From a virus: 64,000 bases of DNA. The translations under genes and the position numbers were made by a program. The stretch is from positions 42,602 to 106,601 of the IMG/VR virus record IMGVR_UViG_3300023192_003818, one strand, 5' to 3'. Positions 1 through 64,000 of the stretch are shown one piece after another. Each line of letters opens with the position of its first letter. The first letter of the stretch is position 1. The notes beneath the pieces were generated by a model that was given only the letters and a program-made list of their open reading frames with translations, did no database searches and was not told where the DNA came from.

Positions 1-2
1 CA

Positions 3-152
3 TTAAAGGGATCGTATAATTTAAAAGAAGCCACACTTGTGGGAAATAATTTTTATGGAATTATAAATTTATTTGAAACAATGAAACAGGATGATTTAGA
101 TAAAACCGAAAAAATCATCTCATTAGAAAATAAACTTAAAAAAAAATCATAG
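3..152 (+). CDS. 3' end of an unidentified gene (partial)
   Basis: An open frame enters from the left edge and ends at TAG after 49 codons. It ends in a charged, Lys-rich tail (ENKLKKKS). No domain is recognisable in this short piece. The 147 bases between it and the next gene hold no convincing start. Confidence 0.5.
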   Translation, partial: LKGSYNLKEATLVGNNFYGIINLFETMKQDDLDKTEKIISLENKLKKKS

Positions 153-299
153 AAAATGTTAAAAAAAATAGGAAGTATTGAGAACCTACAACACTCATAT
201 AGAGTAATTTGATAAATCAACTGATGGAATCCTCCCTAATGGAGATTTTCAAGACGAGGTGTTTAAAATAAAAGAGAATATTTGTATAAAAGAGGTTAT

Positions 300-935
300 A
301 TGAAATATGCATTTTTAGTTCCAATATACAACCATATTAGTGGTAGGTTATTCAAACGTTTTTTGAATTTACAAGAATGGTGCCCACAATTAGATGGTAA
401 AATTTATACCGTAGTAGGTAGAACACATGTAGATGCACGAAATTGGTTATGTACTAATGGGGGAGGTTTTTATAATCCTCTAAGTTTAATCAATAAAGTA
501 GATTATTTAATATGGATTGATGCAGATCAAGACTTTAATTATACTGAGTTAAATACATTATTAAAATATGATTCACAATTTTGTGCAGGATGGTATGTAA
601 AAGATTTAAGTGGTATTGGGATGATAGCAGATTGGGATGAACATAATTTTAAGAAAACGGGCACAATGAAATTTTGGCATAGTGATGATATAGTTAAACA
701 AAAAAAACCATTTAAAGTAGATTATTGTGGGTTTGGTTTTACTAAAGTATCTACTAATATATTAAAAGAAATGGAATATCCATATTTTAGACAGAGAGTA
801 GTTGAAATAGGAAAATATAAAGAAAATGTATCAGAAGATGCTACATTTTGTTTAGACGTAAAAGATAAATTAGGTATAAAACCAACAATATTACCAGAAT
901 TAAGAATTAGACATTTAAAGGAATTATATGTTTAA
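300..935 (+). CDS. GT-A fold glycosyltransferase-like protein
   Basis: A 211-residue protein beginning MKYAFLVPIYN, the usual first beta strand of nucleotide-sugar-binding GT-A enzymes. It has an acidic IDADQDF motif near residue 80, the place of the metal-binding DxD, and a later YCGFGF segment typical of phage members. I chose the ATG at 300 because it starts the conserved strand and follows AAGAGGTTAT; an in-frame TTG at 282 would add six residues. The sugar and acceptor are unknown. The remnant just downstream looks like the end of another glycosyltransferase. Confidence 0.65.
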   Translation: MKYAFLVPIYNHISGRLFKRFLNLQEWCPQLDGKIYTVVGRTHVDARNWLCTNGGGFYNPLSLINKVDYLIWIDADQDFNYTELNTLLKYDSQFCAGWYVKDLSGIGMIADWDEHNFKKTGTMKFWHSDDIVKQKKPFKVDYCGFGFTKVSTNILKEMEYPYFRQRVVEIGKYKENVSEDATFCLDVKDKLGIKPTILPELRIRHLKELYV

Positions 936-968
936 TATATAGAAACTATGGAAGTGTGGTAAGAATAA

Positions 969-1049
969 ATAAAATATGGTAGTAAAAGAGATCAATTAAG
1001 TTTTGATTATATGGTTTGGAAGAGTAATTTTAAATTTAAATATATATAA
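969..1049 (+). pseudogene. remnant of a glycosyltransferase C-terminus
   Basis: The frame reads YGSKRDQLSFDYMVWK and ends a few residues later in FKYI and a stop. The RDQLSFDYxxWK motif is characteristic of the C-terminal part of a glycosyltransferase family common in phage and bacterial glycan loci. An in-frame TAA lies immediately upstream and there is no start codon, so only the tail of a lost gene remains. Confidence 0.5.
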
Positions 1050-1067
1050 TTATTAAAAATTAATAAC

Positions 1068-1409
1068 ATGAAAAAATTTTATAGAAGTAGTAAAAATTCA
1101 AAAATAGGTGGGGTTTGTGAAGGATTAGCTAAACTCACAAACACAGATCCTATTTTTTGGAGGGTAGTTTTTATTGCCTTCTTATTTACAATTATTCCTG
1201 CATTTTTAATTTATATATTATTATGGATTGCTATTCCTTTAAAAATAGATGAAAATGAAGAAATACCCATAATCTTAAAAGATATAAAAGAAGAAAATAT
1301 AAAATTTGAAATAGAAGAACTTCAATATAAGTTAGATAATGATTATAATGCAATTGAAGTAATTAATGAATTAAAATCTCAAATAAGGGCATTAAATAAA
1401 AAATTATGA
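1068..1409 (+). CDS. PspC-domain membrane protein
   Basis: This 113-residue protein opens with FYRSSKNSKIGGVCEGLA, the hallmark of the PspC (phage shock protein C) domain. Two hydrophobic stretches around residues 30-60 should span the membrane. The rest is an acidic helical tail likely to form a coiled coil. In bacteria PspC proteins sense envelope stress, so a phage copy may stabilise the inner membrane or influence the host stress response; that role is inference. The next gene starts within its stop codon region. Confidence 0.75.
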   Translation: MKKFYRSSKNSKIGGVCEGLAKLTNTDPIFWRVVFIAFLFTIIPAFLIYILLWIAIPLKIDENEEIPIILKDIKEENIKFEIEELQYKLDNDYNAIEVINELKSQIRALNKKL

Positions 1410-1552
1410 AATGCCCTCATTCAATCTTAACAAAGATAAATCATTGGTGGTTTAACCTTAAATGTGGGGGCTGCAATAAAAGATTTAGAAAACTCCCCAA
1501 AGGAAATTGGGGAACAATGGAATTAATTAAAAAAGAAACTAAACGAAAATAA
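1406..1552 (+). CDS. 48-residue zinc-ribbon protein
   Basis: A short gene overlapping the PspC stop by four bases (ATGA arrangement). It encodes MKCPHS followed after about 16 residues by CGGC, giving Cys and His positions suited to one zinc ion, then a basic tail. The overlap suggests translational coupling. The function is unknown. Confidence 0.55.
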   Translation: MKCPHSILTKINHWWFNLKCGGCNKRFRKLPKGNWGTMELIKKETKRK

Positions 1553-1670
1553 GTTAGAAACATTAATATGTATATAATTTGTATTTCCATCACACACCCC
1601 ACCAAAAATAATCCGTATATATAGGTTAGGTATGATAATATATATTTAAATAATAAGTTAAAATTCACAT

Positions 1671-1883
1671 ATGAAAACTAAAATACTAACCGCTGAATAT
1701 AAATTAATTAGAGAAGGGGAACATACAAAAATGGAGATAATAAAACCCTTATTAAATGTAGTTGAAGATTTTATAAAAGATTTACCATCTTCAGACAATG
1801 TTACCCAAATAACAGTACATAATGATCAATGTTTAATATTATATAAAAAACGATTAATACAGACCGGATTTTTGAGAAAATGA
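1671..1883 (+). CDS. hypothetical protein, 70 aa
   Basis: A small soluble protein with a helical, acidic middle (VVEDFIKDLPSSDNVTQ). No family is recognised. It follows a 118-base non-coding stretch with TATATA-rich boxes that could hold its promoter, and it precedes the MKNSTTK genes. Confidence 0.5.
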   Translation: MKTKILTAEYKLIREGEHTKMEIIKPLLNVVEDFIKDLPSSDNVTQITVHNDQCLILYKKRLIQTGFLRK

Positions 1884-1920
1884 GATATATCTTTCTTTAA
1901 TGAATTTAAATCTTAACATT

Positions 1921-2091
1921 ATGAAAAATTCAACAACAAAATTACATTTAGAAGAACTTGCAATGCTAGAAAATGCACACAATACTATCACTAATCTATT
2001 TGATATGGGATACTCTTATGATTCATCTATTGACATCATTGCAGACCTTGAAACAGACATTGAGGATCTGTATTTCACTATCTACTTTTAA
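1921..2091 (+). CDS. small MKNSTTK-family protein 1, 56 aa
   Basis: Acidic small protein starting MKNSTTKLHLEEL. An upstream in-frame ATG at 1900 would add MNLNLNI, but the same AAATYTTAAYRTT block precedes the inner ATG in this gene, in the next two, and in the gene at 2628 where it lies behind a stop codon. This shows the block is a leader or ribosome-binding element rather than coding. No function is recognised. Confidence 0.5.
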   Translation: MKNSTTKLHLEELAMLENAHNTITNLFDMGYSYDSSIDIIADLETDIEDLYFTIYF

Positions 2092-2124
2092 ATTAAATAA
2101 TAAATGAATTTAAATTTTAATGTT

Positions 2125-2346
2125 ATGAAAAATTCAACAACAAAATTATGTGTATATGAATCACCCCAAGGTTGGTACTTTGCAGAATCATTCTGGGACT
2201 ACTGGGCAGAAGAATTTGCACCTGAAGTAGAGCATGAATTAACAGACTGTATTTACTATTCTACAAAAAAGTTAGCTTTACTTGCTTTAAAATTATTTAA
2301 GCAACAAAATATAAGTCTTATCGACGAATCAGACTTACCTTTTTAA
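2125..2346 (+). CDS. small MKNSTTK-family protein 2, 73 aa
   Basis: Starts MKNSTTKLCVYESPQGW; the C-terminal half contains STKKLALLALKLFKQQN. That half is closely copied after the stop of the gene at 2628, so the two are paralogous. The start was chosen at the conserved inner ATG. A clear hairpin terminator follows the stop. No function is recognised. Confidence 0.55.
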   Translation: MKNSTTKLCVYESPQGWYFAESFWDYWAEEFAPEVEHELTDCIYYSTKKLALLALKLFKQQNISLIDESDLPF

Positions 2347-2350
2347 TCTT

Positions 2351-2373
2351 AAAGGGGACTTTGTCCCCTTTTT
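2351..2373 (+). terminator. rho-independent terminator
   Basis: AAAGGGGAC, a three-base loop and GTCCCCTTTT form a nine-pair stem followed directly by a T run. It closes the transcript of the small genes upstream; the next gene begins about 35 bases later. Confidence 0.8.
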
Positions 2374-2407
2374 AATTAAACAATAAATGAATTTAAATTT
2401 TAATGTT

Positions 2408-2623
2408 ATGAAAAATTCAACAACAAAATTTAGTGTATTGAAAACAATCGATGAACCCATTAAAGAAGGTGATTGGTATTTATACAACTCTAATAATGAT
2501 TCTAAAAAAACTAAATGGGTATTACTTAAAGCTAAAAAAGTACTTAATGATGGGTTATATGAATATATTGATACCCATGTACATATTTGGTGTAAAAAAA
2601 TACTAACAACTAATAAATCTTAA
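2408..2623 (+). CDS. small MKNSTTK-family protein 3, 71 aa
   Basis: Shares only the MKNSTTKF start and upstream leader with its two neighbours; the body (DWYLYNSNNDSKKTKW, then a Lys-rich part) differs. This suggests a common leader cassette joined to different coding bodies. Unknown function. Confidence 0.5.
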   Translation: MKNSTTKFSVLKTIDEPIKEGDWYLYNSNNDSKKTKWVLLKAKKVLNDGLYEYIDTHVHIWCKKILTTNKS

Positions 2624-2627
2624 TGTT

Positions 2628-2831
2628 ATGGAAAATTTAAAAAATTTAAAAGCTCATAAATTATTACAAATGATTAAAGATTCTCTTAATTCTCTAAAAT
2701 ATGGTGATAATTTAATTATAATAGTTACACAATCCGGTGGTACGATAGATGTAAATGGGGATTGGGTTGTGACTCCTTCGATTGAATATAATGCCGAATT
2801 TGAAATTCAATGTATTAGACCTGAGGGTTAA
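2628..2831 (+). CDS. hypothetical protein, 67 aa
   Basis: Starts four bases after the previous stop behind the same AAATCTTAATGTT leader. It ends at TAA after IRPEG, yet the same frame continues for 53 more codons with clear homology to the tail of the gene at 2125. It is therefore either a truncated protein or half of a gene interrupted by a nonsense codon. Confidence 0.5.
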   Translation: MENLKNLKAHKLLQMIKDSLNSLKYGDNLIIIVTQSGGTIDVNGDWVVTPSIEYNAEFEIQCIRPEG

Positions 2832-2993
2832 AAACAGTTTACTATTAATACTAAAAAACAAGCTTTACTTGCTTTAAAAATATTTACTAATCAATCTTCT
2901 CCTTATTGGTTGGGAGAACAGGAAATAATATATAAATATATAGATGTATATTACAAAAGAATCTTCCGAATTTCTTCTTTCAATATTACCTGA
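2832..2993 (+). pseudogene. in-frame tail of a MKNSTTK-type gene after a stop codon
   Basis: Continuing the frame past the TAA gives INTKKQALLALKIFTNQSS, matching STKKLALLALKLFKQQN of the gene at 2125, with strong nucleotide identity (GCTTTACTTGCTTTAAAA in both). There is no start codon of its own. It is best read as a decayed tail, or a readthrough extension. Confidence 0.5.
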
Positions 2994-3066
2994 ATGGACC
3001 ACAAAAGATGTTAAAGGGGTAAGTAATACTTTTTATGGGACTGGTAGTCAAGAAGGGGATAATTAA
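2944..3066 (+). CDS. hypothetical protein, 40 aa
   Basis: Short open frame beginning MYITKESSEFLLS and overlapping the previous pseudogene tail in another frame. Ends in a Gly-rich polar stretch. No family recognised; it could be a chance frame. Confidence 0.35.
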   Translation: MYITKESSEFLLSILPEWTTKDVKGVSNTFYGTGSQEGDN

Positions 3067-3075
3067 TAGAAATTA

Positions 3076-3192
3076 ATGAAATATTTTATGGAAAATCAAG
3101 ATGAAAAGAATTTTTTAAAAGGAATGATTTTAATTTTATTAATAATATTTGGGTGGTGGATAATACATGAATTATTTTCATTGTTTGTTTAA
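3076..3192 (+). CDS. small single-pass membrane peptide, 38 aa
   Basis: A charged start (MENQDEKN, if the second ATG is used) is followed by a hydrophobic segment with paired Trp (ILILLIIFGWWII). This is the layout of a small inner-membrane peptide. It is the last plus-strand gene. Function unknown. Confidence 0.4.
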   Translation: MKYFMENQDEKNFLKGMILILLIIFGWWIIHELFSLFV

Positions 3193-3448
3193 GATTATGA
3201 TATAAGTATATAGGGGGGGGGAGGGTCGTAAAGATCGTTTTTGATTCACTAATTGGTACACATCTTTTTTTTCATATATCCACTGTATATGGATACCAAC
3301 GCACATGGGATATAGTACATAATGACATAGTTATATATACGGGCGTATATCGCATGAAGTATACGGGTTGGACATAATTACTTGGGTTTACCATCCAACC
3401 AAAATCTATATTCTTTATAACACTCTTTTATTCCACACATACCTTTAT
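3193..3448. other. convergent intergenic region
   Basis: Plus-strand genes end here and the first minus-strand gene ends at the right side. The stretch has a run of nine G then AGGG (3213-3225), and repeated TATACGGG-like words around 3340-3370. I see no gene and no clean terminator hairpin. Confidence 0.5.
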
Positions 3449-3637
3449 TTATTTGATTTTAATTAACCAACCCCATTTTATACCATTTGTTACTCTGTTT
3501 TTAATAGTAGAATAATCCTGGATCTCTTCACAGTATTTAAAATCACTTAATATTTGTTCTTGCCTTTGAATATTAAGATTCCACTCATCTTTTATTACAA
3601 TTTGATAGGTTACACCTCCATATTCGTAAGTAGTCAT
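3449..3637 (-). CDS. hypothetical protein, 62 aa
   Basis: Begins MTTYEYGGVTYQIV and is rich in aromatic and charged residues. Starts after AAATAAAT, a typical initiation box in this genome. Not recognised. Confidence 0.5.
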   Translation of the reverse strand: MTTYEYGGVTYQIVIKDEWNLNIQRQEQILSDFKYCEEIQDYSTIKNRVTNGIKWGWLIKIK

Positions 3638-3676
3638 ATATTTATTTGTTAATTAATGTATAAATTAAATAAATCT

Positions 3677-4015
3677 CTATGTAATTTCTAAAGTAAACAT
3701 TCCAGTGCCTCTTAAATATAATGTTGTGCCGGCTATAGATGTGGATGGTGTGTAGGTAAAGGAACTATCACCTTTAGGTACAACTACACTAGAGATATAA
3801 GATGAGGTAATTAAACTCATTGAAGATGGAACTATATAAGTACCTGCACAGTTAGTAGGAGAGTTACTATCATAAAAACCACTTGATGTTCTGACTGTTT
3901 CCATTGTGAAATAAGAAGAACCTGAGGGATTAGTGAAAGTAAAGGTTTTGGAGCCATTTAAATTTTCACTTATAGAACCTGATCCGTATAGTTGGGTTGA
4001 TGTATATGTTGCCAT
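3677..4015 (-). CDS. Ser/Thr-rich putative structural protein
   Basis: 112 residues, very rich in Ser, Thr, Gly and Tyr and nearly free of Lys after the start, a composition typical of beta-rich virion decoration or fibre-associated proteins. Begins MATYTSTQLYGSGSI. It sits behind the MNNFDLRKYL gene. The structural role is inferred from composition and not from a recognised domain. Confidence 0.45.
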   Translation of the reverse strand: MATYTSTQLYGSGSISENLNGSKTFTFTNPSGSSYFTMETVRTSSGFYDSNSPTNCAGTYIVPSSMSLITSSYISSVVVPKGDSSFTYTPSTSIAGTTLYLRGTGMFTLEIT

Positions 4016-4045
4016 TTATTTTTTATTGTTCCGCTTCTCCATTCA

Positions 4046-4504
4046 TTAAAAATAATAATCATCTGATACTATATCAATATGGTCTCTTATCATAGCATCT
4101 AAATATAAATTAACATCACTAGCAGACATTGCTTTTATCATAGATGTAATAATATAATCATCATCATCAATAGCATCTCTAAGTCTATCTAATTTATCCC
4201 ATGCTTTTTCATCTAATGTTTCACCCATTATTTTCTTTTGCTTAACTGCAGGTCCTGATCCACAACTTTCTTCAACATCTAACGGAAAAGTGTCTGGATC
4301 GAGTAAAATATTGGGTTGATTGCGAATAACACCACCTCCCACTATTTCTTCAATAACATTAGCTAATTCATCACCACCTATATTGCCGTTTCTGTATTGG
4401 TCTAAGTGCATTTTTATTTCATCTGCATTAACTTCTACAAATTCATCTTCTTCATTTAATAAACTGCCTTCTGTTAAATACTTTCTTAAATCGAAATTGT
4501 TCAT
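4046..4504 (-). CDS. acidic protein with MNNFDLRKYLTEG start
   Basis: 152 residues, strongly acidic. I chose the ATG at 4504 because MNNFDLRKYLTEG is shared with the gene at 59578 (MKNFNLKKYISEG), which fixes the N-terminus; the longer frame to 4567 runs back through the promoter region. Two helical acidic stretches follow. The shared N-terminal tag may be a binding or sorting signal. Unknown function. Confidence 0.6.
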   Translation of the reverse strand: MNNFDLRKYLTEGSLLNEEDEFVEVNADEIKMHLDQYRNGNIGGDELANVIEEIVGGGVIRNQPNILLDPDTFPLDVEESCGSGPAVKQKKIMGETLDEKAWDKLDRLRDAIDDDDYIITSMIKAMSASDVNLYLDAMIRDHIDIVSDDYYF

Positions 4505-4511
4505 TTTATTA

Positions 4512-4560
4512 TGTTTCAGTTGTTGCATATAAATATACGATCTCCTTCTAAGATTTAACA
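4512..4560 (-). promoter_or_regulatory. predicted promoter
   Basis: On the minus strand a CGTATATTTATATG box lies about 25-30 bases before the ATG at 4504, with TTGTTA-type sequence about 20 bases further upstream. This matches the TAyATTTAyG box found in the other promoters of the window. Confidence 0.5.
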
Positions 4561-4583
4561 ATAACAAATATAACTATAAACTC

Positions 4584-4656
4584 GTGCGGGAGGGGGACTC
4601 GAACCCCCGACCTAGAGCTTATGAGGCTCTCGAGATACCATCTTCTCCACCCCGCA
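4584..4656 (-). tRNA. tRNA with CAT anticodon (Met or lysidine-Ile)
   Basis: Complete cloverleaf on the minus strand: acceptor TGCGGGG/TCCCGCA, D stem GAGA/TCTC, anticodon stem AGAGC/GCTCT with loop CTCATAA, and T arm GGGGG TTCGAGT CCCCC. The 3' CCA is not encoded. Position 1 pairs with position 72 and the anticodon stem lacks three G:C pairs, so it is not an initiator tRNA. It decodes AUG, or AUA if the host converts the C to lysidine. Confidence 0.9.
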
Positions 4657-4659
4657 TAT

Positions 4660-4854
4660 TCAATTACATATTTTTTCTTGAAATTCTTTATTATCAAGTA
4701 ATAGTTTCCATACATCACTATAAGCTCGGGCTTGGGCTAACTTACAAATTCTATCATATAAATTTTCCTCAATTTTAGGCATTTCATCATGCTCCTTGAG
4801 AAATTTTACAGCCCTATTCATTATTATTTCATGAATTGTTTCTAATTCAGACAT
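4660..4854 (-). CDS. hypothetical helical protein, 64 aa
   Basis: Almost entirely helical and charged (MSELETIHEIIMNRAVKFLK start, KEFQEKICN end). It lies directly before the tRNA in the same direction and may be cotranscribed with it. Not recognised. Confidence 0.5.
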   Translation of the reverse strand: MSELETIHEIIMNRAVKFLKEHDEMPKIEENLYDRICKLAQARAYSDVWKLLLDNKEFQEKICN

Positions 4855-4866
4855 ATTTTTATTTTA

Positions 4867-5025
4867 TTAATTAATTTTATAATAATCCTTTACTTCTCGT
4901 AATTCTTTTTCTAAATCTTTAGTATTTTTATCCCTGTTTTTTTTATAAATTATAATCTCTCTTAATGTATTAATATATAAATTAATGTGGTATTTACTTG
5001 CTTTAGGTTTAAATTTTGGTTTCAC
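4867..5025 (-). CDS. hypothetical basic protein, 52 aa, GTG start
   Basis: Lys-rich helical peptide starting with GTG 12 bases after the preceding stop. Reads VKPKFKPKASKYH then a coiled-coil-like tail. The weak start makes it uncertain. Confidence 0.4.
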   Translation of the reverse strand: MKPKFKPKASKYHINLYINTLREIIIYKKNRDKNTKDLEKELREVKDYYKIN

Positions 5026-5037
5026 AATATTTTAATT

Positions 5038-5385
5038 CTACTTGAAGGCAATCCTTAACATTGAAGGTGGAGCACTAATTATTGTTTTTCCGTTTTGGAC
5101 CTTAATTTTTTTATTATTTATTTTAATGACATTAAATACTTGACCATTATTATACTTTTTATGATCAATAGTAACCATATCCCCTACAGTAAAATCACTT
5201 ATAGTTGGTAAGTTTTTTCCAAATTCTGCAGCTCCTTCACGGGCTGTGATTTTTACTCGAAATCCTTCATCATCATACGTAATTGCTCCCAAAGACATAT
5301 TAATTCCATGTTTGTTCTCTAGTGCCTGTACAGCTTCAGTGAAATCTTTTCTAAATTCTGTAAAACCTTGTTGGTTGTAATTCAT
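5038..5385 (-). CDS. hypothetical protein, 115 aa
   Basis: An N-terminal helical part (residues 1-30) is followed by a beta-rich part with FTVGDMVTIDHKKY near residue 70, which resembles a small SH3/KOW-like barrel. It is preceded by a promoter stem-loop cassette and the AAATAAAGG start box. The family is not recognised. Confidence 0.6.
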   Translation of the reverse strand: MNYNQQGFTEFRKDFTEAVQALENKHGINMSLGAITYDDEGFRVKITAREGAAEFGKNLPTISDFTVGDMVTIDHKKYNNGQVFNVIKINNKKIKVQNGKTIISAPPSMLRIAFK

Positions 5386-5400
5386 AAGACCTTTATTTAT

Positions 5401-5477
5401 TTTAATTATACCGTCAATATACGAAGGCTCCCTTAGGGAGCCTAGCCTCTTCGCATAAATCTTTAATTTATTTTATA
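5401..5477 (-). promoter_or_regulatory. promoter stem-loop cassette C1
   Basis: On the minus strand: TAGG, a perfect hairpin GGCTCCC TAA GGGAGCC, then CGTATATTGACG and ATAAAGG before the gene at 5385. The hairpin fills the spacer between the putative -33 and -7 boxes. The cassette overlaps the last codons of the preceding 54-residue gene and is about 93% identical to cassette C2. Confidence 0.7.
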
Positions 5478-5637
5478 AATCCAAATTAACTTCCAGTTGA
5501 CTAATCATATCTACACATTTTATGCAAATGAGTTTTGAATCATGATTACAATACTCGGAAAAAGATTTTTTATCTTCCGTATACTTCTCATTAACTGTTT
5601 TCATACAACATCCGCATACTATATATTTTGTTTTCAT
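5473..5637 (-). CDS. 54-residue zinc-binding protein
   Basis: Cysteines in CGCC near the start and CNHD, CIKC further on give a plausible zinc knuckle or ribbon (Cys at 8, 10, 11, 30, 38, 41). It is bracketed by two nearly identical 77-bp cassettes, and its final codons are part of the downstream copy, so the gene looks like a transferable unit. Function unknown. Confidence 0.6.
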   Translation of the reverse strand: MKTKYIVCGCCMKTVNEKYTEDKKSFSEYCNHDSKLICIKCVDMISQLEVNLDL

Positions 5638-5642
5638 TTTAT

Positions 5643-5719
5643 TTTAATTATACCGTCAATATACGAAGGGTATCTTGGGTAGCCTAGCCTCTTCGCATAA
5701 ATCTTTAATTTATTTTATA
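5643..5719 (-). promoter_or_regulatory. promoter stem-loop cassette C2
   Basis: Same layout as C1 and matching it over 77 bases except in the stem, where the arms no longer pair well. Its upstream end encodes the last residues and stop of the gene at 5705. It drives the 54-residue zinc protein. Confidence 0.65.
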
Positions 5720-6181
5720 AGCACTATAAACACTTCGGGTTAATCTTATTGAATCCCTTGGATCTCCCATTATCTCTCCATCCACTATTGCAAAGGCATG
5801 CCCTTTAACTGTAATAAGATAATTACCCTCAGAAAATATTTTAATAAAATCTTTAACTTTATAAGAAACTTGTATTTTACGTTTACATTTACAAAACTTT
5901 TTCTTTTTCTCACTCCAAATCGTAATTTTACTATTTTGTGTGCGTGTTAATACTTTAGTACCATAATTTCCCTTTTTACCTAATTGTTTAATTTTTTTAC
6001 CAAATGCTTGTTGAATGTGAGGTAAACGAAGTTGAATCCATGTCCCACAATATTTTTCCCTATTTAATTTAATTCTACAAAAATTATGTGCCTTATTATA
6101 ATTTACACCAAAAGCTGCCGATACAGCTCTAACTACACAATCATTTGTTTCTCCCTCTTTTAAATAATCATTTTCTGACAT
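5705..6181 (-). CDS. putative papain-like cysteine peptidase
   Basis: 158 residues. The N-terminal TNDCVVRAVSAAF segment resembles the catalytic-Cys helix of papain/NlpC-type folds, and GHAFAIVDGEIMGD near residue 128 supplies the His and a following Asp. A basic Lys/Cys-rich stretch lies between. Similar proteins occur in many large phages without assigned role; peptidase or amidase activity is inferred from the Cys-His-Asp arrangement only. Its own promoter cassette lies just upstream. Confidence 0.5.
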   Translation of the reverse strand: MSENDYLKEGETNDCVVRAVSAAFGVNYNKAHNFCRIKLNREKYCGTWIQLRLPHIQQAFGKKIKQLGKKGNYGTKVLTRTQNSKITIWSEKKKKFCKCKRKIQVSYKVKDFIKIFSEGNYLITVKGHAFAIVDGEIMGDPRDSIRLTRSVYSAYKIN

Positions 6182-6193
6182 ATAACCTTTATT

Positions 6194-6245
6194 TAATTAT
6201 GCCGTCAATATACGCATTTTTCCGGTGGACTCCTAGTTTTTTGTG
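6194..6245 (-). promoter_or_regulatory. promoter cassette C7
   Basis: Minus strand reads CTAGGAGTCC, a spacer, then CGTATATTGACGGCATAAT and AAATAAAGG before the peptidase-like gene. It keeps the TAGG and TATATTGACG boxes but the spacer stem is weak. Confidence 0.55.
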
Positions 6246-6582
6246 CGGTATTATTTAATATTTATTGAATTCTCAGTAAAATGTGGTAAATTTGTGAATA
6301 ATACATAAGTCAGGAGAGGTAGTTTATATAAAATTGTGAATTCCGCAATTCTTCATATATATTTTGGAGTATTAAAAAATAGGTTGGGTGGGTGGGGGAA
6401 GGGGTTATCACCAACTCTACCCTAACCTTATCTTAATTTACCATACGCCCTAACACTTTGCGCTATATTTTAAAGTTTTTGTGGGTTGGCTACACTTTAT
6501 CAAGGTTGCCTCACCATATATAAATTAATACAAACATACATATACACATTGAGTTCTGATAATTCTATCATCTTAATATTTT
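6246..6582. other. non-coding region with G-rich tract
   Basis: No supported gene. It contains four clustered G tracts at 6386-6404 (GGGTGGGTGGGGGAAGGGG), an interrupted palindrome GAATTCCGCAATTC near 6340, and several pyrimidine-rich words. It could be a regulatory or replication-related site. Confidence 0.5.
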
Positions 6583-7086
6583 TTATTTATTTACCTTTGT
6601 TATTATTTCATACCAAGGACTAAACCAATCAAGTATTTCTCTTTGACTTCCATATACCTTTAATAAATTTCTTTTCTTAATTAATATATTAATATCTAAT
6701 CTTTTTTTATGTTTATCAAATTGCCATAATATGTCTGGTCTTAAATGGTTTAATATTTCGTGAAGTGCTCGATGTCGTGGATGTCCATATTCACCTACCT
6801 TATTATGTGTAACTATTTTTACCCAATCTCGTTCTCGTAATACTCTCAATAATTCATAGATAAGTTTCTCTCTATTATAATCTTCTCTATCTTTATAACC
6901 TGTCCAATGTTCATATTCTTTTATTCCTATAAACTTCATAGATGCTTTAAATTCTTTTCTTCTAATCTTATTATGGTACTCATCTACTACTATAACTTTA
7001 TATTCATCTGAATGTGTCAACAGTTCAGCACCACCAAATAGTGCTTCATCATCCGGGTGTGATGTAATCATTAATTTGTCAATCAC
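6583..7086 (-). CDS. PIG-L/LmbE family N-acetylglucosaminyl deacetylase
   Basis: 167 residues with the family signature HPDDEALFGG at residues 10-19 and a later EYGHPRH motif supplying the third metal ligand. These zinc enzymes remove the acetyl group from GlcNAc-containing substrates. It overlaps the upstream nagB-like gene by eight bases, so the two are coexpressed. The pair could deacetylate an amino sugar and then process glucosamine; which substrate is used (host wall, capsule, or nucleotide-linked) cannot be told. Confidence 0.8.
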   Translation of the reverse strand: MIDKLMITSHPDDEALFGGAELLTHSDEYKVIVVDEYHNKIRRKEFKASMKFIGIKEYEHWTGYKDREDYNREKLIYELLRVLRERDWVKIVTHNKVGEYGHPRHRALHEILNHLRPDILWQFDKHKKRLDINILIKKRNLLKVYGSQREILDWFSPWYEIITKVNK

Positions 7087-7762
7087 AATAGAATATCTTT
7101 ATATTATCATGTCTTTGTAATATTGATGCAGGAACATCTTCAGTTACTTCACCATGCATAGCCACATTTAATATATTCCATTTATGGGCTCCATTAGCAA
7201 TTAATACTATCTTCTTTGATTCCATTATAGTTTCTAATCCCATAGTAATTGCTTGTTTAGGTACATCATCGATTACATCAAAAAACCTTGAGTTATCTTT
7301 AATAGTTTGTTCAGATAAATCCACTACTCTTGTTCTTGATTTAAATGAAGAACCTGGCTCGTTAAATGCTATATGACCATTAGTACCTATTCCTAATATA
7401 CATAAATCAATTCCCTTATTTCCAGGGTATTCTTTTATCTTATCTTCAAACGCTTCAGTAGGGCGGAATGGAAAATGGCAATGGTCAGGATAGATATTAA
7501 TTTTATCAAATAAATTCTCTCTCATATAACTTTGATAACTTTGTGGGTGATCTATATTCATAAGATAAACATCAAGATTAAATGTTATAACAGATTTCCA
7601 ATCTAATTCTCTATTGACAAGTTCTTCATATATGCCAAGTGGTGTATCACCAGTTGGGAGAGCTAGTTTAGATTGGGGATATTCTTTGATTTGAGACTCA
7701 ATTATATCAGCTACAGTTAAGCTTAGTTCTTTATAACCTTTATCTAATACATTGACCTTCAT
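7079..7762 (-). CDS. nagB: glucosamine-6-phosphate deaminase
   Basis: 227 residues. Family motifs in order: LPTGDTPLGIYEEL (phosphate site), FNLDVYL (catalytic Asp, in place of the usual DEY), YQSYMRENLF, and GIGTNGHIAFNEPGSSF with catalytic His and Glu. The enzyme interconverts glucosamine-6-phosphate and fructose-6-phosphate plus ammonia. Slightly shorter than bacterial NagB. It starts after AAATAAAGG and leads directly into the PIG-L deacetylase gene. Confidence 0.85.
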   Translation of the reverse strand: MKVNVLDKGYKELSLTVADIIESQIKEYPQSKLALPTGDTPLGIYEELVNRELDWKSVITFNLDVYLMNIDHPQSYQSYMRENLFDKINIYPDHCHFPFRPTEAFEDKIKEYPGNKGIDLCILGIGTNGHIAFNEPGSSFKSRTRVVDLSEQTIKDNSRFFDVIDDVPKQAITMGLETIMESKKIVLIANGAHKWNILNVAMHGEVTEDVPASILQRHDNIKIFYCD

Positions 7763-7825
7763 TACTATAACCTTTATTTATATATACATCAAATTAAATC
7801 ATTAAAATAGAAATTCTTCTTTGTT

Positions 7826-8053
7826 TTATATATGTTCTAAGCAGGTAGGACAAAGACCTACATCTTCAACTTCTCCTGTTATTTCATCACCACAGCAAGT
7901 GTATTCTAATTCTTCTACTTCTTTAAATAAGCGACGCTTAGCCGTAGGTCCAAATTCATTTTCTTCATACTTAATAGCTTCTTCTCCTACTAAATATTCT
8001 CCATTGTCTGCAATAGTGTATTTTTCTTTTTCTTTCATAACAAAGTGCATCAT
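7826..8053 (-). CDS. small zinc-ribbon protein with GPTAKRRLFKE module
   Basis: About 75 residues. The middle carries GPTAKRRLFKE, identical to a segment of the next upstream gene; the C-terminus has CC then CPTC, a likely zinc ribbon. It overlaps the upstream stop by four bases; MMHFV gives two possible starts one codon apart. Function unknown. Confidence 0.6.
   Translation of the reverse strand: MMHFVMKEKEKYTIADNGEYLVGEEAIKYEENEFGPTAKRRLFKEVEELEYTCCGDEITGEVEDVGLCPTCLEHI
7918..7951 (-). repeat. 34-bp direct repeat, copy 1
   Basis: Identical over 34 bases to 8352-8385, encoding PTAKRRLFKE in frame in both genes. It has higher GC than its surroundings and contains the near-palindrome AAGCGTCGCTT. 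Confidence 0.9.
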
Positions 8054-8436
8054 TCATCAGAATATTTCATAACTAATTCGTCATTTAATCTTATAATTGG
8101 TTCTTGAAAACTATCTAAATATCCATCTAAATAAGCACCGAATAATACCCTTATTGTTTGAATTGATGTTTCTTTTCCAAATCTATCTTCTAATTCTTGA
8201 TAACTTATATCTAAATTTTTAGGGAAAAAATCAGTTACGATAGGCATAAGTTTAGCTTTTATTGATGGATCTCCTGCTTTATCATCAAATAGACTTTTCA
8301 TATTTACATATTTACCTACAATTGATTTAGGAATACCCCTACCTGACTCTTCTTCTTTAAATAAGCGACGCTTAGCCGTAGGTCCTACTTTGTTTTCATT
8401 TATATATTTATTGAATTCTTTTTCGTAATCTTCCAT
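8050..8436 (-). CDS. hypothetical protein with GPTAKRRLFKE module
   Basis: 128 residues. Residues 18-28 are GPTAKRRLFKE, encoded by the same DNA as in the neighbouring gene. The rest is helical and acidic (FFPKNLDISYQELEDRFG). The shared basic module near the N-terminus might bind a common partner or be a processing or packaging tag. No known family recognised. Confidence 0.6.
   Translation of the reverse strand: MEDYEKEFNKYINENKVGPTAKRRLFKEEESGRGIPKSIVGKYVNMKSLFDDKAGDPSIKAKLMPIVTDFFPKNLDISYQELEDRFGKETSIQTIRVLFGAYLDGYLDSFQEPIIRLNDELVMKYSDE
8352..8385 (-). repeat. 34-bp direct repeat, copy 2
   Basis: Second copy of the in-frame repeat. Synonymous positions are also identical, so the copies arose recently or are kept alike by recombination. 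Confidence 0.9.
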
Positions 8437-8487
8437 GGTGTAAATTGTTTTAGTTTATTTTTGTTATAGTTAAGTGGTTATTTGTTA

Positions 8488-8658
8488 TTATGATTTTTTG
8501 TCTTTCTCCTCCAAAATTTGTGGTGTTGCCCAATCATCATCTCCATAGGCATTTATTTCTATTTTTGGGTGGGGAGAATGTTTTTTGATACAAATAAAAC
8601 CTTGTTTCTTCCAACAAATGTTCCTTAAATATTTTTTTATGTAATAAAATGTTATCAT
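8488..8658 (-). CDS. hypothetical protein, 56 aa
   Basis: Basic N-terminal half (YYIKKYLRNICWKK) and acidic C-terminal half (AYGDDDWATPQ). Ends about 50 bases before the 128-residue gene. Unrecognised. Confidence 0.45.
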   Translation of the reverse strand: MITFYYIKKYLRNICWKKQGFICIKKHSPHPKIEINAYGDDDWATPQILEEKDKKS

Positions 8659-8688
8659 TATAATTCTTTTACAGACTCCCTACATACC

Positions 8689-8811
8689 TTAAAAGGATTT
8701 ATTACGACGTTGTCCCCTCCATTTAACCCCTTTGGTATTTCCTAAACCTTTTAATTTTTTAACCCTCCGGTTATAATCATTTCGTTCGGTATCTATTTGA
8801 TTATTTTTCAT
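8689..8811 (-). CDS. small basic peptide, 40 aa
   Basis: Rich in Arg, Lys and Asn, with RRVKKLKGLGNTKGVK; could bind nucleic acid. Starts at an ATG after AAATTAAG. No family recognised. Confidence 0.4.
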   Translation of the reverse strand: MKNNQIDTERNDYNRRVKKLKGLGNTKGVKWRGQRRNKSF

Positions 8812-8883
8812 CTTAATTTCTATTTTATTATTTTCTGTTTTTAAACGTATTAGTAATCTAATTATATCATCTCATGATTAGGA

Positions 8884-8935
8884 TTTTACCTAATAAATTA
8901 TACGTTAATATACGTAAAATTTTGGGGGTATTCTA
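8884..8935 (-). promoter_or_regulatory. predicted promoter
   Basis: Minus strand TTAGAATACCCCC, then 20 bases to TATATTAACGTATAAT. This is the box pair of the recurring promoters without the spacer hairpin. It would drive the two small genes below. Confidence 0.5.
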
Positions 8936-9037
8936 ATATTTTTTAATATATCTTGTACGAGGAAGGGGTTGTTTTTTAAACGTTTTTAACCATTCCTTTA
9001 ATTGTAAATACATTTGTTTACTTGAATTTTTACTCAT
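8933..9037 (-). CDS. small basic peptide, 34 aa
   Basis: Lys-rich peptide MSKNSSKQMYLQLKEWLK ending in RYIKKY. Its stop overlaps the promoter boxes downstream. Weak evidence beyond a good start and context. Confidence 0.35.
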   Translation of the reverse strand: MSKNSSKQMYLQLKEWLKTFKKQPLPRTRYIKKY

Positions 9038-9103
9038 TTTTTAATCAATAATTAATTTTAGTTTTAGTTATTTTAATTTCAGACCATCCACTACCTATCA
9101 TTT

Positions 9104-9427
9104 TTAGCTTTTATTAATATTTTTTATTTTAAATCCAAAATTTTCTATTTTAAATCCTAAATATTGTCCTAAACTGCCTCCAATAAAATAGGCTACAATA
9201 GGCTGCCACAACAAATTCATTATTGCATCTATTCCTAAAAATATAGATGCTAACCAACATACTCCAATTATATTACCTGTTAAGATTGAAGCTAATACCT
9301 TTTTTTCAGCAGTATAAATTACATTTATAGTTCTAAATAATATAAATACCATTTGTAATATAAAAATAATTATAGCTGATGTCCAAGGGTTAATTATTAA
9401 ATCATTCATTATAATACTAATTATCAT
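9104..9427 (-). CDS. membrane protein, about 100 aa
   Basis: Three hydrophobic segments (around residues 15-32, 45-65 and 70-88). The likely start is the inner ATG (MNDLIINPWTS) at 9409, as the first six residues look like leader sequence. Small multi-pass phage proteins of this kind are sometimes holins or superinfection-exclusion proteins, but nothing here decides. Confidence 0.5.
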   Translation of the reverse strand: MIISIIMNDLIINPWTSAIIIFILQMVFILFRTINVIYTAEKKVLASILTGNIIGVCWLASIFLGIDAIMNLLWQPIVAYFIGGSLGQYLGFKIENFGFKIKNINKS

Positions 9428-9486
9428 TATTTAAACCTAGTCTTAGAGCCGTTGTGCTATACACACCTTCTTTTAGACTAATATGT

Positions 9487-9729
9487 TCACTTATTTTTTT
9501 TACTATATTTTCTACCTTTACGACTTTTACCTTTTAAAGCCCCTGGTATATCACCAATCTGGTTACCAACTTCTTTTATAGCTTTTGCTACATCATTTAA
9601 TTCAGTGACTGTTAATTTATATCTTTTTTGTATTTCTTTTACTGTAGCAATTGCTTTTTCGTCTACAGAGGTTTTACCCCAAACGTATTTCCATGCATCT
9701 TTGCAATATTGTTTTGTTCTTTTCCACAT
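9487..9729 (-). CDS. hypothetical protein with basic tail, 80 aa
   Basis: Starts MWKRTKQYCKDAWKYVWG, has a helical middle, and ends in a run of Lys, Arg and Gly. The composition suggests an interaction with nucleic acid or membrane. Family not recognised. Confidence 0.5.
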   Translation of the reverse strand: MWKRTKQYCKDAWKYVWGKTSVDEKAIATVKEIQKRYKLTVTELNDVAKAIKEVGNQIGDIPGALKGKSRKGRKYSKKNK

Positions 9730-9822
9730 AATGTTATTATTTATTGTTAAACTTATTTTTATTTATTTTTTTATAAATATGATATTTCTTTATCTAAATA
9801 TTTATCTAGTGACTTCATAATT

Positions 9823-10053
9823 TTATAATAATAAATCATTTTTTTCAAGAAAAAGCCATCCTCTTTCCAACCAAAGACGTATTGTAACATCCTCAATCTT
9901 ATCCATAACATCAGCCCCATCATGTCTTTTTGAAGCAATAAAAGCAATTATCATGTCCGCGTAGTCTCTTGCTTTATCTTTTTCTCCTAGTTTTATATGT
10001 TCCTTTGCTTTATCAAAGCAATGATGTAATACTTGTCTTTTATATTTTACCAT
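9823..10053 (-). CDS. hypothetical protein, 76 aa
   Basis: Helical, charged protein (MVKYKRQVLHHCFDKAKEH). Its ATG follows the stop of the 58-residue gene directly (TAA ATG), showing translational coupling. Unknown function. Confidence 0.5.
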   Translation of the reverse strand: MVKYKRQVLHHCFDKAKEHIKLGEKDKARDYADMIIAFIASKRHDGADVMDKIEDVTIRLWLERGWLFLEKNDLLL

Positions 10054-10230
10054 TTATTTTTTAAAAGATTTAGGTATTTTTTCTTCTTTAAGATTGTAAT
10101 ATTCATCCAAAATAGAACTCAACACCCTTATTTCAATTTGAGCTTGTTCCAATTCCACATAATTTAAAGGCATACTATTTTTATATTTTTCTTCTAAACT
10201 TATTATTTTATTAATTATTATATCTTCCAT
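10054..10230 (-). CDS. hypothetical protein, 58 aa
   Basis: Acidic helical peptide beginning MEDIIINKIISLEEKYKN. It ends immediately before the next ATG and begins within a few bases of the previous stop, so it fits a packed operon. Confidence 0.5.
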   Translation of the reverse strand: MEDIIINKIISLEEKYKNSMPLNYVELEQAQIEIRVLSSILDEYYNLKEEKIPKSFKK

Positions 10231-10233
10231 AGC

Positions 10234-10518
10234 TTAATCTATTAATTCCTCTATATTAATATTATATTCTTCCATAAGTTTATTAAATTCATTAAATACT
10301 AAATCAACTACTTTAGGGTTTGATAAATATATTATTTCTTTATAATTTCCATTATCATCTGTAAAGTTGTTCATCTCCTGTATTAACATCAATATCTTCT
10401 TTTTTGAATTTAATTGGAATTCAAATAATACACAAGCCATATCTAAAGCTTTAATACATCTTCTATGATCTTTTATATCTTCAAGTTCATTTAAATCAAA
10501 TTTTAATGTTGTTTTCAT
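10234..10518 (-). CDS. hypothetical protein, 94 aa
   Basis: Helical protein with an acidic C-terminus (YNINIEELID). Overlaps the upstream SWIM protein by four bases. Not recognised. Confidence 0.5.
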   Translation of the reverse strand: MKTTLKFDLNELEDIKDHRRCIKALDMACVLFEFQLNSKKKILMLIQEMNNFTDDNGNYKEIIYLSNPKVVDLVFNEFNKLMEEYNINIEELID

Positions 10519-10934
10519 TTTAATTGTTTAATATGTTTACAATTTCCTCTACTTATCCAAGCTCCAGGACAAGTACAAGTATAAGTTATTTTGTTACCTC
10601 TTGTAAATCTTTTAGTAATATAAATTTTATTACTTGAACTTGATTTATTTTCAAATTTTTCGATACTTTTCTTAATAATTGGTTTAATCCATTCAATATC
10701 AGATAATTCAGTTTTAGGATGAACTTTTACCCAACCGGGCATTAAATATTTTTGATTGCTTAAAATTACTAAAGTTGGGGAGATGATATTTGTAAACTTA
10801 TATTTAAAACATCTAACTCCAATGTATCCTCCCAACCCTTTAGGGTTTATTCCAAAACTTGTAGTAGGATTGTATATAATCCTGGAACGGATATTACCAT
10901 GTTTATTTAGATTTGAAAATTCGTGTAAAGGCAT
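10515..10934 (-). CDS. SWIM-type zinc finger protein
   Basis: 139 residues. The C-terminus carries TCTCPGAWISRGNCKHIKQL, a CxC...CxH arrangement that defines SWIM zinc fingers, which bind DNA or proteins. The first part is beta-rich and unassigned. The protein is short compared with cellular SWIM proteins; phage versions are common and uncharacterised. Confidence 0.65.
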   Translation of the reverse strand: MPLHEFSNLNKHGNIRSRIIYNPTTSFGINPKGLGGYIGVRCFKYKFTNIISPTLVILSNQKYLMPGWVKVHPKTELSDIEWIKPIIKKSIEKFENKSSSSNKIYITKRFTRGNKITYTCTCPGAWISRGNCKHIKQLK

Positions 10935-11003
10935 TTTAATATATTATTATTTTAAATTATCCTACTTTATAATTACTCACAAAGTTAAAATGAGTATTTT
11001 ATC

Positions 11004-11276
11004 TTAGTTTTTCACCTTATTGAATTTTTTATTTAGGAAATTATACATTATTGAAAATATTAATCCCCCAATAAAAGCATCACAAAAGCCAAAAAACAAC
11101 CCAATTATACTGCCCATGGGAGTGGCGGCAAACCCATAATATACGCTCCCGAAAAGCTCAATAAAGGGTAGGCCAAAATCAAACATCCATCCAAGCATTC
11201 CAGTTATAAACATGCCTATACCCCAGGTCATGCCTAAGGATAGAGCTACTGATAAAGTATGTATTTGCTTATTCAT
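11004..11276 (-). CDS. membrane protein, 90 aa
   Basis: Two or three Gly-rich transmembrane segments (LGMTWGIGMFITGMLGWMF and a C-terminal pair). Overlaps the upstream gene by eight bases. Function unknown. Confidence 0.5.
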   Translation of the reverse strand: MNKQIHTLSVALSLGMTWGIGMFITGMLGWMFDFGLPFIELFGSVYYGFAATPMGSIIGLFFGFCDAFIGGLIFSIMYNFLNKKFNKVKN

Positions 11277-11448
11277 AATAGTTACTCATCCAAAGTGTTA
11301 ATAATTCATTTGCTTCTTTATTACTTACTTCAGAAAAATTTTTAATAATAAAAGAAGCAGCTCCAAACATATTAATTTCACCTGATTCTCTTAAAGCATT
11401 TAAATACTTAAATACTTTTTTTTCTAATTTAGTTATTTTTCTTACCAT
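11269..11448 (-). CDS. conserved-looking small protein, 59 aa
   Basis: Reads MVRKITKLEKKVFKYL with INMFGAAS and a C-terminal EANELLTLWM segment; the LEKKVF...EA..LL..WM pattern resembles a small phage family I have seen in such genomes. It overlaps the membrane protein start. Function unknown. Confidence 0.5.
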   Translation of the reverse strand: MVRKITKLEKKVFKYLNALRESGEINMFGAASFIIKNFSEVSNKEANELLTLWMSNYYE

Positions 11449-11457
11449 GGATTGAAA

Positions 11458-11601
11458 TTACGGGTTTTTTATATCATCAAACTCAACCTGATTGATTAAT
11501 TTTTCTAAATTTTTATGAGCTATTGAAAATTTTTTATCTTCCATATCTAAAAGTATATCCATTAACTTCAAATAAAGCACCTCTTTAGTTTCATTATCCA
11601 T
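11458..11601 (-). CDS. hypothetical protein, 47 aa
   Basis: Helical acidic peptide starting MDNETKEVLYLKLMDILLD. Its ATG overlaps the stop of the next upstream gene, a coupling pattern that supports it. Confidence 0.4.
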   Translation of the reverse strand: MDNETKEVLYLKLMDILLDMEDKKFSIAHKNLEKLINQVEFDDIKNP

Positions 11602-11888
11602 TATGACCATGTTTTTACCAGTTCATCTATATCTTCTCTACTTTGCCATCCAATTGGGTCCATTTCAAACTCACCCTCTTTATTAAATATAGCTACTTCG
11701 AATGATGATACACTATCTGGTTTTTTTAATTCACCAGTGAAATCTAATCCACCAGGTATACTGTATAAACCCTCACCTGCTGTTATTGATAATTCTCTTC
11801 CATTATCCAGCATTAATAATCCTTGAATTACACTTTTGATTCTCTGTTTCTTCCAAGTGATGTCTTTAAATGTTTTTAATTTACTCAT
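11601..11888 (-). CDS. hypothetical protein, 95 aa
   Basis: Beta-rich small protein with ITAGEGLYSIPGG in the middle and an acidic tail. It starts just after AAATAAAGGTC and follows promoter C8. Unknown function. Confidence 0.5.
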   Translation of the reverse strand: MSKLKTFKDITWKKQRIKSVIQGLLMLDNGRELSITAGEGLYSIPGGLDFTGELKKPDSVSSFEVAIFNKEGEFEMDPIGWQSREDIDELVKTWS

Positions 11889-11904
11889 GACCTTTATTTA
11901 TTTA

Positions 11905-11962
11905 ATCATTAATACAACATAAATGTACGAATCTTTATTCAGGTATCCTAGTCTTTCATGCA
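11905..11962 (-). promoter_or_regulatory. promoter cassette C8
   Basis: Minus strand CTAGGATACC, 19-base spacer, then TACATTTATG. Same box pair as the stem-loop cassettes but with an unpaired spacer. Confidence 0.55.
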
Positions 11963-12035
11963 TTATTTTAATTAATTGCATTTAATTTTTTCAATTATAG
12001 CCTTACAATTACTACATTGTTTTAATTTATATAAC

Positions 12036-12413
12036 TTATAACTTATATTTTTCTTTATATTCTTTAATAAATTTTGTTCCTAATCCTATCTCCAAATAAT
12101 CTGCATTTTCAGGTACTCCTGCTTGTTTATTAGTTATAATATCATCAATGTTCTTATTTTTGAATACTTTCATTTTAACTTTTGTATTCTTTCTTGGAGT
12201 TGAATAAACCAATACAATAGGATGATTACTATATTTTGATTTAGGGTCAAGTATAGGTTTATTAGGTTTACCTATTGCTTTAATAAGTACTTTGTAAGGA
12301 GCAGTATTATGTTTTTTCCTATCAAAATGCCATGTAGTCTCTTCTCCTTCAACTTTAAATCTAATTGGTACTTCTACATTATCTTTTGGCCTACCTCTAT
12401 GTTCTGTTTTCAT
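12036..12413 (-). CDS. hypothetical protein, 125 aa
   Basis: Basic, beta-rich protein starting MKTEHRGRPKDNVEV. No recognised domain. After its stop the +1 frame carries CSNC...C, a possible zinc motif, so the C-terminus may have been altered by a frameshift. Confidence 0.5.
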   Translation of the reverse strand: MKTEHRGRPKDNVEVPIRFKVEGEETTWHFDRKKHNTAPYKVLIKAIGKPNKPILDPKSKYSNHPIVLVYSTPRKNTKVKMKVFKNKNIDDIITNKQAGVPENADYLEIGLGTKFIKEYKEKYKL

Positions 12414-12437
12414 AAGGGTTGTTTTAAGTTAATAATT

Positions 12438-12656
12438 TTATTTGTTAGTTTTAATTGAATATGTAGCATAATCACATAACGGATTTCTTACCTTTCTGTT
12501 CAATTCTAATTCATCAAACTGACCCATTGAACAGTCAAAAGCTATATTCTCAATCTCACTACCTATTTTTAATGAAATCTTTCCATATTCGGAGTTTTCA
12601 ATTCCATTTTGAATTTGATTCATTATAGTTATGGTTCTTATGATATTTGTTTTCAT
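12438..12656 (-). CDS. hypothetical protein, 72 aa
   Basis: Starts MKTNIIRTITIMNQIQNG; a small alpha/beta protein. It is driven by promoter cassette C3. Unrecognised. Confidence 0.5.
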   Translation of the reverse strand: MKTNIIRTITIMNQIQNGIENSEYGKISLKIGSEIENIAFDCSMGQFDELELNRKVRNPLCDYATYSIKTNK

Positions 12657-12675
12657 AATATTTGTTTTAACTAAT

Positions 12676-12747
12676 TACTTATACGTGAATATACGAAGGC
12701 TCCCTCAGGGAGCCTAGTTTCTTCGCATAAGTCTTTAAAATATTTTA
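12676..12747 (-). promoter_or_regulatory. promoter stem-loop cassette C3
   Basis: Perfect GGCTCCC TGA GGGAGCC hairpin (12698-12714) between CTAGG and CGTATATTCACG on the minus strand. It starts inside the end of the 58-residue gene, as in C1 and C2. Confidence 0.7.
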
Positions 12748-12921
12748 ACACCATATTGTTTCTGAATCAAATAACATTCCGGATTTGTGTTCTCTTAATT
12801 TTTGAGAATCCAATGATATCATAAAACAAAATTCTTCCATTTCCCCATCATTAGTTAAATCTATTAATACAGAATCATCCATCATCTTCAATTGTTCTAT
12901 TGGTTGCCTAGGTCCTAACAT
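12745..12921 (-). CDS. hypothetical acidic protein, 58 aa
   Basis: Begins MLGPRQPIEQLKMMDDS. Starts one base after the upstream lysozyme stop and ends in cassette C3. Unknown function. Confidence 0.45.
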   Translation of the reverse strand: MLGPRQPIEQLKMMDDSVLIDLTNDGEMEEFCFMISLDSQKLREHKSGMLFDSETIWC

Positions 12922-12922
12922 A

Positions 12923-13495
12923 TTATAAATTTAATTCATATCCCGAAAATTGTTCCATATAAGTGGTAATTTTAGTACCATTCCCGTCCTTGAATATTTC
13001 TCGGTGTTTAAAGAATTTTCTAACATTTCCTGCTCCTCCTAAATGGGCAGCTGCTAAAATTCCTGATTCTGTTATAAATATGTTACGAAATACTTTACCT
13101 TGATATTTTTTAATGTAATAATCAAGAGATTTTTTATTATGTTGTAATAATTGTAACATTGCACTTTCTTGAAGTTCAGGAGAATATAAAAAATTATAAG
13201 TTGTTGTTTTAATTCCTAAACTTTTTAATGTTGCTTTACCAAATTGATATTTACCTAAATAACCATACTTGTTAACTCTTAAATAGTTATTTCCTGATTC
13301 TCGAAACCCTATACTCATTAAAAAATCTAATAATGAGGGTTTGATTTCAATTTCAAAAACTTCTATCTCAGGGCAAATTTCTACAATGCCATAAGGAGTT
13401 ATACTAGGAAGGGGTTTCATTGGTAGTGTATTAAAAGAAACTATAAATATAAATATAAATAATAATAATAATTTACTTAAATGTTTATTTTTCAT
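12923..13495 (-). CDS. secreted lytic transglycosylase-like protein
   Basis: 190 residues. A hydrophobic N-terminal segment (KLLLLFIFIFIVSF) acts as signal peptide or anchor. The catalytic domain has FRESGNNY, with a candidate catalytic Glu near residue 70, then YGYLGKYQFGKATL and GILAAAHLGGAGNV, the order seen in lysozyme-like transglycosylases. It should cleave peptidoglycan at the periplasmic side. It overlaps the upstream gene by 11 bases. It is separate from the amidase and holin group at 50 kb. Confidence 0.75.
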   Translation of the reverse strand: MKNKHLSKLLLLFIFIFIVSFNTLPMKPLPSITPYGIVEICPEIEVFEIEIKPSLLDFLMSIGFRESGNNYLRVNKYGYLGKYQFGKATLKSLGIKTTTYNFLYSPELQESAMLQLLQHNKKSLDYYIKKYQGKVFRNIFITESGILAAAHLGGAGNVRKFFKHREIFKDGNGTKITTYMEQFSGYELNL

Positions 13496-13784
13496 TTTCT
13501 AAATATTTAATTATTTTAATAATTTTTTCACAATCTTCATAATTTTCTTCACTCTCATAAATGGGTAAATGAAAATACAAAGCATCAATAAAATCTACCT
13601 TCTTTAAACTAACACTAATACTATACTTTTGTTCTTCTATTTTTATATTGGCAATGTAATATTCAGAATATATATCTGTATAATTTTCGAATATAACATC
13701 TATAACTGCCTTTGAAAGCTCATAATCTTTGCTTTCAATTTTATTTAAAAATTCTTCATAATTTTGGTATGTAAAATGAGTCAT
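13485..13784 (-). CDS. hypothetical protein, 99 aa
   Basis: Acidic protein MTHFTYQNYEEFLNKIESK with a beta-rich middle. It overlaps the lysozyme start. Not recognised. Confidence 0.5.
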   Translation of the reverse strand: MTHFTYQNYEEFLNKIESKDYELSKAVIDVIFENYTDIYSEYYIANIKIEEQKYSISVSLKKVDFIDALYFHLPIYESEENYEDCEKIIKIIKYLENEK

Positions 13785-13785
13785 C

Positions 13786-13944
13786 TTAAAAATGTTTTAA
13801 GAAATTAGGATTAATAATTTTATTTTTTAATTTTTGAGTATTTTCATCTTTTTTTAAAATTCTATTAGCTAATACCTCTAATCTTTTATTTTTCATTTCT
13901 TCAAAATTAGTAATAACTTGTATATGTTTTTTACTTTTTTCCAT
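13786..13944 (-). CDS. hypothetical basic peptide, 52 aa
   Basis: Lys-rich helical peptide starting MEKSKKHIQVITNFEE. Its ATG overlaps the stop of the HNH-like gene (TAATG). Function unknown. Confidence 0.45.
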   Translation of the reverse strand: MEKSKKHIQVITNFEEMKNKRLEVLANRILKKDENTQKLKNKIINPNFLKHF

Positions 13945-14573
13945 TATAATCTTGAAATATATTGGTTAACATCATCATCATCACCAAATCCTAATTCTTT
14001 TAATCTCTTTAAATGATATTCATCTACTTCAAACTCAACGGTTTCGCTTGTACCGTGGTGTGGGGTTTGTTCTTCAATTTGCATTATATCTTTTTTATTA
14101 AATATATTACCTATTTGTAAAAAATAATCATTATAACAAAGTAATTCTATATTTTCTGTTGTATAATTATGTCTATTACCATCCTTAAAATGCATTAATA
14201 AAGGTATTTTATAATCAAGAACTCTTCTTTCCTTAAATTTACAAACAGCACATTCCTCTAATAAATATCCTTCTTCTATAAGTTTATATTTTATTTTTGA
14301 AGAACTCCATGAAGAAGCATTAACCTTACCCGAAAGTATGTCCTTAAGTTGAATAGAATTATTACCTTTAGTAAATTTTGGAACACCTTTACCACCCCAA
14401 TTTATATGGATTTCATATAAAGATTTACCAGTTTTATTATCAGTATACATTTTGGCATACCTTTTATAATGTTTATATGAAACATGAAGATACCTTGAAG
14501 CTGCTAAATTAGATAAAGTACTAGCTTGGGCAGCAACAATCATTTCTTTACTCAAAGGTTTGACTCTTGGCAT
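13944..14573 (-). CDS. HNH-like endonuclease
   Basis: 209 residues. An N-terminal helical part (LSNLAASRYLHVSYKHYKRY) looks like a helix-turn-helix used for site recognition. A CAVC knuckle near residue 108 is followed by LLMHFKDGNRHNYTTENIELLC, an HNH-type core in which the first His is present and the second is replaced within NxxNIELLC. Proteins of this type are abundant in T4-like phages and may be homing enzymes. A GIY-YIG gene is immediately upstream. Confidence 0.65.
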   Translation of the reverse strand: MPRVKPLSKEMIVAAQASTLSNLAASRYLHVSYKHYKRYAKMYTDNKTGKSLYEIHINWGGKGVPKFTKGNNSIQLKDILSGKVNASSWSSSKIKYKLIEEGYLLEECAVCKFKERRVLDYKIPLLMHFKDGNRHNYTTENIELLCYNDYFLQIGNIFNKKDIMQIEEQTPHHGTSETVEFEVDEYHLKRLKELGFGDDDDVNQYISRL

Positions 14574-14574
14574 C

Positions 14575-15240
14575 TTATTTATATTTAAATTTAAATCCTT
14601 TAGTAGTCTTTAATCTTCCCTTACAACACATAGTTATACTCGAATCATAACATCCTGTTTGTCTTGCTGCTTCTCTTACTCCAATAAATTCCTTTATAAA
14701 TTCCATATTTTTATTATATTGAATTACCGGTTTTTTGTTAGGATTACTTTTAGAACGTTTCTCCCTAGTTTCGAGTGATACTTCTATTCCTATTCTATGT
14801 TTACCAAAATTTTCTTTATTTTTTTTAGGAACTCTTAATTTTTTCCTTTGTTGTTCGTTTAATGTTCTACCTTTTAAAGAGTTTGATATTTTTTCTTTCA
14901 CTTCAGGGGGAGTTATATATCCCTTTTTATTAGTGTTACCTAACGTGGATTTATTTATTTTATTTTTTATCTTTTTTGTTACAAATTCCATTTCACCCTC
15001 ACCTTTATTTATATTTTGAATATCAAAACCCCAAGTTGAAAATTGTTCTATCCAATACTTTTCTAACCGTACCCAATCTTTTAATTTATTAGAATTAGAT
15101 TCATCAATATAAGTATAAGATATTTGATTTCCAAATATTTTTTTATGAATCTTTTTCCTAGAACTAAAAGTTTTACCTATATAAATTTTATTTTTATCTC
15201 CAAAACAATTTTCAACTAAATAAATTTTAATCTTTTCCAT
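14575..15240 (-). CDS. GIY-YIG homing endonuclease
   Basis: 221 residues in three modules. The N-terminus (IYLVENCFGDKNKIYIGKT) is a GIY-YIG catalytic domain variant. The middle has NUMOD3-type repeats around GNTNKKGYITPPEVKEKIS and SLKGRTLN. The C-terminus (VIQYNKNMEFIKEF ... CCKGRLKTTKGFKFKY) is a NUMOD1/IENR1 DNA-binding module. Free-standing enzymes of this kind spread by cutting relatives that lack them. It sits two bases from the HNH-like gene, forming an endonuclease pair. Confidence 0.85.
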   Translation of the reverse strand: MEKIKIYLVENCFGDKNKIYIGKTFSSRKKIHKKIFGNQISYTYIDESNSNKLKDWVRLEKYWIEQFSTWGFDIQNINKGEGEMEFVTKKIKNKINKSTLGNTNKKGYITPPEVKEKISNSLKGRTLNEQQRKKLRVPKKNKENFGKHRIGIEVSLETREKRSKSNPNKKPVIQYNKNMEFIKEFIGVREAARQTGCYDSSITMCCKGRLKTTKGFKFKYK

Positions 15241-15304
15241 TATTTACACGTTTTATACCAATTATAAATATGAAAAAAAATATTTTAAAAGTTGGATTTT
15301 TATA

Positions 15305-15592
15305 CTATTTATTTATGTTTTCTTTAAGGGATTTTATGTTTTCTGTTTCTTGTATCAAAAAATTATTATATTCACTTTCTTCCATAATAATTATTTCATT
15401 CCAAGTGTGATCTCCTTCACCTTTTTGAATGGGCAGAGCACGTTTTTTTCCAACTAAGTTGTGAGTATCTGAGCATTTTACACAAAAATTATAATTGTAT
15501 TGAGTTTTCCTCAACTCAGGCATAGGATTTGTGCATTTCACACAATTTATCATTTTCATATTTATTTTTAGGGGATTTAATATTACTTGCAT
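15305..15592 (-). CDS. zinc-ribbon protein, about 84-95 aa
   Basis: Two CxxC knuckles (CVKC and CVKC, about 16 residues apart) form a zinc ribbon at the N-terminus, followed by an acidic helix. The likely start is MKMINCVKC at 15559, preceded by AAAATAAAT; the longer version adds 11 residues. Perhaps a regulator, but no family is assigned. Confidence 0.5.
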   Translation of the reverse strand: MQVILNPLKINMKMINCVKCTNPMPELRKTQYNYNFCVKCSDTHNLVGKKRALPIQKGEGDHTWNEIIIMEESEYNNFLIQETENIKSLKENINK

Positions 15593-15597
15593 AAATA

Positions 15598-15652
15598 TAA
15601 CTCTTTTGTATTAGACGTAAATATACCGAAAATATTTAAGGTATATACGTCT
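15598..15652 (-). promoter_or_regulatory. predicted promoter
   Basis: Minus strand contains ATATACC, spacer, then GGTATATTTACG about 30-50 bases upstream of the zinc-ribbon gene. Its -7 box matches the recurring promoters. Confidence 0.45.
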
Positions 15653-15674
15653 TTTATGTGAAATTTTTAATTAT

Positions 15675-16010
15675 TTAAAGAAATCCTAATTCTAACTTTG
15701 CTTCTTCACTCATAAATTTTTGACTCCAAGGAGGATCGAAAGTGATTTCGACTTTAGCACTCTTAACTTCATCAATTAAACCTACTCTTTCTTCAACTTC
15801 CATTGGAAGTGTTTCAGCAACAGGACAATTTGGTGTAGTTAATGTCATAAGGATTTTTACATCAAGGTCTTCGTTTACAAAAACATCATAGATTAATCCT
15901 AATTCGTAAATATCTACAGGAATTTCCGGATCCAATACTGTTTTTATTACACGAATAATTTTTTTATCCAGTGCCTTTCTATCTACTATTTTTGTTCCTT
16001 TAAGTTCCAT
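15675..16010 (-). CDS. SufT/MIP18 (DUF59) family Fe-S assembly protein
   Basis: 111 residues covering the whole domain. Shows DPEIPVDIYELGLIYDV and LTTPNCPVAETLP with the family's reactive Cys, then VEITFDPPWSQKFMSEEAK. Cellular members (SufT, PaaD, MIP18) help insert Fe-S clusters into target proteins. The phage encodes Fe-S candidates (radical SAM QueE and a Cas4-like nuclease) that could be clients; that link is inference. It lies nine bases from the HNH gene upstream. Confidence 0.85.
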   Translation of the reverse strand: MELKGTKIVDRKALDKKIIRVIKTVLDPEIPVDIYELGLIYDVFVNEDLDVKILMTLTTPNCPVAETLPMEVEERVGLIDEVKSAKVEITFDPPWSQKFMSEEAKLELGFL

Positions 16011-16018
16011 ACCCTTTA

Positions 16019-16315
16019 TTATCTATTTTCATATTGCCATAATACAGCATTACAATAATTATGTACTGCTCCTTCTGTCATTCCTGTATCATGGTTATGT
16101 TGTAAATGAATTTGAAAATTCATAAAATTTTTGGGGAACAATTTCCAATTAATGTTTTTATTGGTTATTTTATAAGGTGGGGGGTGTTTTAAATCCTCAC
16201 CACAATAATAACACATTCTATTTTGTTCTTTTATATATTGTTCTCTAACTTCTCCACGTTGATAAAATTCTAATTTATCATAATCAACAGGTAAATTGTA
16301 TTTCTTTATTTTCAT
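16019..16315 (-). CDS. HNH endonuclease (endonuclease VII-like)
   Basis: 98 residues. CYYC zinc knuckle near residue 36 and the core HLQHNHDTGMTEGAVHNYCN with paired His and Asn typical of recombination endonuclease VII-like HNH enzymes. May act as a homing enzyme or a structure-specific nuclease. Confidence 0.7.
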   Translation of the reverse strand: MKIKKYNLPVDYDKLEFYQRGEVREQYIKEQNRMCYYCGEDLKHPPPYKITNKNINWKLFPKNFMNFQIHLQHNHDTGMTEGAVHNYCNAVLWQYENR

Positions 16316-16355
16316 TTTATGTTGGGTATAATATACAAACCTCCTCCATCTTTTC

Positions 16356-16557
16356 CTAATAATTTTTATACCATTTTTTTATACCACAAATTGCACCAAA
16401 TTTATCAAATTCTGGAATTCCCCCCCCATTTATTTATAAATTTTATGATATTATCTTGTTCAGCTTTGATTTGTCTTTTTGATGAGGTTTTCCTATCTTC
16501 AGATTCTTCTAGTCTATGACTTCCTCTAGCCGAGAAATGATATATTAAACTTGACCT
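16356..16557 (-). pseudogene. tail of a deleted glycosyltransferase
   Basis: Minus strand encodes LIYHFSARGSHRLEE ... IKFINKWGG, homologous to LVYHFGARGSHRLEE ... KFVNKWGG of the 533-residue enzyme next to it. A run of eight G (16420-16427) shifts the frame; with seven G it would continue IPEFDKFGAICGI, matching MPAFDKYHQICGI. The upstream part is missing and is replaced by a short unrelated gene. Confidence 0.7.
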
Positions 16558-16652
16558 GACCAGAATACTTTGAACGAGCTGTCACCTAATAAATTACTTT
16601 CATATGTAGCAGTCTCTTCATTATCACCTGGCATCATTAAGAAATATTGCAT
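16545..16652 (-). CDS. truncated small protein, 35 aa
   Basis: Begins MQYFLMMPGDNEETATYE and continues to FWSGQV before a stop, overlapping the glycosyltransferase end. The start resembles a small phage family with a longer C-terminus, so this copy appears cut short by the deletion that brought the glycosyltransferase tail next to it. Confidence 0.45.
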   Translation of the reverse strand: MQYFLMMPGDNEETATYESNLLGDSSFKVFWSGQV

Positions 16653-18238
16653 CGTATTGGATTCCTTTTCGTTACTCGACCATCTATTATTCCCCACTTA
16701 TCAATAAGCTTGCGTTGTGAGACTCGCTCCACTATTGTGTACTCTCCGACTCTAGATGTTTTACTACCAAAGTGGTAAACAGTTGCTGGGGATACTATAT
16801 GTTTATATCCACCTAGTTTATAGCGTAAATGTATATCATCATCTTCACAGAATTTAACAAATGTGTCACCATCTATACCTATATAATCTCGCTTATATAC
16901 TGCAAAGAATAATTGTGATCCTCCTTCAATAACTTGATCATTTAATTGATAAGCATTAAATTTATCTTCATCGAAATCATCTAATCCATACCCACAATCT
17001 AATACGACCTTACCTGGATAAGTGTCAGTATATACAGGGGGTTCAATCCTAGTGTATGACAATACCGTCCCTGGAGATATATCTCTACGTATCTTCTCTA
17101 CAAACCCATCCTGGAGTACCATATCATTATGGAGAAGTACGATTATATCACCTGTAGCTTTAGCTACTGCATTATTGTAATTAGTGCCAAGTGTTACATC
17201 AGGATTACATTCTTCTATTACTTCAACTGAATCATCGTCACCATATAGTGTTTGGATGTTACCACAAAGGTAATCTGTATATTCTTGATTAGTACCATTC
17301 GTAGGAATAATAAGAGACACTTTTTCTATAACATTTTGTATTCCACATATCTGATGATACTTATCAAAGGCTGGCATACCTCCCCATTTATTAACAAACT
17401 TCTGAGTGTTCGCTATTTCAGCTTTCGCTTGTCTAGTTGAACTCTGATTGTTATTTTCCTCTAATCTATGACTACCTCGTGCACCAAAATGATATACTAA
17501 GCTCTTTGATGATGTTACAAACTTAAATCCTTCACGAACCATTCTCCAAAACAAGTCATGGTCATCCCAACTCGTAGGAGCAAACTGAGGATCATTACCT
17601 CCAATGAAATCCCAATCACGCTTCTTAATCAAGCAACTTACTCCAAGTCCCCTCGTATACTCTATATCATTTTCCTCTTTGAACTTTTTTGCCCACTCTT
17701 CAAATATTTCTGATTGAAATGAGTCATGGTAAGCTCCAAATGAATCTTTAGGTACAACTATATTACCAGGCGTTGTTTCAGAAGATGGGAACATCTGTGG
17801 CTCTATTCTAAATGAATTCACCCATAAACGCTCGTCAGGGTACTTATCAAATACATTTAGTAAATCTCTATCCCAATTTTCCGTAACATAAAAGTCTGAA
17901 TGTAAGAACATAATATATTCAGTCGTGACTTTATCTGCACAGAAATTCATACCACCTCCTATACCTTTAGGTGTATCATTCTTATCTGTATATACGTCTA
18001 GATTATATTTCTCTTTAACACTTTCTAACCACTCATCAGTTCCATCAGTACAATTCTCTGCATGTATAATGAATGGGGCGTCTTTATAAAATGAGTTTTT
18101 TCTAACAGAATCAACTGCTATTTTAAGGTATTCTAAATTGTTGTATGTTGAAATACAGAAAGTAAGGGGGCATTCTTTATAGTTATTAACATACATTTTA
18201 GAAGATACTACTTTTATTTTATTTCCTTTGGATTTCAT
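16637..18238 (-). CDS. tandem two-domain GT2 glycosyltransferase
   Basis: 533 residues with two GT-A domains. The first has TFCISTYNNLEYL and the acidic LHSDFYV; the second has VSLIIPTNGTN and LLHNDMVLQ. Both end in a YHFG(A/S) plus KWG segment (residues about 250 and 505), so the protein is an internal duplication. It probably adds sugars to a glycan or virion protein. It starts within the HNH gene's stop region and heads a decaying cluster. Confidence 0.85.
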   Translation of the reverse strand: MKSKGNKIKVVSSKMYVNNYKECPLTFCISTYNNLEYLKIAVDSVRKNSFYKDAPFIIHAENCTDGTDEWLESVKEKYNLDVYTDKNDTPKGIGGGMNFCADKVTTEYIMFLHSDFYVTENWDRDLLNVFDKYPDERLWVNSFRIEPQMFPSSETTPGNIVVPKDSFGAYHDSFQSEIFEEWAKKFKEENDIEYTRGLGVSCLIKKRDWDFIGGNDPQFAPTSWDDHDLFWRMVREGFKFVTSSKSLVYHFGARGSHRLEENNNQSSTRQAKAEIANTQKFVNKWGGMPAFDKYHQICGIQNVIEKVSLIIPTNGTNQEYTDYLCGNIQTLYGDDDSVEVIEECNPDVTLGTNYNNAVAKATGDIIVLLHNDMVLQDGFVEKIRRDISPGTVLSYTRIEPPVYTDTYPGKVVLDCGYGLDDFDEDKFNAYQLNDQVIEGGSQLFFAVYKRDYIGIDGDTFVKFCEDDDIHLRYKLGGYKHIVSPATVYHFGSKTSRVGEYTIVERVSQRKLIDKWGIIDGRVTKRNPIRCNIS

Positions 18239-18546
18239 ATAACTGATTTGTCAAAATATTTATCAAACATGTCTATAAAGAAATCTACATTAAATTTTAC
18301 TTTTTTTTTAATTAAAAAGTTGTAATGTTTTTTGAATAAGAAGTGCATATGTTGTTTTTTGTCTCCAAATTCTAAATGTTCTTCTCTTGTTAATACTATT
18401 AAATTTTCTAAAATATCTTCACCTCCATGATCTCTACTAACTATATGATGTAAGTCTGCTATATGTAAACCAGATATTTCACTTTCTATATAATCGGTGT
18501 CTGTATAACCCATCCCTTTGATATATATTTTAGTATGTTTTTTCAT
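18235..18546 (-). CDS. HNH endonuclease
   Basis: 103 residues with the core DLHHIVSRDHGGEDILENLI (paired His, GGxD, ExNLI) and a following TREEH, the classical HNH pattern. It is placed between a 25-codon glycosyltransferase start remnant and the 533-residue glycosyltransferase, consistent with insertion of a homing gene into this family. Confidence 0.8.
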   Translation of the reverse strand: MKKHTKIYIKGMGYTDTDYIESEISGLHIADLHHIVSRDHGGEDILENLIVLTREEHLEFGDKKQHMHFLFKKHYNFLIKKKVKFNVDFFIDMFDKYFDKSVI

Positions 18547-18554
18547 CTTTAAAA

Positions 18555-18632
18555 TTAGGTTTGTCTAACAAATTTAACTGCCCATTTTAAATAATTTAAT
18601 GTATTATATGTAGAACAACAAAATGTTAACAT
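18555..18632 (-). pseudogene. N-terminal remnant of a GT2 glycosyltransferase
   Basis: Reads MLTFCCSTYNTLNYLKWAVK then FVRQT and a stop, homologous to PLTFCISTYNNLEYLKIAV of the neighbouring enzyme. Only the first 25 codons remain before the HNH gene. Confidence 0.6.
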
Positions 18633-19366
18633 TGATATCCAATCTCCATTATTTTATTATTTTCCCAATTAGCCCATTTTTCATTATAAATTTCATAAGA
18701 TTTTTGAACCTTATCCTTAAAATTATCTACGTCACCACCCACCTTATGATCAAAAGGTATAGATCTATGATCTCTATTGACATATATCATATAATTTTTA
18801 TACCCCACATCAAATACCTTATAACTAAAATCCTGACATTCCCTATCCCCAAAATATGATTCATCAAATATTCCAACCTCATTAAAAATATCAGTTGACA
18901 TAAACATAACCCCGTCCGTCCACAATAGTTCATCCATCTGATAATGAACATTATTTTTAACCGGTACACAATATTTTTCTCTATGTGAATGGGGCCTAAC
19001 TCCTAAAACACCACATTTCAAATCTTCTGTATTATATATATCAATAAATTTTTGTATCCAGTCGTCATCTAAAATAAACATATCATCATGTATAAATACA
19101 AAATAATCCTCATCTGATATTGTATCTATAACTAGATTCAATGCTTTCGATATTCCATATTGAGAATTCGATACCATTTTTATTACATTCTCATCACCAG
19201 TTTCCCAACTATTAAAATTCTCATCATCTGTGTTGGATATTAATACTATTTTATAATCCAAATTACTTTTCTCACATTGATTATATAAATGTTGGACACA
19301 TTCAAATACCAATTCAGGTCTAGTAAATAACGTCGGTATTGCAAATATAATCTTATTATTTTTCAT
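18626..19366 (-). CDS. GT2 family glycosyltransferase
   Basis: 246 residues. IIFAIPTLFTRPELV first strand, YFVFIHDDMFIL acidic metal site near residue 93, and DGVMFMS later. Single GT-A domain of normal length. It overlaps the remnant downstream and belongs to the glycan cluster. Confidence 0.8.
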   Translation of the reverse strand: MKNNKIIFAIPTLFTRPELVFECVQHLYNQCEKSNLDYKIVLISNTDDENFNSWETGDENVIKMVSNSQYGISKALNLVIDTISDEDYFVFIHDDMFILDDDWIQKFIDIYNTEDLKCGVLGVRPHSHREKYCVPVKNNVHYQMDELLWTDGVMFMSTDIFNEVGIFDESYFGDRECQDFSYKVFDVGYKNYMIYVNRDHRSIPFDHKVGGDVDNFKDKVQKSYEIYNEKWANWENNKIMEIGYQC

Positions 19367-19392
19367 ATTAATCTACTAAGAACATATTTCTA

Positions 19393-20148
19393 TTATTTAT
19401 AATTTTCATGTATAATCTCCCACGATTGTTTCATTATATCCAATCTTTCTTCTTTATTAAATCCATTGAAATGCCATATATTTCCTATTTCTATAAATAA
19501 ACCACCATCCAATATACCTTTACGATGTAAACCGGTCATATTATATATCTTAGGTAAATAATTTATCTCATATCCTAATTTTCTCACCATATAATTTAAA
19601 GGTGTCTGATCTGATCCTTTTCTCAAAATATTATATTGAAGATCTAATAAATGATCTCTATTATTATGATATAATTCTATCATACTACTAAATAATTTTT
19701 TATGTGATTTATTAATTACCAAAAATCCAGCATTTATATAATCCCACCAATCAAATTTTACATCAGGAAACATGTGTTGATAACCATTTTTACTGTTATA
19801 TGTCCATTCAACAACTTCATTATCTTTAACCGCAGATAATTTATTATCCGTTAATTCAAAAAAATTAGGGGTGTCCCATTTAATCATTGTATCCAAATCA
19901 ACCATAGCCACTTGATTATATTCTATATTTGAATTTTCCAATATATCAAATAAATAATATCTCTGCCAAGTAGCCGACATTTCACTCGGATCTTCAATAG
20001 CATCTTCCAATAAAATTAAATCTATATTATTTTTATCACACCACCATTTCCATGTATTTAAGCAAAATTCTTTATAATCCATATTATCCAAACCATCAGC
20101 AGTTTTTGCACCCGGAATTGATGTTATAAATACAATATCACTCATCAC
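19393..20148 (-). CDS. glycosyltransferase (GT8-like fold)
   Basis: 251 residues. The order of an initial IVFITSIPGAK strand, WQRYYLFDIL helix and VAMVDLDTMIKW metal motif (DxD at about residue 90) resembles GT8-type retaining enzymes, though the exact family is unsure. Overlaps the upstream gene by 11 bases. Confidence 0.65.
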   Translation of the reverse strand: MMSDIVFITSIPGAKTADGLDNMDYKEFCLNTWKWWCDKNNIDLILLEDAIEDPSEMSATWQRYYLFDILENSNIEYNQVAMVDLDTMIKWDTPNFFELTDNKLSAVKDNEVVEWTYNSKNGYQHMFPDVKFDWWDYINAGFLVINKSHKKLFSSMIELYHNNRDHLLDLQYNILRKGSDQTPLNYMVRKLGYEINYLPKIYNMTGLHRKGILDGGLFIEIGNIWHFNGFNKEERLDIMKQSWEIIHENYK

Positions 20149-21001
20149 TTATATCAAAATTATCTTCTATGTATTTCAATATTTTAGGCATTTGGTTATG
20201 CCATTGATTAACATCCCTACTTAAAAATCCACGCTCGCCCTCAAAACAATAATTACTGATTCTATATTGATTTGAAAATCTTTTAACCTTATCAGATAAA
20301 TTATTACTTTTTATAAAATTTCCAAAATTTCCAGCTATATGATTCCAATCAGATATGGAATTATCCATACTCCAACTTTTAAATGGTGTGTCGATTTCAC
20401 CCTCTCTAGTCAGAGTAACATTTTTAATATCAAAACTACCACCCATTCTCGAAATTAATGATGTTTTAAATATAGCAAATGAACCTCTCAAATTTGAAAT
20501 ATTTTCCGGTACTATATCACCACCATTAGCTATGGTTAACCAATCATCCCAATCATATTGTAAAACACCAGATGTAAATAAATCATCTCTAAATATGAAA
20601 TTATCATCATGGGTTGATAATATAGCATCATATTCTTCATAATTATTATCTTCCATCCATTGATTTATAAAATTAAAGTCTCCCATAATATTAGGCTTTT
20701 CTGTATATTTCCAACCTAATTCTTCTATTTCTTTAATTGTAATTGGCTTTTCATAAAGGTGATGATCCATAGTATTTAAAATATTATTTTCATCAGTGCA
20801 ATATTCTAATAACAATTTTTTTTTCTCATCATAAACAACTTCTAAATTCGGATTTCTATGTGATACACAAAAATAATCTATTTCCCAATTATTTGGTATT
20901 TGTTGTTTTATCATTTCTCGATAAAAATGATTTGGAAAATGCCAACCACCAGCTATTACAGCTATTTTTCTTTTTTCTTCATTTATTCTCACTCCTGACA
21001 T
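20138..21001 (-). CDS. putative glycan-modifying protein, 287 aa
   Basis: Starts with a short charged lead, then IAVIAGGWHFPNHFYREMI, a Rossmann-like strand, and STHDDNFIFRDDLF in the middle, which could be a metal site. Similar layouts occur in phage glycosyltransferase clusters. Its start overlaps the frameshifted tail of the gene upstream. Confidence 0.5.
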   Translation of the reverse strand: MSGVRINEEKRKIAVIAGGWHFPNHFYREMIKQQIPNNWEIDYFCVSHRNPNLEVVYDEKKKLLLEYCTDENNILNTMDHHLYEKPITIKEIEELGWKYTEKPNIMGDFNFINQWMEDNNYEEYDAILSTHDDNFIFRDDLFTSGVLQYDWDDWLTIANGGDIVPENISNLRGSFAIFKTSLISRMGGSFDIKNVTLTREGEIDTPFKSWSMDNSISDWNHIAGNFGNFIKSNNLSDKVKRFSNQYRISNYCFEGERGFLSRDVNQWHNQMPKILKYIEDNFDISDE

Positions 21002-21102
21002 TATCTATATTTTTAAAAATTTCATACCAGTGTAAACATAAATTTTCAGGTTTGTATCCTTCTGTAAATTTCTGCCTAAAATTATTATTAATTTTATATT
21101 TC
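20979..21102 (-). pseudogene. out-of-frame C-terminal tail of the upstream glycosyltransferase
   Basis: One base after the codons for NKYYDT the next frame continues YEKYKINNNFRQKFTEGYK and on to LCLHWYEIFKNI before a stop that overlaps the next gene. Removing one T would join it to the gene at 21103. So that gene has lost about 40 codons through a single-base insertion, or is recoded. Confidence 0.55.
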
Positions 21103-21717
21103 TCATAATGTATCGTAATATTTATTTTGAAACTCTTGTTTCTCTATAGTCTTATGATGATATAAAGACCATTCTTCTATTTTAGGTAAATTAGAAAATG
21201 TTTTATAACCTTTTATTGTTTCATGTACATGGCCTTCCCAACGTAATTCAGGTATATTTCTTACAATTCTAGATTGTCTATCAGGATAATTAATCCATTT
21301 ATTTTCATCTACTTTCCATCCCCACTTTTTTATATGTTCTTTTGTAATTCCCTTTACTGTATTAATTCTACTTATATACAACAAATCAATATCAGAATTT
21401 TCTAAAACATAAGGAAGATTTTTAATTAAGAATTCATGAGGCATTTCATCTGCATCAAGGAATATCAAGAAATCCCCTACACAGTGTTCAAATAAATTAT
21501 TTTTAAAATTAGCAAAATTATTCTTTAAACTCCCACAAAAGTGTTTAATTTTACCTTGATTATGAAGATTTTCAAGATAAAAAAATACCTTCTCCTCTTC
21601 TCCATCTTGTTGAACTACAATTTCATCTTGTTCTCTTTTATGTTTTAGGAGGAAAGGGATTAATTTTTTTAATTCTTCTAATTCTGTGCAACAGGTTAGA
21701 GCATAAGAAATCTTCAT
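21103..21717 (-). CDS. GT2 family glycosyltransferase (C-terminus frameshifted)
   Basis: 204 residues. ISYALTCCTELEEL start, VVQQDGE, and DFLIFLDADEMPHEFL as the DxD site at about residue 92, followed by WEGHVHETI, which is typical of the GT2 group that acts on LPS or glycoproteins. The reading frame ends early at DTL; the rest is in another frame. Confidence 0.75.
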   Translation of the reverse strand: MKISYALTCCTELEELKKLIPFLLKHKREQDEIVVQQDGEEEKVFFYLENLHNQGKIKHFCGSLKNNFANFKNNLFEHCVGDFLIFLDADEMPHEFLIKNLPYVLENSDIDLLYISRINTVKGITKEHIKKWGWKVDENKWINYPDRQSRIVRNIPELRWEGHVHETIKGYKTFSNLPKIEEWSLYHHKTIEKQEFQNKYYDTL

Positions 21718-21771
21718 AACTTATTTATTTATGTATGTGTGGATGTTGAAATTGAAGCCTTATAATTTTCA

Positions 21772-21835
21772 TTATTTTCATATACATAAATGTACAAAAA
21801 AATATTGGGTATTCCAAGTTATGGTAATAAATTCA
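21772..21835 (-). promoter_or_regulatory. predicted promoter
   Basis: Minus strand CTTGGAATACCC, 19-base spacer, then TACATTTATG. It precedes the GT2 gene at 21717 with a leader of about 60 bases. Confidence 0.5.
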
Positions 21836-21877
21836 CAAAACTTACTAAGATTTTATTCATAATTTTATTATTTATTA

Positions 21878-22336
21878 TTAAGGTAAAAGATCTATATAAC
21901 TTAATGCATCCATAAAATCGTGTTCTTTAAAGTGCTTAAGAGTACTCATATCCATTCTTTTTGTATAATATTCACCTTTTTTACCAGGTATAGGATATTT
22001 TTCTTTTTCTTCATCTAAAACATCTATAACTTTTGTTGCCCCCCACCTCCAATTATCTCTTGAAGTCCCATCAGCAAATACCATACCTTTTTCAAAATTA
22101 TTTATTGTTGTGGGTATCCAAATTTTACCATCTTCATCTTCATCCATTAAAGATTTATATAGTTCAGGCAGAATTTCAAATTGTTTTTCAAAAAATTCAG
22201 AATCTTTTACCATTAAAGTGTTTGTAAAAAACCCACAACCATAACAAAGGTAAGTTTTTAAATCTAAGGTAACTTCATTTATATAACAACAATCTCCACC
22301 ACATCTCCCACATTTTTCTAATTTATCTGTTTTCAT
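21878..22336 (-). CDS. zinc-ribbon protein, 152 aa
   Basis: N-terminal CGRCGGDCC and later CYGCGF form a zinc ribbon; the rest is acidic with no known domain. Proteins like this are frequent in large phages. It overlaps the glycosyltransferase gene upstream by four bases. Confidence 0.55.
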   Translation of the reverse strand: MKTDKLEKCGRCGGDCCYINEVTLDLKTYLCYGCGFFTNTLMVKDSEFFEKQFEILPELYKSLMDEDEDGKIWIPTTINNFEKGMVFADGTSRDNWRWGATKVIDVLDEEKEKYPIPGKKGEYYTKRMDMSTLKHFKEHDFMDALSYIDLLP

Positions 22337-23130
22337 ATTTTTTTAAGTTTAGGTAAAATTGGCAATTTTAATTTTGGTAAAGTTAATACAATTTTCTCTG
22401 GGAATTCAGGTATAATCTCTTCTAAAACTTGACCTAATAATTCCTTCATTTTCTCCCAACTAAAATTCTTTCTTGAATGATATCCTTGCCTTTTACTTTT
22501 AATTTTATAATCTTTATAATTTTCAAAAACATCTTTTAAATAATGTCCCACATATTCTGGGTTAGGTTTGAACCATTTTGCTTCTTTTATTAACCAATCA
22601 TTAGTAGCACTCGCATGTATATTCTCCAATTCACCAGTAATCATTGAAGTAAATTTAGGGTTTAAGAAATCCTTATGCCCTGACCAATCTGTAGCAATTA
22701 TAGGTTTATTGGTTAAACTAAATTCTAATAAAGGTCTACAGTAACCCTCACCTTTAGTTAACATAACCATGGCTTTAATTTTAGAGTGATTATATAATTC
22801 ATTCATTTCTATGTCTGTAAATTCACCCTCTAAAATATAAATATTGGGTAAATTTTTGGAATTAATTGTTTTTTTAATTTTTTGAATTCTACTTAATATT
22901 TCATCTCTACTCGCATAAGAAGATGCCCCAACAGAACATTTTAATATAAGTGCGGGTTTAATTTTTTTATTTTTAAAAATTTCGTAAAAAGCTTTAACTA
23001 GTAACCCAACATTTTTTCTATCATGTCCTAACTTAGCATTTCCTATCCAGTGTCCTACAAAGAGATAAAGGAAATCTTCGGGGAGAGATTGTATATCAAA
23101 ATACATTTTATTTTTTTTTACTTCACGCAT
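22333..23130 (-). CDS. GT4 glycosyltransferase, C-terminal half
   Basis: 265 residues equal to the nucleotide-sugar-binding half of a GT4 enzyme: FLYLFVGHWIGN, then GEGYCRPLLEFSLTNKPIIA, the family's EGxG...E motif, and WSGHKDFL. The acceptor-binding half is encoded by the next upstream gene, 46 bases away with stops in every frame. Either a split two-polypeptide enzyme or a broken gene. Confidence 0.75.
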   Translation of the reverse strand: MREVKKNKMYFDIQSLPEDFLYLFVGHWIGNAKLGHDRKNVGLLVKAFYEIFKNKKIKPALILKCSVGASSYASRDEILSRIQKIKKTINSKNLPNIYILEGEFTDIEMNELYNHSKIKAMVMLTKGEGYCRPLLEFSLTNKPIIATDWSGHKDFLNPKFTSMITGELENIHASATNDWLIKEAKWFKPNPEYVGHYLKDVFENYKDYKIKSKRQGYHSRKNFSWEKMKELLGQVLEEIIPEFPEKIVLTLPKLKLPILPKLKKI

Positions 23131-23176
23131 ATTTTAAATATTTAACTTAATTCTTATTTAACAATTTCAGAAAAAA

Positions 23177-23704
23177 TTAATCAACCCATTTAATTAGTTG
23201 ATAAGTATCAAGATTTGCTCCTTCAAATATAACTTTAATAGGTTTTTCTAATTTTAGTTCACCCCTAATTTGATTTGAAATTTTATTATGTTGTCGATAT
23301 TTGGAATTTTCAAATGTTTGTTTACTAAAATTAGAAGATACAAAATTATAATCCATTCTATTCATTCCTTGTAACCATTCATGTTTACAAATAGTTGATT
23401 CAATACCAGCAGTACATCCTATATTAAATTTTCCCATGGGTTTAAATTCTGAGGGAATTGTAATTTGCATCCAAATATCAGGTTTTATTTTTTGGTGTTT
23501 GTGGAATAATAAATGATTTAAAAGAAATTTCCATTCATCATTTTCCTTACAAAATCCCCATGAAGTTGAACCCCAAGGTTGTGCTATTAACTTTACTTCA
23601 TACTTATCTAATTCTATAATTGCTTTAATAATATCTCTACTACGAGCACCATACCCACTCATAGTATCGAAAGGAGAGGATATTACAAATAAAGGTTTTT
23701 TCAT
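23177..23704 (-). CDS. GT4 glycosyltransferase, N-terminal half
   Basis: 175 residues: PLFVISSPFDTMSGYGARSRDI (shown in parts), where SGYG is the donor-site loop, and FIE-type VIFEGANLDTY at the end, exactly where a full-length enzyme would continue into its second domain. It ends QLIKWVD with the second half missing from the frame. Confidence 0.7.
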   Translation of the reverse strand: MKKPLFVISSPFDTMSGYGARSRDIIKAIIELDKYEVKLIAQPWGSTSWGFCKENDEWKFLLNHLLFHKHQKIKPDIWMQITIPSEFKPMGKFNIGCTAGIESTICKHEWLQGMNRMDYNFVSSNFSKQTFENSKYRQHNKISNQIRGELKLEKPIKVIFEGANLDTYQLIKWVD

Positions 23705-23722
23705 TTTTATTATTTATATTTA

Positions 23723-24025
23723 TTACTTTTTATCTATTTTTTTTATTAAATTATTCTCTGTGTGATTTATTTTGTTGTATTTATCTTGTTTTAAAGGACC
23801 AGCACCTCTGTTCATAATACCACCTCTATGAGACATACTATTAAATTTAAAATCAGTATATACTCCTGTTGCTTTGTAACTTAATGTATATATTTTATCA
23901 TCTACTTTAAAATCAATGTCACCTCCAGTCTGTTCACATTGTTTTATATGTCTACCTTTTCTTTGTTTTTCTGTTAGGTAATTCTTTTTAATAAATGTTG
24001 CGTTTTCTTTAGTTATTTTGCTCAT
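23723..24025 (-). CDS. hypothetical protein, 100 aa
   Basis: Basic protein MSKITKENATFIKKNYLTEK with a Gly-rich patch (SHRGGIMNRGAGP). Not recognised. Confidence 0.5.
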   Translation of the reverse strand: MSKITKENATFIKKNYLTEKQRKGRHIKQCEQTGGDIDFKVDDKIYTLSYKATGVYTDFKFNSMSHRGGIMNRGAGPLKQDKYNKINHTENNLIKKIDKK

Positions 24026-24040
24026 TTCTAAGTATTAATT

Positions 24041-24214
24041 TTAAAGTCCAAATAATGTCTTTACCCTGTTTTTAGTTGACATTTTCTCACTTTCATCTTT
24101 AACATGTTTAATAATTAAATTTTCCACCATTTTATTAATCTTTAACCCCTTATCATTACAATACTCTTTTAACATTGAATGAACTTCTTCTTTAATAATT
24201 AATGATTTTTTCAT
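24041..24214 (-). CDS. small ribbon-helix-helix-like protein, 57 aa
   Basis: Short strand-like start (MKKSLIIKEEVHSMLKEY) followed by two helices (INKMVENLIIKHV), the size and pattern of RHH DNA-binding proteins. The assignment is by pattern only. A second RHH-like gene lies at 25801. Confidence 0.45.
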   Translation of the reverse strand: MKKSLIIKEEVHSMLKEYCNDKGLKINKMVENLIIKHVKDESEKMSTKNRVKTLFGL

Positions 24215-24262
24215 TTTATTATAAATATAGGAAAGTATACAAAGATATACCTTCCTTTTATT

Positions 24263-25195
24263 TTAATAAATAAGAGAATGATTTAAAAATTTTCCCCTAT
24301 ATTCATTAGCATTTATTAATTCATACTTTTCTCGGGGTTTCCAAGTGCTAAATAATTCATCAAAAGATTCAATAATTCTTTCTCCTTGAATTTTTGATGT
24401 AAATCCTGCTTCTTTTGACATAGCCCATTCTCTTCCTTTTAATCCTATTCTTTTACGTTCCTTATTACTTAATTTATAAATTTCTTTTAAAATTTCAGTA
24501 ACATCTTCCCATTTACACCTATCATCAAAAATATAAGGGGTGGGGGGTGACCCTTGAATTGATCTACTAGTAGGATATACAGGGAAAGCCCATTCTCCAT
24601 GTTGTTTATAAGTTCCTCTATGGTTTGATGGTATTTCTTTTGAAGGAGTATACCATTTACCTTTTTTATCTATAAATCTCATTTGGTCTTGCATTCCCCC
24701 TGTAACATTTGCTATAAAAGGAGTTCCACTTAACATAGCTTCAGTAAGAGTTAATCCCCAACCTTCATTTGAAGTTATTAGTATTTGAACATCTGTTAAA
24801 TTATAGAGATAATTTAATTGTTTTTGAGGTATTTTGGTTAATGAAAATATTACATTTTCACTATATTCTTCTCCAAATAAATATTCTCTTACTTTCTCTA
24901 AATCCGTCCCAGCATTCGTTATTAATTCAGTATGAAGAATTAAATAACAATGTTTTGATTTTTCTTTAGGCAATGAATCTAAAAATACCCTAAAAGCCAA
25001 CATTGTATCTGGAATCTGTTTTCTTCTAATATTACGGGAATTAAAAAATACAATAAATTCAGGGGTTTTATCTTTAAATATAGTTTTTTTAAATTCCATT
25101 AATCCTTTATCATTTTTATCTAAAGGTTTATATACCTCCTCTGAAAGCCCATGAGGTATATATTTAAGGAGTATTGGAGTTGTTCTGTTTTTCAT
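24263..25195 (-). CDS. GT4 glycosyltransferase, main part
   Basis: 310 residues: FIVFFNSRNIRRKQIPDTM, NVIFSLTKIPQKQLNYLYN, and SNEGWGLTLTEAMLSGTPFI, the donor-binding EGWGLxxxEA motif. The N-terminal domain is on the adjacent frame (25192-25599), which ends in GATAAAAAATGA; a slip of one base there would fuse both. Ends with WAFPVYP and a helical tail normal for the family. Confidence 0.75.
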   Translation of the reverse strand: MKNRTTPILLKYIPHGLSEEVYKPLDKNDKGLMEFKKTIFKDKTPEFIVFFNSRNIRRKQIPDTMLAFRVFLDSLPKEKSKHCYLILHTELITNAGTDLEKVREYLFGEEYSENVIFSLTKIPQKQLNYLYNLTDVQILITSNEGWGLTLTEAMLSGTPFIANVTGGMQDQMRFIDKKGKWYTPSKEIPSNHRGTYKQHGEWAFPVYPTSRSIQGSPPTPYIFDDRCKWEDVTEILKEIYKLSNKERKRIGLKGREWAMSKEAGFTSKIQGERIIESFDELFSTWKPREKYELINANEYRGKFLNHSLIY

Positions 25196-25599
25196 TTTTT
25201 ATCTAAATCAATAAAATCTACCCCTTGCATTTCCAAACATAGTTTGTGTATGTTATGGGTTTGTTTACTTATACCCATTAATAAATCACAAGATTCATAG
25301 TAGGCCCCGTTAAAGGCAGGGGAAGGTCCATTATCCCAAACTGAGAGGTAAGTAATAGGTATTTTCTTTCTAATCTCATGTTCCATATTAAATATCCAAC
25401 CAAAATATCTAGGATCTGTTACTAGCATAATCGCATTAGGTTTCTCTATATTAATTAATTGTCTTAATATTTGGGGGTTTCCATAACCCTCTACAGGATA
25501 TTGGATAACTGAAGAATCAGTAAGACCTGTTTCTTTATTTACATCTTGACTTAAATCTAATCTTTTATTTTTTTGAGGATGATTTATGGCTCCAGCCAA
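25192..25599 (-). CDS. GT4 glycosyltransferase, N-terminal part (frameshifted)
   Basis: 135 residues in the annotated frame starting at a TTG. The same frame extends upstream as RVKSGVATVAKEIILHTAQH, a proper GT4 domain start, but has no ATG. A five-base shift at 25667 separates it from the true start at 25760 (MPNIQKSK ... KKILLICDD). The 3' end overlaps the main part by four bases in a run of A. Confidence 0.6.
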   Translation of the reverse strand: MAGAINHPQKNKRLDLSQDVNKETGLTDSSVIQYPVEGYGNPQILRQLINIEKPNAIMLVTDPRYFGWIFNMEHEIRKKIPITYLSVWDNGPSPAFNGAYYESCDLLMGISKQTHNIHKLCLEMQGVDFIDLDKK

Positions 25600-25760
25600 A
25601 TTTACCCAGTTAAAATGTTGAGCCGTATGTAAAATTATTTCTTTTGCAACTGTTGCTACTCCTGACTTTACTCTAATTAAATATCGTCACAAATGAGCAA
25701 TATCTTTTTTCGATATTTTTGCTCAATGTGACGAAACTTTGATTTTTGAATATTAGGCAT
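25600..25760 (-). pseudogene. 5' end of the frameshifted GT4 gene
   Basis: From ATG at 25760 the frame reads MPNIQKSKFRHIEQKYRKK then ILLICDDI and a stop. ILLICDDI followed by RVKSGVATVAKE in a different frame is the normal GT4 start, so five extra bases (TAATT) break it. The segment contains a long inverted repeat. Confidence 0.55.
25684..25734. repeat. long imperfect inverted repeat
   Basis: TCGTCACA, TGAGCA and ATATC pair with GATAT, TGCTCA and TGTGACGA around a seven-base loop, giving about 19 pairs with two small bulges. One arm is the natural coding sequence of ILLICDD; the other is its reverse complement. Confidence 0.8.
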
Positions 25761-25800
25761 ATTTACTTATTATCTATTTAATTTTAATTTTTTTATTATT

Positions 25801-25992
25801 CTACTCATCTTTATAATCAATGTTTGTTTGATTCATTATCCTTTTTCGAAATTCTTCATCGGTTAAAAACAAATAAATTGCCCTATCAGATAGCTTCTGA
25901 AAAGAGAATTTCATTCTTACACATTCAATTTTAAAAGGGTCCCATAGATTTATATCTATTTTTACACTTGTTAATTTTTTTTCATTTACCAT
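25801..25992 (-). CDS. ribbon-helix-helix-like regulator, 63 aa
   Basis: SVKIDINLWDPFKIECV begins with the short strand followed by a helix; FQKLSDRAIYLFL is the second helix. Typical of Arc/MetJ-like DNA-binding proteins. It may control the adjacent glycosyltransferase or replication operon. Confidence 0.5.
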   Translation of the reverse strand: MVNEKKLTSVKIDINLWDPFKIECVRMKFSFQKLSDRAIYLFLTDEEFRKRIMNQTNIDYKDE

Positions 25993-26045
25993 AATTTATA
26001 TTTTATATCTTTATATACTTATAAATATTATTAAAACATAAAAAT

Positions 26046-27020
26046 CTATGCGATTTTTAATAACTTTAATAACTTAGGATTTTTAGGACAATTAACTTCA
26101 TCAAATTTCCAAGGACAAAATCTACAACTCCATTCTGATATATTCTTTTTATAATGTTGTTCAATAATTTTACCATTTGGTTCAAAACATCTTTTAATAA
26201 AATCATTTACTATTTTTAATGAAAAATTAATACTTGTTTTTCCAGAAGGAGGAACAAATATTTGTATCCTCTTTTGAACAAAGTCACAATTTTCATATAA
26301 TTTTCTTTTAACTATAAAAAATTCTATTTCTATATTTTCAATTGGAAAATCATATAATTTAGAAAAAAAATACTTATATAAAATTAATTGGCTTCTTACC
26401 CCTTTATCATTTTTTTTCTTTTTATTCCAAGTAGTTTTTGATGTCTTTATGTCGATTATCTTAATGGTATTTGTAGGTTCATGGTACATAACAATATCAA
26501 GATACCCCACAAATACCACGTTAGAATACGTTTTAATCGGCGTAATTTGTATTGGCATTTCACAACCTATTAAATACCAACCTTTTTTATTAAAATAAAC
26601 ACCTTTCTTTTTTTTAAAATATTTTAATATTTCAACTCCATCATCATATGCTTCTCTTAATTCTTCTGGGGTTGAAAAATGACCTTTATTTTTTTTATAT
26701 CCTGTTTGGTATTCTCTTAAAAGTATTTCTTTAAAATAATAATCTAATTCAATTTTATCAGCTTCTACACCAGTTGTTTCATACATTGTATTTAAATAAT
26801 GTTGAACAGTTTTATGTATAGCTGTTCCGAATATTGAATGAATATTGGAAATAAAAGGTTTATTTCTATCTTTGTATCTTAATGCCCACTGTTTATTACA
26901 GTTTTGGAACATATTAATTTGAGATATAGAAATTACTTTTTGGTAAGTAAAATCTATAGGAGGTGGTGGGTTATTCCTTATAAATTTAACTATATTTGGT
27001 ATTTTTTTCTTTTTAGGCAA
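26046..27020 (-). CDS. PD-(D/E)XK nuclease, Cas4/RecB-like
   Basis: 324 residues. ISQINMFQNCNKQWALRY (first Cys) and FGTAIHKTVQHYL start the fold; VGYLDIVMY and IIDIKTSKTTW give the catalytic Asp and DIKT motif; WSCRFCPW and NCP at the C-terminus supply three more Cys, so a 4Fe-4S cluster is likely as in Cas4 and AddB. Probably an exonuclease acting in phage recombination or host DNA degradation. Confidence 0.8.
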   Translation of the reverse strand: MPKKKKIPNIVKFIRNNPPPPIDFTYQKVISISQINMFQNCNKQWALRYKDRNKPFISNIHSIFGTAIHKTVQHYLNTMYETTGVEADKIELDYYFKEILLREYQTGYKKNKGHFSTPEELREAYDDGVEILKYFKKKKGVYFNKKGWYLIGCEMPIQITPIKTYSNVVFVGYLDIVMYHEPTNTIKIIDIKTSKTTWNKKKKNDKGVRSQLILYKYFFSKLYDFPIENIEIEFFIVKRKLYENCDFVQKRIQIFVPPSGKTSINFSLKIVNDFIKRCFEPNGKIIEQHYKKNISEWSCRFCPWKFDEVNCPKNPKLLKLLKIA

Positions 27021-27115
27021 ATTTATAACATTTTACTTAGCTTATTTCTATTCCCAATTTCATCTTTATAGTTAAAACTTTCCGCTACGATAAATATAAT
27101 AAAGATTTAATGATT

Positions 27116-27622
27116 TTATACCTTCCACTTTTCTCTTTTAACAAGTAAAGATATTATTCCATAAATAGAAATATCAAGAAAATTATCCTCAATACTTTCA
27201 TTAATCTCTTCTTTTTTATTACTTATTAAATTTAATAACCTTTGAACTTTATCATTTAACCTTATTACTAACCCAAATAATGAATTATATTTTTCTTTTT
27301 CTGTTGATAAATTAGTCCCTAATGTTATGTTATTAGGACCATAATTTAATTGTTTTTCTGCAAATAATTCATATTGTTCTTTTTGAATTTTTAGAAATTG
27401 TTTAGATAATTCAGGGTATTTAGCTTCAAAGGTTTGAGTTTTCAACCTTTCCTCTATAGAAGAGGGTTTTTCTTTATCGTGTATAAACTTAGGATTATTA
27501 CCTTTTTCTATTAAATCCTCATATTTGTCTTGTGAATTCATATATTTTATTGTTTTGTAAAAATTATCTACCAAAAATCTATTATTAATGGAACTTGGAT
27601 GTTCAAATTCATCAAATTTCAT
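27116..27622 (-). CDS. DUF1599 (nucleotide modification associated) protein
   Basis: 168 residues. The C-terminal part (FAEKQLNYGPNNITLGTN, then LVIRLNDKVQRLLNL and ISIYGIISLLVKRE) matches the DUF1599/Nmad1 pattern, a domain found with DNA-modification and nucleotide-pool genes. The N-terminal 60 residues are phage-specific. It overlaps the clamp-loader small subunit by four bases. A role in nucleotide handling is likely; the reaction is unproven. Confidence 0.65.
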   Translation of the reverse strand: MKFDEFEHPSSINNRFLVDNFYKTIKYMNSQDKYEDLIEKGNNPKFIHDKEKPSSIEERLKTQTFEAKYPELSKQFLKIQKEQYELFAEKQLNYGPNNITLGTNLSTEKEKYNSLFGLVIRLNDKVQRLLNLISNKKEEINESIEDNFLDISIYGIISLLVKREKWKV

Positions 27623-28065
27623 TTCATTAATTGTGTTATTTCTTTTTTTTCTAATCCAAACCCCATTAAATATCCTTTTATTTCATCTTTATGTATAAGC
27701 TCTAAATACTCATCAGCTTCTTTTGATGATATTTCCCATAAATCTGTAAAATATTTTATTAAATCTTTATTGCGTTTTTTAGTATTGGATTTAATGTATT
27801 TATTCCATTTATTATTTATTGGTATAAATTCTCTATATATTGTATATATTTCCTTTTTGTTTTGAGGTAATATTTTTTGAACATGATTAACAATTTCTAT
27901 ATAGTCAAGATTCATACTTAAAATACGGTGGATTGAATATGAATTAAAATTTTTATCCCAATCTTCCTGTGTAAAAGAATTAGGTTCTGATTTAATGTAA
28001 TTAATTTGTTTCAACCAATCCCATAAAGAATTGGTTTTATTTTTCAAAATTCCCTTTTCCTTCAT
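27619..28065 (-). CDS. clamp loader small subunit (gp62-like)
   Basis: 148 residues. LWDWLKQINYIK, then SYSIHRILSMNLDYIEIVNHV and INNKWNKYIK follow the order of T4 gp62 relatives (WL...NRxLS...KxxKW). It sits two genes below the large subunit in the order seen in T4-like phages. With gp44 it loads the sliding clamp. Sequence identity in this family is low, so context is part of the argument. Confidence 0.7.
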   Translation of the reverse strand: MKEKGILKNKTNSLWDWLKQINYIKSEPNSFTQEDWDKNFNSYSIHRILSMNLDYIEIVNHVQKILPQNKKEIYTIYREFIPINNKWNKYIKSNTKKRNKDLIKYFTDLWEISSKEADEYLELIHKDEIKGYLMGFGLEKKEITQLMK

Positions 28066-28074
28066 ATGTAAACA

Positions 28075-28317
28075 TTATATTAATTCATCTTTAAGTTCCC
28101 CCCTTAATTCAGGAATTAAAGTATCTTTCAATATTTTAAATGTTTTGGGGTCATAAAATACTGGTACTGGTACATAAGCATCCTCTGAAGTTCCAGCAAC
28201 AAATTTTGATATTTTTCTTAATACAAACCCTTGTGTAAATAAATTCTTACCGGATGAATTTAATACTTTAATTGTGTTTTTTAAATCTATTTGTTGTTGT
28301 GTTTTGGGGTTATCCAT
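28075..28317 (-). CDS. hypothetical protein, 80 aa
   Basis: Lies between the two clamp-loader genes. Begins MDNPKTQQQIDLKNTIK; the middle (VPVPVFYDPKTFK) is beta-rich. Not recognised; location suggests a replication or transcription role. Confidence 0.5.
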   Translation of the reverse strand: MDNPKTQQQIDLKNTIKVLNSSGKNLFTQGFVLRKISKFVAGTSEDAYVPVPVFYDPKTFKILKDTLIPELRGELKDELI

Positions 28318-28323
28318 TTTTTA

Positions 28324-29259
28324 TTATTTATTATTTATTATATTTTGTAAACAACTTATAAGGTTTATTTCTTTATCAATTCTAAATTGAGATTGATATA
28401 AATGTTCGTTTATTAAAATTGCCACTGTTCCTTCTTGACCTGGTAAATATTCTGTTGCTTTATCAAATAAAAATCTATAAAACATTTCAAAATCTATTAC
28501 ATTAGAATCTGCAATAATTTGCCTAATTTTCATTAAGTGAGGTTTTTTTAATTGTAATTCTTTTAAAACCTCAAACATATAATTTTGTGAAATAAATATT
28601 GAAGGATCTAATTCCATTTTTCCATCAATAATACTTGATTGAATAGTATTAATCATTTTCCTCATATCAGGATAATATTGATTAACTATTTTATTAAAGT
28701 CTGATATTTTATATTTTATTCCTTCATCTTGACATATATTAAACAAACGTCTTCCTACTTCCACTTTACTTGGAGGGATTAACTTTAATGTTTGACATCT
28801 CGATTGAATGGGGTCTATAATTTTTTCAATATAATTACAAGTTAATATAAACCTTGTACTACGTGAAAATTCCTCAATTAAATTTCTTAATGACGCTTGT
28901 GCCATTATTGTTAAAAAATCTGCTTCATCCAAAATAACTACTTTTAAAGGATGAAAGGATGCCATACTTGCAAAACTCTTTACCTTATCTCTAATAGTTT
29001 CAATACCTCTTTCATCTGAAGCATTTATATAAATAGAATCACAATTCAAAGTATTAACTATAATTTTTGCTAAAGTAGTTTTACCGGTACCTGAGGGACC
29101 ATAAAATAAATAATTTTGAATATCATTTTGGTTTAACTGTTTTTGGATAGATGATTTAAGAGTCTCATTGCCTACAAAATTTTCTAAATCTAAAGGCCTA
29201 TATAATTCATTTAATATAGTTTGTTCTGTTTGAGAACTATTTTTCTCCAATATTTTCAT
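28324..29259 (-). CDS. clamp loader large subunit (gp44-like AAA+ ATPase)
   Basis: 311 residues. [17 protein letters not shown] start, Walker [15 protein letters not shown] near residue 57, Walker [11 protein letters not shown] near residue 108, and sensor SRC ([10 protein letters not shown]). Close in length to T4 gp44. It opens and closes the gp45 clamp using ATP. Confidence 0.93.
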
Positions 29260-29267
29260 AAACTTTA

Positions 29268-29579
29268 TTACTTTTCCCCTATATCTCCATAGATTGAATA
29301 TTTTTTAGGGATTTTCATTTCAATAATTTCACTTTCAAGTTTTGATGTATAACCTTCCATATCAATATCTTCAACCATAACAAAAATTTTACCTTTTGAA
29401 GGGCTTACTTTAAAGTCTCCTTTATATTTGTATATTTTATAAAATGCTTCTAAAACATCAGTTAATGAAGAGTATACCTCTTTATGTTCTGATACTTTGG
29501 TTCCTTCGATAACTTCAATCTTCCATTTATCACCAGGAGGTATTCTTACTGCTATTTGTTTTTCTTTATAAGTTGCCAT
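29268..29579 (-). CDS. hypothetical protein, 103 aa
   Basis: Basic start [19 protein letters not shown] and beta-rich body. Its ATG overlaps the groEL stop (TAATG), so it is coupled to the chaperonin genes. Unrecognised. Confidence 0.5.
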
Positions 29580-31177
29580 TATATCATTCCCATCATAGAG
29601 TTTATACCTTCTGATGATTCTTTATTTACAATTGAACATTCAGTTAATAATATTATTCCTGCAACAGATGAAGCATTTTCAATAGCTGTTCTACAAACTT
29701 TTGTAGGGTCTATAATTCCTTCATCTAACATATTTACATATTTTTTAGTTTTAAGGTTATAACCTTCCCATACATCATTTTTTTCAAATACTGTTGAACA
29801 TATAATTTGTGCTTCTGTTTTACTATATCCAGCATTTTTTAATATTTGAATAAAAGGTTGAGCACAAGCTTTAAATACAATTTCCCCACCTATTGTTGAA
29901 ATATCTATATTTTTACGAGCTTGTAATAATGCTACACCACCTCCAGGAATTATTCCTTCTTGTATTGCTGATCTTGTTGCATTAACAGCATCATCAATTC
30001 TATCTTTTTTCTCTCCTATTTCAGTTTCAGTTCTTCCACCTACATGAATTATTACCACACCTCCAGCAAAATGTGCTAATCTTTCTTGTAATTTTTCAGT
30101 TTCAAAAGGAGTTTTTGAACTATCAACTTGAACTTTTAAATCTGATATTCTCTTTTCTATATCTTTAACATTCCCCTTACCATCAACAATTGTAGTTTGA
30201 TCTTTACTTACATTAATACTCCTAGCTTCTCCAAACCAATCCCTATCAAATTCTTCAAAAGTCATTCCTTTTTCTTTACTAAAAACTTTACCACCAGTTA
30301 ATATTGCTATATCCTCAAGTATTAATTTTCTTCTTTCTCCAAAATCTGGGGATTTTACAGCACATACTTTTAATGTTCCCCTTATTTTATTCACAATACA
30401 AGTAGCTAATGCTTCTCCTGTAATATCCTCTGCTATTATTAATAATGAAGTCTCTTGTTGTGATACTTCTTCAAATAAAGGTACTAAATCTTTAACATTA
30501 TTAAGTTTACCATCTACTATTAAAATTTTAGGGTTTTTCAAAATAGAAATCATTTTTTCTTCATTGGTTACAAAATGGTGAGATTGATATCCTCTATCAA
30601 ACTGTATTCCTTCTACTGTTTCTAAACTATCTTCGTTACCTGATGTTTCTTCAACATGAATAATTCCTTCACTTCCTACTTTATCAATAGCAGTAAATAT
30701 TAATTTACCCGCTTTTGTGTCATTATTTGAAGCGATTATAGCAATTTGTTCTACTTGAGATTCTTCTGAAATATCTTGGGAAATTATTGACAATTGTTCA
30801 ACTACATTTTCCACTGCTTTATTAATATCTCTCTTAATTTGAACAGCATTTTCATTTTTATCTAAACTTGCTAACCCCCTTTTAACCATTTCACTTGCTA
30901 ATAAAGTTGCAGTAGTTGTACCATCTCCAGCAATGTCTGAAGTTTTGATTGCTGCTTGTTTTATAAGTTGTGCTCCTAAGTTTACTGTCGGATTTTTAAA
31001 TTCTATTTCTTTTGCTACTGTTACACCATCTTTAGTACTTTTAATAATTCCCCCTGTTGAAATGATAACATTTCTACCATTAGGTCCCAAAGTTGCAACT
31101 ACGGATTTTGAAAGTTTTCTAACACCTTTCATAATAAGTTTTCTAGAATTACTTCCAAATTTTATTTCTTTACTCAT
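29579..31177 (-). CDS. groEL: chaperonin GroEL
   Basis: 532 residues, full length. GDGTTTATLLASEM is the nucleotide-binding motif, TLGPNGRNVII the ATP loop and VGGRTETEIGEKKDRIDDA the conserved intermediate-equatorial segment. The C-terminus ends in a short Met-rich tail. It lies next to groES, as in bacteria. A phage-encoded GroEL probably folds capsid or polymerase subunits that the host chaperonin handles poorly. Confidence 0.97.
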   Translation of the reverse strand: MSKEIKFGSNSRKLIMKGVRKLSKSVVATLGPNGRNVIISTGGIIKSTKDGVTVAKEIEFKNPTVNLGAQLIKQAAIKTSDIAGDGTTTATLLASEMVKRGLASLDKNENAVQIKRDINKAVENVVEQLSIISQDISEESQVEQIAIIASNNDTKAGKLIFTAIDKVGSEGIIHVEETSGNEDSLETVEGIQFDRGYQSHHFVTNEEKMISILKNPKILIVDGKLNNVKDLVPLFEEVSQQETSLLIIAEDITGEALATCIVNKIRGTLKVCAVKSPDFGERRKLILEDIAILTGGKVFSKEKGMTFEEFDRDWFGEARSINVSKDQTTIVDGKGNVKDIEKRISDLKVQVDSSKTPFETEKLQERLAHFAGGVVIIHVGGRTETEIGEKKDRIDDAVNATRSAIQEGIIPGGGVALLQARKNIDISTIGGEIVFKACAQPFIQILKNAGYSKTEAQIICSTVFEKNDVWEGYNLKTKKYVNMLDEGIIDPTKVCRTAIENASSVAGIILLTECSIVNKESSEGINSMMGMI

Positions 31178-31183
31178 AATTTT

Positions 31184-31477
31184 TTATAATTTTGCTAATA
31201 TTTCGTTTTCTTTTCCTATATAATATTCTACATCATCATGTTTAAATCTTGTAAAACCCATTGTAGGTAATATCACTTTCATCCCAACTTTAAGAGTAGT
31301 TTTAATAAAAGTTCCCATTATAGTATAATGGCCAGGACCTACAGATACTATTATCCCAGTTTCATTAAGTTTTTTATCAATATCAGGAACAATAATATTT
31401 CCTTGTGGTTCAGTAAATTTTGTAGGCTTTACTATAACTGCATTAAATAATGCTTTAACTTTATATTTTACTCCCAT
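31184..31477 (-). CDS. groES: co-chaperonin GroES
   Basis: 97 residues of beta-barrel type: NAVIVKPTKFTEPQGNIIVP contains the mobile loop, and IIVSVGPGHYT and KVGMKVILPTMG match the family. It overlaps the upstream gene by 17 bases. T4 gp31 performs the same job with host GroEL, but here both partners are phage-encoded. Confidence 0.9.
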   Translation of the reverse strand: MGVKYKVKALFNAVIVKPTKFTEPQGNIIVPDIDKKLNETGIIVSVGPGHYTIMGTFIKTTLKVGMKVILPTMGFTRFKHDDVEYYIGKENEILAKL

Positions 31478-31772
31478 TTATATATTCTTTTATTTCTGTT
31501 TCTATTCTTAATAATCTATTAATTAATTCTTCTAATGATTTTGTATCTCCTTCAGTGAAAATTTTTTCATTTATAATTTTAAGTAAGGCTTGTTTTAAAT
31601 TAGGATAATAGCCCTGTGCTTTACAATATTCAGTTCCTCCTCTTTTGGAACGAAAATGGTCACCGTTAGGTATTATTCTTTCATTTACTGTAAAACAATA
31701 ATCATCTTTAATTATAAAATAAGGTTCTAATAAAGGATCAGTAATGGTTTTAATTGAATTATTTCTTGGCAT
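31461..31772 (-). CDS. hypothetical protein, 103 aa
   Basis: The longer frame to 31826 covers promoter boxes, so I chose MPRNNSIKTITDPLLEP at 31772. Basic, with a helical C-terminus. First gene of the groES-groEL transcript. Function unknown. Confidence 0.5.
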   Translation of the reverse strand: MPRNNSIKTITDPLLEPYFIIKDDYCFTVNERIIPNGDHFRSKRGGTEYCKAQGYYPNLKQALLKIINEKIFTEGDTKSLEELINRLLRIETEIKEYINGSKI

Positions 31773-31785
31773 ATAACTTGTTTGT

Positions 31786-31830
31786 GTGTGTGACATTAAT
31801 ATACGAATAATATTGGGATAAGACAAATCA
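31786..31830 (-). promoter_or_regulatory. predicted promoter for the chaperonin operon
   Basis: Minus strand TTGTCTTATCCC, spacer, then CGTATATTAATG. The -7 box lies 20-25 bases before the chosen start. Confidence 0.5.
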
Positions 31831-31892
31831 TTTTATACAATTTTATTATATTTTGTACATTTTTTTCCAAAATAAAAAAACTACTGCCTTTC

Positions 31893-31957
31893 AGGGTCAA
31901 GGGTTCTTACTAAGCAATAGTTTTATAATATGTTTTTTATTAGTAGCCCTTGACCCT
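31893..31957. repeat. inverted repeat between clamp and chaperonin operons
   Basis: AGGGTCAAGGG and CCCTTGACCCT pair perfectly over 11 bases, extended inward by ACTAA/TTAGT after a small bulge, with a loop of roughly 30 bases. On the minus strand a T-rich run follows only after 12 bases, so it is not a simple terminator. Confidence 0.8.
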
Positions 31958-31990
31958 ACTATCTTATTATGCATATTAAAAAATTTTAAG

Positions 31991-32701
31991 TTATTCACAT
32001 CTCACCAAATAATATTCTGATTCCATATTCTCATTACTAAAATTTAATTTCATAATACCTAAACTAGATATTTGAATTAAGGCCTTATCTGCATCTTTAT
32101 TTGCTGATAGAATTTCTTTAAATAAATCAGAATTGAATGGTAACTCTAAATTTTTATCTAATATTTCTCCTTCTATTTGGTAAGTAACTTTATTAGAATA
32201 ATTGTCATTAGCTCCAAAAGTAAATATACATAAATTATCTTGTGCCTTAACAATAAAATTATCTTGGTCTAATAATGCATTTTTACCCTTAATTAGGTTA
32301 TTAATATCACTTTCTTCTAAATTTAGGATTATATCATAACCTTCTTTAGGGTCTTTATAATAAGAAGTTGTACCCAAAACCAATACATCTGCTAATGAAT
32401 ATATTAAATCAAAATTGGCATCAGATATCTTTAATTTACTATAAATATTATGTTTTTTTATAGGGTCAAATAATAAGTCCCCCATAGTAATATTAATTAA
32501 TTTTGATAATTTTTCAGTATCATAAATGCCAAGATCTGCATCTTCAAATGGAAAGTTATATAAATGAATTTTGCATACTTTCCCTTTACCCCCTGCATAG
32601 ACTGTTAAAGTATTATCTTTAATTCTCCATTTTGTCTTTTCATTTAATCCCCCTAAATAATATTTAGATATAAAAGATAATATTACATTTTTATTTACCA
32701 T
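31991..32701 (-). CDS. sliding clamp (gp45-like)
   Basis: 236 residues, similar in length to T4 gp45. It lies beside the polymerase fragment and follows clamp folds: N-terminal VILSFISKYY, a middle LILxL-like strand and a C-terminal MKLNFSNENMESEYYLV. It should form the trimeric ring that tethers the polymerase. In T4 relatives the clamp also activates late transcription. Confidence 0.75.
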   Translation of the reverse strand: MVNKNVILSFISKYYLGGLNEKTKWRIKDNTLTVYAGGKGKVCKIHLYNFPFEDADLGIYDTEKLSKLINITMGDLLFDPIKKHNIYSKLKISDANFDLIYSLADVLVLGTTSYYKDPKEGYDIILNLEESDINNLIKGKNALLDQDNFIVKAQDNLCIFTFGANDNYSNKVTYQIEGEILDKNLELPFNSDLFKEILSANKDADKALIQISSLGIMKLNFSNENMESEYYLVRCE

Positions 32702-32709
32702 AACTTATT

Positions 32710-33594
32710 TTATATTTCATAGATTTCAAAAACATCTATATGAGGGTTTAAGTTAAATTCCCACCCTATATCTTCCATGAATCCTTCTAATTTATTTAAT
32801 AATATACTCTCAAATACTTTTTTTCTATTAGCATATTTTTCAATAAAATCATTAATTTTATCAGGAATTTTATTAGATATATAGGCTATTGATTCTACTT
32901 TGTAAGGATTATCATTTAAATAAATCCATTTAATCTTATCTGATGATGTAATATACGAATTTTGTTTATCTAATCCCCAAAATTTTAATAAATCATTGTA
33001 TCTTATTGCTGCTTTAACGGAAGCTGATGCTTTTTTCTCAATATTAGTAAATATTTCTCCTGCTCTAGGTTTTCTGCCAGTATATTTTTTGAGTGTTTTA
33101 ACTGATGTTGGGTTACCTAATTGTGTTAAAGGAATTTCACCCTTTATTATAGATTTTTTAAATACTTTAATTTGACTTATAATCACTTCTTTTTCAACTC
33201 CTTTTAATACTTGTTTTAATATTTTTTCAAAAAATTTACCAAATACTGGGGGAAAATTAGATTTTTTAAATTCTAATCCTTTAATGTCAACAAAATCTTT
33301 TTTAATAATACCATCTTGTTTAGTAATCCATTGAGCATATCTTCTAGTTTTTCTAAAATAAGCCGAACGGATAACACATTCAGTTTTCATTTCTAATTTA
33401 TGTGAATCAAGATTAAAACATTCTTTTGCTAATCTATCATAATCTTTAGTTATAATATCTTGGTATTGTAAAGCAACATTTTCTAATACTTCATCTTTTT
33501 TTTTCTCACTAAAATTATCAAAATCTTTATATAAAAACTTTAATAAGGGTTCAGCATGAATATAGACTGAGTCGGTATCACTAACAATAGGCAA
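32710..33594 (-). CDS. family B DNA polymerase, C-terminal fragment
   Basis: 294 residues starting at a TTG directly before catalytic motif C (IVSDTDSVYIHAE). Further on DGIIKKDFVDIKGLEF matches the T4 gp43 segment after the palm, then the thumb. The N-terminal fragment is at 34925-36682; together they total 879 residues, close to T4 gp43 (898). Upstream of the TTG is an in-frame TAG, so expression needs an internal start, splicing or frameshifting. Bases 33250-33312 recur in the baseplate hub gene. Confidence 0.9.
   Translation of the reverse strand: MPIVSDTDSVYIHAEPLLKFLYKDFDNFSEKKKDEVLENVALQYQDIITKDYDRLAKECFNLDSHKLEMKTECVIRSAYFRKTRRYAQWITKQDGIIKKDFVDIKGLEFKKSNFPPVFGKFFEKILKQVLKGVEKEVIISQIKVFKKSIIKGEIPLTQLGNPTSVKTLKKYTGRKPRAGEIFTNIEKKASASVKAAIRYNDLLKFWGLDKQNSYITSSDKIKWIYLNDNPYKVESIAYISNKIPDKINDFIEKYANRKKVFESILLNKLEGFMEDIGWEFNLNPHIDVFEIYEI
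33250..33312 (-). repeat. 63-bp repeat in polymerase C-fragment
   Basis: Native polymerase coding sequence (KDFVDIKGLEFKKSNFP). Matches 62507-62569 at 62 of 63 bases. Confidence 0.95.
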
Positions 33595-33652
33595 CGAAAT
33601 TTTCGTCGCCTACTTTACATATAAATTCAGGAGTATCTTCCAGGTGTTTCAT
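33581..33652 (-). other. out-of-frame polymerase-like segment before motif C
   Basis: From ATG at 33652 the frame encodes MKHLEDTPEFICKVGDENF then VAYC and a stop. ENFVAY followed by SDTDS would mimic FVLYGDTDS of T4 gp43, but four extra bases (TGTT) separate the frames. A hairpin (33590-33610) lies inside. It may be the original upstream strand of motif C. Confidence 0.5.
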
Positions 33653-34037
33653 AAATTATTTTATTACTTTTATTTCTATTTCCAATATATCCAACTTCGT
33701 CTGTATTCTTTTTATCTTCTAATTTAGATTTATCCCAACCTCTTAATTCATAGTATTTTTCTTTAGGTTCACCAGTCCACCCATTTATTCCTTTCTTTGG
33801 CAAATAAAACAGGTGAATATAAATAGCAGGAAATCCGGATATTACCATTAATATCATGGCTATAGTTCGGTTAAACAAAGCTGAAGCTCCAACTATAATA
33901 ACTAAAATCAATATAAATTTACCAATTTTTCTAATTTTAGGTGTGTGCTCTTCAAAGTGTCCAAATAGTATGTTTCCTATTGAATAAATGATACTTACAA
34001 TAGCAATTTCAAACCAAAACGATTCAATTGACCACAT
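33627..34037 (-). CDS. membrane protein inside the polymerase split
   Basis: 136 residues with an aromatic start (MWSIESFWFEIAIVSIIY), three or four hydrophobic segments up to residue 90 and a charged C-terminal tail. It lies between the two polymerase fragments and its end overlaps the polymerase-like segment. Not recognised. Confidence 0.6.
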   Translation of the reverse strand: MWSIESFWFEIAIVSIIYSIGNILFGHFEEHTPKIRKIGKFILILVIIVGASALFNRTIAMILMVISGFPAIYIHLFYLPKKGINGWTGEPKEKYYELRGWDKSKLEDKKNTDEVGYIGNRNKSNKIIYETPGRYS

Positions 34038-34042
34038 TTTTT

Positions 34043-34351
34043 TTATAATTTTTTCTTACTTAATTCTTCATTATCATAATATTTTATGAATAATTCATAT
34101 CCATCTTCCTCACATTTATTACAAGAATAACCTTTACTTACTGTATTTAATGCTTGGTCATAAACGTATAAATTTTCTAATTCTTCATTTTCTTCAGGAG
34201 TAAATTCAGTAGGATCTTTTTCTAAATTTTTAAACCAATCTTTTCTTCCCCATTTATCGATTAATATTTCCATTTTTTCTTGGGGGAAAATCATTGGTAA
34301 AAAGAGCCATTCATTATCTGTATTTTGTTCACAAAATTGACATTTATTCAT
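34043..34351 (-). CDS. CxxC protein, paralogue 1
   Basis: 102 residues. CQFC at the start and CNKC near the end flank an acidic helical body with YVYDQALNTVSKGYSC. This matches the neighbour at 34434 (YFYDQLLNTVGPSWEC), so they are paralogues. The four Cys probably bind one zinc. Function unknown. Confidence 0.6.
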   Translation of the reverse strand: MNKCQFCEQNTDNEWLFLPMIFPQEKMEILIDKWGRKDWFKNLEKDPTEFTPEENEELENLYVYDQALNTVSKGYSCNKCEEDGYELFIKYYDNEELSKKKL

Positions 34352-34433
34352 TTTTTATATATTTTTAATTTCACAATTCATATTATTCATCTTATTTCTC
34401 TCTTTTTTCTTATATTGAGGTACATATTTTTCT

Positions 34434-34826
34434 TTATTTAATTATACAATCTCTACACTCCCAACTTGGACCAACTGTATTTAAAAGTTGGTCATAAAAG
34501 TAAGCATTATCAACTTTTTTAGCTCCAAATTTTTCTTCTAATTTAGTTTGGATTTCTTCACTCCAATTATTATTATTATTTTTCATTAAAACATCTTGAT
34601 AATCTAAAATTTTATTTAATTCTTTATCTTTCATTCCAATATATTCACAGGCATCTATTCTTTCTTCAATCATTGCTCTAAAAATTTTAACTAATTTTTG
34701 CCCTTCAAAATTACCAACTAAAGGGTCTCCTTCTTTGCCAAAAGGTTTTAAATCATTAATATGAACTTGACATCTTTCACATTTTCTATCTGTTGGGGGT
34801 GGGTTAATATAAATTTTTTTAGTCAT
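34434..34826 (-). CDS. CxxC protein, paralogue 2
   Basis: 130 residues. CERC near residue 15 and CRDC near the end, with the shared YDQxLNTVxxxxxC block. Larger than its paralogue by an insert in the middle. Located in the 1.3-kb interruption of the polymerase gene. Confidence 0.6.
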   Translation of the reverse strand: MTKKIYINPPPTDRKCERCQVHINDLKPFGKEGDPLVGNFEGQKLVKIFRAMIEERIDACEYIGMKDKELNKILDYQDVLMKNNNNNWSEEIQTKLEEKFGAKKVDNAYFYDQLLNTVGPSWECRDCIIK

Positions 34827-34838
34827 AACTTATTTATT

Positions 34839-34925
34839 TTAAGGTTTTATAAAATTTTGTAAATTTCCAAATTTGAGTCCATACCCCACATTTTTCATTA
34901 AATCTTTTTTATTTAAATCCCCCAT
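34839..34925 (-). CDS. small peptide at the polymerase fragment end, 28 aa
   Basis: ATG overlaps the stop of the polymerase N-terminal fragment (TAATG). Reads MGDLNKKDLMKNVGYGLKF and ends IKP. Could be a real peptide or debris from the insertion. Confidence 0.35.
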   Translation of the reverse strand: MGDLNKKDLMKNVGYGLKFGNLQNFIKP

Positions 34926-36682
34926 TATATATTTAATTTTACTTTACCTTCACAGGGTAGAGATTTCATAAATTCTTCCTTAAATTTGGGGTCTTTCATA
35001 ATTTTATTTATGTGATTATTTGCACATAATGCACTTTGTTGAATTATAGACCACCCTGTCAATGTAATGGCTTCACTTAATATAGCTTTATTTTTTCCAT
35101 ATCTAAATGAAGGCAAAGAACTTGCCCCATACAAACTATTTAGTAAAATTTTAAATGAGTTTTGAATCATAAAATAATGATCTCCTTTTTCCTCATCTCC
35201 TGCTTTATAAGCTTCTTTCATTAGTCTTTTATATTCAACTCTTTCGTTAAACCATTCTTCTAAAACTATAGCCATTACTGATTTCTTATCGGTTCTAAAC
35301 ATAACTCCATTTGCAGATATTGATAATTTTTTACCTATAATAAATTTTATTAGACTAGAAACTTTCATTTTTACTCTTTTGTTTTGGTCGCTATTTTCAA
35401 TAACTAATTCCTCATCAGGGTCTCTCTCTTTTAAATCATTAAGCCCCAATCTATTATTACGGTCATTATCATCAATAATCCTAGCTACTAATGTTTCTCT
35501 TCCTATATTAAGAGAAATAATAATAAAAGGATATTGAGATGTTAAATCTTCATCAAACATATATTTATAAAGACCTGCTTTTGGGCAAAACAAATAACCT
35601 CCTGCATATCCTTTTTTTGATATTTGATTTCTTTCTCTTGCAGGAGGAATTATTCCTTGAGATAATAAATAAGCTGAAATAGCTCCATCATGTGTTTTAC
35701 TACTTGCATAAACTTCACTATAATTATGTTTTCCTTTATGAGATATATTAATTGTTAAGTCTATATATTGTAATTTTTCATCCAATTTTTTTAATATTTC
35801 AACATCAATAAAATTATAATTAATAAATTTATGTATATCTTCTTTAAATAAATCATCAAGATTTCCATCATATTCAATTTTACCTAATCCTGCATATTTT
35901 TTACCAATAGCATCTAAGGTATAGCTTGGTTCATCTCTCCAATAATATTTTTTATGTAATCTATAATAATCTAAAGATTCAACCCCTGCGATTTGAACAT
36001 AAGTGTCCTTATTGAACCACCAATCATTATTTTTTTTACATTTAACTATCCCAATTGGGGATAACATATTTGCCCAATCTTCTCCTAATACATTACAAAT
36101 TCTATAATATAGGTAAGGTATATCAAAAAAACAACCATTATAAGTAACTAAAATGTCAGGATCAATCTCTCTAAATCTTTCAATAAATTTTGATAATAAT
36201 TCTTCTTCATCTTTACAAGGTATAATCTCTTTATTTTTAAATTTGGTATATTTTAAATTTAATTGCGTATCCAAAACCAAAATCCCCCATTTATCAAGTT
36301 GTTTATCCCACCATGCAATTGAAGTAATTTTTTTAGGGGCATTAGATATTTCAACTTCTGTAATCTCCTCTAGCATTTCACACTCAATATCAAAAAATAA
36401 TATTCTATGTGTAGTAGAAGGGGTACTATCTATCCCATATCTTTCAATTAGAAATTTCTGATATGGAGCCATATCATGAAAATGTAATAAAGGATTTTGT
36501 TTATCCCATTTCCATATCTTTTTTAAATTTTCATCTTTAAACCCTTTAAATTCAGATTCTGAAGGAGAACATTCAATATAAGCTTGATTATACCAAGTTA
36601 TTTTTTTATAACTTTTATCAGTCCAAAGATGAATATTGAATTTATTCTTACCTATTTGTTCGGCAAAACATTTAATATACAA
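34925..36682 (-). CDS. family B DNA polymerase, N-terminal fragment
   Basis: 585 residues. Exonuclease motifs FFDIECE (about 97) and YNGCFFDIPYL (about 180), palm motif A FDEDLTSQYPFI, and motif B KILLNSLYGASS. It ends EEFMKSLPCEGKVKLNI just before where motif C should appear; that motif starts the fragment at 33594. Both halves keep intact frames, so the polymerase is probably still used as two chains or after splicing. T4-like phages with gp43 split into two proteins are known. Confidence 0.92.
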   Translation of the reverse strand: MYIKCFAEQIGKNKFNIHLWTDKSYKKITWYNQAYIECSPSESEFKGFKDENLKKIWKWDKQNPLLHFHDMAPYQKFLIERYGIDSTPSTTHRILFFDIECEMLEEITEVEISNAPKKITSIAWWDKQLDKWGILVLDTQLNLKYTKFKNKEIIPCKDEEELLSKFIERFREIDPDILVTYNGCFFDIPYLYYRICNVLGEDWANMLSPIGIVKCKKNNDWWFNKDTYVQIAGVESLDYYRLHKKYYWRDEPSYTLDAIGKKYAGLGKIEYDGNLDDLFKEDIHKFINYNFIDVEILKKLDEKLQYIDLTINISHKGKHNYSEVYASSKTHDGAISAYLLSQGIIPPARERNQISKKGYAGGYLFCPKAGLYKYMFDEDLTSQYPFIIISLNIGRETLVARIIDDNDRNNRLGLNDLKERDPDEELVIENSDQNKRVKMKVSSLIKFIIGKKLSISANGVMFRTDKKSVMAIVLEEWFNERVEYKRLMKEAYKAGDEEKGDHYFMIQNSFKILLNSLYGASSLPSFRYGKNKAILSEAITLTGWSIIQQSALCANNHINKIMKDPKFKEEFMKSLPCEGKVKLNI

Positions 36683-36785
36683 AACCTTTTATTTTATTCA
36701 TATTATTGTATCTTTTTTACTTCTATTTTTATTTAATGTTAAAGGTTGAGAATTTATATAATGAAAAAAAACTATGTTGCATAGG

Positions 36786-37421
36786 TTAAATAAAAGATAG
36801 AGGTTTATGGCAGTTTTGCAGTTCATTATTAGAAAAAAATTGAATTAAATCAGGTTTTACATATTCAATACTTTTCATACTTTTCCTATCAGAACTTCTA
36901 TATACTATCCATTTATCATTTACTTTTTCATAATGACATTTATGTCCTTTTTCTCTACTTCTAACTTCTACTGTTTTTTTAGCTATTTCTTCAGTATTAC
37001 AAGATTTTGATAAATTTGAAAATTGAATTTCTTTATATATATTATTAAATTTATCTTTTAACCCATAAGCTAATATTCCTGCACATAAAACATACATAAT
37101 GTCCCCAAAAGCATCACTTATTTTAATTATATCATTATTTTCATATGCTTCTTTATATTCATCTATTTCCTCTAAAAGAAAATCATAAATAAATTTTTTC
37201 TCAAATTCAGGGATATCAAGGGTTGGAGTAGTGTTGTTTAACTTTCCAAAGACATCATTAAATTCTTCAACTTCTTCAACAAAAGGAACAATTTTTAAAC
37301 ATTTATCATGCGTTTTCTCAAAAGCTCGTTTTAAATCTCTTTTCAATTGAATTGTCGGTGTAATATAATGAGAAATAATTTCTCCTACCTCATCATATAA
37401 TTCTCTTAATTTTCTTAACAT
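36786..37421 (-). CDS. MazG-like nucleotide pyrophosphohydrolase
   Basis: 211 residues. LLEEIDEYKEAYENND with ISDAFGDIMYVL gives the EExxE...D...D metal-binding helices of the all-alpha NTP pyrophosphatase group. The C-terminus has a small domain (EKGHKCHYEKVNDKW) seen in phage homologues. It would hydrolyse a dNTP or modified nucleotide, which fits a phage that uses a modified base. Confidence 0.75.
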   Translation of the reverse strand: MLRKLRELYDEVGEIISHYITPTIQLKRDLKRAFEKTHDKCLKIVPFVEEVEEFNDVFGKLNNTTPTLDIPEFEKKFIYDFLLEEIDEYKEAYENNDIIKISDAFGDIMYVLCAGILAYGLKDKFNNIYKEIQFSNLSKSCNTEEIAKKTVEVRSREKGHKCHYEKVNDKWIVYRSSDRKSMKSIEYVKPDLIQFFSNNELQNCHKPLSFI

Positions 37422-37466
37422 TATCCTTCAAATTTATGTAAATATATTTTATTTATCTTTTAAATA

Positions 37467-37871
37467 TTACTTCTCACTCAAATAATCAGCTACAGGTTCA
37501 GCATCTTGTCTCTCCCAAGGAAAGTAAATAAATTCATCTCCTTTATGTTCTTTTGCCCAAATTGAAGGAGTATAATTTGAGGTATGTGGTTTAAAATACA
37601 AAGTAGCAGTATAGACACCTACTCCTTCCCTTAAGGTTTTCCCACTATCACAAATATCATCAATAACTAAAGTATTAGATGAAATAATATCAACATAAGG
37701 TAATCCTAGTTTATGGGAAACCATTACTGCTGGAATTAATCCTCCTCTTTTTATTCCCGTTACAGAAGTAATATAAGGAATATCTATTTTAATTTTTTCA
37801 CATAAATTATTGACTAAGTCATTAATATCATCCCAACTAACTATTATTTTATTTTTAACTTTTAAAGACAT
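37467..37871 (-). CDS. purine-type phosphoribosyltransferase
   Basis: 134 residues. GIKRGGLIPAVMVSHKLG and the PRPP-binding loop VIDDICDSGKTL are typical of type I enzymes such as xanthine-guanine phosphoribosyltransferase. It could salvage guanine to GMP and so feed the GTP-consuming preQ0 pathway next door; that is inference. Preceded by a terminator hairpin. Confidence 0.75.
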   Translation of the reverse strand: MSLKVKNKIIVSWDDINDLVNNLCEKIKIDIPYITSVTGIKRGGLIPAVMVSHKLGLPYVDIISSNTLVIDDICDSGKTLREGVGVYTATLYFKPHTSNYTPSIWAKEHKGDEFIYFPWERQDAEPVADYLSEK

Positions 37872-37915
37872 TATACTTTATGTATTCCATTATTAATTTT
37901 TATATTTCTAAAATA

Positions 37916-37934
37916 AACCCCCCAGGGGTTTTTT
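37916..37934 (-). terminator. terminator after folE
   Basis: AAACCCC, a three-base loop and GGGGTTT followed by ATTTT on the minus strand; also T-rich on the plus strand. Placed between folE and the phosphoribosyltransferase gene. Confidence 0.6.
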
Positions 37935-38014
37935 AGGTATTTCTACAACAATTAATTCCATTTTGATATTATATGCATTGAGCTCTATGGAAGAGACACA
38001 ATTTATATAAAATT

Positions 38015-38650
38015 CTAACTTTTTTTAGCAATAGCATGCATAAATTCTTCTCTTACTAAATTACTAGGTTCCATAAACTTCCCTGAAAAACTATTAGTTG
38101 TCATAACAGATTCAGGGTGTTTTACTCCTCTTAATCCACAACAAGTATGTTTAGCAGATATAGAAACAGCTATTGAATTACATTTTAAATTTTTCTTTAA
38201 ATAATTATGTATTTGTTGAGTTAAGGATTCTTGCATTTGGGGTCTTTTTGAAAACCATTCTACAACTCTATTAAGTTTTGATAAACCTATTACATATTCT
38301 CCTGGAATATAAGCAATTGAAGCTTGACCTATGAAAGGCATGCTATGATGTGCACAAAGGCTTGAGAGTCTTATTCCGGTTTGAATAACAACCCCAGCAT
38401 AATTTTCATCATTAGGAAAAATAGTCATTTTAGGACTTTCAGAAACTGACCCAATAATTAAATCTTTTAACCATGCTTTAGCAACTCTATTGGGGGTTTC
38501 TATGGTTTGTCTATCAGCCATATAATCGAAACCAAGAGCATTTAAAAATTTTCCATAATGTTTTGAAGCCTTTTTAATCATTTTATCTATTTCTTTTTCA
38601 GAACGAGGGATATTTCCATTTGCTTTTTTTATTAAATTTTTATTATTCAT
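38015..38650 (-). CDS. folE: GTP cyclohydrolase I
   Basis: 211 residues. LCAHHSMPFIGQASIAYIP contains the zinc Cys and His residues and the active-site His; SAKHTCCGLRGVKHP gives the second zinc Cys. It converts GTP to dihydroneopterin triphosphate, the first step towards folate and 7-deazaguanines. The presence of queD, queE and queC nearby shows its product is meant for preQ0. Confidence 0.93.
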   Translation of the reverse strand: MNNKNLIKKANGNIPRSEKEIDKMIKKASKHYGKFLNALGFDYMADRQTIETPNRVAKAWLKDLIIGSVSESPKMTIFPNDENYAGVVIQTGIRLSSLCAHHSMPFIGQASIAYIPGEYVIGLSKLNRVVEWFSKRPQMQESLTQQIHNYLKKNLKCNSIAVSISAKHTCCGLRGVKHPESVMTTNSFSGKFMEPSNLVREEFMHAIAKKS

Positions 38651-38720
38651 ATATTTATTTATATTTTATTTTATTAAATTGTTTTTAAGTTTAATATACA
38701 TAGGTGGGACAAATTCAAAA

Positions 38721-39560
38721 TCATACCCCACAAGTCTTATCCCACGCAGAAACGTGTAATCTTGTTAATCCTATGTAACCATATTTTTTGCCCATTTCTA
38801 AGCTAAATCTTGTTCTTTCATGAAAATCTTTTTGTGAATCTAATGCAGGCATTAATATAACACGGCGATAGGGAATGTTAAAAGGTTTTATAAAATCTTC
38901 TTCAATTTCTTTCATATCCTCTTCAGTACTAATAACAAATTTAAACCAATAATTATCATGTTCCATAATTCGTTTCAAAGCTTTAGGTACAATTCTACGT
39001 TCTTTAGACATACCTGAGTTTGTTAACTTAACAGAACAATTGATTTGGTTTATATTATTAAAAAGTTCATCCTCTATATAACCTGTCCCATTAGTTTCTA
39101 TTTCATTATATAAATTTAGGTGATAAGGTTCCCCTATATTTTCTTGTTTAGCTATATTTAAATACCATTTTAGGAAACTATTAATACCTTTTTGACTTAT
39201 TGGTAATGTAGGTTCTCCTCCAGTCCAAATAATATTAATTCTTCCTTTATTAATCCATTCTTTAATTCCTTGTTCTTCCCAAGATTTAATTATGTCTTCA
39301 AAACTTAATTTAACACTTTTAATCCAAACTGGAATAGTATCACAAGTCCATGTGGCTTTACCTTCTTTATGTAAATCTCCTACAAAATTTCCAGGTTCAT
39401 GAACTTCTATACCTTTTTTCATGTTTCGTATCATTTTATCTGATACTCCACAAGATAAATTACAATTCATTAATCTAATAAAATATGCAGGGTAACCTGT
39501 TGTATGTCCTTCACACTGAACTGAGTAAAAATGTTCACTAACATTTAATGTTTCATTCAT
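38721..39560 (-). CDS. queE: 7-carboxy-7-deazaguanine synthase (radical SAM)
   Basis: 279 residues. RLMNCNLSCG and a later TWTCDT supply the Cys of the 4Fe-4S cluster with the long insertion found in QueE rather than the plain CxxxCxxC; IIWTGGEPTLP is the SAM-binding GGEP motif. It converts carboxytetrahydropterin to 7-carboxy-7-deazaguanine. It overlaps a 48-residue gene. Confidence 0.9.
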   Translation of the reverse strand: MNETLNVSEHFYSVQCEGHTTGYPAYFIRLMNCNLSCGVSDKMIRNMKKGIEVHEPGNFVGDLHKEGKATWTCDTIPVWIKSVKLSFEDIIKSWEEQGIKEWINKGRINIIWTGGEPTLPISQKGINSFLKWYLNIAKQENIGEPYHLNLYNEIETNGTGYIEDELFNNINQINCSVKLTNSGMSKERRIVPKALKRIMEHDNYWFKFVISTEEDMKEIEEDFIKPFNIPYRRVILMPALDSQKDFHERTRFSLEMGKKYGYIGLTRLHVSAWDKTCGV

Positions 39561-39699
39561 AATTTCTTAATATTTCTCTAATTTTAAGAGTTTGTTCTTC
39601 AATATAATCAGGTTCCATAGTAGTACTACAACATATTTCAATTTCCGCATCTATTTCATCAAGTAATTTTAATATATTCTCTCTATCTTTTTTATACAT
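39553..39699 (-). CDS. hypothetical protein, 48 aa
   Basis: Acidic helical peptide (MYKKDRENILKLLDEIDAEI) overlapping the queE start by eight bases and the membrane protein stop. Coupled position supports it. Unknown function. Confidence 0.45.
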   Translation of the reverse strand: MYKKDRENILKLLDEIDAEIEICCSTTMEPDYIEEQTLKIREILRNYE

Positions 39700-39940
39700 T
39701 AAATCTCCTTAATTGATAAATGTAAAAATATTTTATAAATAATGAAAATAATAACCCAAATACAAAACAACTTAAAGTTAGTTTCCACCACCAAGTAACA
39801 AACCATATTAAAATTGCAGAAGTAATAGCCCCTAAAACCCATAACATTTCTAAAATTAATACCATTATATAAAAATATGGATATTTTTTATCTATATGAT
39901 TTTCAAATAATATAACTTCCTGTTTTTTAGTTAGTTTCAT
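39692..39940 (-). CDS. two-pass membrane protein, 82 aa
   Basis: Two transmembrane helices (about residues 22-45 and 48-70) with a Trp-rich turn (WFVTWWWK). Sits between queD and queE. Unassigned. Confidence 0.5.
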   Translation of the reverse strand: MKLTKKQEVILFENHIDKKYPYFYIMVLILEMLWVLGAITSAILIWFVTWWWKLTLSCFVFGLLFSLFIKYFYIYQLRRFNV

Positions 39941-39944
39941 AACT

Positions 39945-40409
39945 TTATTCTATATAAATTCCTGAATTTCTTTTATTTTCATTGCATTCTACTTTCACTA
40001 CTTTTATTCTTCCTCCTTCAGTTTTACTAAAAACATCATTAAATTTATCAAATACTAATTTAGCAGTTGCTTCTGCTCCTACTTTATCTAAAACTATTAA
40101 TTTTAATAAACCTAATTCTTCCATCATCTCAAAAGATTCTAATTGAGGATCATCTTTTTCAATTATAGTGGTATGGTCAAACATAGTATTTAACCATTCT
40201 TTTAAACCATTTCTACTAAATAGGCCAAAATCAACAATCCAGTTCATTTCATCTAATTGATTTTTTTCAATTTCTTCAATAGATTCGAACCATACTTTAA
40301 ATTCAAAGGCATAACCATGAAGTAATTGACAATGAGAATGCTTTGCTTTCCATTGTCTTATGGCAACAGAATAGTTATCAAATATTTTTGTGGATTGGTA
40401 TTTACCCAT
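39945..40409 (-). CDS. queD: 6-carboxytetrahydropterin synthase
   Basis: 154 residues. KHSHCQLLHGYAFEF holds the catalytic Cys and zinc His (HGY replaces HGH), and DFGLFSRNGLKEWL with DHTT completes the site. It makes carboxytetrahydropterin from the FolE product. It starts four bases inside a small upstream frame. Confidence 0.88.
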   Translation of the reverse strand: MGKYQSTKIFDNYSVAIRQWKAKHSHCQLLHGYAFEFKVWFESIEEIEKNQLDEMNWIVDFGLFSRNGLKEWLNTMFDHTTIIEKDDPQLESFEMMEELGLLKLIVLDKVGAEATAKLVFDKFNDVFSKTEGGRIKVVKVECNENKRNSGIYIE

Positions 40410-40470
40410 TAATTATTTTTTTTTACTAAATCTCCATCCCAAGAAGGAGCAAATTGGTTTAATACTTTTA

Positions 40471-40716
40471 TTATCCATTATAAAAACTTAAAATGGTTGG
40501 TTTTGATTGTATTCCTGATAATCTACCTATTACCTTATTGTCCTCTAATAAAATGAGAGTAGGTATGCTTCTAATTTGATATGCATTTAATAAAGGACCA
40601 TTTGTATCAGCATCTATTTTTTGGTAATTAATATGACCTTTTAAGGACTCCATTATTGGGGAAAGAGTTTTACAGGGAACACACCATGAAGAACTGAAAT
40701 ATAATATTTTTTTCAT
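40471..40716 (-). CDS. thioredoxin-like protein
   Basis: 81 residues. SSSWCVPCKTLSPIME holds the WCxxC redox centre and SIPTLILL the cis-Pro. It is short but complete. May reduce the class II ribonucleotide reductase, as T4 thioredoxin does for its enzyme. Confidence 0.85.
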   Translation of the reverse strand: MKKILYFSSSWCVPCKTLSPIMESLKGHINYQKIDADTNGPLLNAYQIRSIPTLILLEDNKVIGRLSGIQSKPTILSFYNG

Positions 40717-40759
40717 TTTTAAGTTTATGTATTATGGTTGATATAATATAATAAAATTT

Positions 40760-40999
40760 TTATAATATTCCAACCAATTGTTGAAATCTTTTAAATAAGT
40801 TTGGGGGTTTTAACTTCATTAATTCATATAACATTTTTACACGTTTTGGGGTAATAGATACTCTTTTACATTTAACCCACCTTTCATTTCCTACATTTCT
40901 AAAATATAATTGATTTTTATAATACCCCCATTCATTAAGCCCACCATGATGGGGGTCTATTATAGTTTTTTTATTTGATATTGTAGAATTTAAAGGCAT
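40760..40999 (-). CDS. hypothetical basic protein, 79 aa
   Basis: Begins MPLNSTISNKKTIIDPHHGG; basic with an aromatic middle. Overlaps the phosphatase gene by ten bases. Not recognised. Confidence 0.5.
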   Translation of the reverse strand: MPLNSTISNKKTIIDPHHGGLNEWGYYKNQLYFRNVGNERWVKCKRVSITPKRVKMLYELMKLKPPNLFKRFQQLVGIL

Positions 41000-41733
41000 T
41001 TATTTTTTTTTTCACTTGGGTAATAATTTTTAACAAAATTACTTTGCCAATATTCTTCAGTATCTACATCCATTATAGTTAGTTTTCCAAACCATCCTGC
41101 TCCTGAATCTATATTCCATAAATTACCATATTTTTCAGGTAAAGCACTTGTAGTAGCAGTATGTCCTATAAATACTTTGTTAAACATTTTAGTTCCTTTA
41201 AAAGGGTTTTGAGATTTAGCCCCAGATTTAGCGCCTTCTAATAGACTTCTGTCCCATTGACATTCTTTAGATATTGTACCTTCATTTATCTTGTATAAAG
41301 CACTTACAGGAAATTCATCTTCTCTATAAGCCCACCCCCCATGAATAAAGATATTATTATCTTCATCAATGTAAAAATTAACAAGATCTTTAAAGAAATC
41401 TCTATGTTCTTGATTTAAAGTATACCCGGTTTTAATATAAGAATTAATAGTAGCTTGACCTCCTTGTTGAGTCCAATTAAAAGGGGTTATTCCTGTATGT
41501 AAATAGTCATAACACCAAACATCATGATTACCTAAAATTGTAACCAATCTATCTCCCATTGTTTTTTTAAGTTCAATAAGACATTGGATTAGTTCAGCAC
41601 TTTCAGACCAACCATCTACATAATCTCCTATTAAAACTAATTTATCTTTATGAATATCAATTGGAGAAAGAGTCATTAATTCTTCAAAGGCTTTTAATCC
41701 TCCATGAATATCCCCCATTACATATTTTTTCAT
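40990..41733 (-). CDS. calcineurin-like metallophosphoesterase
   Basis: 247 residues with all family motifs: GDIHGG, GDYVDG, GNHDVW and a later GHTA. Closest in layout to the Ser/Thr phosphatase and ApaH group found in lambda and other phages. Might dephosphorylate proteins or nucleotides; the substrate is not predictable. Confidence 0.88.
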   Translation of the reverse strand: MKKYVMGDIHGGLKAFEELMTLSPIDIHKDKLVLIGDYVDGWSESAELIQCLIELKKTMGDRLVTILGNHDVWCYDYLHTGITPFNWTQQGGQATINSYIKTGYTLNQEHRDFFKDLVNFYIDEDNNIFIHGGWAYREDEFPVSALYKINEGTISKECQWDRSLLEGAKSGAKSQNPFKGTKMFNKVFIGHTATTSALPEKYGNLWNIDSGAGWFGKLTIMDVDTEEYWQSNFVKNYYPSEKKNKCL

Positions 41734-42371
41734 TATTCTACAATTATTTTAAATGATTTCTCTACAATTTCTCTAGGACCTATATCGGTATTAAAGGTGG
41801 TTTTTATAAATATCTGCAAAGTATCACCAACCATCTCATTATCTAAATATATTTGTTGTCTAGGTTCATAATTATATTTACTATATGTGCCTAATAGTAT
41901 TTCTGCGTATGGACATTCCCAACAAAAGTGTTTTTGAATTTGATATCCAGCAATATTTAAAGGAGACATGATCTGTACTATATCTGATAGAGTATATTCA
42001 ATCTCTCCTATTGGAATTGGGGTATTATATTCACCATCCGTAAACCAACTTAATACTGAGTATGTAGGTACAATAAATCTTAAATTTTCCAATGCTATCC
42101 AATAATCAGAATCATACTGTGTCTCAATTAATGGTACTCCATTAATTACAGCATTAACTTCGTCTAATTCACCTCTAATAGTAAAATATCTAAGACCATA
42201 ATAAAAAATATGCCAATACCCATTAATATCTTTATAAGCATCGGGTTGTACTAGTTCATCTATATAAAATTGAGTATTGCAACTACCATCTACACAAGCG
42301 GGCCCCATTTTCTCTTCTTGACTACAAGCCCAGAAGAGGCTTATTAAAATTATGCAACTTATCTTTCTCAT
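41733..42371 (-). CDS. lipoprotein, 212 aa
   Basis: Starting at the inner ATG, MRKISCIILISLFWACSQEE is a classical lipoprotein signal with the lipobox ending at Cys, followed by charged residues. The mature part is beta-rich with four more Cys. Phage lipoproteins often block superinfection. The longer frame adds 17 residues that would spoil the signal. Confidence 0.65.
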   Translation of the reverse strand: MRKISCIILISLFWACSQEEKMGPACVDGSCNTQFYIDELVQPDAYKDINGYWHIFYYGLRYFTIRGELDEVNAVINGVPLIETQYDSDYWIALENLRFIVPTYSVLSWFTDGEYNTPIPIGEIEYTLSDIVQIMSPLNIAGYQIQKHFCWECPYAEILLGTYSKYNYEPRQQIYLDNEMVGDTLQIFIKTTFNTDIGPREIVEKSFKIIVE

Positions 42372-42421
42372 TATGATGAGAATTCTAAAGTTAAAAATAG
42401 TTTTTTCATATTTCATTTTCA

Positions 42422-42664
42422 TTAATTTATATATATAACTTCTCCTTGTTTATTTTCTAGTAATTGAACTTCATATTCAATATCTAACCTTTTTAATATT
42501 TCATTCATATTTTCTTGTAAGTAAATTTGAAATAATTGAGTAAAGATTTCAAAGGGTAAAAATGTATTTTGTTTTGTAGTATTGAATTTTTCTTGGTAAT
42601 ATTTATAAAACCAATTTAAATCAAAGTGGTTTAATTTTCTCATTTGCAAATATTTTTCTCTCAT
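42422..42664 (-). CDS. hypothetical protein, 80 aa
   Basis: Aromatic-rich helical protein starting MREKYLQMRKLNHFDLNWFY. First gene after cassette C6. Unknown. Confidence 0.5.
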   Translation of the reverse strand: MREKYLQMRKLNHFDLNWFYKYYQEKFNTTKQNTFLPFEIFTQLFQIYLQENMNEILKRLDIEYEVQLLENKQGEVIYIN

Positions 42665-42681
42665 GGCCTTTATTGACTTTA

Positions 42682-42740
42682 ATTATTATAATTAAATATA
42701 ACGAAGGCTCCCTCAGAGATCCTAGCATTTTTGTGGTTGT
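42682..42740 (-). promoter_or_regulatory. promoter stem-loop cassette C6
   Basis: Minus strand CTAGGATCTC TGA GGGAGCC then CGTTATATTTAATT. The stem has two mismatches compared with C1 and C3. Confidence 0.55.
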
Positions 42741-42785
42741 TTTAAAACTTCTCTCCAAGTATTTTTAAATAATTCCATATTAAAT

Positions 42786-42959
42786 TTATTTTATCTTTTC
42801 TTTGAGAATTTTTATTTCTTTTTCTATTCTAATTTTATCTTTTTTAGATAACTCTACCTTTTCATCAAGGGTTTTCTTTTTTGTTTTCACTCCACTTTTA
42901 AGTTGGGATTTTAATTGATTTAAAGCTCTTCCTTTTCTGCTTCTTTGTGGTACAGTCAT
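42786..42959 (-). CDS. basic coiled-coil protein, 57 aa
   Basis: Starts MTVPQRSRKGRALNQLK, then a Lys/Glu-rich heptad region to the end. Likely a nucleic-acid-binding coiled coil. Unknown family. Confidence 0.5.
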   Translation of the reverse strand: MTVPQRSRKGRALNQLKSQLKSGVKTKKKTLDEKVELSKKDKIRIEKEIKILKEKIK

Positions 42960-42969
42960 AAAATTAATT

Positions 42970-43071
42970 TTAATTATTAGAGGGAGAATAATCTGTGAAT
43001 TTGGGAATCTCTACTTCCCAAGTTTTTTTATCAAAATTTATATTATTATTTTTAATGATTTTATATTTCAT
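42970..43071 (-). CDS. hypothetical peptide, 33 aa
   Basis: Short frame MKYKIIKNNNINFDKKTWEV between two likely genes with good spacing. Weak support. Confidence 0.35.
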   Translation of the reverse strand: MKYKIIKNNNINFDKKTWEVEIPKFTDYSPSNN

Positions 43072-43081
43072 ATAATTTATT

Positions 43082-43624
43082 TTAAGGTTTCCACCATCCT
43101 TGTGCTTTATTTTTCATTGTATCAAATAATTCATTCCATTCATTTTGTTCTAATTCTTCAGATCTTTTAAAAACTTTATCAGAGTGTTTTTTTTCTTTTT
43201 TAGTTCTACCATCTACCCATTCATAAAGTTTTTCACCCTTATCATCTTTCTCCTTTAATTCTTTAAAATCCATACCCCCAAATACAATTTCACCTAATTC
43301 TTTTTCGGCAAAGGATAAATAAGGAGATTTATACAGATTTTCTATTATTTGAATTACACGTTTTATATCATTTTCCTTTGGCATTCTACCTTTATCAACT
43401 TCATAATTTGGAAAGGTTAAATAAACTTCTAACCCACGTTTTAATAATAATAAATTATAAGTATAATCCCATCCTCTATATTTCCATATTACCCAAAAAA
43501 ACCTTCTTAAATTTTTTATTCCGTATTTAAAATTATACCAAATATCAGATAAGGTAAACCCTGCTCCCATTTCAGATAATCCGAAGGTTAATTTATTTAT
43601 TATTTTTTGTGTATCGTAATTCAT
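43082..43624 (-). CDS. conserved phage protein of unknown function, 180 aa
   Basis: Aromatic-rich N-terminal half (DIWYNFKYGIKNLRRFFWVI) that looks like an amphipathic or membrane-lying part, then a charged helical half. I recall similar proteins in large phages but no function. Overlaps the upstream gene by one base. Confidence 0.55.
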   Translation of the reverse strand: MNYDTQKIINKLTFGLSEMGAGFTLSDIWYNFKYGIKNLRRFFWVIWKYRGWDYTYNLLLLKRGLEVYLTFPNYEVDKGRMPKENDIKRVIQIIENLYKSPYLSFAEKELGEIVFGGMDFKELKEKDDKGEKLYEWVDGRTKKEKKHSDKVFKRSEELEQNEWNELFDTMKNKAQGWWKP

Positions 43625-43842
43625 TACATTAATTCTTTAAATATTATTAATACTTCTGCTAATGCAAATAAAGCAAAACATACTTGTAATTCTCCAAATA
43701 GCCCAAACCCACATGCTAAGATCCTAATTCCTGGTTTAACTAAACTAACATATAGATGTTTATTTTGGTTAGGTAAAAAATCTTTTCCTTCACTTAATTG
43801 AACTCTATATTTTTTGGGTAATTTTGGTATTTTATTTTTCAT
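43624..43842 (-). CDS. small protein with hydrophobic C-terminus, 72 aa
   Basis: Basic start MKNKIPKLPKKYRVQ, then a hydrophobic Cys-containing region (ILACGFGLFGELQVCFALFA) likely to insert in the membrane. Unknown function. Confidence 0.5.
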   Translation of the reverse strand: MKNKIPKLPKKYRVQLSEGKDFLPNQNKHLYVSLVKPGIRILACGFGLFGELQVCFALFALAEVLIIFKELM

Positions 43843-43862
43843 ATTCTTGTATTGTTATATTA

Positions 43863-44708
43863 TTATTTACCGTGTTGTGCAAGCATTTGTTTTACGTGTG
43901 CTTCTGCTACTTCGTAAGCAACCACTCCAGTTTCATCCTCATAAACCACAGGATCTTTTCTCCCCAAAGCAATAAATGCCTCGATGCGTTCAACCGAAGA
44001 AGCTGATTTGTAATCACTATTACCTGAAGGGTAAGGTTTATATGAGGTATTTGTTCTTTTATAAATCTCATCGAAATTAAGACCCAATTCTTCACATAAT
44101 ACTTCTCCATCTTGTAAAATTGTAAATTTATTACCCTCAATATAAGGGGTAAAATAACCAACTCGTTCAGCATTCCAATTTCCTGCTCTAAAAGCGGCTT
44201 CATCTGCATCTCTAAATTCTTGTCTGCAATCAGGATAAACTTCGAAATCCCCAGCGTGCACTCCTAAAGCAATATTACAAGTTTCTTCTGTTCTATTTGC
44301 TATTGATAATGCTACTGCCTGTGCAATTGAACTGAAGATTTTATTTCTATTAGGTACAACAGTCTCTCGCATGTTTTTATCTTCATAATGTCCTTCAGGA
44401 ACTTCATCTCCACCTTCTATTAAATTTGAATTTAATAAAGAAGATAAACCCTTTAATTGGATGATTTGATGTCTAATAGGAAAATATCCTGGTTTCTTAC
44501 CATCTTCTTGATGTTTGTTTATATATAACAATAAATTTAAATAATCAACTAATTCAGTTGCTCTTTCTAACTCTACCTTATGTTTTTGACCATAATCAAA
44601 ACTTAATGCTGTTACTTTATAGCCTTTTTCTAATAAATGTAATAGTAAAGTACTTGAGTCTAGCCCTCCCGAGAGTGAAAGTACGCAATATTTGTTATTA
44701 TTTTTCAT
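43863..44708 (-). CDS. queC: 7-cyano-7-deazaguanine synthase without zinc cysteines
   Basis: 281 residues. SLSGGLDSSTLLLHLLEKGY is the PP-loop, followed by SFDYGQKHKVEL and VPNRNKIFSSIAQAVAL as in QueC. It uses ATP to convert carboxy-deazaguanine to preQ0. The C-terminal zinc cluster (normally SCYxGG...CGxCxxCxxR) reads TSYKPYPSGNSDYKSASSVER, with every Cys replaced. The rest of the family sequence is kept, so it may be functional with a different structural solution. Confidence 0.9.
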   Translation of the reverse strand: MKNNNKYCVLSLSGGLDSSTLLLHLLEKGYKVTALSFDYGQKHKVELERATELVDYLNLLLYINKHQEDGKKPGYFPIRHQIIQLKGLSSLLNSNLIEGGDEVPEGHYEDKNMRETVVPNRNKIFSSIAQAVALSIANRTEETCNIALGVHAGDFEVYPDCRQEFRDADEAAFRAGNWNAERVGYFTPYIEGNKFTILQDGEVLCEELGLNFDEIYKRTNTSYKPYPSGNSDYKSASSVERIEAFIALGRKDPVVYEDETGVVAYEVAEAHVKQMLAQHGK

Positions 44709-44723
44709 ATTTATTTGCTTTTT

Positions 44724-44843
44724 TTAATTTATGTCAAAACTTATACATTGAACTTCATACTCTTTTGATAGTAATTTTAATAGTAAATTACTCGAATCTA
44801 ACTCCCCTAAATGGGAAAGAATCGCATATTTTTGTTTAACCAT
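44724..44843 (-). pseudogene. remnant of a second queC start, 39 codons
   Basis: Reads KYAILSHLGELDSSNLLLKL and ends CISFDIN, aligning with KYCVLSLSGGLDSSTLLLHL and ALSFDYG of queC. The PP-loop SGG has decayed to HLGE. It lies directly upstream of queC and keeps an open frame, so the start of an old duplicate gene has survived. Confidence 0.65.
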
Positions 44844-45066
44844 TTCCTAATATTATTATTTTTTTATTTTTGGTTTTCTCTATGCTTCTATATAAATTTT
44901 CAGTTCTCATTTGTGCTTCAAATCTAGTATTCATCATATCAGTAATAAATTCTTCTACTTTATTCATGTCATCTCTTGTGATATTATCTTTAAATAGTTT
45001 TCCATCATAGAATCCATCTACTATTGCTTTTGCTTCTTGTTTAAATGCTTTAAATTTTTTACTCAT
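44836..45066 (-). CDS. hypothetical protein, 76 aa
   Basis: Helical charged protein MSKKFKAFKQEAKAIVDGFY. Overlaps the queC remnant by eight bases. Not recognised. Confidence 0.5.
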   Translation of the reverse strand: MSKKFKAFKQEAKAIVDGFYDGKLFKDNITRDDMNKVEEFITDMMNTRFEAQMRTENLYRSIEKTKNKKIIILGNG

Positions 45067-45077
45067 TTCTTTTTTTT

Positions 45078-45407
45078 TTAATTTATATCAAACCATGTAC
45101 TCTCTTGTGTTTCAAAATCAATCCACACCCATTCTTTTTTTGCTTTATTTTCATCTCCCCCATTATATTTATTAATCCATAACCACCTTTCCCATAACTC
45201 ATCTGTACCTTTTTCCCCTCTCCATTCAAAACTTAACCATTCAATTGTAAACCATGGAACTCTTTCACATATAGGGGCACCAAATTTATCTTTCCACATA
45301 GGGATAGATAAAGAGTAAGATTTATCAAAATGTGGTAAACAAAAAAACCTATAATTGTCTTTTCTAAAATAATACTCCCATTTGGGGTTTGATTTAAAAC
45401 TTTTCAT
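45078..45407 (-). CDS. conserved Trp-rich protein, 109 aa
   Basis: Ten or more Trp, with LSFEWRGEKGTDELWERWLW. Such proteins occur in several large phages. Overlaps the next upstream gene by four bases. Unknown function. Confidence 0.55.
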   Translation of the reverse strand: MKSFKSNPKWEYYFRKDNYRFFCLPHFDKSYSLSIPMWKDKFGAPICERVPWFTIEWLSFEWRGEKGTDELWERWLWINKYNGGDENKAKKEWVWIDFETQESTWFDIN

Positions 45408-45595
45408 TTTTCTTTTAATGCAATATTTTCTTTATGTAAATAATAAATGTTAAACTCCTTTATATCTGCATAAGGCTGTTTGGAACCTTTAATAGTTGGA
45501 TGATTTAATAAAATTTCAAATCCTTCCAAATGCCCCATCTCATCTTCTAAAAAATCTATAAAGTCTTTAGTTTTCTCTAATATTTTCTTATCCAT
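45404..45595 (-). CDS. hypothetical protein, 63 aa
   Basis: Acidic small protein MDKKILEKTKDFIDFLEDEM. Overlaps the neighbouring genes on both sides by a few bases, the normal packing in this operon. Confidence 0.5.
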   Translation of the reverse strand: MDKKILEKTKDFIDFLEDEMGHLEGFEILLNHPTIKGSKQPYADIKEFNIYYLHKENIALKEK

Positions 45596-45761
45596 TTTTA
45601 ATTAATTTAAATTTTGCTTCAGGGTAATCACCTTTTTTTGCCATCCATTCAAGAATTATTAAATCATCTTTAGTAATAAAACCCCTATTACTTATCAACT
45701 TTTGGGCCCATTTTATTACTTCTTTTTCGTGGCTTGTCCCACATAAACTTTCGTGTGCCAT
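45588..45761 (-). CDS. hypothetical protein, 57 aa
   Basis: MAHESLCGTSHEKEVIKWAQ followed by a helical LIISN-like half. Overlaps the gene downstream by eight bases. No recognised family. Confidence 0.5.
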   Translation of the reverse strand: MAHESLCGTSHEKEVIKWAQKLISNRGFITKDDLIILEWMAKKGDYPEAKFKLIKNG

Positions 45762-45867
45762 AATTTATATTTATTTTTTTAAATTGTTTTCCTTTTTTTA
45801 TATTATCCCCCATTTTTAAGGGTTATAGATTGGATAAAGCATTTATTATGTGGGTATGATTTTTTTT

Positions 45868-46659
45868 TCAAGATAATAATTTTTTAAAAAACTTAACATT
45901 ATAATATAATAATTCTTTACCCTTTAATTCTTTATCTATAAAATCTTCAATTTTATTTGTAGGTTTTATGTATATATTATTTAAATTTAATTTAATTCCT
46001 TTATATGAATTAATAATAGGTAAACTAGTATCTAATGAATTTATAAAACCAAAAAATTTGTTATTATAAAATTTAAATTCATCTAAACTAGATGCCCCTA
46101 ATAAATGTATATAATCTCCCTCTTGAATAATTCCTTCCTTTTTTAATTTTGAAATCAAATTAACTCTTCCTATAGCCCTATTTATTAAAATATCAGGATG
46201 ATGAAATTCGGTTTGATATACAATGGAAGAATGGTTAAAAGAAAAATGTTTATAACCTAAATCTTTACATAAAATATATAAATTTTTAATTTCATTATAA
46301 GTTTTACCTTGTAAAACTACCATTAATTTAACATCCTTAGGTAAAGAAGATTTAATAACTTTAATCCAATATTTAGCATTTTTATATCCTTCTATTGGGT
46401 CATCCCATTTATCAGGAACTATAAAAATGTCAGGTTTTATTAAATTTATTTTTTCTATTAATTCTTTTTGTGTATATTTTTCCTCCTCAAATAAACCATT
46501 ATCCAAAATAATAAAAGAATTTTCTTTTTTTCTATAATTTAGAAAAAATTCCTCATATTTTGGGTAATTATCCATTAAAGTAGGTAAACAAAATTGATAA
46601 TCATTAAATTCTCTACTTTTTTCTAATAAACATAAAGGCACTTCATGGCTTAATTCCAT
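45868..46659 (-). CDS. dpdA: DpdA-like 7-deazaguanine DNA transglycosylase
   Basis: 263 residues of TIM-barrel type with signatures of the phage TGT-like DpdA group: FIILDNGLFEEE (first active-site Asp), FIVPDKWDD, MVVLQGKTYNE (substrate Gly loop), HLLGASSLDEF and SLDTSLPI (candidate nucleophile Asp). It would exchange guanine in DNA for preQ0 made by the FolE-QueD-QueE-QueC set in this window. It is shorter than bacterial tRNA-guanine transglycosylase and lacks the zinc domain, as expected for phage DpdA. Confidence 0.72.
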   Translation of the reverse strand: MELSHEVPLCLLEKSREFNDYQFCLPTLMDNYPKYEEFFLNYRKKENSFIILDNGLFEEEKYTQKELIEKINLIKPDIFIVPDKWDDPIEGYKNAKYWIKVIKSSLPKDVKLMVVLQGKTYNEIKNLYILCKDLGYKHFSFNHSSIVYQTEFHHPDILINRAIGRVNLISKLKKEGIIQEGDYIHLLGASSLDEFKFYNNKFFGFINSLDTSLPIINSYKGIKLNLNNIYIKPTNKIEDFIDKELKGKELLYYNVKFFKKLLS

Positions 46660-46661
46660 TA

Positions 46662-47150
46662 TTAAAATTCTTTAAAATTTTTTAATGTTTTTGAATAATA
46701 ATTATTACACATAATATAATAAAATTTTTCTATATTTCCACTAAATTCTAACATTTCTTTTTCTACTTGTTCAATATTTATATTAAAATTTTTACTAAAC
46801 CCTTGAATTAATTTACTTAATTTATCTTTTTCATCTTTTTCAAAATCAATCATTAATTTATTTCTCCTAGTTCTTAAAATTCCTATCTTTTCATTGATTT
46901 TAAAAATATTAGGGTAATATTCTTCATAAATTTTATTTATTTCATGTTCTATTAATTGAGCTTGGTAAATATAATGGGAATAATCAAAATCTCCATTCTT
47001 AATTTTGTCTATTAAAGGTTGTTTTTTACCTAAAGGTTTATTTGGGTCTTTCCACCCTCTCCACCACCAAAATCTATTATAACTTAAAGGTTTTAATTTT
47101 GAAAGTTTTCTTTTAAGTTGTTTTATTGACAAGGGTGGATTATAAATCAT
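46662..47150 (-). CDS. hypothetical protein, 162 aa
   Basis: Basic N-terminal half (LSIKQLKRKLSKLKPLSYNR) and a long helical C-terminus. It ends two bases before dpdA and may be cotranscribed with it. Not recognised. Confidence 0.5.
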   Translation of the reverse strand: MIYNPPLSIKQLKRKLSKLKPLSYNRFWWWRGWKDPNKPLGKKQPLIDKIKNGDFDYSHYIYQAQLIEHEINKIYEEYYPNIFKINEKIGILRTRRNKLMIDFEKDEKDKLSKLIQGFSKNFNINIEQVEKEMLEFSGNIEKFYYIMCNNYYSKTLKNFKEF

Positions 47151-47159
47151 TATAAATTT

Positions 47160-47360
47160 TTATATTTTTATTTCTTTAATTTCATAACCCATTTTTCTAA
47201 TAATTTCAGATTTTTTAGGACTACACATCAATACTCCTCTATCACCCTCTATTTTTCCGAATATTTCTCCATAGAAAGGAAGAGAATGGCGAATTTTATA
47301 TAATTCTTCTTTTTTTACTTCATACAATTTATAATCTAAATTTTTAAGATCATTTTTCAT
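47160..47360 (-). CDS. hypothetical protein, 66 aa
   Basis: Small alpha/beta protein MKNDLKNLDYKLYEVKKEEL. Overlaps the gene upstream by four bases. Confidence 0.5.
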   Translation of the reverse strand: MKNDLKNLDYKLYEVKKEELYKIRHSLPFYGEIFGKIEGDRGVLMCSPKKSEIIRKMGYEIKEIKI

Positions 47361-47611
47361 AAAGTTTCTAAAAATTTATTAATTAATTCTTCAATTCTTT
47401 TACCATTTTTTAGTTCTTCTTGTTTAATCCCAATTTTATTTTGGGTAAACCCCCATATTTTAGTCCATTCAACAAGATATCCTTCTCCTTGTTCATCTTT
47501 TCCAATATTAACATATCTTTTATCTATTATATCAACAAAAGAACCTAAAGTAGCATCCCAACCAAAATTAATTTTTATATTTTTATTTAATATTTCTGTA
47601 TATCTACTCAT
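47357..47611 (-). CDS. hypothetical protein, 84 aa
   Basis: Begins MSRYTEILNKNIKINFGWDA; looks like a small beta-sheet protein with a helical tail. Unknown. Confidence 0.5.
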   Translation of the reverse strand: MSRYTEILNKNIKINFGWDATLGSFVDIIDKRYVNIGKDEQGEGYLVEWTKIWGFTQNKIGIKQEELKNGKRIEELINKFLETL

Positions 47612-47730
47612 AGACTTTTATTTTTTGTTATTGGTACTTTAGGGTATTTATAAAAATTCCAAAGAGTTTATTCTTTTAATTAATATTTTAAATTTTGTAT
47701 TTCTTTTTAATCCCCCCCATAACCTTTATT

Positions 47731-47805
47731 TAATTATTATACCGTGAATATACGAAGGCTTCCTGTGGAAACCTAGTTTTTTAGCATAAATTTTTAATTT
47801 ACTTT
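47731..47805 (-). promoter_or_regulatory. promoter stem-loop cassette C4
   Basis: Minus strand AACTAGG, stem GGTTTCC ACA GGAAGCC with a changed but largely pairing stem, then CGTATATTCACGGTATAAT and AAATAAAGGTT. The first ATG after it opens only a ten-codon frame because of a run of seven G; the next real gene starts at 47611. Confidence 0.65.
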
Positions 47806-48303
47806 TCTTAATTCCACCACTTGTTTTTCATCCTCAAAAATAGTAGTAGGTTTTAATTTTAGATTTACTGAATCATAAAAAACTTCAATATTAGGTGACC
47901 ATTTACCATATTTAGCTACTACTGAATTGAATTCTTCTAAATCATGTCTTCTTAAAACCCAACTACCAAAATTAGGGTCTTTAATATTTTCTTTCCATTC
48001 TATATGTTCTAATTCATGAAAAACTAAGGCCTCACGTTTAAAATTATTAATTTCTTCCCAAAAATCAAGATTTATAAACATAATATAATCTAAATCTGTA
48101 ATTAATTTTACTTCTTTTGAGACTTTTTGTATTTTACCTGCATATCTTGTTTTTTTATCTGCAAATATATAAGATATATTAGCCTGTTTAGTTAATGTGT
48201 TTAATAAAGGTTTAGCAATTTTTTCAACTTCAGGTGCTATTAAATAAGGGTTTTCCTTAACTCTAATAATAAAAGGATTTTTTAATTCTTCGGAGGGATT
48301 CAT
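47794..48303 (-). CDS. putative zinc metallopeptidase
   Basis: 169 residues. ALVFHELEHIEW carries HELEH, an HExxH zinc site, near residue 95, with a further His in RRHDLEEF. It matches the small putative metallopeptidase family seen in phages. A role in host or virion protein processing is possible. Confidence 0.65.
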   Translation of the reverse strand: MNPSEELKNPFIIRVKENPYLIAPEVEKIAKPLLNTLTKQANISYIFADKKTRYAGKIQKVSKEVKLITDLDYIMFINLDFWEEINNFKREALVFHELEHIEWKENIKDPNFGSWVLRRHDLEEFNSVVAKYGKWSPNIEVFYDSVNLKLKPTTIFEDEKQVVELRKVN

Positions 48304-48335
48304 AACTTTTTAGTTTTAAAGATTAATATTGGGAT

Positions 48336-48390
48336 AATATACGAAGGCTCCTTTAGGGAGCCTAGTTTTTTGCATCAATTTTTAATATCT
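48336..48390 (-). promoter_or_regulatory. promoter stem-loop cassette C5
   Basis: Minus strand CTAGGCTCCC TAA AGGAGCC, then CGTATATTATCCC. The stem is complete except one G:T pair. It drives the metallopeptidase gene. Confidence 0.6.
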
Positions 48391-49473
48391 TTTGGTAAGT
48401 TCGTCTTCTAATTTTTTTAACCTTTGTAGTTCTTTAAGCTTACGAGCTGACCAAGTACCTTGTTTCATTTTATTTTCTAAATTAATTATTTCTTGGTGGG
48501 GGTCTGCATCTTTTATTAAAATTTTATTTGGTGATGGGAGACTTTCATCTAAATCTTCTTCATTTATATTCTTTAAATATGTAGATTTTATTTCTATCGG
48601 TGATTTTACAGGTAAATAAACCTCATCAATTTTACCCGACTTCTTTTTTATTTTATTTATGTTTAATTCTTTTTTTTTGAAATTTTGATTAAAAGCAAAA
48701 TTAGTTGCAACTACTAATGCTATTGCTAAAGGGTCAAATACAAATATAATAACAATTAATAACCAATTTATTATCTCATTCATGGGTTTATCTAATAATT
48801 CAGATAAATATTTTAAAGGCCCCAATTCTCCTGCTATTTCTGTATTATTTTGTTTTTCTAATATCTTTAATTGGTATTTTTGAAGACTATCAGAAGCTAT
48901 ACTTCTTTTGGATTGTGCTTTATTTCTGTTTTCTTCTTCAACATTTATTCTATCTCTTGCTAATCTTAATTCAATTGTTGATATTGTATTTCTTAAACCT
49001 GTAGATGATGTAGTATCTTTAACTTGTATTGATGATGCTTTTGCATTAGATAATGTAGAGATGTTGTTAGATATCCTTTCTAATTCATTTTCATATCTTA
49101 TAACATCATCAGCATAAAATTTTTCTTTTTGTTCTAAGAATTTTATTTCATTTTCATTAATGGAGAGTTTAATATATGTGTCTTGATATCCCTTACTAAG
49201 CATTCCATAGATTCCTACTGATGTGATGAGAGATAATACAATTACTGAAATTGTTAAATATAATCTAAAACCTTTATTTATTTTATTCCAATATTGATAT
49301 AATAAACTTGTGGTTACAAGTTTTGAAAGTTCTAAAAAACTAGACATTATTATTATAGCAGTAGCTACTCCAGCAAATAATTTACTTAATCCTATTATAC
49401 TGTAATATGCAGCACAACCTGCTAAACCTAAAGCACAAAAAGCTATTAAATAAGGTAAAAATTTATTTATCAT
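48382..49473 (-). CDS. multi-pass membrane protein with coiled coil
   Basis: 363 residues. Three transmembrane segments in the first 95 residues, a long coiled coil (about 100-215), a fourth hydrophobic segment (IINWLLIVIIFVFDPLAIAL) and a charged tail. This design is common in large phages near the lysis genes and resembles spanin or membrane-anchor proteins, but no family is proven. Confidence 0.6.
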   Translation of the reverse strand: MINKFLPYLIAFCALGLAGCAAYYSIIGLSKLFAGVATAIIIMSSFLELSKLVTTSLLYQYWNKINKGFRLYLTISVIVLSLITSVGIYGMLSKGYQDTYIKLSINENEIKFLEQKEKFYADDVIRYENELERISNNISTLSNAKASSIQVKDTTSSTGLRNTISTIELRLARDRINVEEENRNKAQSKRSIASDSLQKYQLKILEKQNNTEIAGELGPLKYLSELLDKPMNEIINWLLIVIIFVFDPLAIALVVATNFAFNQNFKKKELNINKIKKKSGKIDEVYLPVKSPIEIKSTYLKNINEEDLDESLPSPNKILIKDADPHQEIINLENKMKQGTWSARKLKELQRLKKLEDELTKRY

Positions 49474-49511
49474 AATTAACTAACATTTTCTCACCTACTT
49501 TAAAATCTAAA

Positions 49512-50003
49512 TTATTCTTGTATTTCTCGTTTAAATTTTACCCAATCAAAAGCTGATCCTGGGTCTATTTTACCCCTACCTTTACCTCTTATATCATCTC
49601 CTGATACATCAGAATGTCTTACTATATTTTTAGATTTTATGTTATATTTTACCTTCCACCATTTACATACTCTTATAAGAGAATCAAATTGTTCTTGACT
49701 ATAAGTTCCTCCTTTATTAATAACTTTTTTAAAAGAAGAATAAGTATGTATTCCTTCAACTAAAAGCTCAACACCTAAAAAATGACCATTTAAATATCTC
49801 CATTCTCCCCATTCAGATTTTCCTGCATGAGAGGCTTTATTTGGAGAACTTACCATACTATCATAAATACCATCAGGTTTTATAAAACCATGGACTGATA
49901 AATTTAGGGATTTTAAAAAGTCCTTAGCATATTTTGGACCTCCATCTAAATCCAAATATTCTGCCATAGAATGTATTATTATACCTTTAGGAATTATATT
50001 CAT
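49512..50003 (-). CDS. N-acetylmuramoyl-L-alanine amidase (endolysin)
   Basis: 163 residues, PGRP/amidase_2 fold. GIIIHSM gives the first zinc His, IVRHSDVSGDDIRGKGRGKI the second with the Lys, and DPGSAFDW the end of the active site. Cleaves the amide bond between glycan and peptide in the wall. Two holin-like genes follow. Confidence 0.88.
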   Translation of the reverse strand: MNIIPKGIIIHSMAEYLDLDGGPKYAKDFLKSLNLSVHGFIKPDGIYDSMVSSPNKASHAGKSEWGEWRYLNGHFLGVELLVEGIHTYSSFKKVINKGGTYSQEQFDSLIRVCKWWKVKYNIKSKNIVRHSDVSGDDIRGKGRGKIDPGSAFDWVKFKREIQE

Positions 50004-50009
50004 AATTTT

Positions 50010-50303
50010 TTAATACCACTCACTATATTTATCTCTATTTCTTTGTATATCTTCTCGGTCTTTAAAAACCTTTCCAATTTCTCCTATTCCAAAACTTCCA
50101 ATTGTTATCCAAAAGAAAGAATCATAAATAAATTCACTTACTTCTAATTTATGACCTAAAAATCCTAAAACTATTTCTGTTATAGCTATTATTACCATTA
50201 AAATAAAAGAAATGAATCCTACAATGTTTTTTTCATTATAATCATTATCATCCTTAAATATACTCCAAAAATCCACCCAATGTTTCTTTACATGTTCTAC
50301 CAT
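50010..50303 (-). CDS. holin-like membrane protein
   Basis: 97 residues with two central transmembrane segments (IVGFISFILMVIIAITEIVL and FIYDSFFWITIGSFGIG) and charged ends, six bases from the endolysin. This is the usual form of a class II holin; function inferred from context. Confidence 0.6.
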   Translation of the reverse strand: MVEHVKKHWVDFWSIFKDDNDYNEKNIVGFISFILMVIIAITEIVLGFLGHKLEVSEFIYDSFFWITIGSFGIGEIGKVFKDREDIQRNRDKYSEWY

Positions 50304-50324
50304 AGATAACCTTTTTAAATATTT

Positions 50325-50543
50325 TTATTTAGATTTTGCCCAATAAGTTTTTATACTTTTTACAACCCAATCCCAATTTCTAGTTCCTAATACCCCAAAA
50401 CCAATCCCTGCTAATAAAGGATTTCCTTGTGCTACAAAATAAAATCCTGCAATTCCAAATCCTATTCCTGTAATTCCGTTAGCTTTAACAAAATTTAATA
50501 TAACATTCCAAATTCCTTTAATAAACTCTAATACTTTTTTCAT
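50325..50543 (-). CDS. small Gly-rich membrane protein, 72 aa
   Basis: Start at MKKVLEFIKGIWNVIL; a Gly-rich hydrophobic hairpin (ITGIGFGIAGFYFVAQ, LLAGIGFGVLGT) follows. Likely a second holin or holin partner. The longer frame overlaps the reductase gene and is unlikely. Confidence 0.5.
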   Translation of the reverse strand: MKKVLEFIKGIWNVILNFVKANGITGIGFGIAGFYFVAQGNPLLAGIGFGVLGTRNWDWVVKSIKTYWAKSK

Positions 50544-50586
50544 TTTTATATTTTTTTTACATTTGTTATAAATATTAAGAGAAACA

Positions 50587-52896
50587 TTAAATGTGAGTAA
50601 TTTCACAACCCTCCCCATTAACCCCACTACAAGCTGCACTCCCTAAAGTATCTATATTTATGTAATTAGGTTCTTTTAATATCTCTACAAAATCTACCGA
50701 TTTAAATTTTCTTCTTGTTTCTTCCCATTTATGTAATAAATGTACATCTTTTAAACAATAAATAGATTGTTGTAAATCTCTTTTAAAATAATTTCTTGCA
50801 AACCTTTTAGCAGAATCAATCCAATACTTTTTAAGTAATACTTGGGAACGTGTTCCTTGAATAGATAAATTTTTATTTAAAACTACATCACAAGCTTCCC
50901 ATAAATTATTGTTAAAATAATGTAAACCATCAACTATTAAACCAGAAGCGAAAATTGCTCCCATTCCATATTTTTCTAATAACTCTTCAAAACTTAATAC
51001 TGAAGTATTAGGAGATTGGTTCCAATCTTTATCTCCATGAATTGATAAAAAACTTACAGCAGCAAAACTATTTTGATATTTAAATACATAATCAGCAATT
51101 TCTTGATAATCATCAATTATTACAGTATTTGAAACATTATGTGATGTAGTTGGAATAATACATCTTTCTTCTACTTTTCCATAATCTACCCAATTTTCTT
51201 TTACAAGTTTTATTAACTTTAGATGTTTAACTCCTTGCAGGTTTTTTTTATAAAGAGTATTTTTAGGATTAGTTATAGGAATAAAAACAGCATAATCTGT
51301 TTTAGTTTCAGAATATACTCCTTCTTCAATTAAAAAAGGCATTTTTTCTTTCAAAAAATTAGCAGTTTCAGTATATTTATTTAATTGCATTACTCTAAAA
51401 TACTTAGGTGAATGTTCTCCCCCTGTAGCAGAAGAACATCCTAGTATTACAGCAGAATTGCCTGAGGGTTTTACTGTTGTTGAACGTGATGAAGGATTTA
51501 TACCTATTAAACTTGCAATTATTTCATTAATTTCAATTACAAATTTAGCTCCTTCTTGTAATAATTCTTCATTAAAAAGCCAGGGTTGGCTCGCCCACCC
51601 TGTTATTGATACACCTAATAAAGATTCATATTTTGAAATTGCAATTGTTTCTTTCAATACATCTTTTATATTTTTAAAAGAAACATAACCTGCTTGTAGT
51701 GTCCCGGTTATAGTAGCAGCTTTAATAACATCAAAAAATTGTTGTTTATTTTTGATTTTGGAACCATCTATTTCTACAAGATTACAACATTGAATTGCTG
51801 TTTTAAATATACTTTCAGGTTCTTTTAATAGGCTTATATCTGATTTTTGTACTCTTTTTACTATTTCTTTATCTTTCCAATTAAAAAATAATGGAGTGAA
51901 TCCTATTTCAAAACAAGGATTAAAAATCTCAAATATATTATTCATAAAAACAAACCCAATATCGGAAAGTCCTTCATTTAATTCTATGTAATGTTGGAAT
52001 TTTTCTTTACTAAATTTATTTCTTAATAACCCCACAGAATTATTAGAACGTTCTCTTTGTTGGTTTTCTTCTCTCCAATTACCGGTTTTTGCGTAAATTA
52101 AATCTTTATCTTCAGGTGAAACAATTATATTACAAGCTGCTCTTCTAATCCCCCCACTTAATACAGCATTTGCTATATGCATAAAAATATCATAGGCTAA
52201 TATGCTTTTAAATTTTTTAGGTTTTGGGGTTACATAAGAATTTAATAATAATTCTATTTTTTCAAAGGATTTTTTAATTCCTTCAGACCCTGGGGCTTTA
52301 TATTTTCTGCCTACTTTTTCACCTTTTTTTCTTATTTTTGAATAATCAAATTTTATTTCATATCCTTGATACTCTTCAAACCCCTTAATAGGGTCAGTAC
52401 TTAAATAAGAAGTTATTAAAACGTGACCTGCTTCTCCCCAACCCTCAATTGAATCAGAAACAACAAAAGTTTTGGTTCCTTTATTTCTTTTTTGAATTTT
52501 AGGTAAACAATTTATAAAAGGAATCATCATATTAACTCCTACACCACAACCACACAACATTAAATAAAACGAATTACCTAAAAATGAAGGTTTATCCGCA
52601 TACATAACAAGACAATTAAACATCTTAAAATTATGTTTAAACATATCATTTCCTCTAAATTGTAAAGACCTTTGGGAAGCCAAATATTTTTTGTCTTTAT
52701 AAAATTCTTCAGCATAGTTCATATAACCCCTAAGTTCAGGGGATTTTCTTAAATATTCAAAATATTTAGTTCTATGAGTATTAAATACTTCTTGAGTGGC
52801 TTCTTCCCAAGTTTCATATCTTTGTTTTTTTTCATTATAGCCCAAAAAATCCGAATATAATTTTAAGTCGGATAAAAATTTTCTCCCTTTGTCCAT
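50587..52896 (-). CDS. nrdJ: class II ribonucleoside-triphosphate reductase (B12-dependent)
   Basis: 769 residues, matching monomeric adenosylcobalamin-dependent reductases. Cys pair for reduction in FNCLVMY and in QCCNLVEI, catalytic NPCFEI, KPSGNSAVILGCSSATGGEH in the substrate region, and a C-terminal redox pair in AACSGVNGEGCEI. It makes dNTPs without a radical-generating subunit but needs vitamin B12 from the host. The phage thioredoxin may be its reductant. Confidence 0.88.
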   Translation of the reverse strand: MDKGRKFLSDLKLYSDFLGYNEKKQRYETWEEATQEVFNTHRTKYFEYLRKSPELRGYMNYAEEFYKDKKYLASQRSLQFRGNDMFKHNFKMFNCLVMYADKPSFLGNSFYLMLCGCGVGVNMMIPFINCLPKIQKRNKGTKTFVVSDSIEGWGEAGHVLITSYLSTDPIKGFEEYQGYEIKFDYSKIRKKGEKVGRKYKAPGSEGIKKSFEKIELLLNSYVTPKPKKFKSILAYDIFMHIANAVLSGGIRRAACNIIVSPEDKDLIYAKTGNWREENQQRERSNNSVGLLRNKFSKEKFQHYIELNEGLSDIGFVFMNNIFEIFNPCFEIGFTPLFFNWKDKEIVKRVQKSDISLLKEPESIFKTAIQCCNLVEIDGSKIKNKQQFFDVIKAATITGTLQAGYVSFKNIKDVLKETIAISKYESLLGVSITGWASQPWLFNEELLQEGAKFVIEINEIIASLIGINPSSRSTTVKPSGNSAVILGCSSATGGEHSPKYFRVMQLNKYTETANFLKEKMPFLIEEGVYSETKTDYAVFIPITNPKNTLYKKNLQGVKHLKLIKLVKENWVDYGKVEERCIIPTTSHNVSNTVIIDDYQEIADYVFKYQNSFAAVSFLSIHGDKDWNQSPNTSVLSFEELLEKYGMGAIFASGLIVDGLHYFNNNLWEACDVVLNKNLSIQGTRSQVLLKKYWIDSAKRFARNYFKRDLQQSIYCLKDVHLLHKWEETRRKFKSVDFVEILKEPNYINIDTLGSAACSGVNGEGCEITHI

Positions 52897-52901
52897 TTGG
52901 T

Positions 52902-54281
52902 TTAATCTATTTTAAAAAATTCATCATATTCTTGTTTCAAAAACTTTTTTTCTGAAGTCTCTATATCTTTATTTATTATTTTTTTTGTATTCTCTAATTC
53001 ATCTTCACCCATTGCCTCATTATTAATTTCAATATACCCCCTTGATAAATCAACTTTTGGTGCAAAATATGTTTGACCATCAGGGCCATATCTGTTTCCC
53101 ATTATATGAAATCTTGCAGTTCCTGCTAATTTATCTTTTCTTGACCTTGCTTGGGATATTACTATATCCCCAATCATTATTTTGTCATAAGAACCCGCAA
53201 TATGGATACTCTCTAATATAACTTCTTTTGCTCCTAAACGATTGGCTTGGGAAGGTGAAATTAATGGTATGTTTAATTCCTTTGCTAATCCTTTGGCTTG
53301 AAGATAAATATCATCTAAATCATCTTTTTTTTCTCTTCTATTAGAAGGAGGTTTAAGTAAATCTAAATAATCTATAAAAATAGCATCAGGTTTAAAATCT
53401 AAAGTTGATAAATGTGCTTCTATTGTTGCAAAAGATGCTCTTTTTGGTGGGTATTCTTTTACAATTAATTCACCTTTTAAACTTGCCATAGTTTTATTAA
53501 CATTTTCTCTATGTTCCTCATAATTAGGGTCTTTTATATCCAAAAAATTAACAGGAATTCCTGTAAGGTAAGCATCTAATCTTTTTCCTACATATCCTTC
53601 ACCTAATTCTAACCCATAAAATACTATTTTATATCCTAACTGAACTAATAATCCTGCCATTGCTACTATTAACCAAGATTTTCCTCCTTTAGGGTTACCA
53701 AATATTAAAACTAAATCACCACCACCAAAACCTCCTCCAGTAATTTTATTAAATACCTCCCAAGGAAAAGGTAATACTTTTCTTGAATCTTCTCTATATC
53801 TGGATTCAACATCCTTCTTTAAATCTAACCCAATATTTTTATCTTGGCCTGCTTTTAAAGCATTATTTATAAGAGTTCTTACACCATCATAATCTCCATT
53901 TTTTAATAAATCAACAGATGTTAATAAAGCATTTTTTAATTGTTGATTTATACAAAAATTTTCAAATTCCTCTTGAACATATTCTAAATCATCATCAGAA
54001 GCAACATAAGCTCTTTTTAATTGTTCTTGTATAGAAATTGAAAGTATTTCATTTTGAATTTTTTTTAATTCAACTTTAAGTACTGCTAAAGTAGGATTTG
54101 TATGATAATCATCAAAATATTTTAATATTGTTTTAACAACCCATTTATGAGCACTATTTTGGAAATATTCTTCAGATATTATATCATGATTATTTCTTAA
54201 AAATTTAGAATCAGTTAAAAGAGAAGATATTACTTTAACTTGGAATTCTGACCCATAATTTTCTAATTTAGGAAGTGTCAA
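52902..54281 (-). CDS. replicative DNA helicase (DnaB/gp41-like)
   Basis: 459 residues. N-terminal helical domain (RNNHDIISEEYFQNSAHKW), Walker A LIFGNPKGGKSWLI near residue 195, Walker B AIFIDYLDLL near residue 305, then SQARSRKDKLAGTARFHIMG in parts. It unwinds DNA ahead of the polymerase. Overlaps the RNase H-like gene by four bases. Confidence 0.9.
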   Translation of the reverse strand: MTLPKLENYGSEFQVKVISSLLTDSKFLRNNHDIISEEYFQNSAHKWVVKTILKYFDDYHTNPTLAVLKVELKKIQNEILSISIQEQLKRAYVASDDDLEYVQEEFENFCINQQLKNALLTSVDLLKNGDYDGVRTLINNALKAGQDKNIGLDLKKDVESRYREDSRKVLPFPWEVFNKITGGGFGGGDLVLIFGNPKGGKSWLIVAMAGLLVQLGYKIVFYGLELGEGYVGKRLDAYLTGIPVNFLDIKDPNYEEHRENVNKTMASLKGELIVKEYPPKRASFATIEAHLSTLDFKPDAIFIDYLDLLKPPSNRREKKDDLDDIYLQAKGLAKELNIPLISPSQANRLGAKEVILESIHIAGSYDKIMIGDIVISQARSRKDKLAGTARFHIMGNRYGPDGQTYFAPKVDLSRGYIEINNEAMGEDELENTKKIINKDIETSEKKFLKQEYDEFFKID

Positions 54282-55318
54282 TTTTTATAATTATTTAAGT
54301 GTGTAAAATTTTCTTTAATCCAGTAATCTAAATTTCTAATTAAATTTCCTAATTGGTCTTGTTTATATAAAGATTTAAAAGTTTTTTCATCTAACTTAGG
54401 AAATTCTTTATCTATTATACTATTAATATACGAAATTTCTTCATCAGATACCAAAGGTTTTGTTAAATCCATTATGATATAATTCTTTTTTAATCTCTCC
54501 CAATCTTGTATTATACGAGCATATATAATATGTTCTTTAAATTTGGATTTTGATATTTTAAACAAATCATCCATTACTAATTTTGAACCTTTTAATTCAG
54601 GAAATAGTTTAAATAATTTTTTAACACCTAATCCTTTAATTCCAGGGATTTTATCAGAATTATCTCCGAGGAGCGTCTTATAAATAATAAAATTTTCTGG
54701 TATGATATCATATTTTAATTTTAATTTTTGAGAATTGTAGAATTCCTTTTCTATTGGGCTATATATTGTGATATTCTCATTAATTAATTGGAGAAAGTCT
54801 TTATCCACTGAAACAATTGTTGAATGAGCATTATATTTTTTATTTAATTCTGTCCCTAACACTGAAATAATGTCATCAGCTTCGACTTTATCTATTGATA
54901 TGACTTTAATGGGTAATAATTTAAGATATTGAATTAGACGTATTATTTGGTTAATTTTTGCCTCATGTTCTTCATCAATATTATTAAAAGCATCCCAATT
55001 AGTAATTCTTGTGTGTTCTCTTCCAGATTTATATTCGGGGAGCAAATTCTTTCGTTTATTTGAAGAATCTACCCCATCAAATACAACATAAACACAAGTG
55101 GGTTGATTAATTCTTATAAGAGCTCCTAAAGAGCGCAAAAACCCACCTAATCCACCAATATGAAGACCATTAGGATTTACCATATTTAGTATGGCGAAAT
55201 TACGGAAGAAAAGATTTAAACCATCTATTAATAATACTTTATCATGCCTTTTTAAAGGAGTCTTACCCCCATCCTCTTGAAGTTCTTCCAAGAGATTATT
55301 TAAATTAATTTTATTCAT
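54278..55318 (-). CDS. RNase H / 5'-3' exonuclease (FEN family)
   Basis: 346 residues. VLLIDGLNLFFRNFA and YVVFDGVDSSNKRKNL are the first metal-binding segments; KVEADDIISVL and VSVDKDFLQLI follow, then GDNSDKIPGIKGLG, the helix-hairpin-helix. Same family as T4 Rnh, which removes RNA primers. Confidence 0.9.
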   Translation of the reverse strand: MNKINLNNLLEELQEDGGKTPLKRHDKVLLIDGLNLFFRNFAILNMVNPNGLHIGGLGGFLRSLGALIRINQPTCVYVVFDGVDSSNKRKNLLPEYKSGREHTRITNWDAFNNIDEEHEAKINQIIRLIQYLKLLPIKVISIDKVEADDIISVLGTELNKKYNAHSTIVSVDKDFLQLINENITIYSPIEKEFYNSQKLKLKYDIIPENFIIYKTLLGDNSDKIPGIKGLGVKKLFKLFPELKGSKLVMDDLFKISKSKFKEHIIYARIIQDWERLKKNYIIMDLTKPLVSDEEISYINSIIDKEFPKLDEKTFKSLYKQDQLGNLIRNLDYWIKENFTHLNNYKN

Positions 55319-55330
55319 AAAAATTGAAAT

Positions 55331-56404
55331 TTAATCTAATAATGTTAATGGTAGAGAAGTTTCAAACCATTCACTATCATCTTCTTCTAAGGTATAAGGC
55401 CCTTTTCCTAATATATCTTCCCATTCAGAAGAATATTTTTTCTTATATTTATCTATTGCTTTTGCATCATTTTTAATAAAACCATGAGCTGTGCTTATTA
55501 TGATTCCCGAAGTTGCAATGCCATTTATGTGGTTTTTAGAAATTGCAACTTTAGTACGTAAAGCATAATCTATTTTCTTTTTATTCCTAACGGCTTGAAT
55601 TCGTGAAGTGCCTGAATTTGAAATATTTCCATAAGTTATAACTATTACAGAATCCCAATAAAAGGTATCTCCTCCCTTATTAGTCATTTTTGGTTGACCC
55701 ATAGGACCTATTGCTGGCATTACTCCAGTTTTATTTACAACAAAAAAAGTATTAGTGTATTTTGATGTTTCTTTACGAGACATCATAATTTTTTGATTAA
55801 CAAAATTTCCAAATTGTGTTGTAATTGCCCCGGCATTCCACATAGGGTTATTATTTTTCTTCTCTATGCTTTGGTCACAAGGAATAGAACCTACTGAATC
55901 CCAAATGAAAAGTAAATCATATGGTAATTTTTCCTTAGATTGATCATCTAATATATCTAACATAAAAGAAGAAACATCTTCAATACTATTTATAGTACTT
56001 CTATCTCGGTAAATGAAAAATCCTTTATAGTCTATTACTTCTCCCTCTTCATCTAAAACCTCCTCCATTTTAAATCCCATTTTTTTCCAATAATCCCAAC
56101 TATGTTTCATTTCAGTTATGATTATTACAGGGAGTATTCCCATTTTTTGAGCAGAAACTGCTAACTCAATAGCAGTAGTTGTTTTACCTGTATCACTTCT
56201 TCCTCGTGTTATTGAAATAAATCCTTTAGGGGCACCCGGAATAGAGAGAACATCCTGAAGGGCTTTACCGAACGGAATCCATTCCAATTCTTTAAACTTT
56301 ATATTTCCCTCTAAACCCTTTGAAGTTTTGTATTTATCTAAATCAAATTTTGATTGAATTTCTTTTGAAACAGCATCAGTCAGTGATTTTTTTACTTTGA
56401 TCAT
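55331..56404 (-). CDS. uvsX: UvsX/RecA recombinase
   Basis: 357 residues. Walker A ITRGRSDTGKTTTAIE near residue 65, LLFIWDSVGSIP as Walker B, and FFVVNKTG later. Drives strand exchange and recombination-dependent replication as T4 UvsX. Confidence 0.88.
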   Translation of the reverse strand: MIKVKKSLTDAVSKEIQSKFDLDKYKTSKGLEGNIKFKELEWIPFGKALQDVLSIPGAPKGFISITRGRSDTGKTTTAIELAVSAQKMGILPVIIITEMKHSWDYWKKMGFKMEEVLDEEGEVIDYKGFFIYRDRSTINSIEDVSSFMLDILDDQSKEKLPYDLLFIWDSVGSIPCDQSIEKKNNNPMWNAGAITTQFGNFVNQKIMMSRKETSKYTNTFFVVNKTGVMPAIGPMGQPKMTNKGGDTFYWDSVIVITYGNISNSGTSRIQAVRNKKKIDYALRTKVAISKNHINGIATSGIIISTAHGFIKNDAKAIDKYKKKYSSEWEDILGKGPYTLEEDDSEWFETSLPLTLLD

Positions 56405-56415
56405 AATAATTTAAA

Positions 56416-57234
56416 TTAAAATGGTAAATCATCATGATCATCTTTAATTAATTCTTCTTCAAACATTTCATCAAACTCATCACTTTTATTAGGTTTTGTT
56501 TCTAATTGGAATGTTGATTTTTCTTCAACTTTAACTTCATCTTTATCTTCAACATCTTCTTCAGGAGTTAACCATTTTACTAAAACCTCTTTCATTCTAT
56601 CATAACTCATTTTATATTTCCCTTTAACTTCTAAAATATTTGGTTGATTTTCTAACCATTCTTTTACTTGTTTAGGATCTTTACTCAATACTGAATTTTT
56701 TCTTTTAGGTGTAAGTGAAATACTAAATCCTTTACCTGAATCTGCTTTTTTGGATACTACTTTAAAATCCAAACCATCGTTAATATCTTCAAAACTTCCA
56801 TATTCTTCATCATCAGCAAGAGTTAATAATTCCATATAAAGGGTTTTACTTAATTCCAGTTGTCTAACACCTTTTTCTTCTTCTCCCCTTACAATAACAG
56901 GAGCAAATACTCTTAATTTTGGTTCTAATTTTTTACCTAATTTCCATTTTTCAGTATCACCACTACCAATTAGTTTTTGTGAAAATTCTGAAATAGGGCA
57001 CTTTTCACCCCAATTTATTAATGAAGATAATGGGAATTGACTTATTCCATATATTACATAAAAATCTTGGAAAGGGTTATCTTTATCTAAAACTGAAGGT
57101 ACAAATCTTATTTGAAATTCACCTTCTTCTTTTGGTTTCCAATAAATTGTTGAATAATCTATTTTTTCTCCTGTACCACTATTACTTTCATATTTTAAAG
57201 ATGCGATACGTTTTTTTACTGCATTTAAATCCAT
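56416..57234 (-). CDS. single-stranded DNA-binding protein (gp32-like)
   Basis: 272 residues. Starts MDLNAVKKRIASL, then IYWKPKEEGEFQIRFVPS, the gp32 OB-fold start, and ends in an acidic tail (DEFDEMFEEELIKDDHDDLP) used for protein contacts. Position next to uvsX matches T4-like order. Confidence 0.85.
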   Translation of the reverse strand: MDLNAVKKRIASLKYESNSGTGEKIDYSTIYWKPKEEGEFQIRFVPSVLDKDNPFQDFYVIYGISQFPLSSLINWGEKCPISEFSQKLIGSGDTEKWKLGKKLEPKLRVFAPVIVRGEEEKGVRQLELSKTLYMELLTLADDEEYGSFEDINDGLDFKVVSKKADSGKGFSISLTPKRKNSVLSKDPKQVKEWLENQPNILEVKGKYKMSYDRMKEVLVKWLTPEEDVEDKDEVKVEEKSTFQLETKPNKSDEFDEMFEEELIKDDHDDLPF

Positions 57235-57244
57235 ATTAAATTTT

Positions 57245-57298
57245 TAATTGTTTATGTGATGTAAATATATGATATTTTATTAGGGATTCCAAAGGATT
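57245..57298 (-). promoter_or_regulatory. predicted promoter for the SSB-UvsX-helicase operon
   Basis: Minus strand CTTTGGAATCCC, 20-base spacer, TATATTTACATC: the cleanest match to the -33 TTTG and -7 boxes in the window, without spacer hairpin. Confidence 0.6.
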
Positions 57299-57312
57299 TT
57301 TGACTTTATTTA

Positions 57313-57504
57313 TTAACTTTCTTTCCATATGTAACCATAGGCAGTTTTTTGTTTTTCCTTTAAACAGCACCTAATTCCACAACTATTTCTACTTTTTTCT
57401 AAAAAAAAATAATCTTCAGTTATTGAATTAAATTTTTTGATAAAATTTTTAATTAAATTACATTGGTGAATAACTTTTTGAAGATTTGGTTTAGGCACTC
57501 TCAT
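57313..57504 (-). CDS. solo NUMOD1-like DNA-binding module
   Basis: 63 residues. The end, CGIRCCLKEKQKTAYGYIWK, and a preceding helical part match the NUMOD1/IENR1 module at the C-terminus of the GIY-YIG enzyme at 14575 (MCCKGRLKTTKGFKFKYK). No nuclease domain is present, so it is a remnant of a homing endonuclease or a free DNA-binding protein. Confidence 0.6.
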   Translation of the reverse strand: MRVPKPNLQKVIHQCNLIKNFIKKFNSITEDYFFLEKSRNSCGIRCCLKEKQKTAYGYIWKES

Positions 57505-57531
57505 ATTTAATCTTCCTTGTTATGGTAAATA

Positions 57532-58008
57532 TTATAACTTTATTATTTTATGGATTTTGGTTTTAAGAAATTGTAATTTTCCTCTTTGGGTTAAAATAAT
57601 ACAGTTTTTATAATCGTACCAATTAATTCTATAACTTGTATCTAAAACTCCACCATTTAAGGTTTTTATTAATTCATTTAATCCATTCAAACTATATAAA
57701 GTATTAGTTTCTTTTTTTCTATGTACTAAAATAGTATTTGCAAGAATAGTATTTATATTTCCTTGTTCAACATTATAAGTTACAATAACTTCATTGTTTA
57801 TAGGTGATATTTCTAAAACAAAAATTTTATTATAAAGTATATTATAACGAGAAGTTAAACTTTCTATAAGTATGTCTAAATCTTCTAAAGGAGTAAATGT
57901 TGCAAAAAGTCGGTTATTTAACATGTCATAACTAGAATAAGGTTCAAAATCATAATTCATATTATACATATTATCATCTACTTGTAAAATTTTATTATCT
58001 AAAATCAT
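57532..58008 (-). CDS. hypothetical protein, 158 aa
   Basis: Alpha/beta protein with no charged motif cluster; starts MILDNKILQVDDNMYNMN. Between the polymerase-like gene and the SSB operon. Unrecognised. Confidence 0.5.
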   Translation of the reverse strand: MILDNKILQVDDNMYNMNYDFEPYSSYDMLNNRLFATFTPLEDLDILIESLTSRYNILYNKIFVLEISPINNEVIVTYNVEQGNINTILANTILVHRKKETNTLYSLNGLNELIKTLNGGVLDTSYRINWYDYKNCIILTQRGKLQFLKTKIHKIIKL

Positions 58009-58025
58009 AACTTTTTATTATTTTT

Positions 58026-58217
58026 TTAACAAGATAAAAATACTCCATTATTATTAACTAAAGATATAAAAGAACCCTTTTTCATTTGTTTTAATCCTTC
58101 CTTTCTAATTAATTTTAAATTAGAAGAGGAGATTTTTAATTTTTTACTATCCTTCAAATAAGTTAAAAAATATAATTTTTTTAATTTAAATCGAGGTTTA
58201 ATTTTTCCTAATGTCAT
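58026..58217 (-). CDS. hypothetical basic protein, 63 aa
   Basis: Strongly basic MTLGKIKPRFKLKKLYFLTY; might bind DNA beside the polymerase-like protein encoded just upstream. No known family. Confidence 0.45.
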   Translation of the reverse strand: MTLGKIKPRFKLKKLYFLTYLKDSKKLKISSSNLKLIRKEGLKQMKKGSFISLVNNNGVFLSC

Positions 58218-58223
58218 TTTGTT

Positions 58224-59498
58224 TTATTTTAAATTATCATAATTTTTTCCTTTTTTTATAGTAAAAGGTAAATTATACAATGCTAAAGCATTAGAAACTT
58301 GAGTATTTATAAGGCTTTCTTCTTCAATTTTTATATCATATATAAAAGAGTCATAGTTATATAAAATTATTTTACTTTCCATTCCTCGGGTATTTTTTAT
58401 AATATAATATAAAATATTAGTAAACATGGCAATTTCAGTAGATTGAATTAAATAATTAAACAATTTATTTTTTGTTAATTGAGGGTGAGTAGTTTGAGAA
58501 AAAATATATTTACTTATAAAATTTGATACCCCTTTTTTACTATTATATTCAACCCAACTTTTTTCTATAAATTTTGAAATTTCTTTAAAAAATGGATAAT
58601 TTTTATACTTGGGATATATAAAACCATATAGTTGTTTAAACATTAAAGTTTTTGCAGTCTCTCTATCTTCTCCACAATATTTAGAAAAATCCTCATATAT
58701 GTCTTTATGTGGTAAAATATAATTTGAAAGATAAGCAGCTATATGAGGATGCATAGATATTATATCATACTCAATAAATTTATCATTCCTTGGTATAAAA
58801 GCTTCCCTACATTTGTTATTTTTATTAAGTGCGGCATAATTTACTCCTTTAAAGGAATTTGATGGTCTTGTTGTTAATGTATTAAGGTTATATTTAGTAA
58901 ATACATATTCTCCATTTATAGGGTGAAAATATTTTTCAAATTTTTCTTTATCTACTTTAATTCCATTTCTTTCAATTGAATTAAAAACCAAAGACACTTT
59001 ATTATTAAAAAATTCCACATAATCATCTAATTCTAATGTTATCTTTTCTATATCTCTTAAAATATTCTCACAATATTCATAATGTTTAACTATTGGAATA
59101 ATTATATTAATTTCAGAGTTATTTCTTAATCTATTATAAAAAATATTATGAGTTTGAGTAAGTACAGGTTTAAAAGAAGTTGGTGGAAAAACTAATGATT
59201 TTAGATTATTTAATGGAAAATAATGTAAAATTTCCTTTTTATCTCTAACATATAATGTTTCAAATCCTTTTAAAGTTATGTCTATTAACGTTTTATCTAA
59301 TGAAAAAGTTTCACTATGGTGTAGGCATAACATATAACCTTTACTCGCATCAAACGGTTTAATATACACCAAAGATACATAATTATTACATGGGTGTTCA
59401 TTAAAATTATAAGGAATTACTTCTATGAATGCTTCTTTATAACCACTATTTTTTAAAATATTTAATTGGTCTTCAGTTTCTATTAACCAATAATTCAT
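58224..59498 (-). CDS. family A DNA polymerase-like protein
   Basis: 424 residues. The C-terminal half has all palm motifs of PolA: motif A FIEYDIISMHPHIAAYL (Asp kept), motif B RETAKTLMFKQLYG with the R...K...F...YG spacing, QST before motif C, and motif C LYNYDSFIYDI in place of HDE with the Asp kept. The N-terminal 180 residues resemble a degenerate exonuclease domain without its acidic residues. The fold is complete enough to be active; the role beside a family B polymerase is unknown. Confidence 0.7.
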   Translation of the reverse strand: MNYWLIETEDQLNILKNSGYKEAFIEVIPYNFNEHPCNNYVSLVYIKPFDASKGYMLCLHHSETFSLDKTLIDITLKGFETLYVRDKKEILHYFPLNNLKSLVFPPTSFKPVLTQTHNIFYNRLRNNSEINIIIPIVKHYEYCENILRDIEKITLELDDYVEFFNNKVSLVFNSIERNGIKVDKEKFEKYFHPINGEYVFTKYNLNTLTTRPSNSFKGVNYAALNKNNKCREAFIPRNDKFIEYDIISMHPHIAAYLSNYILPHKDIYEDFSKYCGEDRETAKTLMFKQLYGFIYPKYKNYPFFKEISKFIEKSWVEYNSKKGVSNFISKYIFSQTTHPQLTKNKLFNYLIQSTEIAMFTNILYYIIKNTRGMESKIILYNYDSFIYDIKIEEESLINTQVSNALALYNLPFTIKKGKNYDNLK

Positions 59499-59537
59499 AA
59501 CCTTTTATTTAACATCAATATAATTAAGATATTTTTA

Positions 59538-59578
59538 ATATCCTAATTTTCTTTATAAAATTGTGTAAATCTATTTTT
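59538..59578 (-). repeat. 41-bp direct repeat, downstream copy
   Basis: Identical to 59928-59968. On the minus strand it would encode NRFTQFYKEN and a stop, but here it lies behind the stop of the small gene at 59578. Confidence 0.9.
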
Positions 59579-59886
59579 TAATTACTTAAATATTTTGATA
59601 TTTCGGTTGCCATCTTAATACTGCCTTCATAACTTATTTTATGATTCCCCTTACTAAGAGCATCTAACAATTGTATTGCTATCTTTTCTAGTTCCATGTT
59701 TCTAAAAGAAATATTAGAGAATTCATATATCTCTTCCCCCTTTAGGTAAACACTATACATTTGACATTCTCCATCTGGACATCTTGCATCATCTTTAGGT
59801 TTAATTTCAAAGGAAAAATCACTTTTAGAGGATTCTTTGAATATTCTACCTTCACTTATGTATTTCTTTAAATTGAAGTTTTTCAT
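59578..59886 (-). CDS. protein with MKNFNLKKYISEG start
   Basis: 102 residues. Shares its N-terminal tag with the gene at 4046 (MNNFDLRKYLTEG); the rest is acidic with two Cys (ARCPDGEC). It is bracketed by the 41-bp repeats, one of which is the end of the upstream structural gene, so it looks inserted. Unknown function. Confidence 0.6.
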   Translation of the reverse strand: MKNFNLKKYISEGRIFKESSKSDFSFEIKPKDDARCPDGECQMYSVYLKGEEIYEFSNISFRNMELEKIAIQLLDALSKGNHKISYEGSIKMATEISKYLSN

Positions 59887-59927
59887 AATTAATGTTGTTT
59901 AGTATAAATATATAAAAAATAAATCAG

Positions 59928-59968
59928 ATATCCTAATTTTCTTTATAAAATTGTGTAAATCTATTTTT
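59928..59968 (-). repeat. 41-bp direct repeat, coding copy
   Basis: Encodes the C-terminal residues and stop of the structural gene at 59933. The non-coding duplicate lies 390 bases away on the far side of the small gene. Confidence 0.9.
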
Positions 59969-60541
59969 AAAATATTGAGTAAAACCTGAAACTGATTTTA
60001 TATTTTCATATCTAATTGATGCTTTTTGATTTACTTTATACACTAAATCTTTATCTCCTGTTAAGTCCCAAGAGATTTGGATTGGGGTGTAAAGTTCATA
60101 TTGAACTGTTTCGTCTTGATTTTCATATTTTAAATGTTCTTCTTCAGAAATTTCTATAAATTTTATTTCATTATTTTTTCTAAGGAAAAATCTATAAAAT
60201 TCTCCTATTTCATAATCTTCAGGAGTAGGAGAGGGAAAAAAATACTTTGGAAATGTTTTCACGTTATTAATATTTATTTGGGTTGATGATAAATACCCAA
60301 TATCTCTTATAACCCAATTTGCTTGATTATCTTCTAATACTTGTATGCTTACATTTTGAGGAAGTTGAATATCAAGTATTAATTCTATATTAGGTTTTGA
60401 ATTAGGATTTTTACCTGAAAAATATAATCCCTTAGAGGTTCTAAAATAATATCCTTTATAATTTAATCTAGAATCTAAATATGCTAATTCATTACCCTTA
60501 GTATGAAGATTGGGCGTTATTTGTGATTTTGGGAAATACAT
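59933..60541 (-). CDS. putative virion/baseplate protein, 202 aa
   Basis: Begins MYFPKSQITPNLHTKGNELA, with a KGYYFRTSKGLYFSGKNP segment that recurs in structural proteins of related phages. It abuts the hub gene with no spacing, so it probably joins the same baseplate. No catalytic motif. Confidence 0.55.
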   Translation of the reverse strand: MYFPKSQITPNLHTKGNELAYLDSRLNYKGYYFRTSKGLYFSGKNPNSKPNIELILDIQLPQNVSIQVLEDNQANWVIRDIGYLSSTQININNVKTFPKYFFPSPTPEDYEIGEFYRFFLRKNNEIKFIEISEEEHLKYENQDETVQYELYTPIQISWDLTGDKDLVYKVNQKASIRYENIKSVSGFTQYFKNRFTQFYKEN

Positions 60542-63500
60542 TTATTTAATATTTTGTATATACTCTATATTTACATTACTCTCTACTGCTTCATAAATTC
60601 CTTTTTTGTAGAAATAGTTTTTACCCTCATATCTCCAAAAGAAAGCATTATTTTTACTTTCAGGCATTCTTTCAATTACCCCTAAAGCATGGATTGAGGT
60701 TGGTTTACCTGATAAAAAATCTGTTCTAGAACCAACAAACCTAGCAGCTTCTTTTTTATACTCATCATTTTTTAAAGCTTTATCACAAGATATTATGTGC
60801 TGGCGGGCTTTTAAAACTATTGCCCCTTTAAAATTAGAATATGCATGTATTGCAGTATCAATATCTATTATATTTTTCCAGTCCTTAATATTATGTTCAG
60901 TAACGGCATAGTTCCCCGATGTTAGATTTTTAAAAATACTTCCCTCGAAATACCCTGAGGTTTTTCTATTATAAATAGATTGAGCAGTATCTGCCATACC
61001 TTGTCCATGGTGAGGATAATTTTCTGCTGCACATACTGCAACTAATGCCCACCATTCTGATTCTGGTGGTGGGAAAAATCTTAGGTCTATATTCTTGTGG
61101 GGTATTGTCTGTTTTTTAGGTATTTCCAATTTTGGAATTGAGATTGTTTCTAATTCTGTAGTCCATTCATTGTTTTCTAATTTATGGTTTACTTTAATAA
61201 TAATAAATTCCATTACTTTAGGGTAATTTTGGGGTAAAAATTTAGTATTAACTTCTATTGAGTTATAAATTTTTATTCCTGAAATTCCCCTTAAAGTAAT
61301 ATTTAAAGATATAGGAATAAAACCTGTTGTTGTAGATGTAGGTAAAATTGAATGTGATGTTTTTTTAATATCTATTATACTATTTTTTAAATTATTAAAT
61401 CCTCTATTTATAAAATCTTCATCAAATTCCAAATACCTAGGCTTGTAATGCCGCTTTTCATTAAAAGCATCATCTATATATTTTATATAAGACTTTTCTC
61501 TAATCTCTTTTTGTTTCTCTTTTTCCCTTTTTAAAGTTATGACTTTTTTTCCCTTTTCCACAAAGCCATAGTTTGCATATGTTGCAAAAATCGTAGACTC
61601 AATGAAACCCAATGAGTCTTTTGGTTTATTTTTATTATGGGTTTTCAATTCTTTTCCTACCCCAGGATTTGATATATACTGGTTAAATCTATCGGTTAAT
61701 CCTCGATTCCAATGGGAAAAAGCAGTAGCTTCTTCTCCTACTATTTGACCGTTTGCCGTTGCCCCTACTGTTAACATAGTAGATAATTCTGGAGTTATTT
61801 TAGTATTAACAGAAAATTCTTTAACAAAATTAGATTGATTGGTTTCGGTATTAAAACCAAATATTTCTAAAGGTTCTGAAGGGGAAGAATCAGGGGCAAA
61901 GAATAGTTTTTTATTTGGTATATTATTTTGGTCAATTATTTTAAGAGTATTTGTATTTTCATATAATATTGCTTCTAGATTACTAATCCCTCCAAAAGCA
62001 CCATTTATGCCTTCTAAAATACTTTCAATAAATTCGTAAAATTTTAAATCATGTTTTTCGGTTATTGATCTTTTTAATATTTTATTTATAAAATCAAAAT
62101 TTAAATATATGTTCATTATTCTACCATGGGGAGAAGGTGTTGAAGAATAAAAAGAATCCATTTTATCCCCAAAAAAGTTTTTTGTATCTAAAGGAACATC
62201 AAAATAATTAGTTTTTACAATACAAATTCTTGGGTCTATAGAAAATTGATTAATATTAATACTCATTATATTTCTTTCAACCCCTGTATCTATTTTAAAT
62301 ATAGGGAAAGGTTTAATTCCCTCATTTTCAATATTTAATAAGATTTTTTCTTCTAAAAACTCTAAAAAAGTTCCCAATTTAATATAATGGCCCAGAATTA
62401 TACCTTCCCCTTTTTCGTGAATATCTTGACTTCTTGTTTTAATAACAACTTTTGTAGTTTCCTTAGATAATATTATTAATGGGTAACTTTTACCACCATT
62501 ATCCTCGGGAAAATTAGATTTTTTAAATTCTAATCCTTTAATATCAACAAAATCTTTTTTAATAATACCCAGATGGAACGTAAACCATTGAGTATAAAAA
62601 TTTTCAGGGTTTGATTCTAAATATAATAGCCAATTTGAAATATCATTATTATTTTCCTCGTCATTTTCTGTTTCGGGAGAAATAGGGTCACTTAAAATAT
62701 TTATTTTTAAAGATTCAATAACATCTCCAATGCTTACTAAATTTAAAGTTATATCATAAGAACCATCAGTATTAAAATTCCAATCAAAATTTATAACTCT
62801 ACCAATAAAACCCCCATAATTTCCTTTATATGTACTCCTTAAATTTTCTAATTTTTCTAAAACACTATAAAAATTTTGACCTGTTGTTGAAAACCACTCA
62901 TTTTCAATAAAAGTGTTTCCCATATCTTCATATATAATTTTCCCATCAAATTGAGATTGGGCTGGGTATTTTGATTCCCCCCATTCTAAAATCATAGTAA
63001 AACCTAACCTTATATATAAAAGTTCTATTAACTCAAATTGAAATCTATTATGAGCTCTAATTCTAACGGTTGCTTTTCTAATAGAACCTCTATTTAAATG
63101 TTCTACATTTAAAGAAGTAATACCGGGCATAGGGTTAATTCCAAATTCCTTCCCTCCTAAACCATAAGCTGCCCCTTCATTCCATATTTCGTTTGATTTA
63201 GTTATTCCTTTTCTTATTATATTATTATTATCTAAAAAGGAATTATCAATAGGGGTTTTGGTTATAGATTTTGGTAAAGGGAAGAATTTAGTATTTCCTC
63301 CACTTCCATCCAATCCTCCAAAAGATGGATCAACGGGGGGATAGGTAAGTGTTTGAGTAGTTGGTGTCCCCGCTTTAGAAAGGAAATTTTCTAGTATTAA
63401 ACCTCCAAATAATATGGATTTTTCGGCTAATAAAGTTCCTACAAATTGGTCAGTTGCTAATCCTATTTTTCTTAATTTATCTTCCCCTGAATAATAAATA

Positions 63501-63781
63501 TCATTATCTATTTTATTTGTAACATTATGTAATTGAATTGCAGAATATGAATGGAGTTGATTAGAATTTAAATCATTAATTGAACCTGTAGGAGATGAAA
63601 TAGGGTTAATAGAAACGGATGATGCCATTTTTATCCATGCACTATTCCCATTAATATATTGTAAATCTTCTGATGTTAGTAAAGTAGAACCTTCACCTCT
63701 CCCATATATTTCTTGCCTTAGAGAAATTTGTTCCTTTACATAATCATCAAAAGGTTCTCCTATAATATTTCCGTCTTTCAT
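60542..63781 (-). CDS. baseplate hub-like protein with C-terminal wall hydrolase domain
   Basis: 1079 residues. The first part (GITSLNVEHLNRGSIRKATV, then FQFELIELLYIRLGFTMILE) resembles gp27-like tail hub domains. The C-terminus (WWALVAVCAAENYPHHGQGM, then AQSIYNRKTSGYF) is a SleB/CwlJ-type cell wall hydrolase with its catalytic Glu. Such a protein would digest peptidoglycan during injection. Residues about 405-425 repeat a polymerase segment (see repeats). Confidence 0.7.
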   Translation of the reverse strand: MKDGNIIGEPFDDYVKEQISLRQEIYGRGEGSTLLTSEDLQYINGNSAWIKMASSVSINPISSPTGSINDLNSNQLHSYSAIQLHNVTNKIDNDIYYSGEDKLRKIGLATDQFVGTLLAEKSILFGGLILENFLSKAGTPTTQTLTYPPVDPSFGGLDGSGGNTKFFPLPKSITKTPIDNSFLDNNNIIRKGITKSNEIWNEGAAYGLGGKEFGINPMPGITSLNVEHLNRGSIRKATVRIRAHNRFQFELIELLYIRLGFTMILEWGESKYPAQSQFDGKIIYEDMGNTFIENEWFSTTGQNFYSVLEKLENLRSTYKGNYGGFIGRVINFDWNFNTDGSYDITLNLVSIGDVIESLKINILSDPISPETENDEENNNDISNWLLYLESNPENFYTQWFTFHLGIIKKDFVDIKGLEFKKSNFPEDNGGKSYPLIILSKETTKVVIKTRSQDIHEKGEGIILGHYIKLGTFLEFLEEKILLNIENEGIKPFPIFKIDTGVERNIMSININQFSIDPRICIVKTNYFDVPLDTKNFFGDKMDSFYSSTPSPHGRIMNIYLNFDFINKILKRSITEKHDLKFYEFIESILEGINGAFGGISNLEAILYENTNTLKIIDQNNIPNKKLFFAPDSSPSEPLEIFGFNTETNQSNFVKEFSVNTKITPELSTMLTVGATANGQIVGEEATAFSHWNRGLTDRFNQYISNPGVGKELKTHNKNKPKDSLGFIESTIFATYANYGFVEKGKKVITLKREKEKQKEIREKSYIKYIDDAFNEKRHYKPRYLEFDEDFINRGFNNLKNSIIDIKKTSHSILPTSTTTGFIPISLNITLRGISGIKIYNSIEVNTKFLPQNYPKVMEFIIIKVNHKLENNEWTTELETISIPKLEIPKKQTIPHKNIDLRFFPPPESEWWALVAVCAAENYPHHGQGMADTAQSIYNRKTSGYFEGSIFKNLTSGNYAVTEHNIKDWKNIIDIDTAIHAYSNFKGAIVLKARQHIISCDKALKNDEYKKEAARFVGSRTDFLSGKPTSIHALGVIERMPESKNNAFFWRYEGKNYFYKKGIYEAVESNVNIEYIQNIK
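62507..62569 (-). repeat. 63-bp repeat inside the hub gene
   Basis: The polymerase segment appears in frame in the hub gene with one synonymous change. Flanking words CTCAATGG and TTTACCA also align at nearly the same offsets, so the copied tract may be longer with altered patches. Confidence 0.95.
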
Positions 63782-63783
63782 AA

Positions 63784-64000
63784 CTATGGGTTTATTTTTT
63801 CAAAATCACTTAGGATTTTTGCAACATTAGTAGGTATTCTAATTTGTATTCCTATGGGAGGAGTATAGGAATTTTGTTCTAAATTTGGGTTAGATATTGA
63901 AATTATCCACCATAAAGAAGAATCATTAAAATATTGTTCTGCTAAAATATCGAATCTATCTCCTTGTGTTGTATAAAGATATATATCATCAGGAGATAGA
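63784..64000 (-). CDS. baseplate protein, gp53/LysM-like (partial)
   Basis: The C-terminal 71 residues of a gene that continues past the right edge: DDIYLYTTQGDRFDILAEQYF, then LWWIISISNPNLEQ and IPTNVAKIL. The D...Y...LWW pattern is that of T4 gp53-like baseplate wedge proteins with a LysM-like fold. Starts the hub operon seen here. Confidence 0.6.
   Translation of the reverse strand, partial: LSPDDIYLYTTQGDRFDILAEQYFNDSSLWWIISISNPNLEQNSYTPPIGIQIRIPTNVAKILSDFEKINP

Follow-up and report, generated by a model that had tools for sequence, protein, structure and literature searches.

Two natural polypeptides make up the family B DNA polymerase (PolB) of the archaeon Methanothermobacter. The two polymerase chains of phage 25 co-purify and are active (PMC2988022), and a search of the literature on gp43A/gp43B and on split marine phage polymerases returned nothing closer to the locus described here. 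For natural translational bypassing in bacteria there is a single textbook example, T4 gene 60. Bypassing may resume in any frame, and the documented elements include a stop codon occupying the A site, a stem-loop on the 5′ side that pushes the ribosome, and stop-hops of +5 and +6 (PMC5009743). Reviews presume that shorter counterparts exist and state that more cases in T4-related phages would be of interest (PMC5009743, PMC3014915).

Here we analyse a 64-kb stretch of a viral record (the window) that carries a gp43-type polymerase in two genes, the second of which is interrupted within its catalytic motif. The best explanation, to which we give a probability of about 0.6, is that a single ancestral event split the polymerase between motifs B and C, and that the second chain of the window phage would need a short hairpin-driven translational stop-hop, as in T4 gene 60.

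The two polymerase genes

The N-chain gene (34,925–36,682, minus strand) starts at TTG and encodes 585 residues ending in EGKVKLNI, which comprise the exonuclease, palm motif A, the fingers and motif B (KxxxNSLYG). It corresponds to positions 11–568 of PHROG_262 in a profile search (E 5e-104), scores above the cut-off with both PF03104 and PF00136, and is matched by the RB69 gp43 profile. The C-chain gene (32,710–33,652, minus strand) reads in two phases, from ATG 33,652 to a TAG and then from GAT 33,579 to the stop at 32,710; after the break it supplies motif C (DTDSVY), the remaining palm and the thumb, equivalent to PHROG_262 positions 575–842. The exonuclease motifs and motifs A, B and C are colinear across the two chains, which identifies a T4-type family B DNA polymerase (gp43). 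The original prediction of a family B polymerase split at motif C is borne out, with two gp43-like open reading frames of the T4 type. Its C-fragment frame (32,710–33,594, minus strand) is indeed open from TTG 33,594, but the gene starts upstream, at ATG 33,652. The whole record contains no second PolB copy; an uninterrupted polymerase elsewhere in the genome was the observation that the prediction had named as counter-evidence. A further match at 62,507–62,596 is only a 90-bp piece of the pol gene within another open reading frame, not an intact PolB. A PolA-like polymerase is encoded at 58,224–59,498.

All of the approximately 200 distinct relatives from IMG/VR share the position of the split, a short distance upstream of motif C, and the in-frame start of the C gene (MKHLEETPWFIC...YVDTDS in about 200 relatives) is conserved in 200 of 207 distinct junctions. 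In the tree, the split clade comprises 197 tips (support 0.946), with the intact-polymerase outgroups L165, L396 and L397 placed outside it. Both chains are conserved across the clade, each with its own start and stop, as expected for a natural two-chain polymerase. Judged by these comparisons, the clade is a large group of uncultivated T4-related phages whose polymerase is encoded as two chains by two genes, and we infer that the two chains must assemble into an enzyme. A two-chain polymerase, one of the options listed originally, is correct, the split being fixed throughout the clade. The same account had merged the split and the frame break into one phenomenon, whereas they are separate events of different ages: on the genomes compared, the split is ordinary for the clade and the frame break is not.

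Frame break and hairpin at motif C

In the window phage, ATG 33,652 opens the segment MKHLEDTPEFICKVGDENFVAYC, which is closed by TAG at 33,581–33,583. This zero-frame 5′ segment (33,581–33,652, minus strand), identified by translation and homology, aligns without gaps to the in-frame C-gene start of the relatives, establishing as real what had been noted as a second candidate strand. Alignment with relatives having YCDTDS, YVDTDS or YSDTDS reveals that the four-base frame break is a 4-nt insertion, TAGT (33,580–33,583, minus strand), which puts an in-frame TAG right behind a TGT codon and shifts the frame; relative to YCDTDS, placement of the insert as TGTT is equivalent. The alignment places the resume codon at GAT (33,577–33,579, minus strand), the first Asp of the catalytic DTDS. 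All sense codons before and after the break are retained, and the break is shared by another assembly of this phage (L002/L005; 99.96% identity over 14.2 kb, 6 SNPs), so it is not a random sequencing error.

Stop-bearing inserts are present in 3 of the 206 junctions examined, DTDS being uninterrupted in 203, and are limited to three genomes of two lineages: the window phage (TGT-TAGT-GAT), L123 (ACG-TGACA-GAC) and L176 (ACA-TGATCT-GAT). As expected for bypassing, the insert is absent from homologues and the stop stands directly behind the candidate take-off codon in all three, with 23–25 residues preceding it in the interrupted C genes. A scan of IMG/VR for the motif-C pattern VAYSDT-TGA found, among polymerases, only L123 and L176, which are sisters in the tree (support 0.944), L176 being known from a single contig with one N in the same gene. 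Downstream of the stop, L123 and L176 differ with a dS of ~1.55 and a dN of 0.136; the low dN relative to dS indicates that selection still acts on the protein encoded by the remainder of the gene. In both, GIY-YIG and HNH genes also lie upstream of the polymerase, at a distance of a few kb.

A hairpin is predicted just 5′ of the stop in all three genomes, wholly inside the 5′ coding sequence. In the window phage it comprises 13 bp (33,586–33,614, minus strand; −17.4 kcal/mol, z −6.1), ranks among the strongest in the window, and has as its last paired base the first base of the TGT codon preceding the stop. The hairpin originally placed at 33,590–33,610 is perfect as minus-strand RNA only, with one G·U pair, and is larger than described. 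Its palindrome is perfect except where the Ala codon and the frame demand otherwise, suggesting selection rather than template copying. Despite unrelated stem sequences, the geometry is the same in all three genomes, with the last pair on base 1 of the pre-stop codon, and the two differences between the L123 and L176 stems are both G-C to G·U, such that pairing is kept. The three strongest local hairpins of the family (−21.1, −19.8 and −17.4; mean −5.7, s.d. 2.3; next best −10.0) are those of the three interrupted genomes, a coincidence with a chance of ~1 in 1.4 million, or ~1 in 20,000 with L123 and L176 counted once. With each genome's own codon usage, in none of the three does any of 4,000 synonymous recodings reach the stability of the actual hairpin, while with uniform codon usage 50 of 4,000 reach that of the window hairpin. 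The V-A-Y-S-D codons of L123 are the single best of 384 combinations for the hairpin; those of L121, which is 99.3% identical to L123 and lacks the insert, rank 303 of 384.

Recoding, another of the original options, is the best reading of the frame break. We suggest that the ribosome stalls when TGT occupies the P site and TAG the A site, whereupon the hairpin would re-form behind the ribosome and push it forward by 4 nt; the peptidyl-tRNA would then re-pair near AGT and translation would restart at GAT, yielding ...FVAYC-DTDSVY..., a natural motif of the family. The equivalent hop would be 5 nt in L123, from ACG to ACA with the product VAYSDT-DSIY; L176 would need one of 6 nt. L123 alone has a good match between take-off and landing codons (ACG/ACA, Thr/Thr); the window phage matches at two of three bases (TGT/AGT), and the match in L176 (ACA/TCT) is poor. 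Codons that match perfectly lie at +10, +11 and +12 nt (GTT/GTT, GAC/GAC, GAT/GAT), and their use would remove two residues of the motif. Programmed +1 or −1 frameshifting was rejected as a common mechanism, given inserts of 4, 5 and 6 nt with that of L176 in frame, as was reassignment of TGA, the window stop being TAG and L123 being out of frame. A templated origin of the L123 patch from elsewhere was likewise rejected, the only match being an 11-nt inverted one to its own left arm.

The frame break could instead have arisen as a mutation that inactivates the gene, or as an error of replication or assembly, caused by the hairpin, in a minority of genomes; the C chain would then not be produced, or the published consensus would be wrong there. 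Strong quasi-palindromes cause template-switch insertions, near-identical relatives of L123 lack the insert, and the PolA-like gene might partly substitute. We nevertheless consider this reading unlikely: both assemblies of the window phage agree, the sense codons are all kept on both sides of the break, synonymous codon choice is globally optimised for the hairpin, with the palindrome imperfect only to keep the Ala codon, and dN/dS downstream of the stop is low over an old divergence. Moreover, a PolA-like gene is present in 10 of 11 long relatives having an intact PolB, and is therefore no replacement for it.

Less probable still is a C chain that starts behind the stop, at TTG 33,594 in the window phage and at a GTG in L123, with the upstream short frame giving a separate peptide of 23–25 residues or nothing. 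The window frame MPIVSDTDSVY is open from this TTG and the GTG of L123 lies just ahead of TDSIY, but no Shine-Dalgarno-like sequence is seen by eye, and the first in-frame start behind the stop of L176 is codon 54, past motif C. Furthermore, all relatives other than the interrupted ones begin their C gene at MK..., 23 residues upstream, and the strand preceding motif C would be lost, together with the first Asp in L123.

Under the stop-hop reading, the window phage and the L123/L176 lineage would have independently gained a stop-led short insert in the catalytic motif at the 5′ end of the C gene, along with a strong hairpin built of synonymous codons and ending on base 1 of the pre-stop codon. 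Speculatively, the insert and the recoded codons may abolish the target of a homing endonuclease or intein at motif C yet preserve the protein, as proposed for the bypass of T4 gene 60; a homing endonuclease fitting this immunity idea was not found in the record of the window phage. That synonymous-codon hairpins and stop-led inserts of 4–6 nt constitute a recurrent natural short-range bypass, gained at least twice, efficient enough for a replicative polymerase and probably selected for erasing a homing-endonuclease target, is a view we hold tentatively, at slightly less than even odds.

The gap between the genes

The gap contains three minus-strand open reading frames that we regard as cargo, encoding a hydrophobic, putative membrane protein (33,627–34,037) and two paralogue-like proteins with CxxC pairs (34,043–34,351 and 34,434–34,826); none of the three matches a PHROG or Pfam family. 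HNH_3, GIY-YIG and LAGLIDADG_3 domains were found nowhere in the 106.6-kb record, in agreement with the first description of the gap as holding a membrane protein, two CxxC frames and no endonuclease. Among relatives, the two polymerase genes overlap by 4 nt at one extreme and lie several kb apart, with unrelated cargo genes between them, at the other; the gene content of the spacer varies between relatives and subclades and is absent in about a third. The space between the polymerase genes appears to have become a site for unrelated cargo genes.

The 11-bp direct repeat reported to flank the gap is exact on the minus strand at both positions (33,647–33,657 and 34,964–34,974), with no other copies within the window, but it plays no role. 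It was not accepted as a target-site duplication, since relatives have the N tail and C start as native sequences and most of them lack the repeat. The EEFMKSL tail of the window N-chain is similar to EEFKKSL, the native tail in L121 and other relatives, and ATGAAA is the native C-gene start.

Removal of the 1.3-kb gap by RNA splicing, as had also been proposed, or by protein trans-splicing, to give one chain, has next to no chance of being correct and is, at the level of sequence, already contradicted: although introns and inteins classically insert at motif C, an intein in the huge phage LR756508 lying precisely at D^TDS, the intron-core search that had been recommended gave no Rfam match in the region at E up to 1 and no group I or II catalytic core between the halves, no intein halves were seen (N fragments end in KLEI or KLNI and a stop, C fragments begin MKHLE), the variable native genes of the gap differ by subclade, in 52 of the 185 genomes in which it was measured the gap is −4 nt (the genes overlap by ATGA), and a conserved ATG of its own opens the C gene.

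Comparison with known systems

If the stop-hop is real, it would be the first such bypass known in T4-related phages besides T4 gene 60, with the first natural hops of 4, 5 and 6 nt. Inserts of these lengths behind identically placed hairpins of two unrelated sequences offer a small testable system of 40–60-nt cassettes. The locus also presents a replicative polymerase stably divided just ahead of its catalytic motif, at a break point distinct from that in Aeromonas phages.

The insertion neighbourhood is shared with the Pol-c (motif C) inteins, such as that of LR756508, whereas the inserts here are 4–6 nt and contain no intein sequence. The byp elements of Magnusiomyces capitatus, of which there are 81, are read by mitochondrial ribosomes with an unused codon in the A site, in contrast to the bacterial-type phage system here, where a stop codon would occupy the A site. 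Gene 43 is also split (43A/43B) in the Aeromonas phages 44RR and 25, which likewise have a T4-type PolB as two chains, but the break point is not of this type: 44RR is split in the fingers, with DTDS ~107 residues into 43B, whereas the split here lies ~23 residues before DTDS, and the spacer holds cargo genes rather than a seg endonuclease.

The C-chain gene also resembles T4 gene 60, which likewise encodes the C-terminal half of an enzyme whose gene is split, other genes lying in between, and which is interrupted near the 5′ end of the downstream gene, with a stop right behind the take-off codon, a stem-loop just upstream and resumption possible in any frame (PMC3014915, PMC5009743). While T4 gene 60 encodes a topoisomerase and skips 50 nt, the polymerase cases would skip 4–6 nt, their landing codons are not strictly matched, and their hairpin lies wholly in the 5′ coding sequence.

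A polymerase split just before motif C, with a variable spacer

The polymerase of the window phage (the source of the window) is, by profile matches, a T4-type family B enzyme encoded in two parts on the minus strand. The N chain (34925-36682) covers PHROG_262 profile positions 11-568 and the C chain (32710-33652) positions 575-842, and the best solved relative of both is RB69 gp43. An uninterrupted copy, which would speak against a split enzyme, was looked for; no other family B polymerase is present in the whole 106.6-kb IMG/VR virus record to which the window belongs. We note that a 90-bp piece of the C gene (GIIKKDFVDIKGLEFKKSNFP, 33250-33339) recurs in frame at 62507-62596 with 88% identity, inside a 1079-aa ORF (60542-63781, minus strand) without a Pfam match. 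A 424-aa ORF (58224-59498, minus strand), with PolA-like palm motifs by eye and a weak match to the PHROG_17 DNA polymerase, is kept in 10 of 11 long relatives and may be a second polymerase in these phages.

Relatives were gathered by protein-based scans, six on viral contigs and one on genome contigs; the several hundred obtained collapse to 207 distinct junctions. The break point is identical in all clade members: N chains mostly terminate with KLEI, KLDI or KLNI directly before the stop, and C chains start with ATG (rarely GTG or TTG), followed by MKHLEETPWFIC and, further on, YVDTDS with motif C (DTDS), a start that has diverged in L004/L246. The C-chain tree groups 197 split members (support 0.946), and the unsplit polymerases of Microcystis phage Mel-JY01 (L165) and two MAG contigs (L396 and L397) lie outside the clade. 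The two-chain polymerase, one option of the original prediction, is secure. It represents a variant, not previously known, of a known arrangement. Both polymerase chains of Aeromonas phage 25 co-purify and are active (PMC2988022). The break in Aeromonas 44RR lies at another point, with DTDS at residue 107 of 43B. Two relatives, L394 and L395, fell into bins of Flavobacteriales MAGs, which hints at Bacteroidota hosts; the hint is weak because two more distant relatives fell into bins of Pelagibacter or of unnamed bacteria.

The spacer between the two genes was -4 nt (an ATGA overlap) in 52 of the 185 cases measured, below 50 nt in 66 and above 1 kb in 28, reaching a maximum of 2.9 kb; a separate junction comparison yielded one further spacer of 4.2 kb. 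The 257 spacer ORFs fall into 29 clusters, with cargo that by inspection includes nucleotidyltransferase-like, cupin-like, methyltransferase-like and aminotransferase-like proteins and among which no recurrent endonuclease was seen. Since both length and cargo vary, the 1.3 kb of the window is one form of a variable spacer separating the genes of a two-chain polymerase. Its three ORFs have no family match in PHROG or Pfam. RNA splicing, also proposed for the gap, was not upheld by the covariance-model check, which gave no Rfam match in the polymerase region; the suggested lack of an endonuclease extends to the whole record, where HNH_3, GIY-YIG and LAGLIDADG_3 were not found. In some 130 relatives variable cargo occupies the spacer; its commonest ORF (113 in its cluster) encodes a protein of ~90 aa with no assigned function, and further ORFs resemble sugar-metabolism and transferase genes.

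Three interrupted junctions and their hairpins

The C gene of relatives is a single frame. That of the window phage begins at ATG 33652 with MKHLEDTPEFICKVGDENFVAYC and runs into TAG at 33581-33583, after which the catalytic DTDSVY continues in a different frame. The out-of-frame strand and four-base frame break predicted beside motif C are therefore both present, and a second assembly of the phage (6 SNPs over 14.2 kb) carries the same break. Because three relatives have YCDTDS, the break is most simply described as YC + TAGT + DTDS.

DTDS is uninterrupted in 203 junctions, and exactly three clade members are interrupted: the window phage and the relatives' contigs L123 (VAYSDT + TGACA + DSIY) and L176 (VAYSDT + TGATCT + DSIY), with each insert beginning with a stop codon. 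A fourth odd junction, in LR756508 (L164), contains an intein at D^TDS. In a hairpin scan of 206 junctions that was blind to the inserts (mean -5.7, s.d. 2.3), the three interrupted members ranked first (L123 -21.1, L176 -19.8, window -17.4; next -10.0), consistent with the hairpin originally noted next to motif C. Folded separately, they gave -26.0, -22.9 and -17.4 kcal/mol, respectively, and for each 0 of 200 shuffles were as stable. Each of the three predicted stems has its final paired base at the first position of the pre-stop codon, and the window stem is unrelated in sequence to that of L123 and L176. By strength, the window hairpin is in the top three of distinct sites in the 64-kb window; the most stable hairpins there are strong palindromes (GGCTCCCTAAGGGAGCC-like) at 5416 and 12688, in copies of a dispersed ~80-bp repeat (5396-5478, 5638-5720, 12675-12747, 47725-47805 and 48336-48393).

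Codon choice and history of the insert

L121, which lacks the 5-nt insert of L123, is 99.3% identical to it over 8.7 kb, yet the third base is changed in all five codons (V-A-Y-S-D) within 13 bp at motif C. With the left arm given, the L123 codons rank first in stability among 384 synonymous combinations, whereas those of L121 rank 303. None of 4000 synonymous recodings with own codon usage was as stable as the original hairpin in the window, L123 or L176, while 428 of 4000 were so for L121; with uniform codon usage, 50 (window), 0 (L123) and 1 (L176) of 4000 were. The left arm TCCGAGTAC (peptide CPST) occurs in the family only in L121, L123 and L176, which form a clade (support 0.944). The simplest history places the element in the common ancestor of the three, with a recent loss in L121 that left the arm behind as a scar; a recent gain by L123 would be a less simple one. 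Downstream of the stop, L123 and L176 differ with dS ~1.55 and dN 0.136, so this part would still be translated if the stop was present throughout their divergence. Two stem differences between them replace G-C with G.U, retaining pairing.

A proposed ribosome hop and its likeness to T4 gene 60

How would the ribosome pass the stop? Restart after it is ruled out as a general mechanism because the first possible restart in L176, codon 54, lies beyond motif C, and a common +1 or -1 frameshift is excluded by inserts of 4, 5 and 6 nt. We suggest that in the window phage, L123 and L176 the ribosome hops over the insert within motif C, past the stop, and resumes in DTDS, which the sequences make probable rather than proven; a weak point is that the landing codons are imperfect in L176. 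The bypassing literature (PMC5009743) documents +5 and +6 stop-hops, as well as a stop codon occupying the A site and a ribosome-pushing 5' stem-loop.

The position of the inserts coincides with, or adjoins, the D^TDS site that holds an intein in LR756508. GIY-YIG and HNH ORFs occur within a few kb of the L123 polymerase and, together with an intein, within a few kb of or inside that of L176. The insert may, by analogy, protect motif C against a homing nuclease, as suggested for gene 60 (PMC5009743), which stays speculation because the window's record contains no such endonuclease gene. In L123 (2851-3333, 4191-4844) and contig L498 (664-1740, 2697-3164), from lineages with the hairpin-stop insert, free-standing homing-endonuclease-like GIY-YIG and HNH ORFs lie upstream of the polymerase, at a distance of a few kb. 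L176 (1-1300) bears a ~330-residue intein in the N-chain exonuclease motif (VGYN^C...HN^CDYFDIPY), with a weak LAGLIDADG_3 match, and the 484-kb phage L164 (LR756508.1 257000-270000) has intein-like polymerase insertions at motif B and motif C (D^TDS).

The probable hop is the interesting part of the finding. T4 gene 60 encodes the C-terminal portion of an enzyme whose gene is split, is separated by other genes from the first half, and has its bypass near its 5' end (PMC3014915); the window phage, with its putative hop, resembles it in the C-terminal half, the intervening genes and the 5'-proximal interruption.
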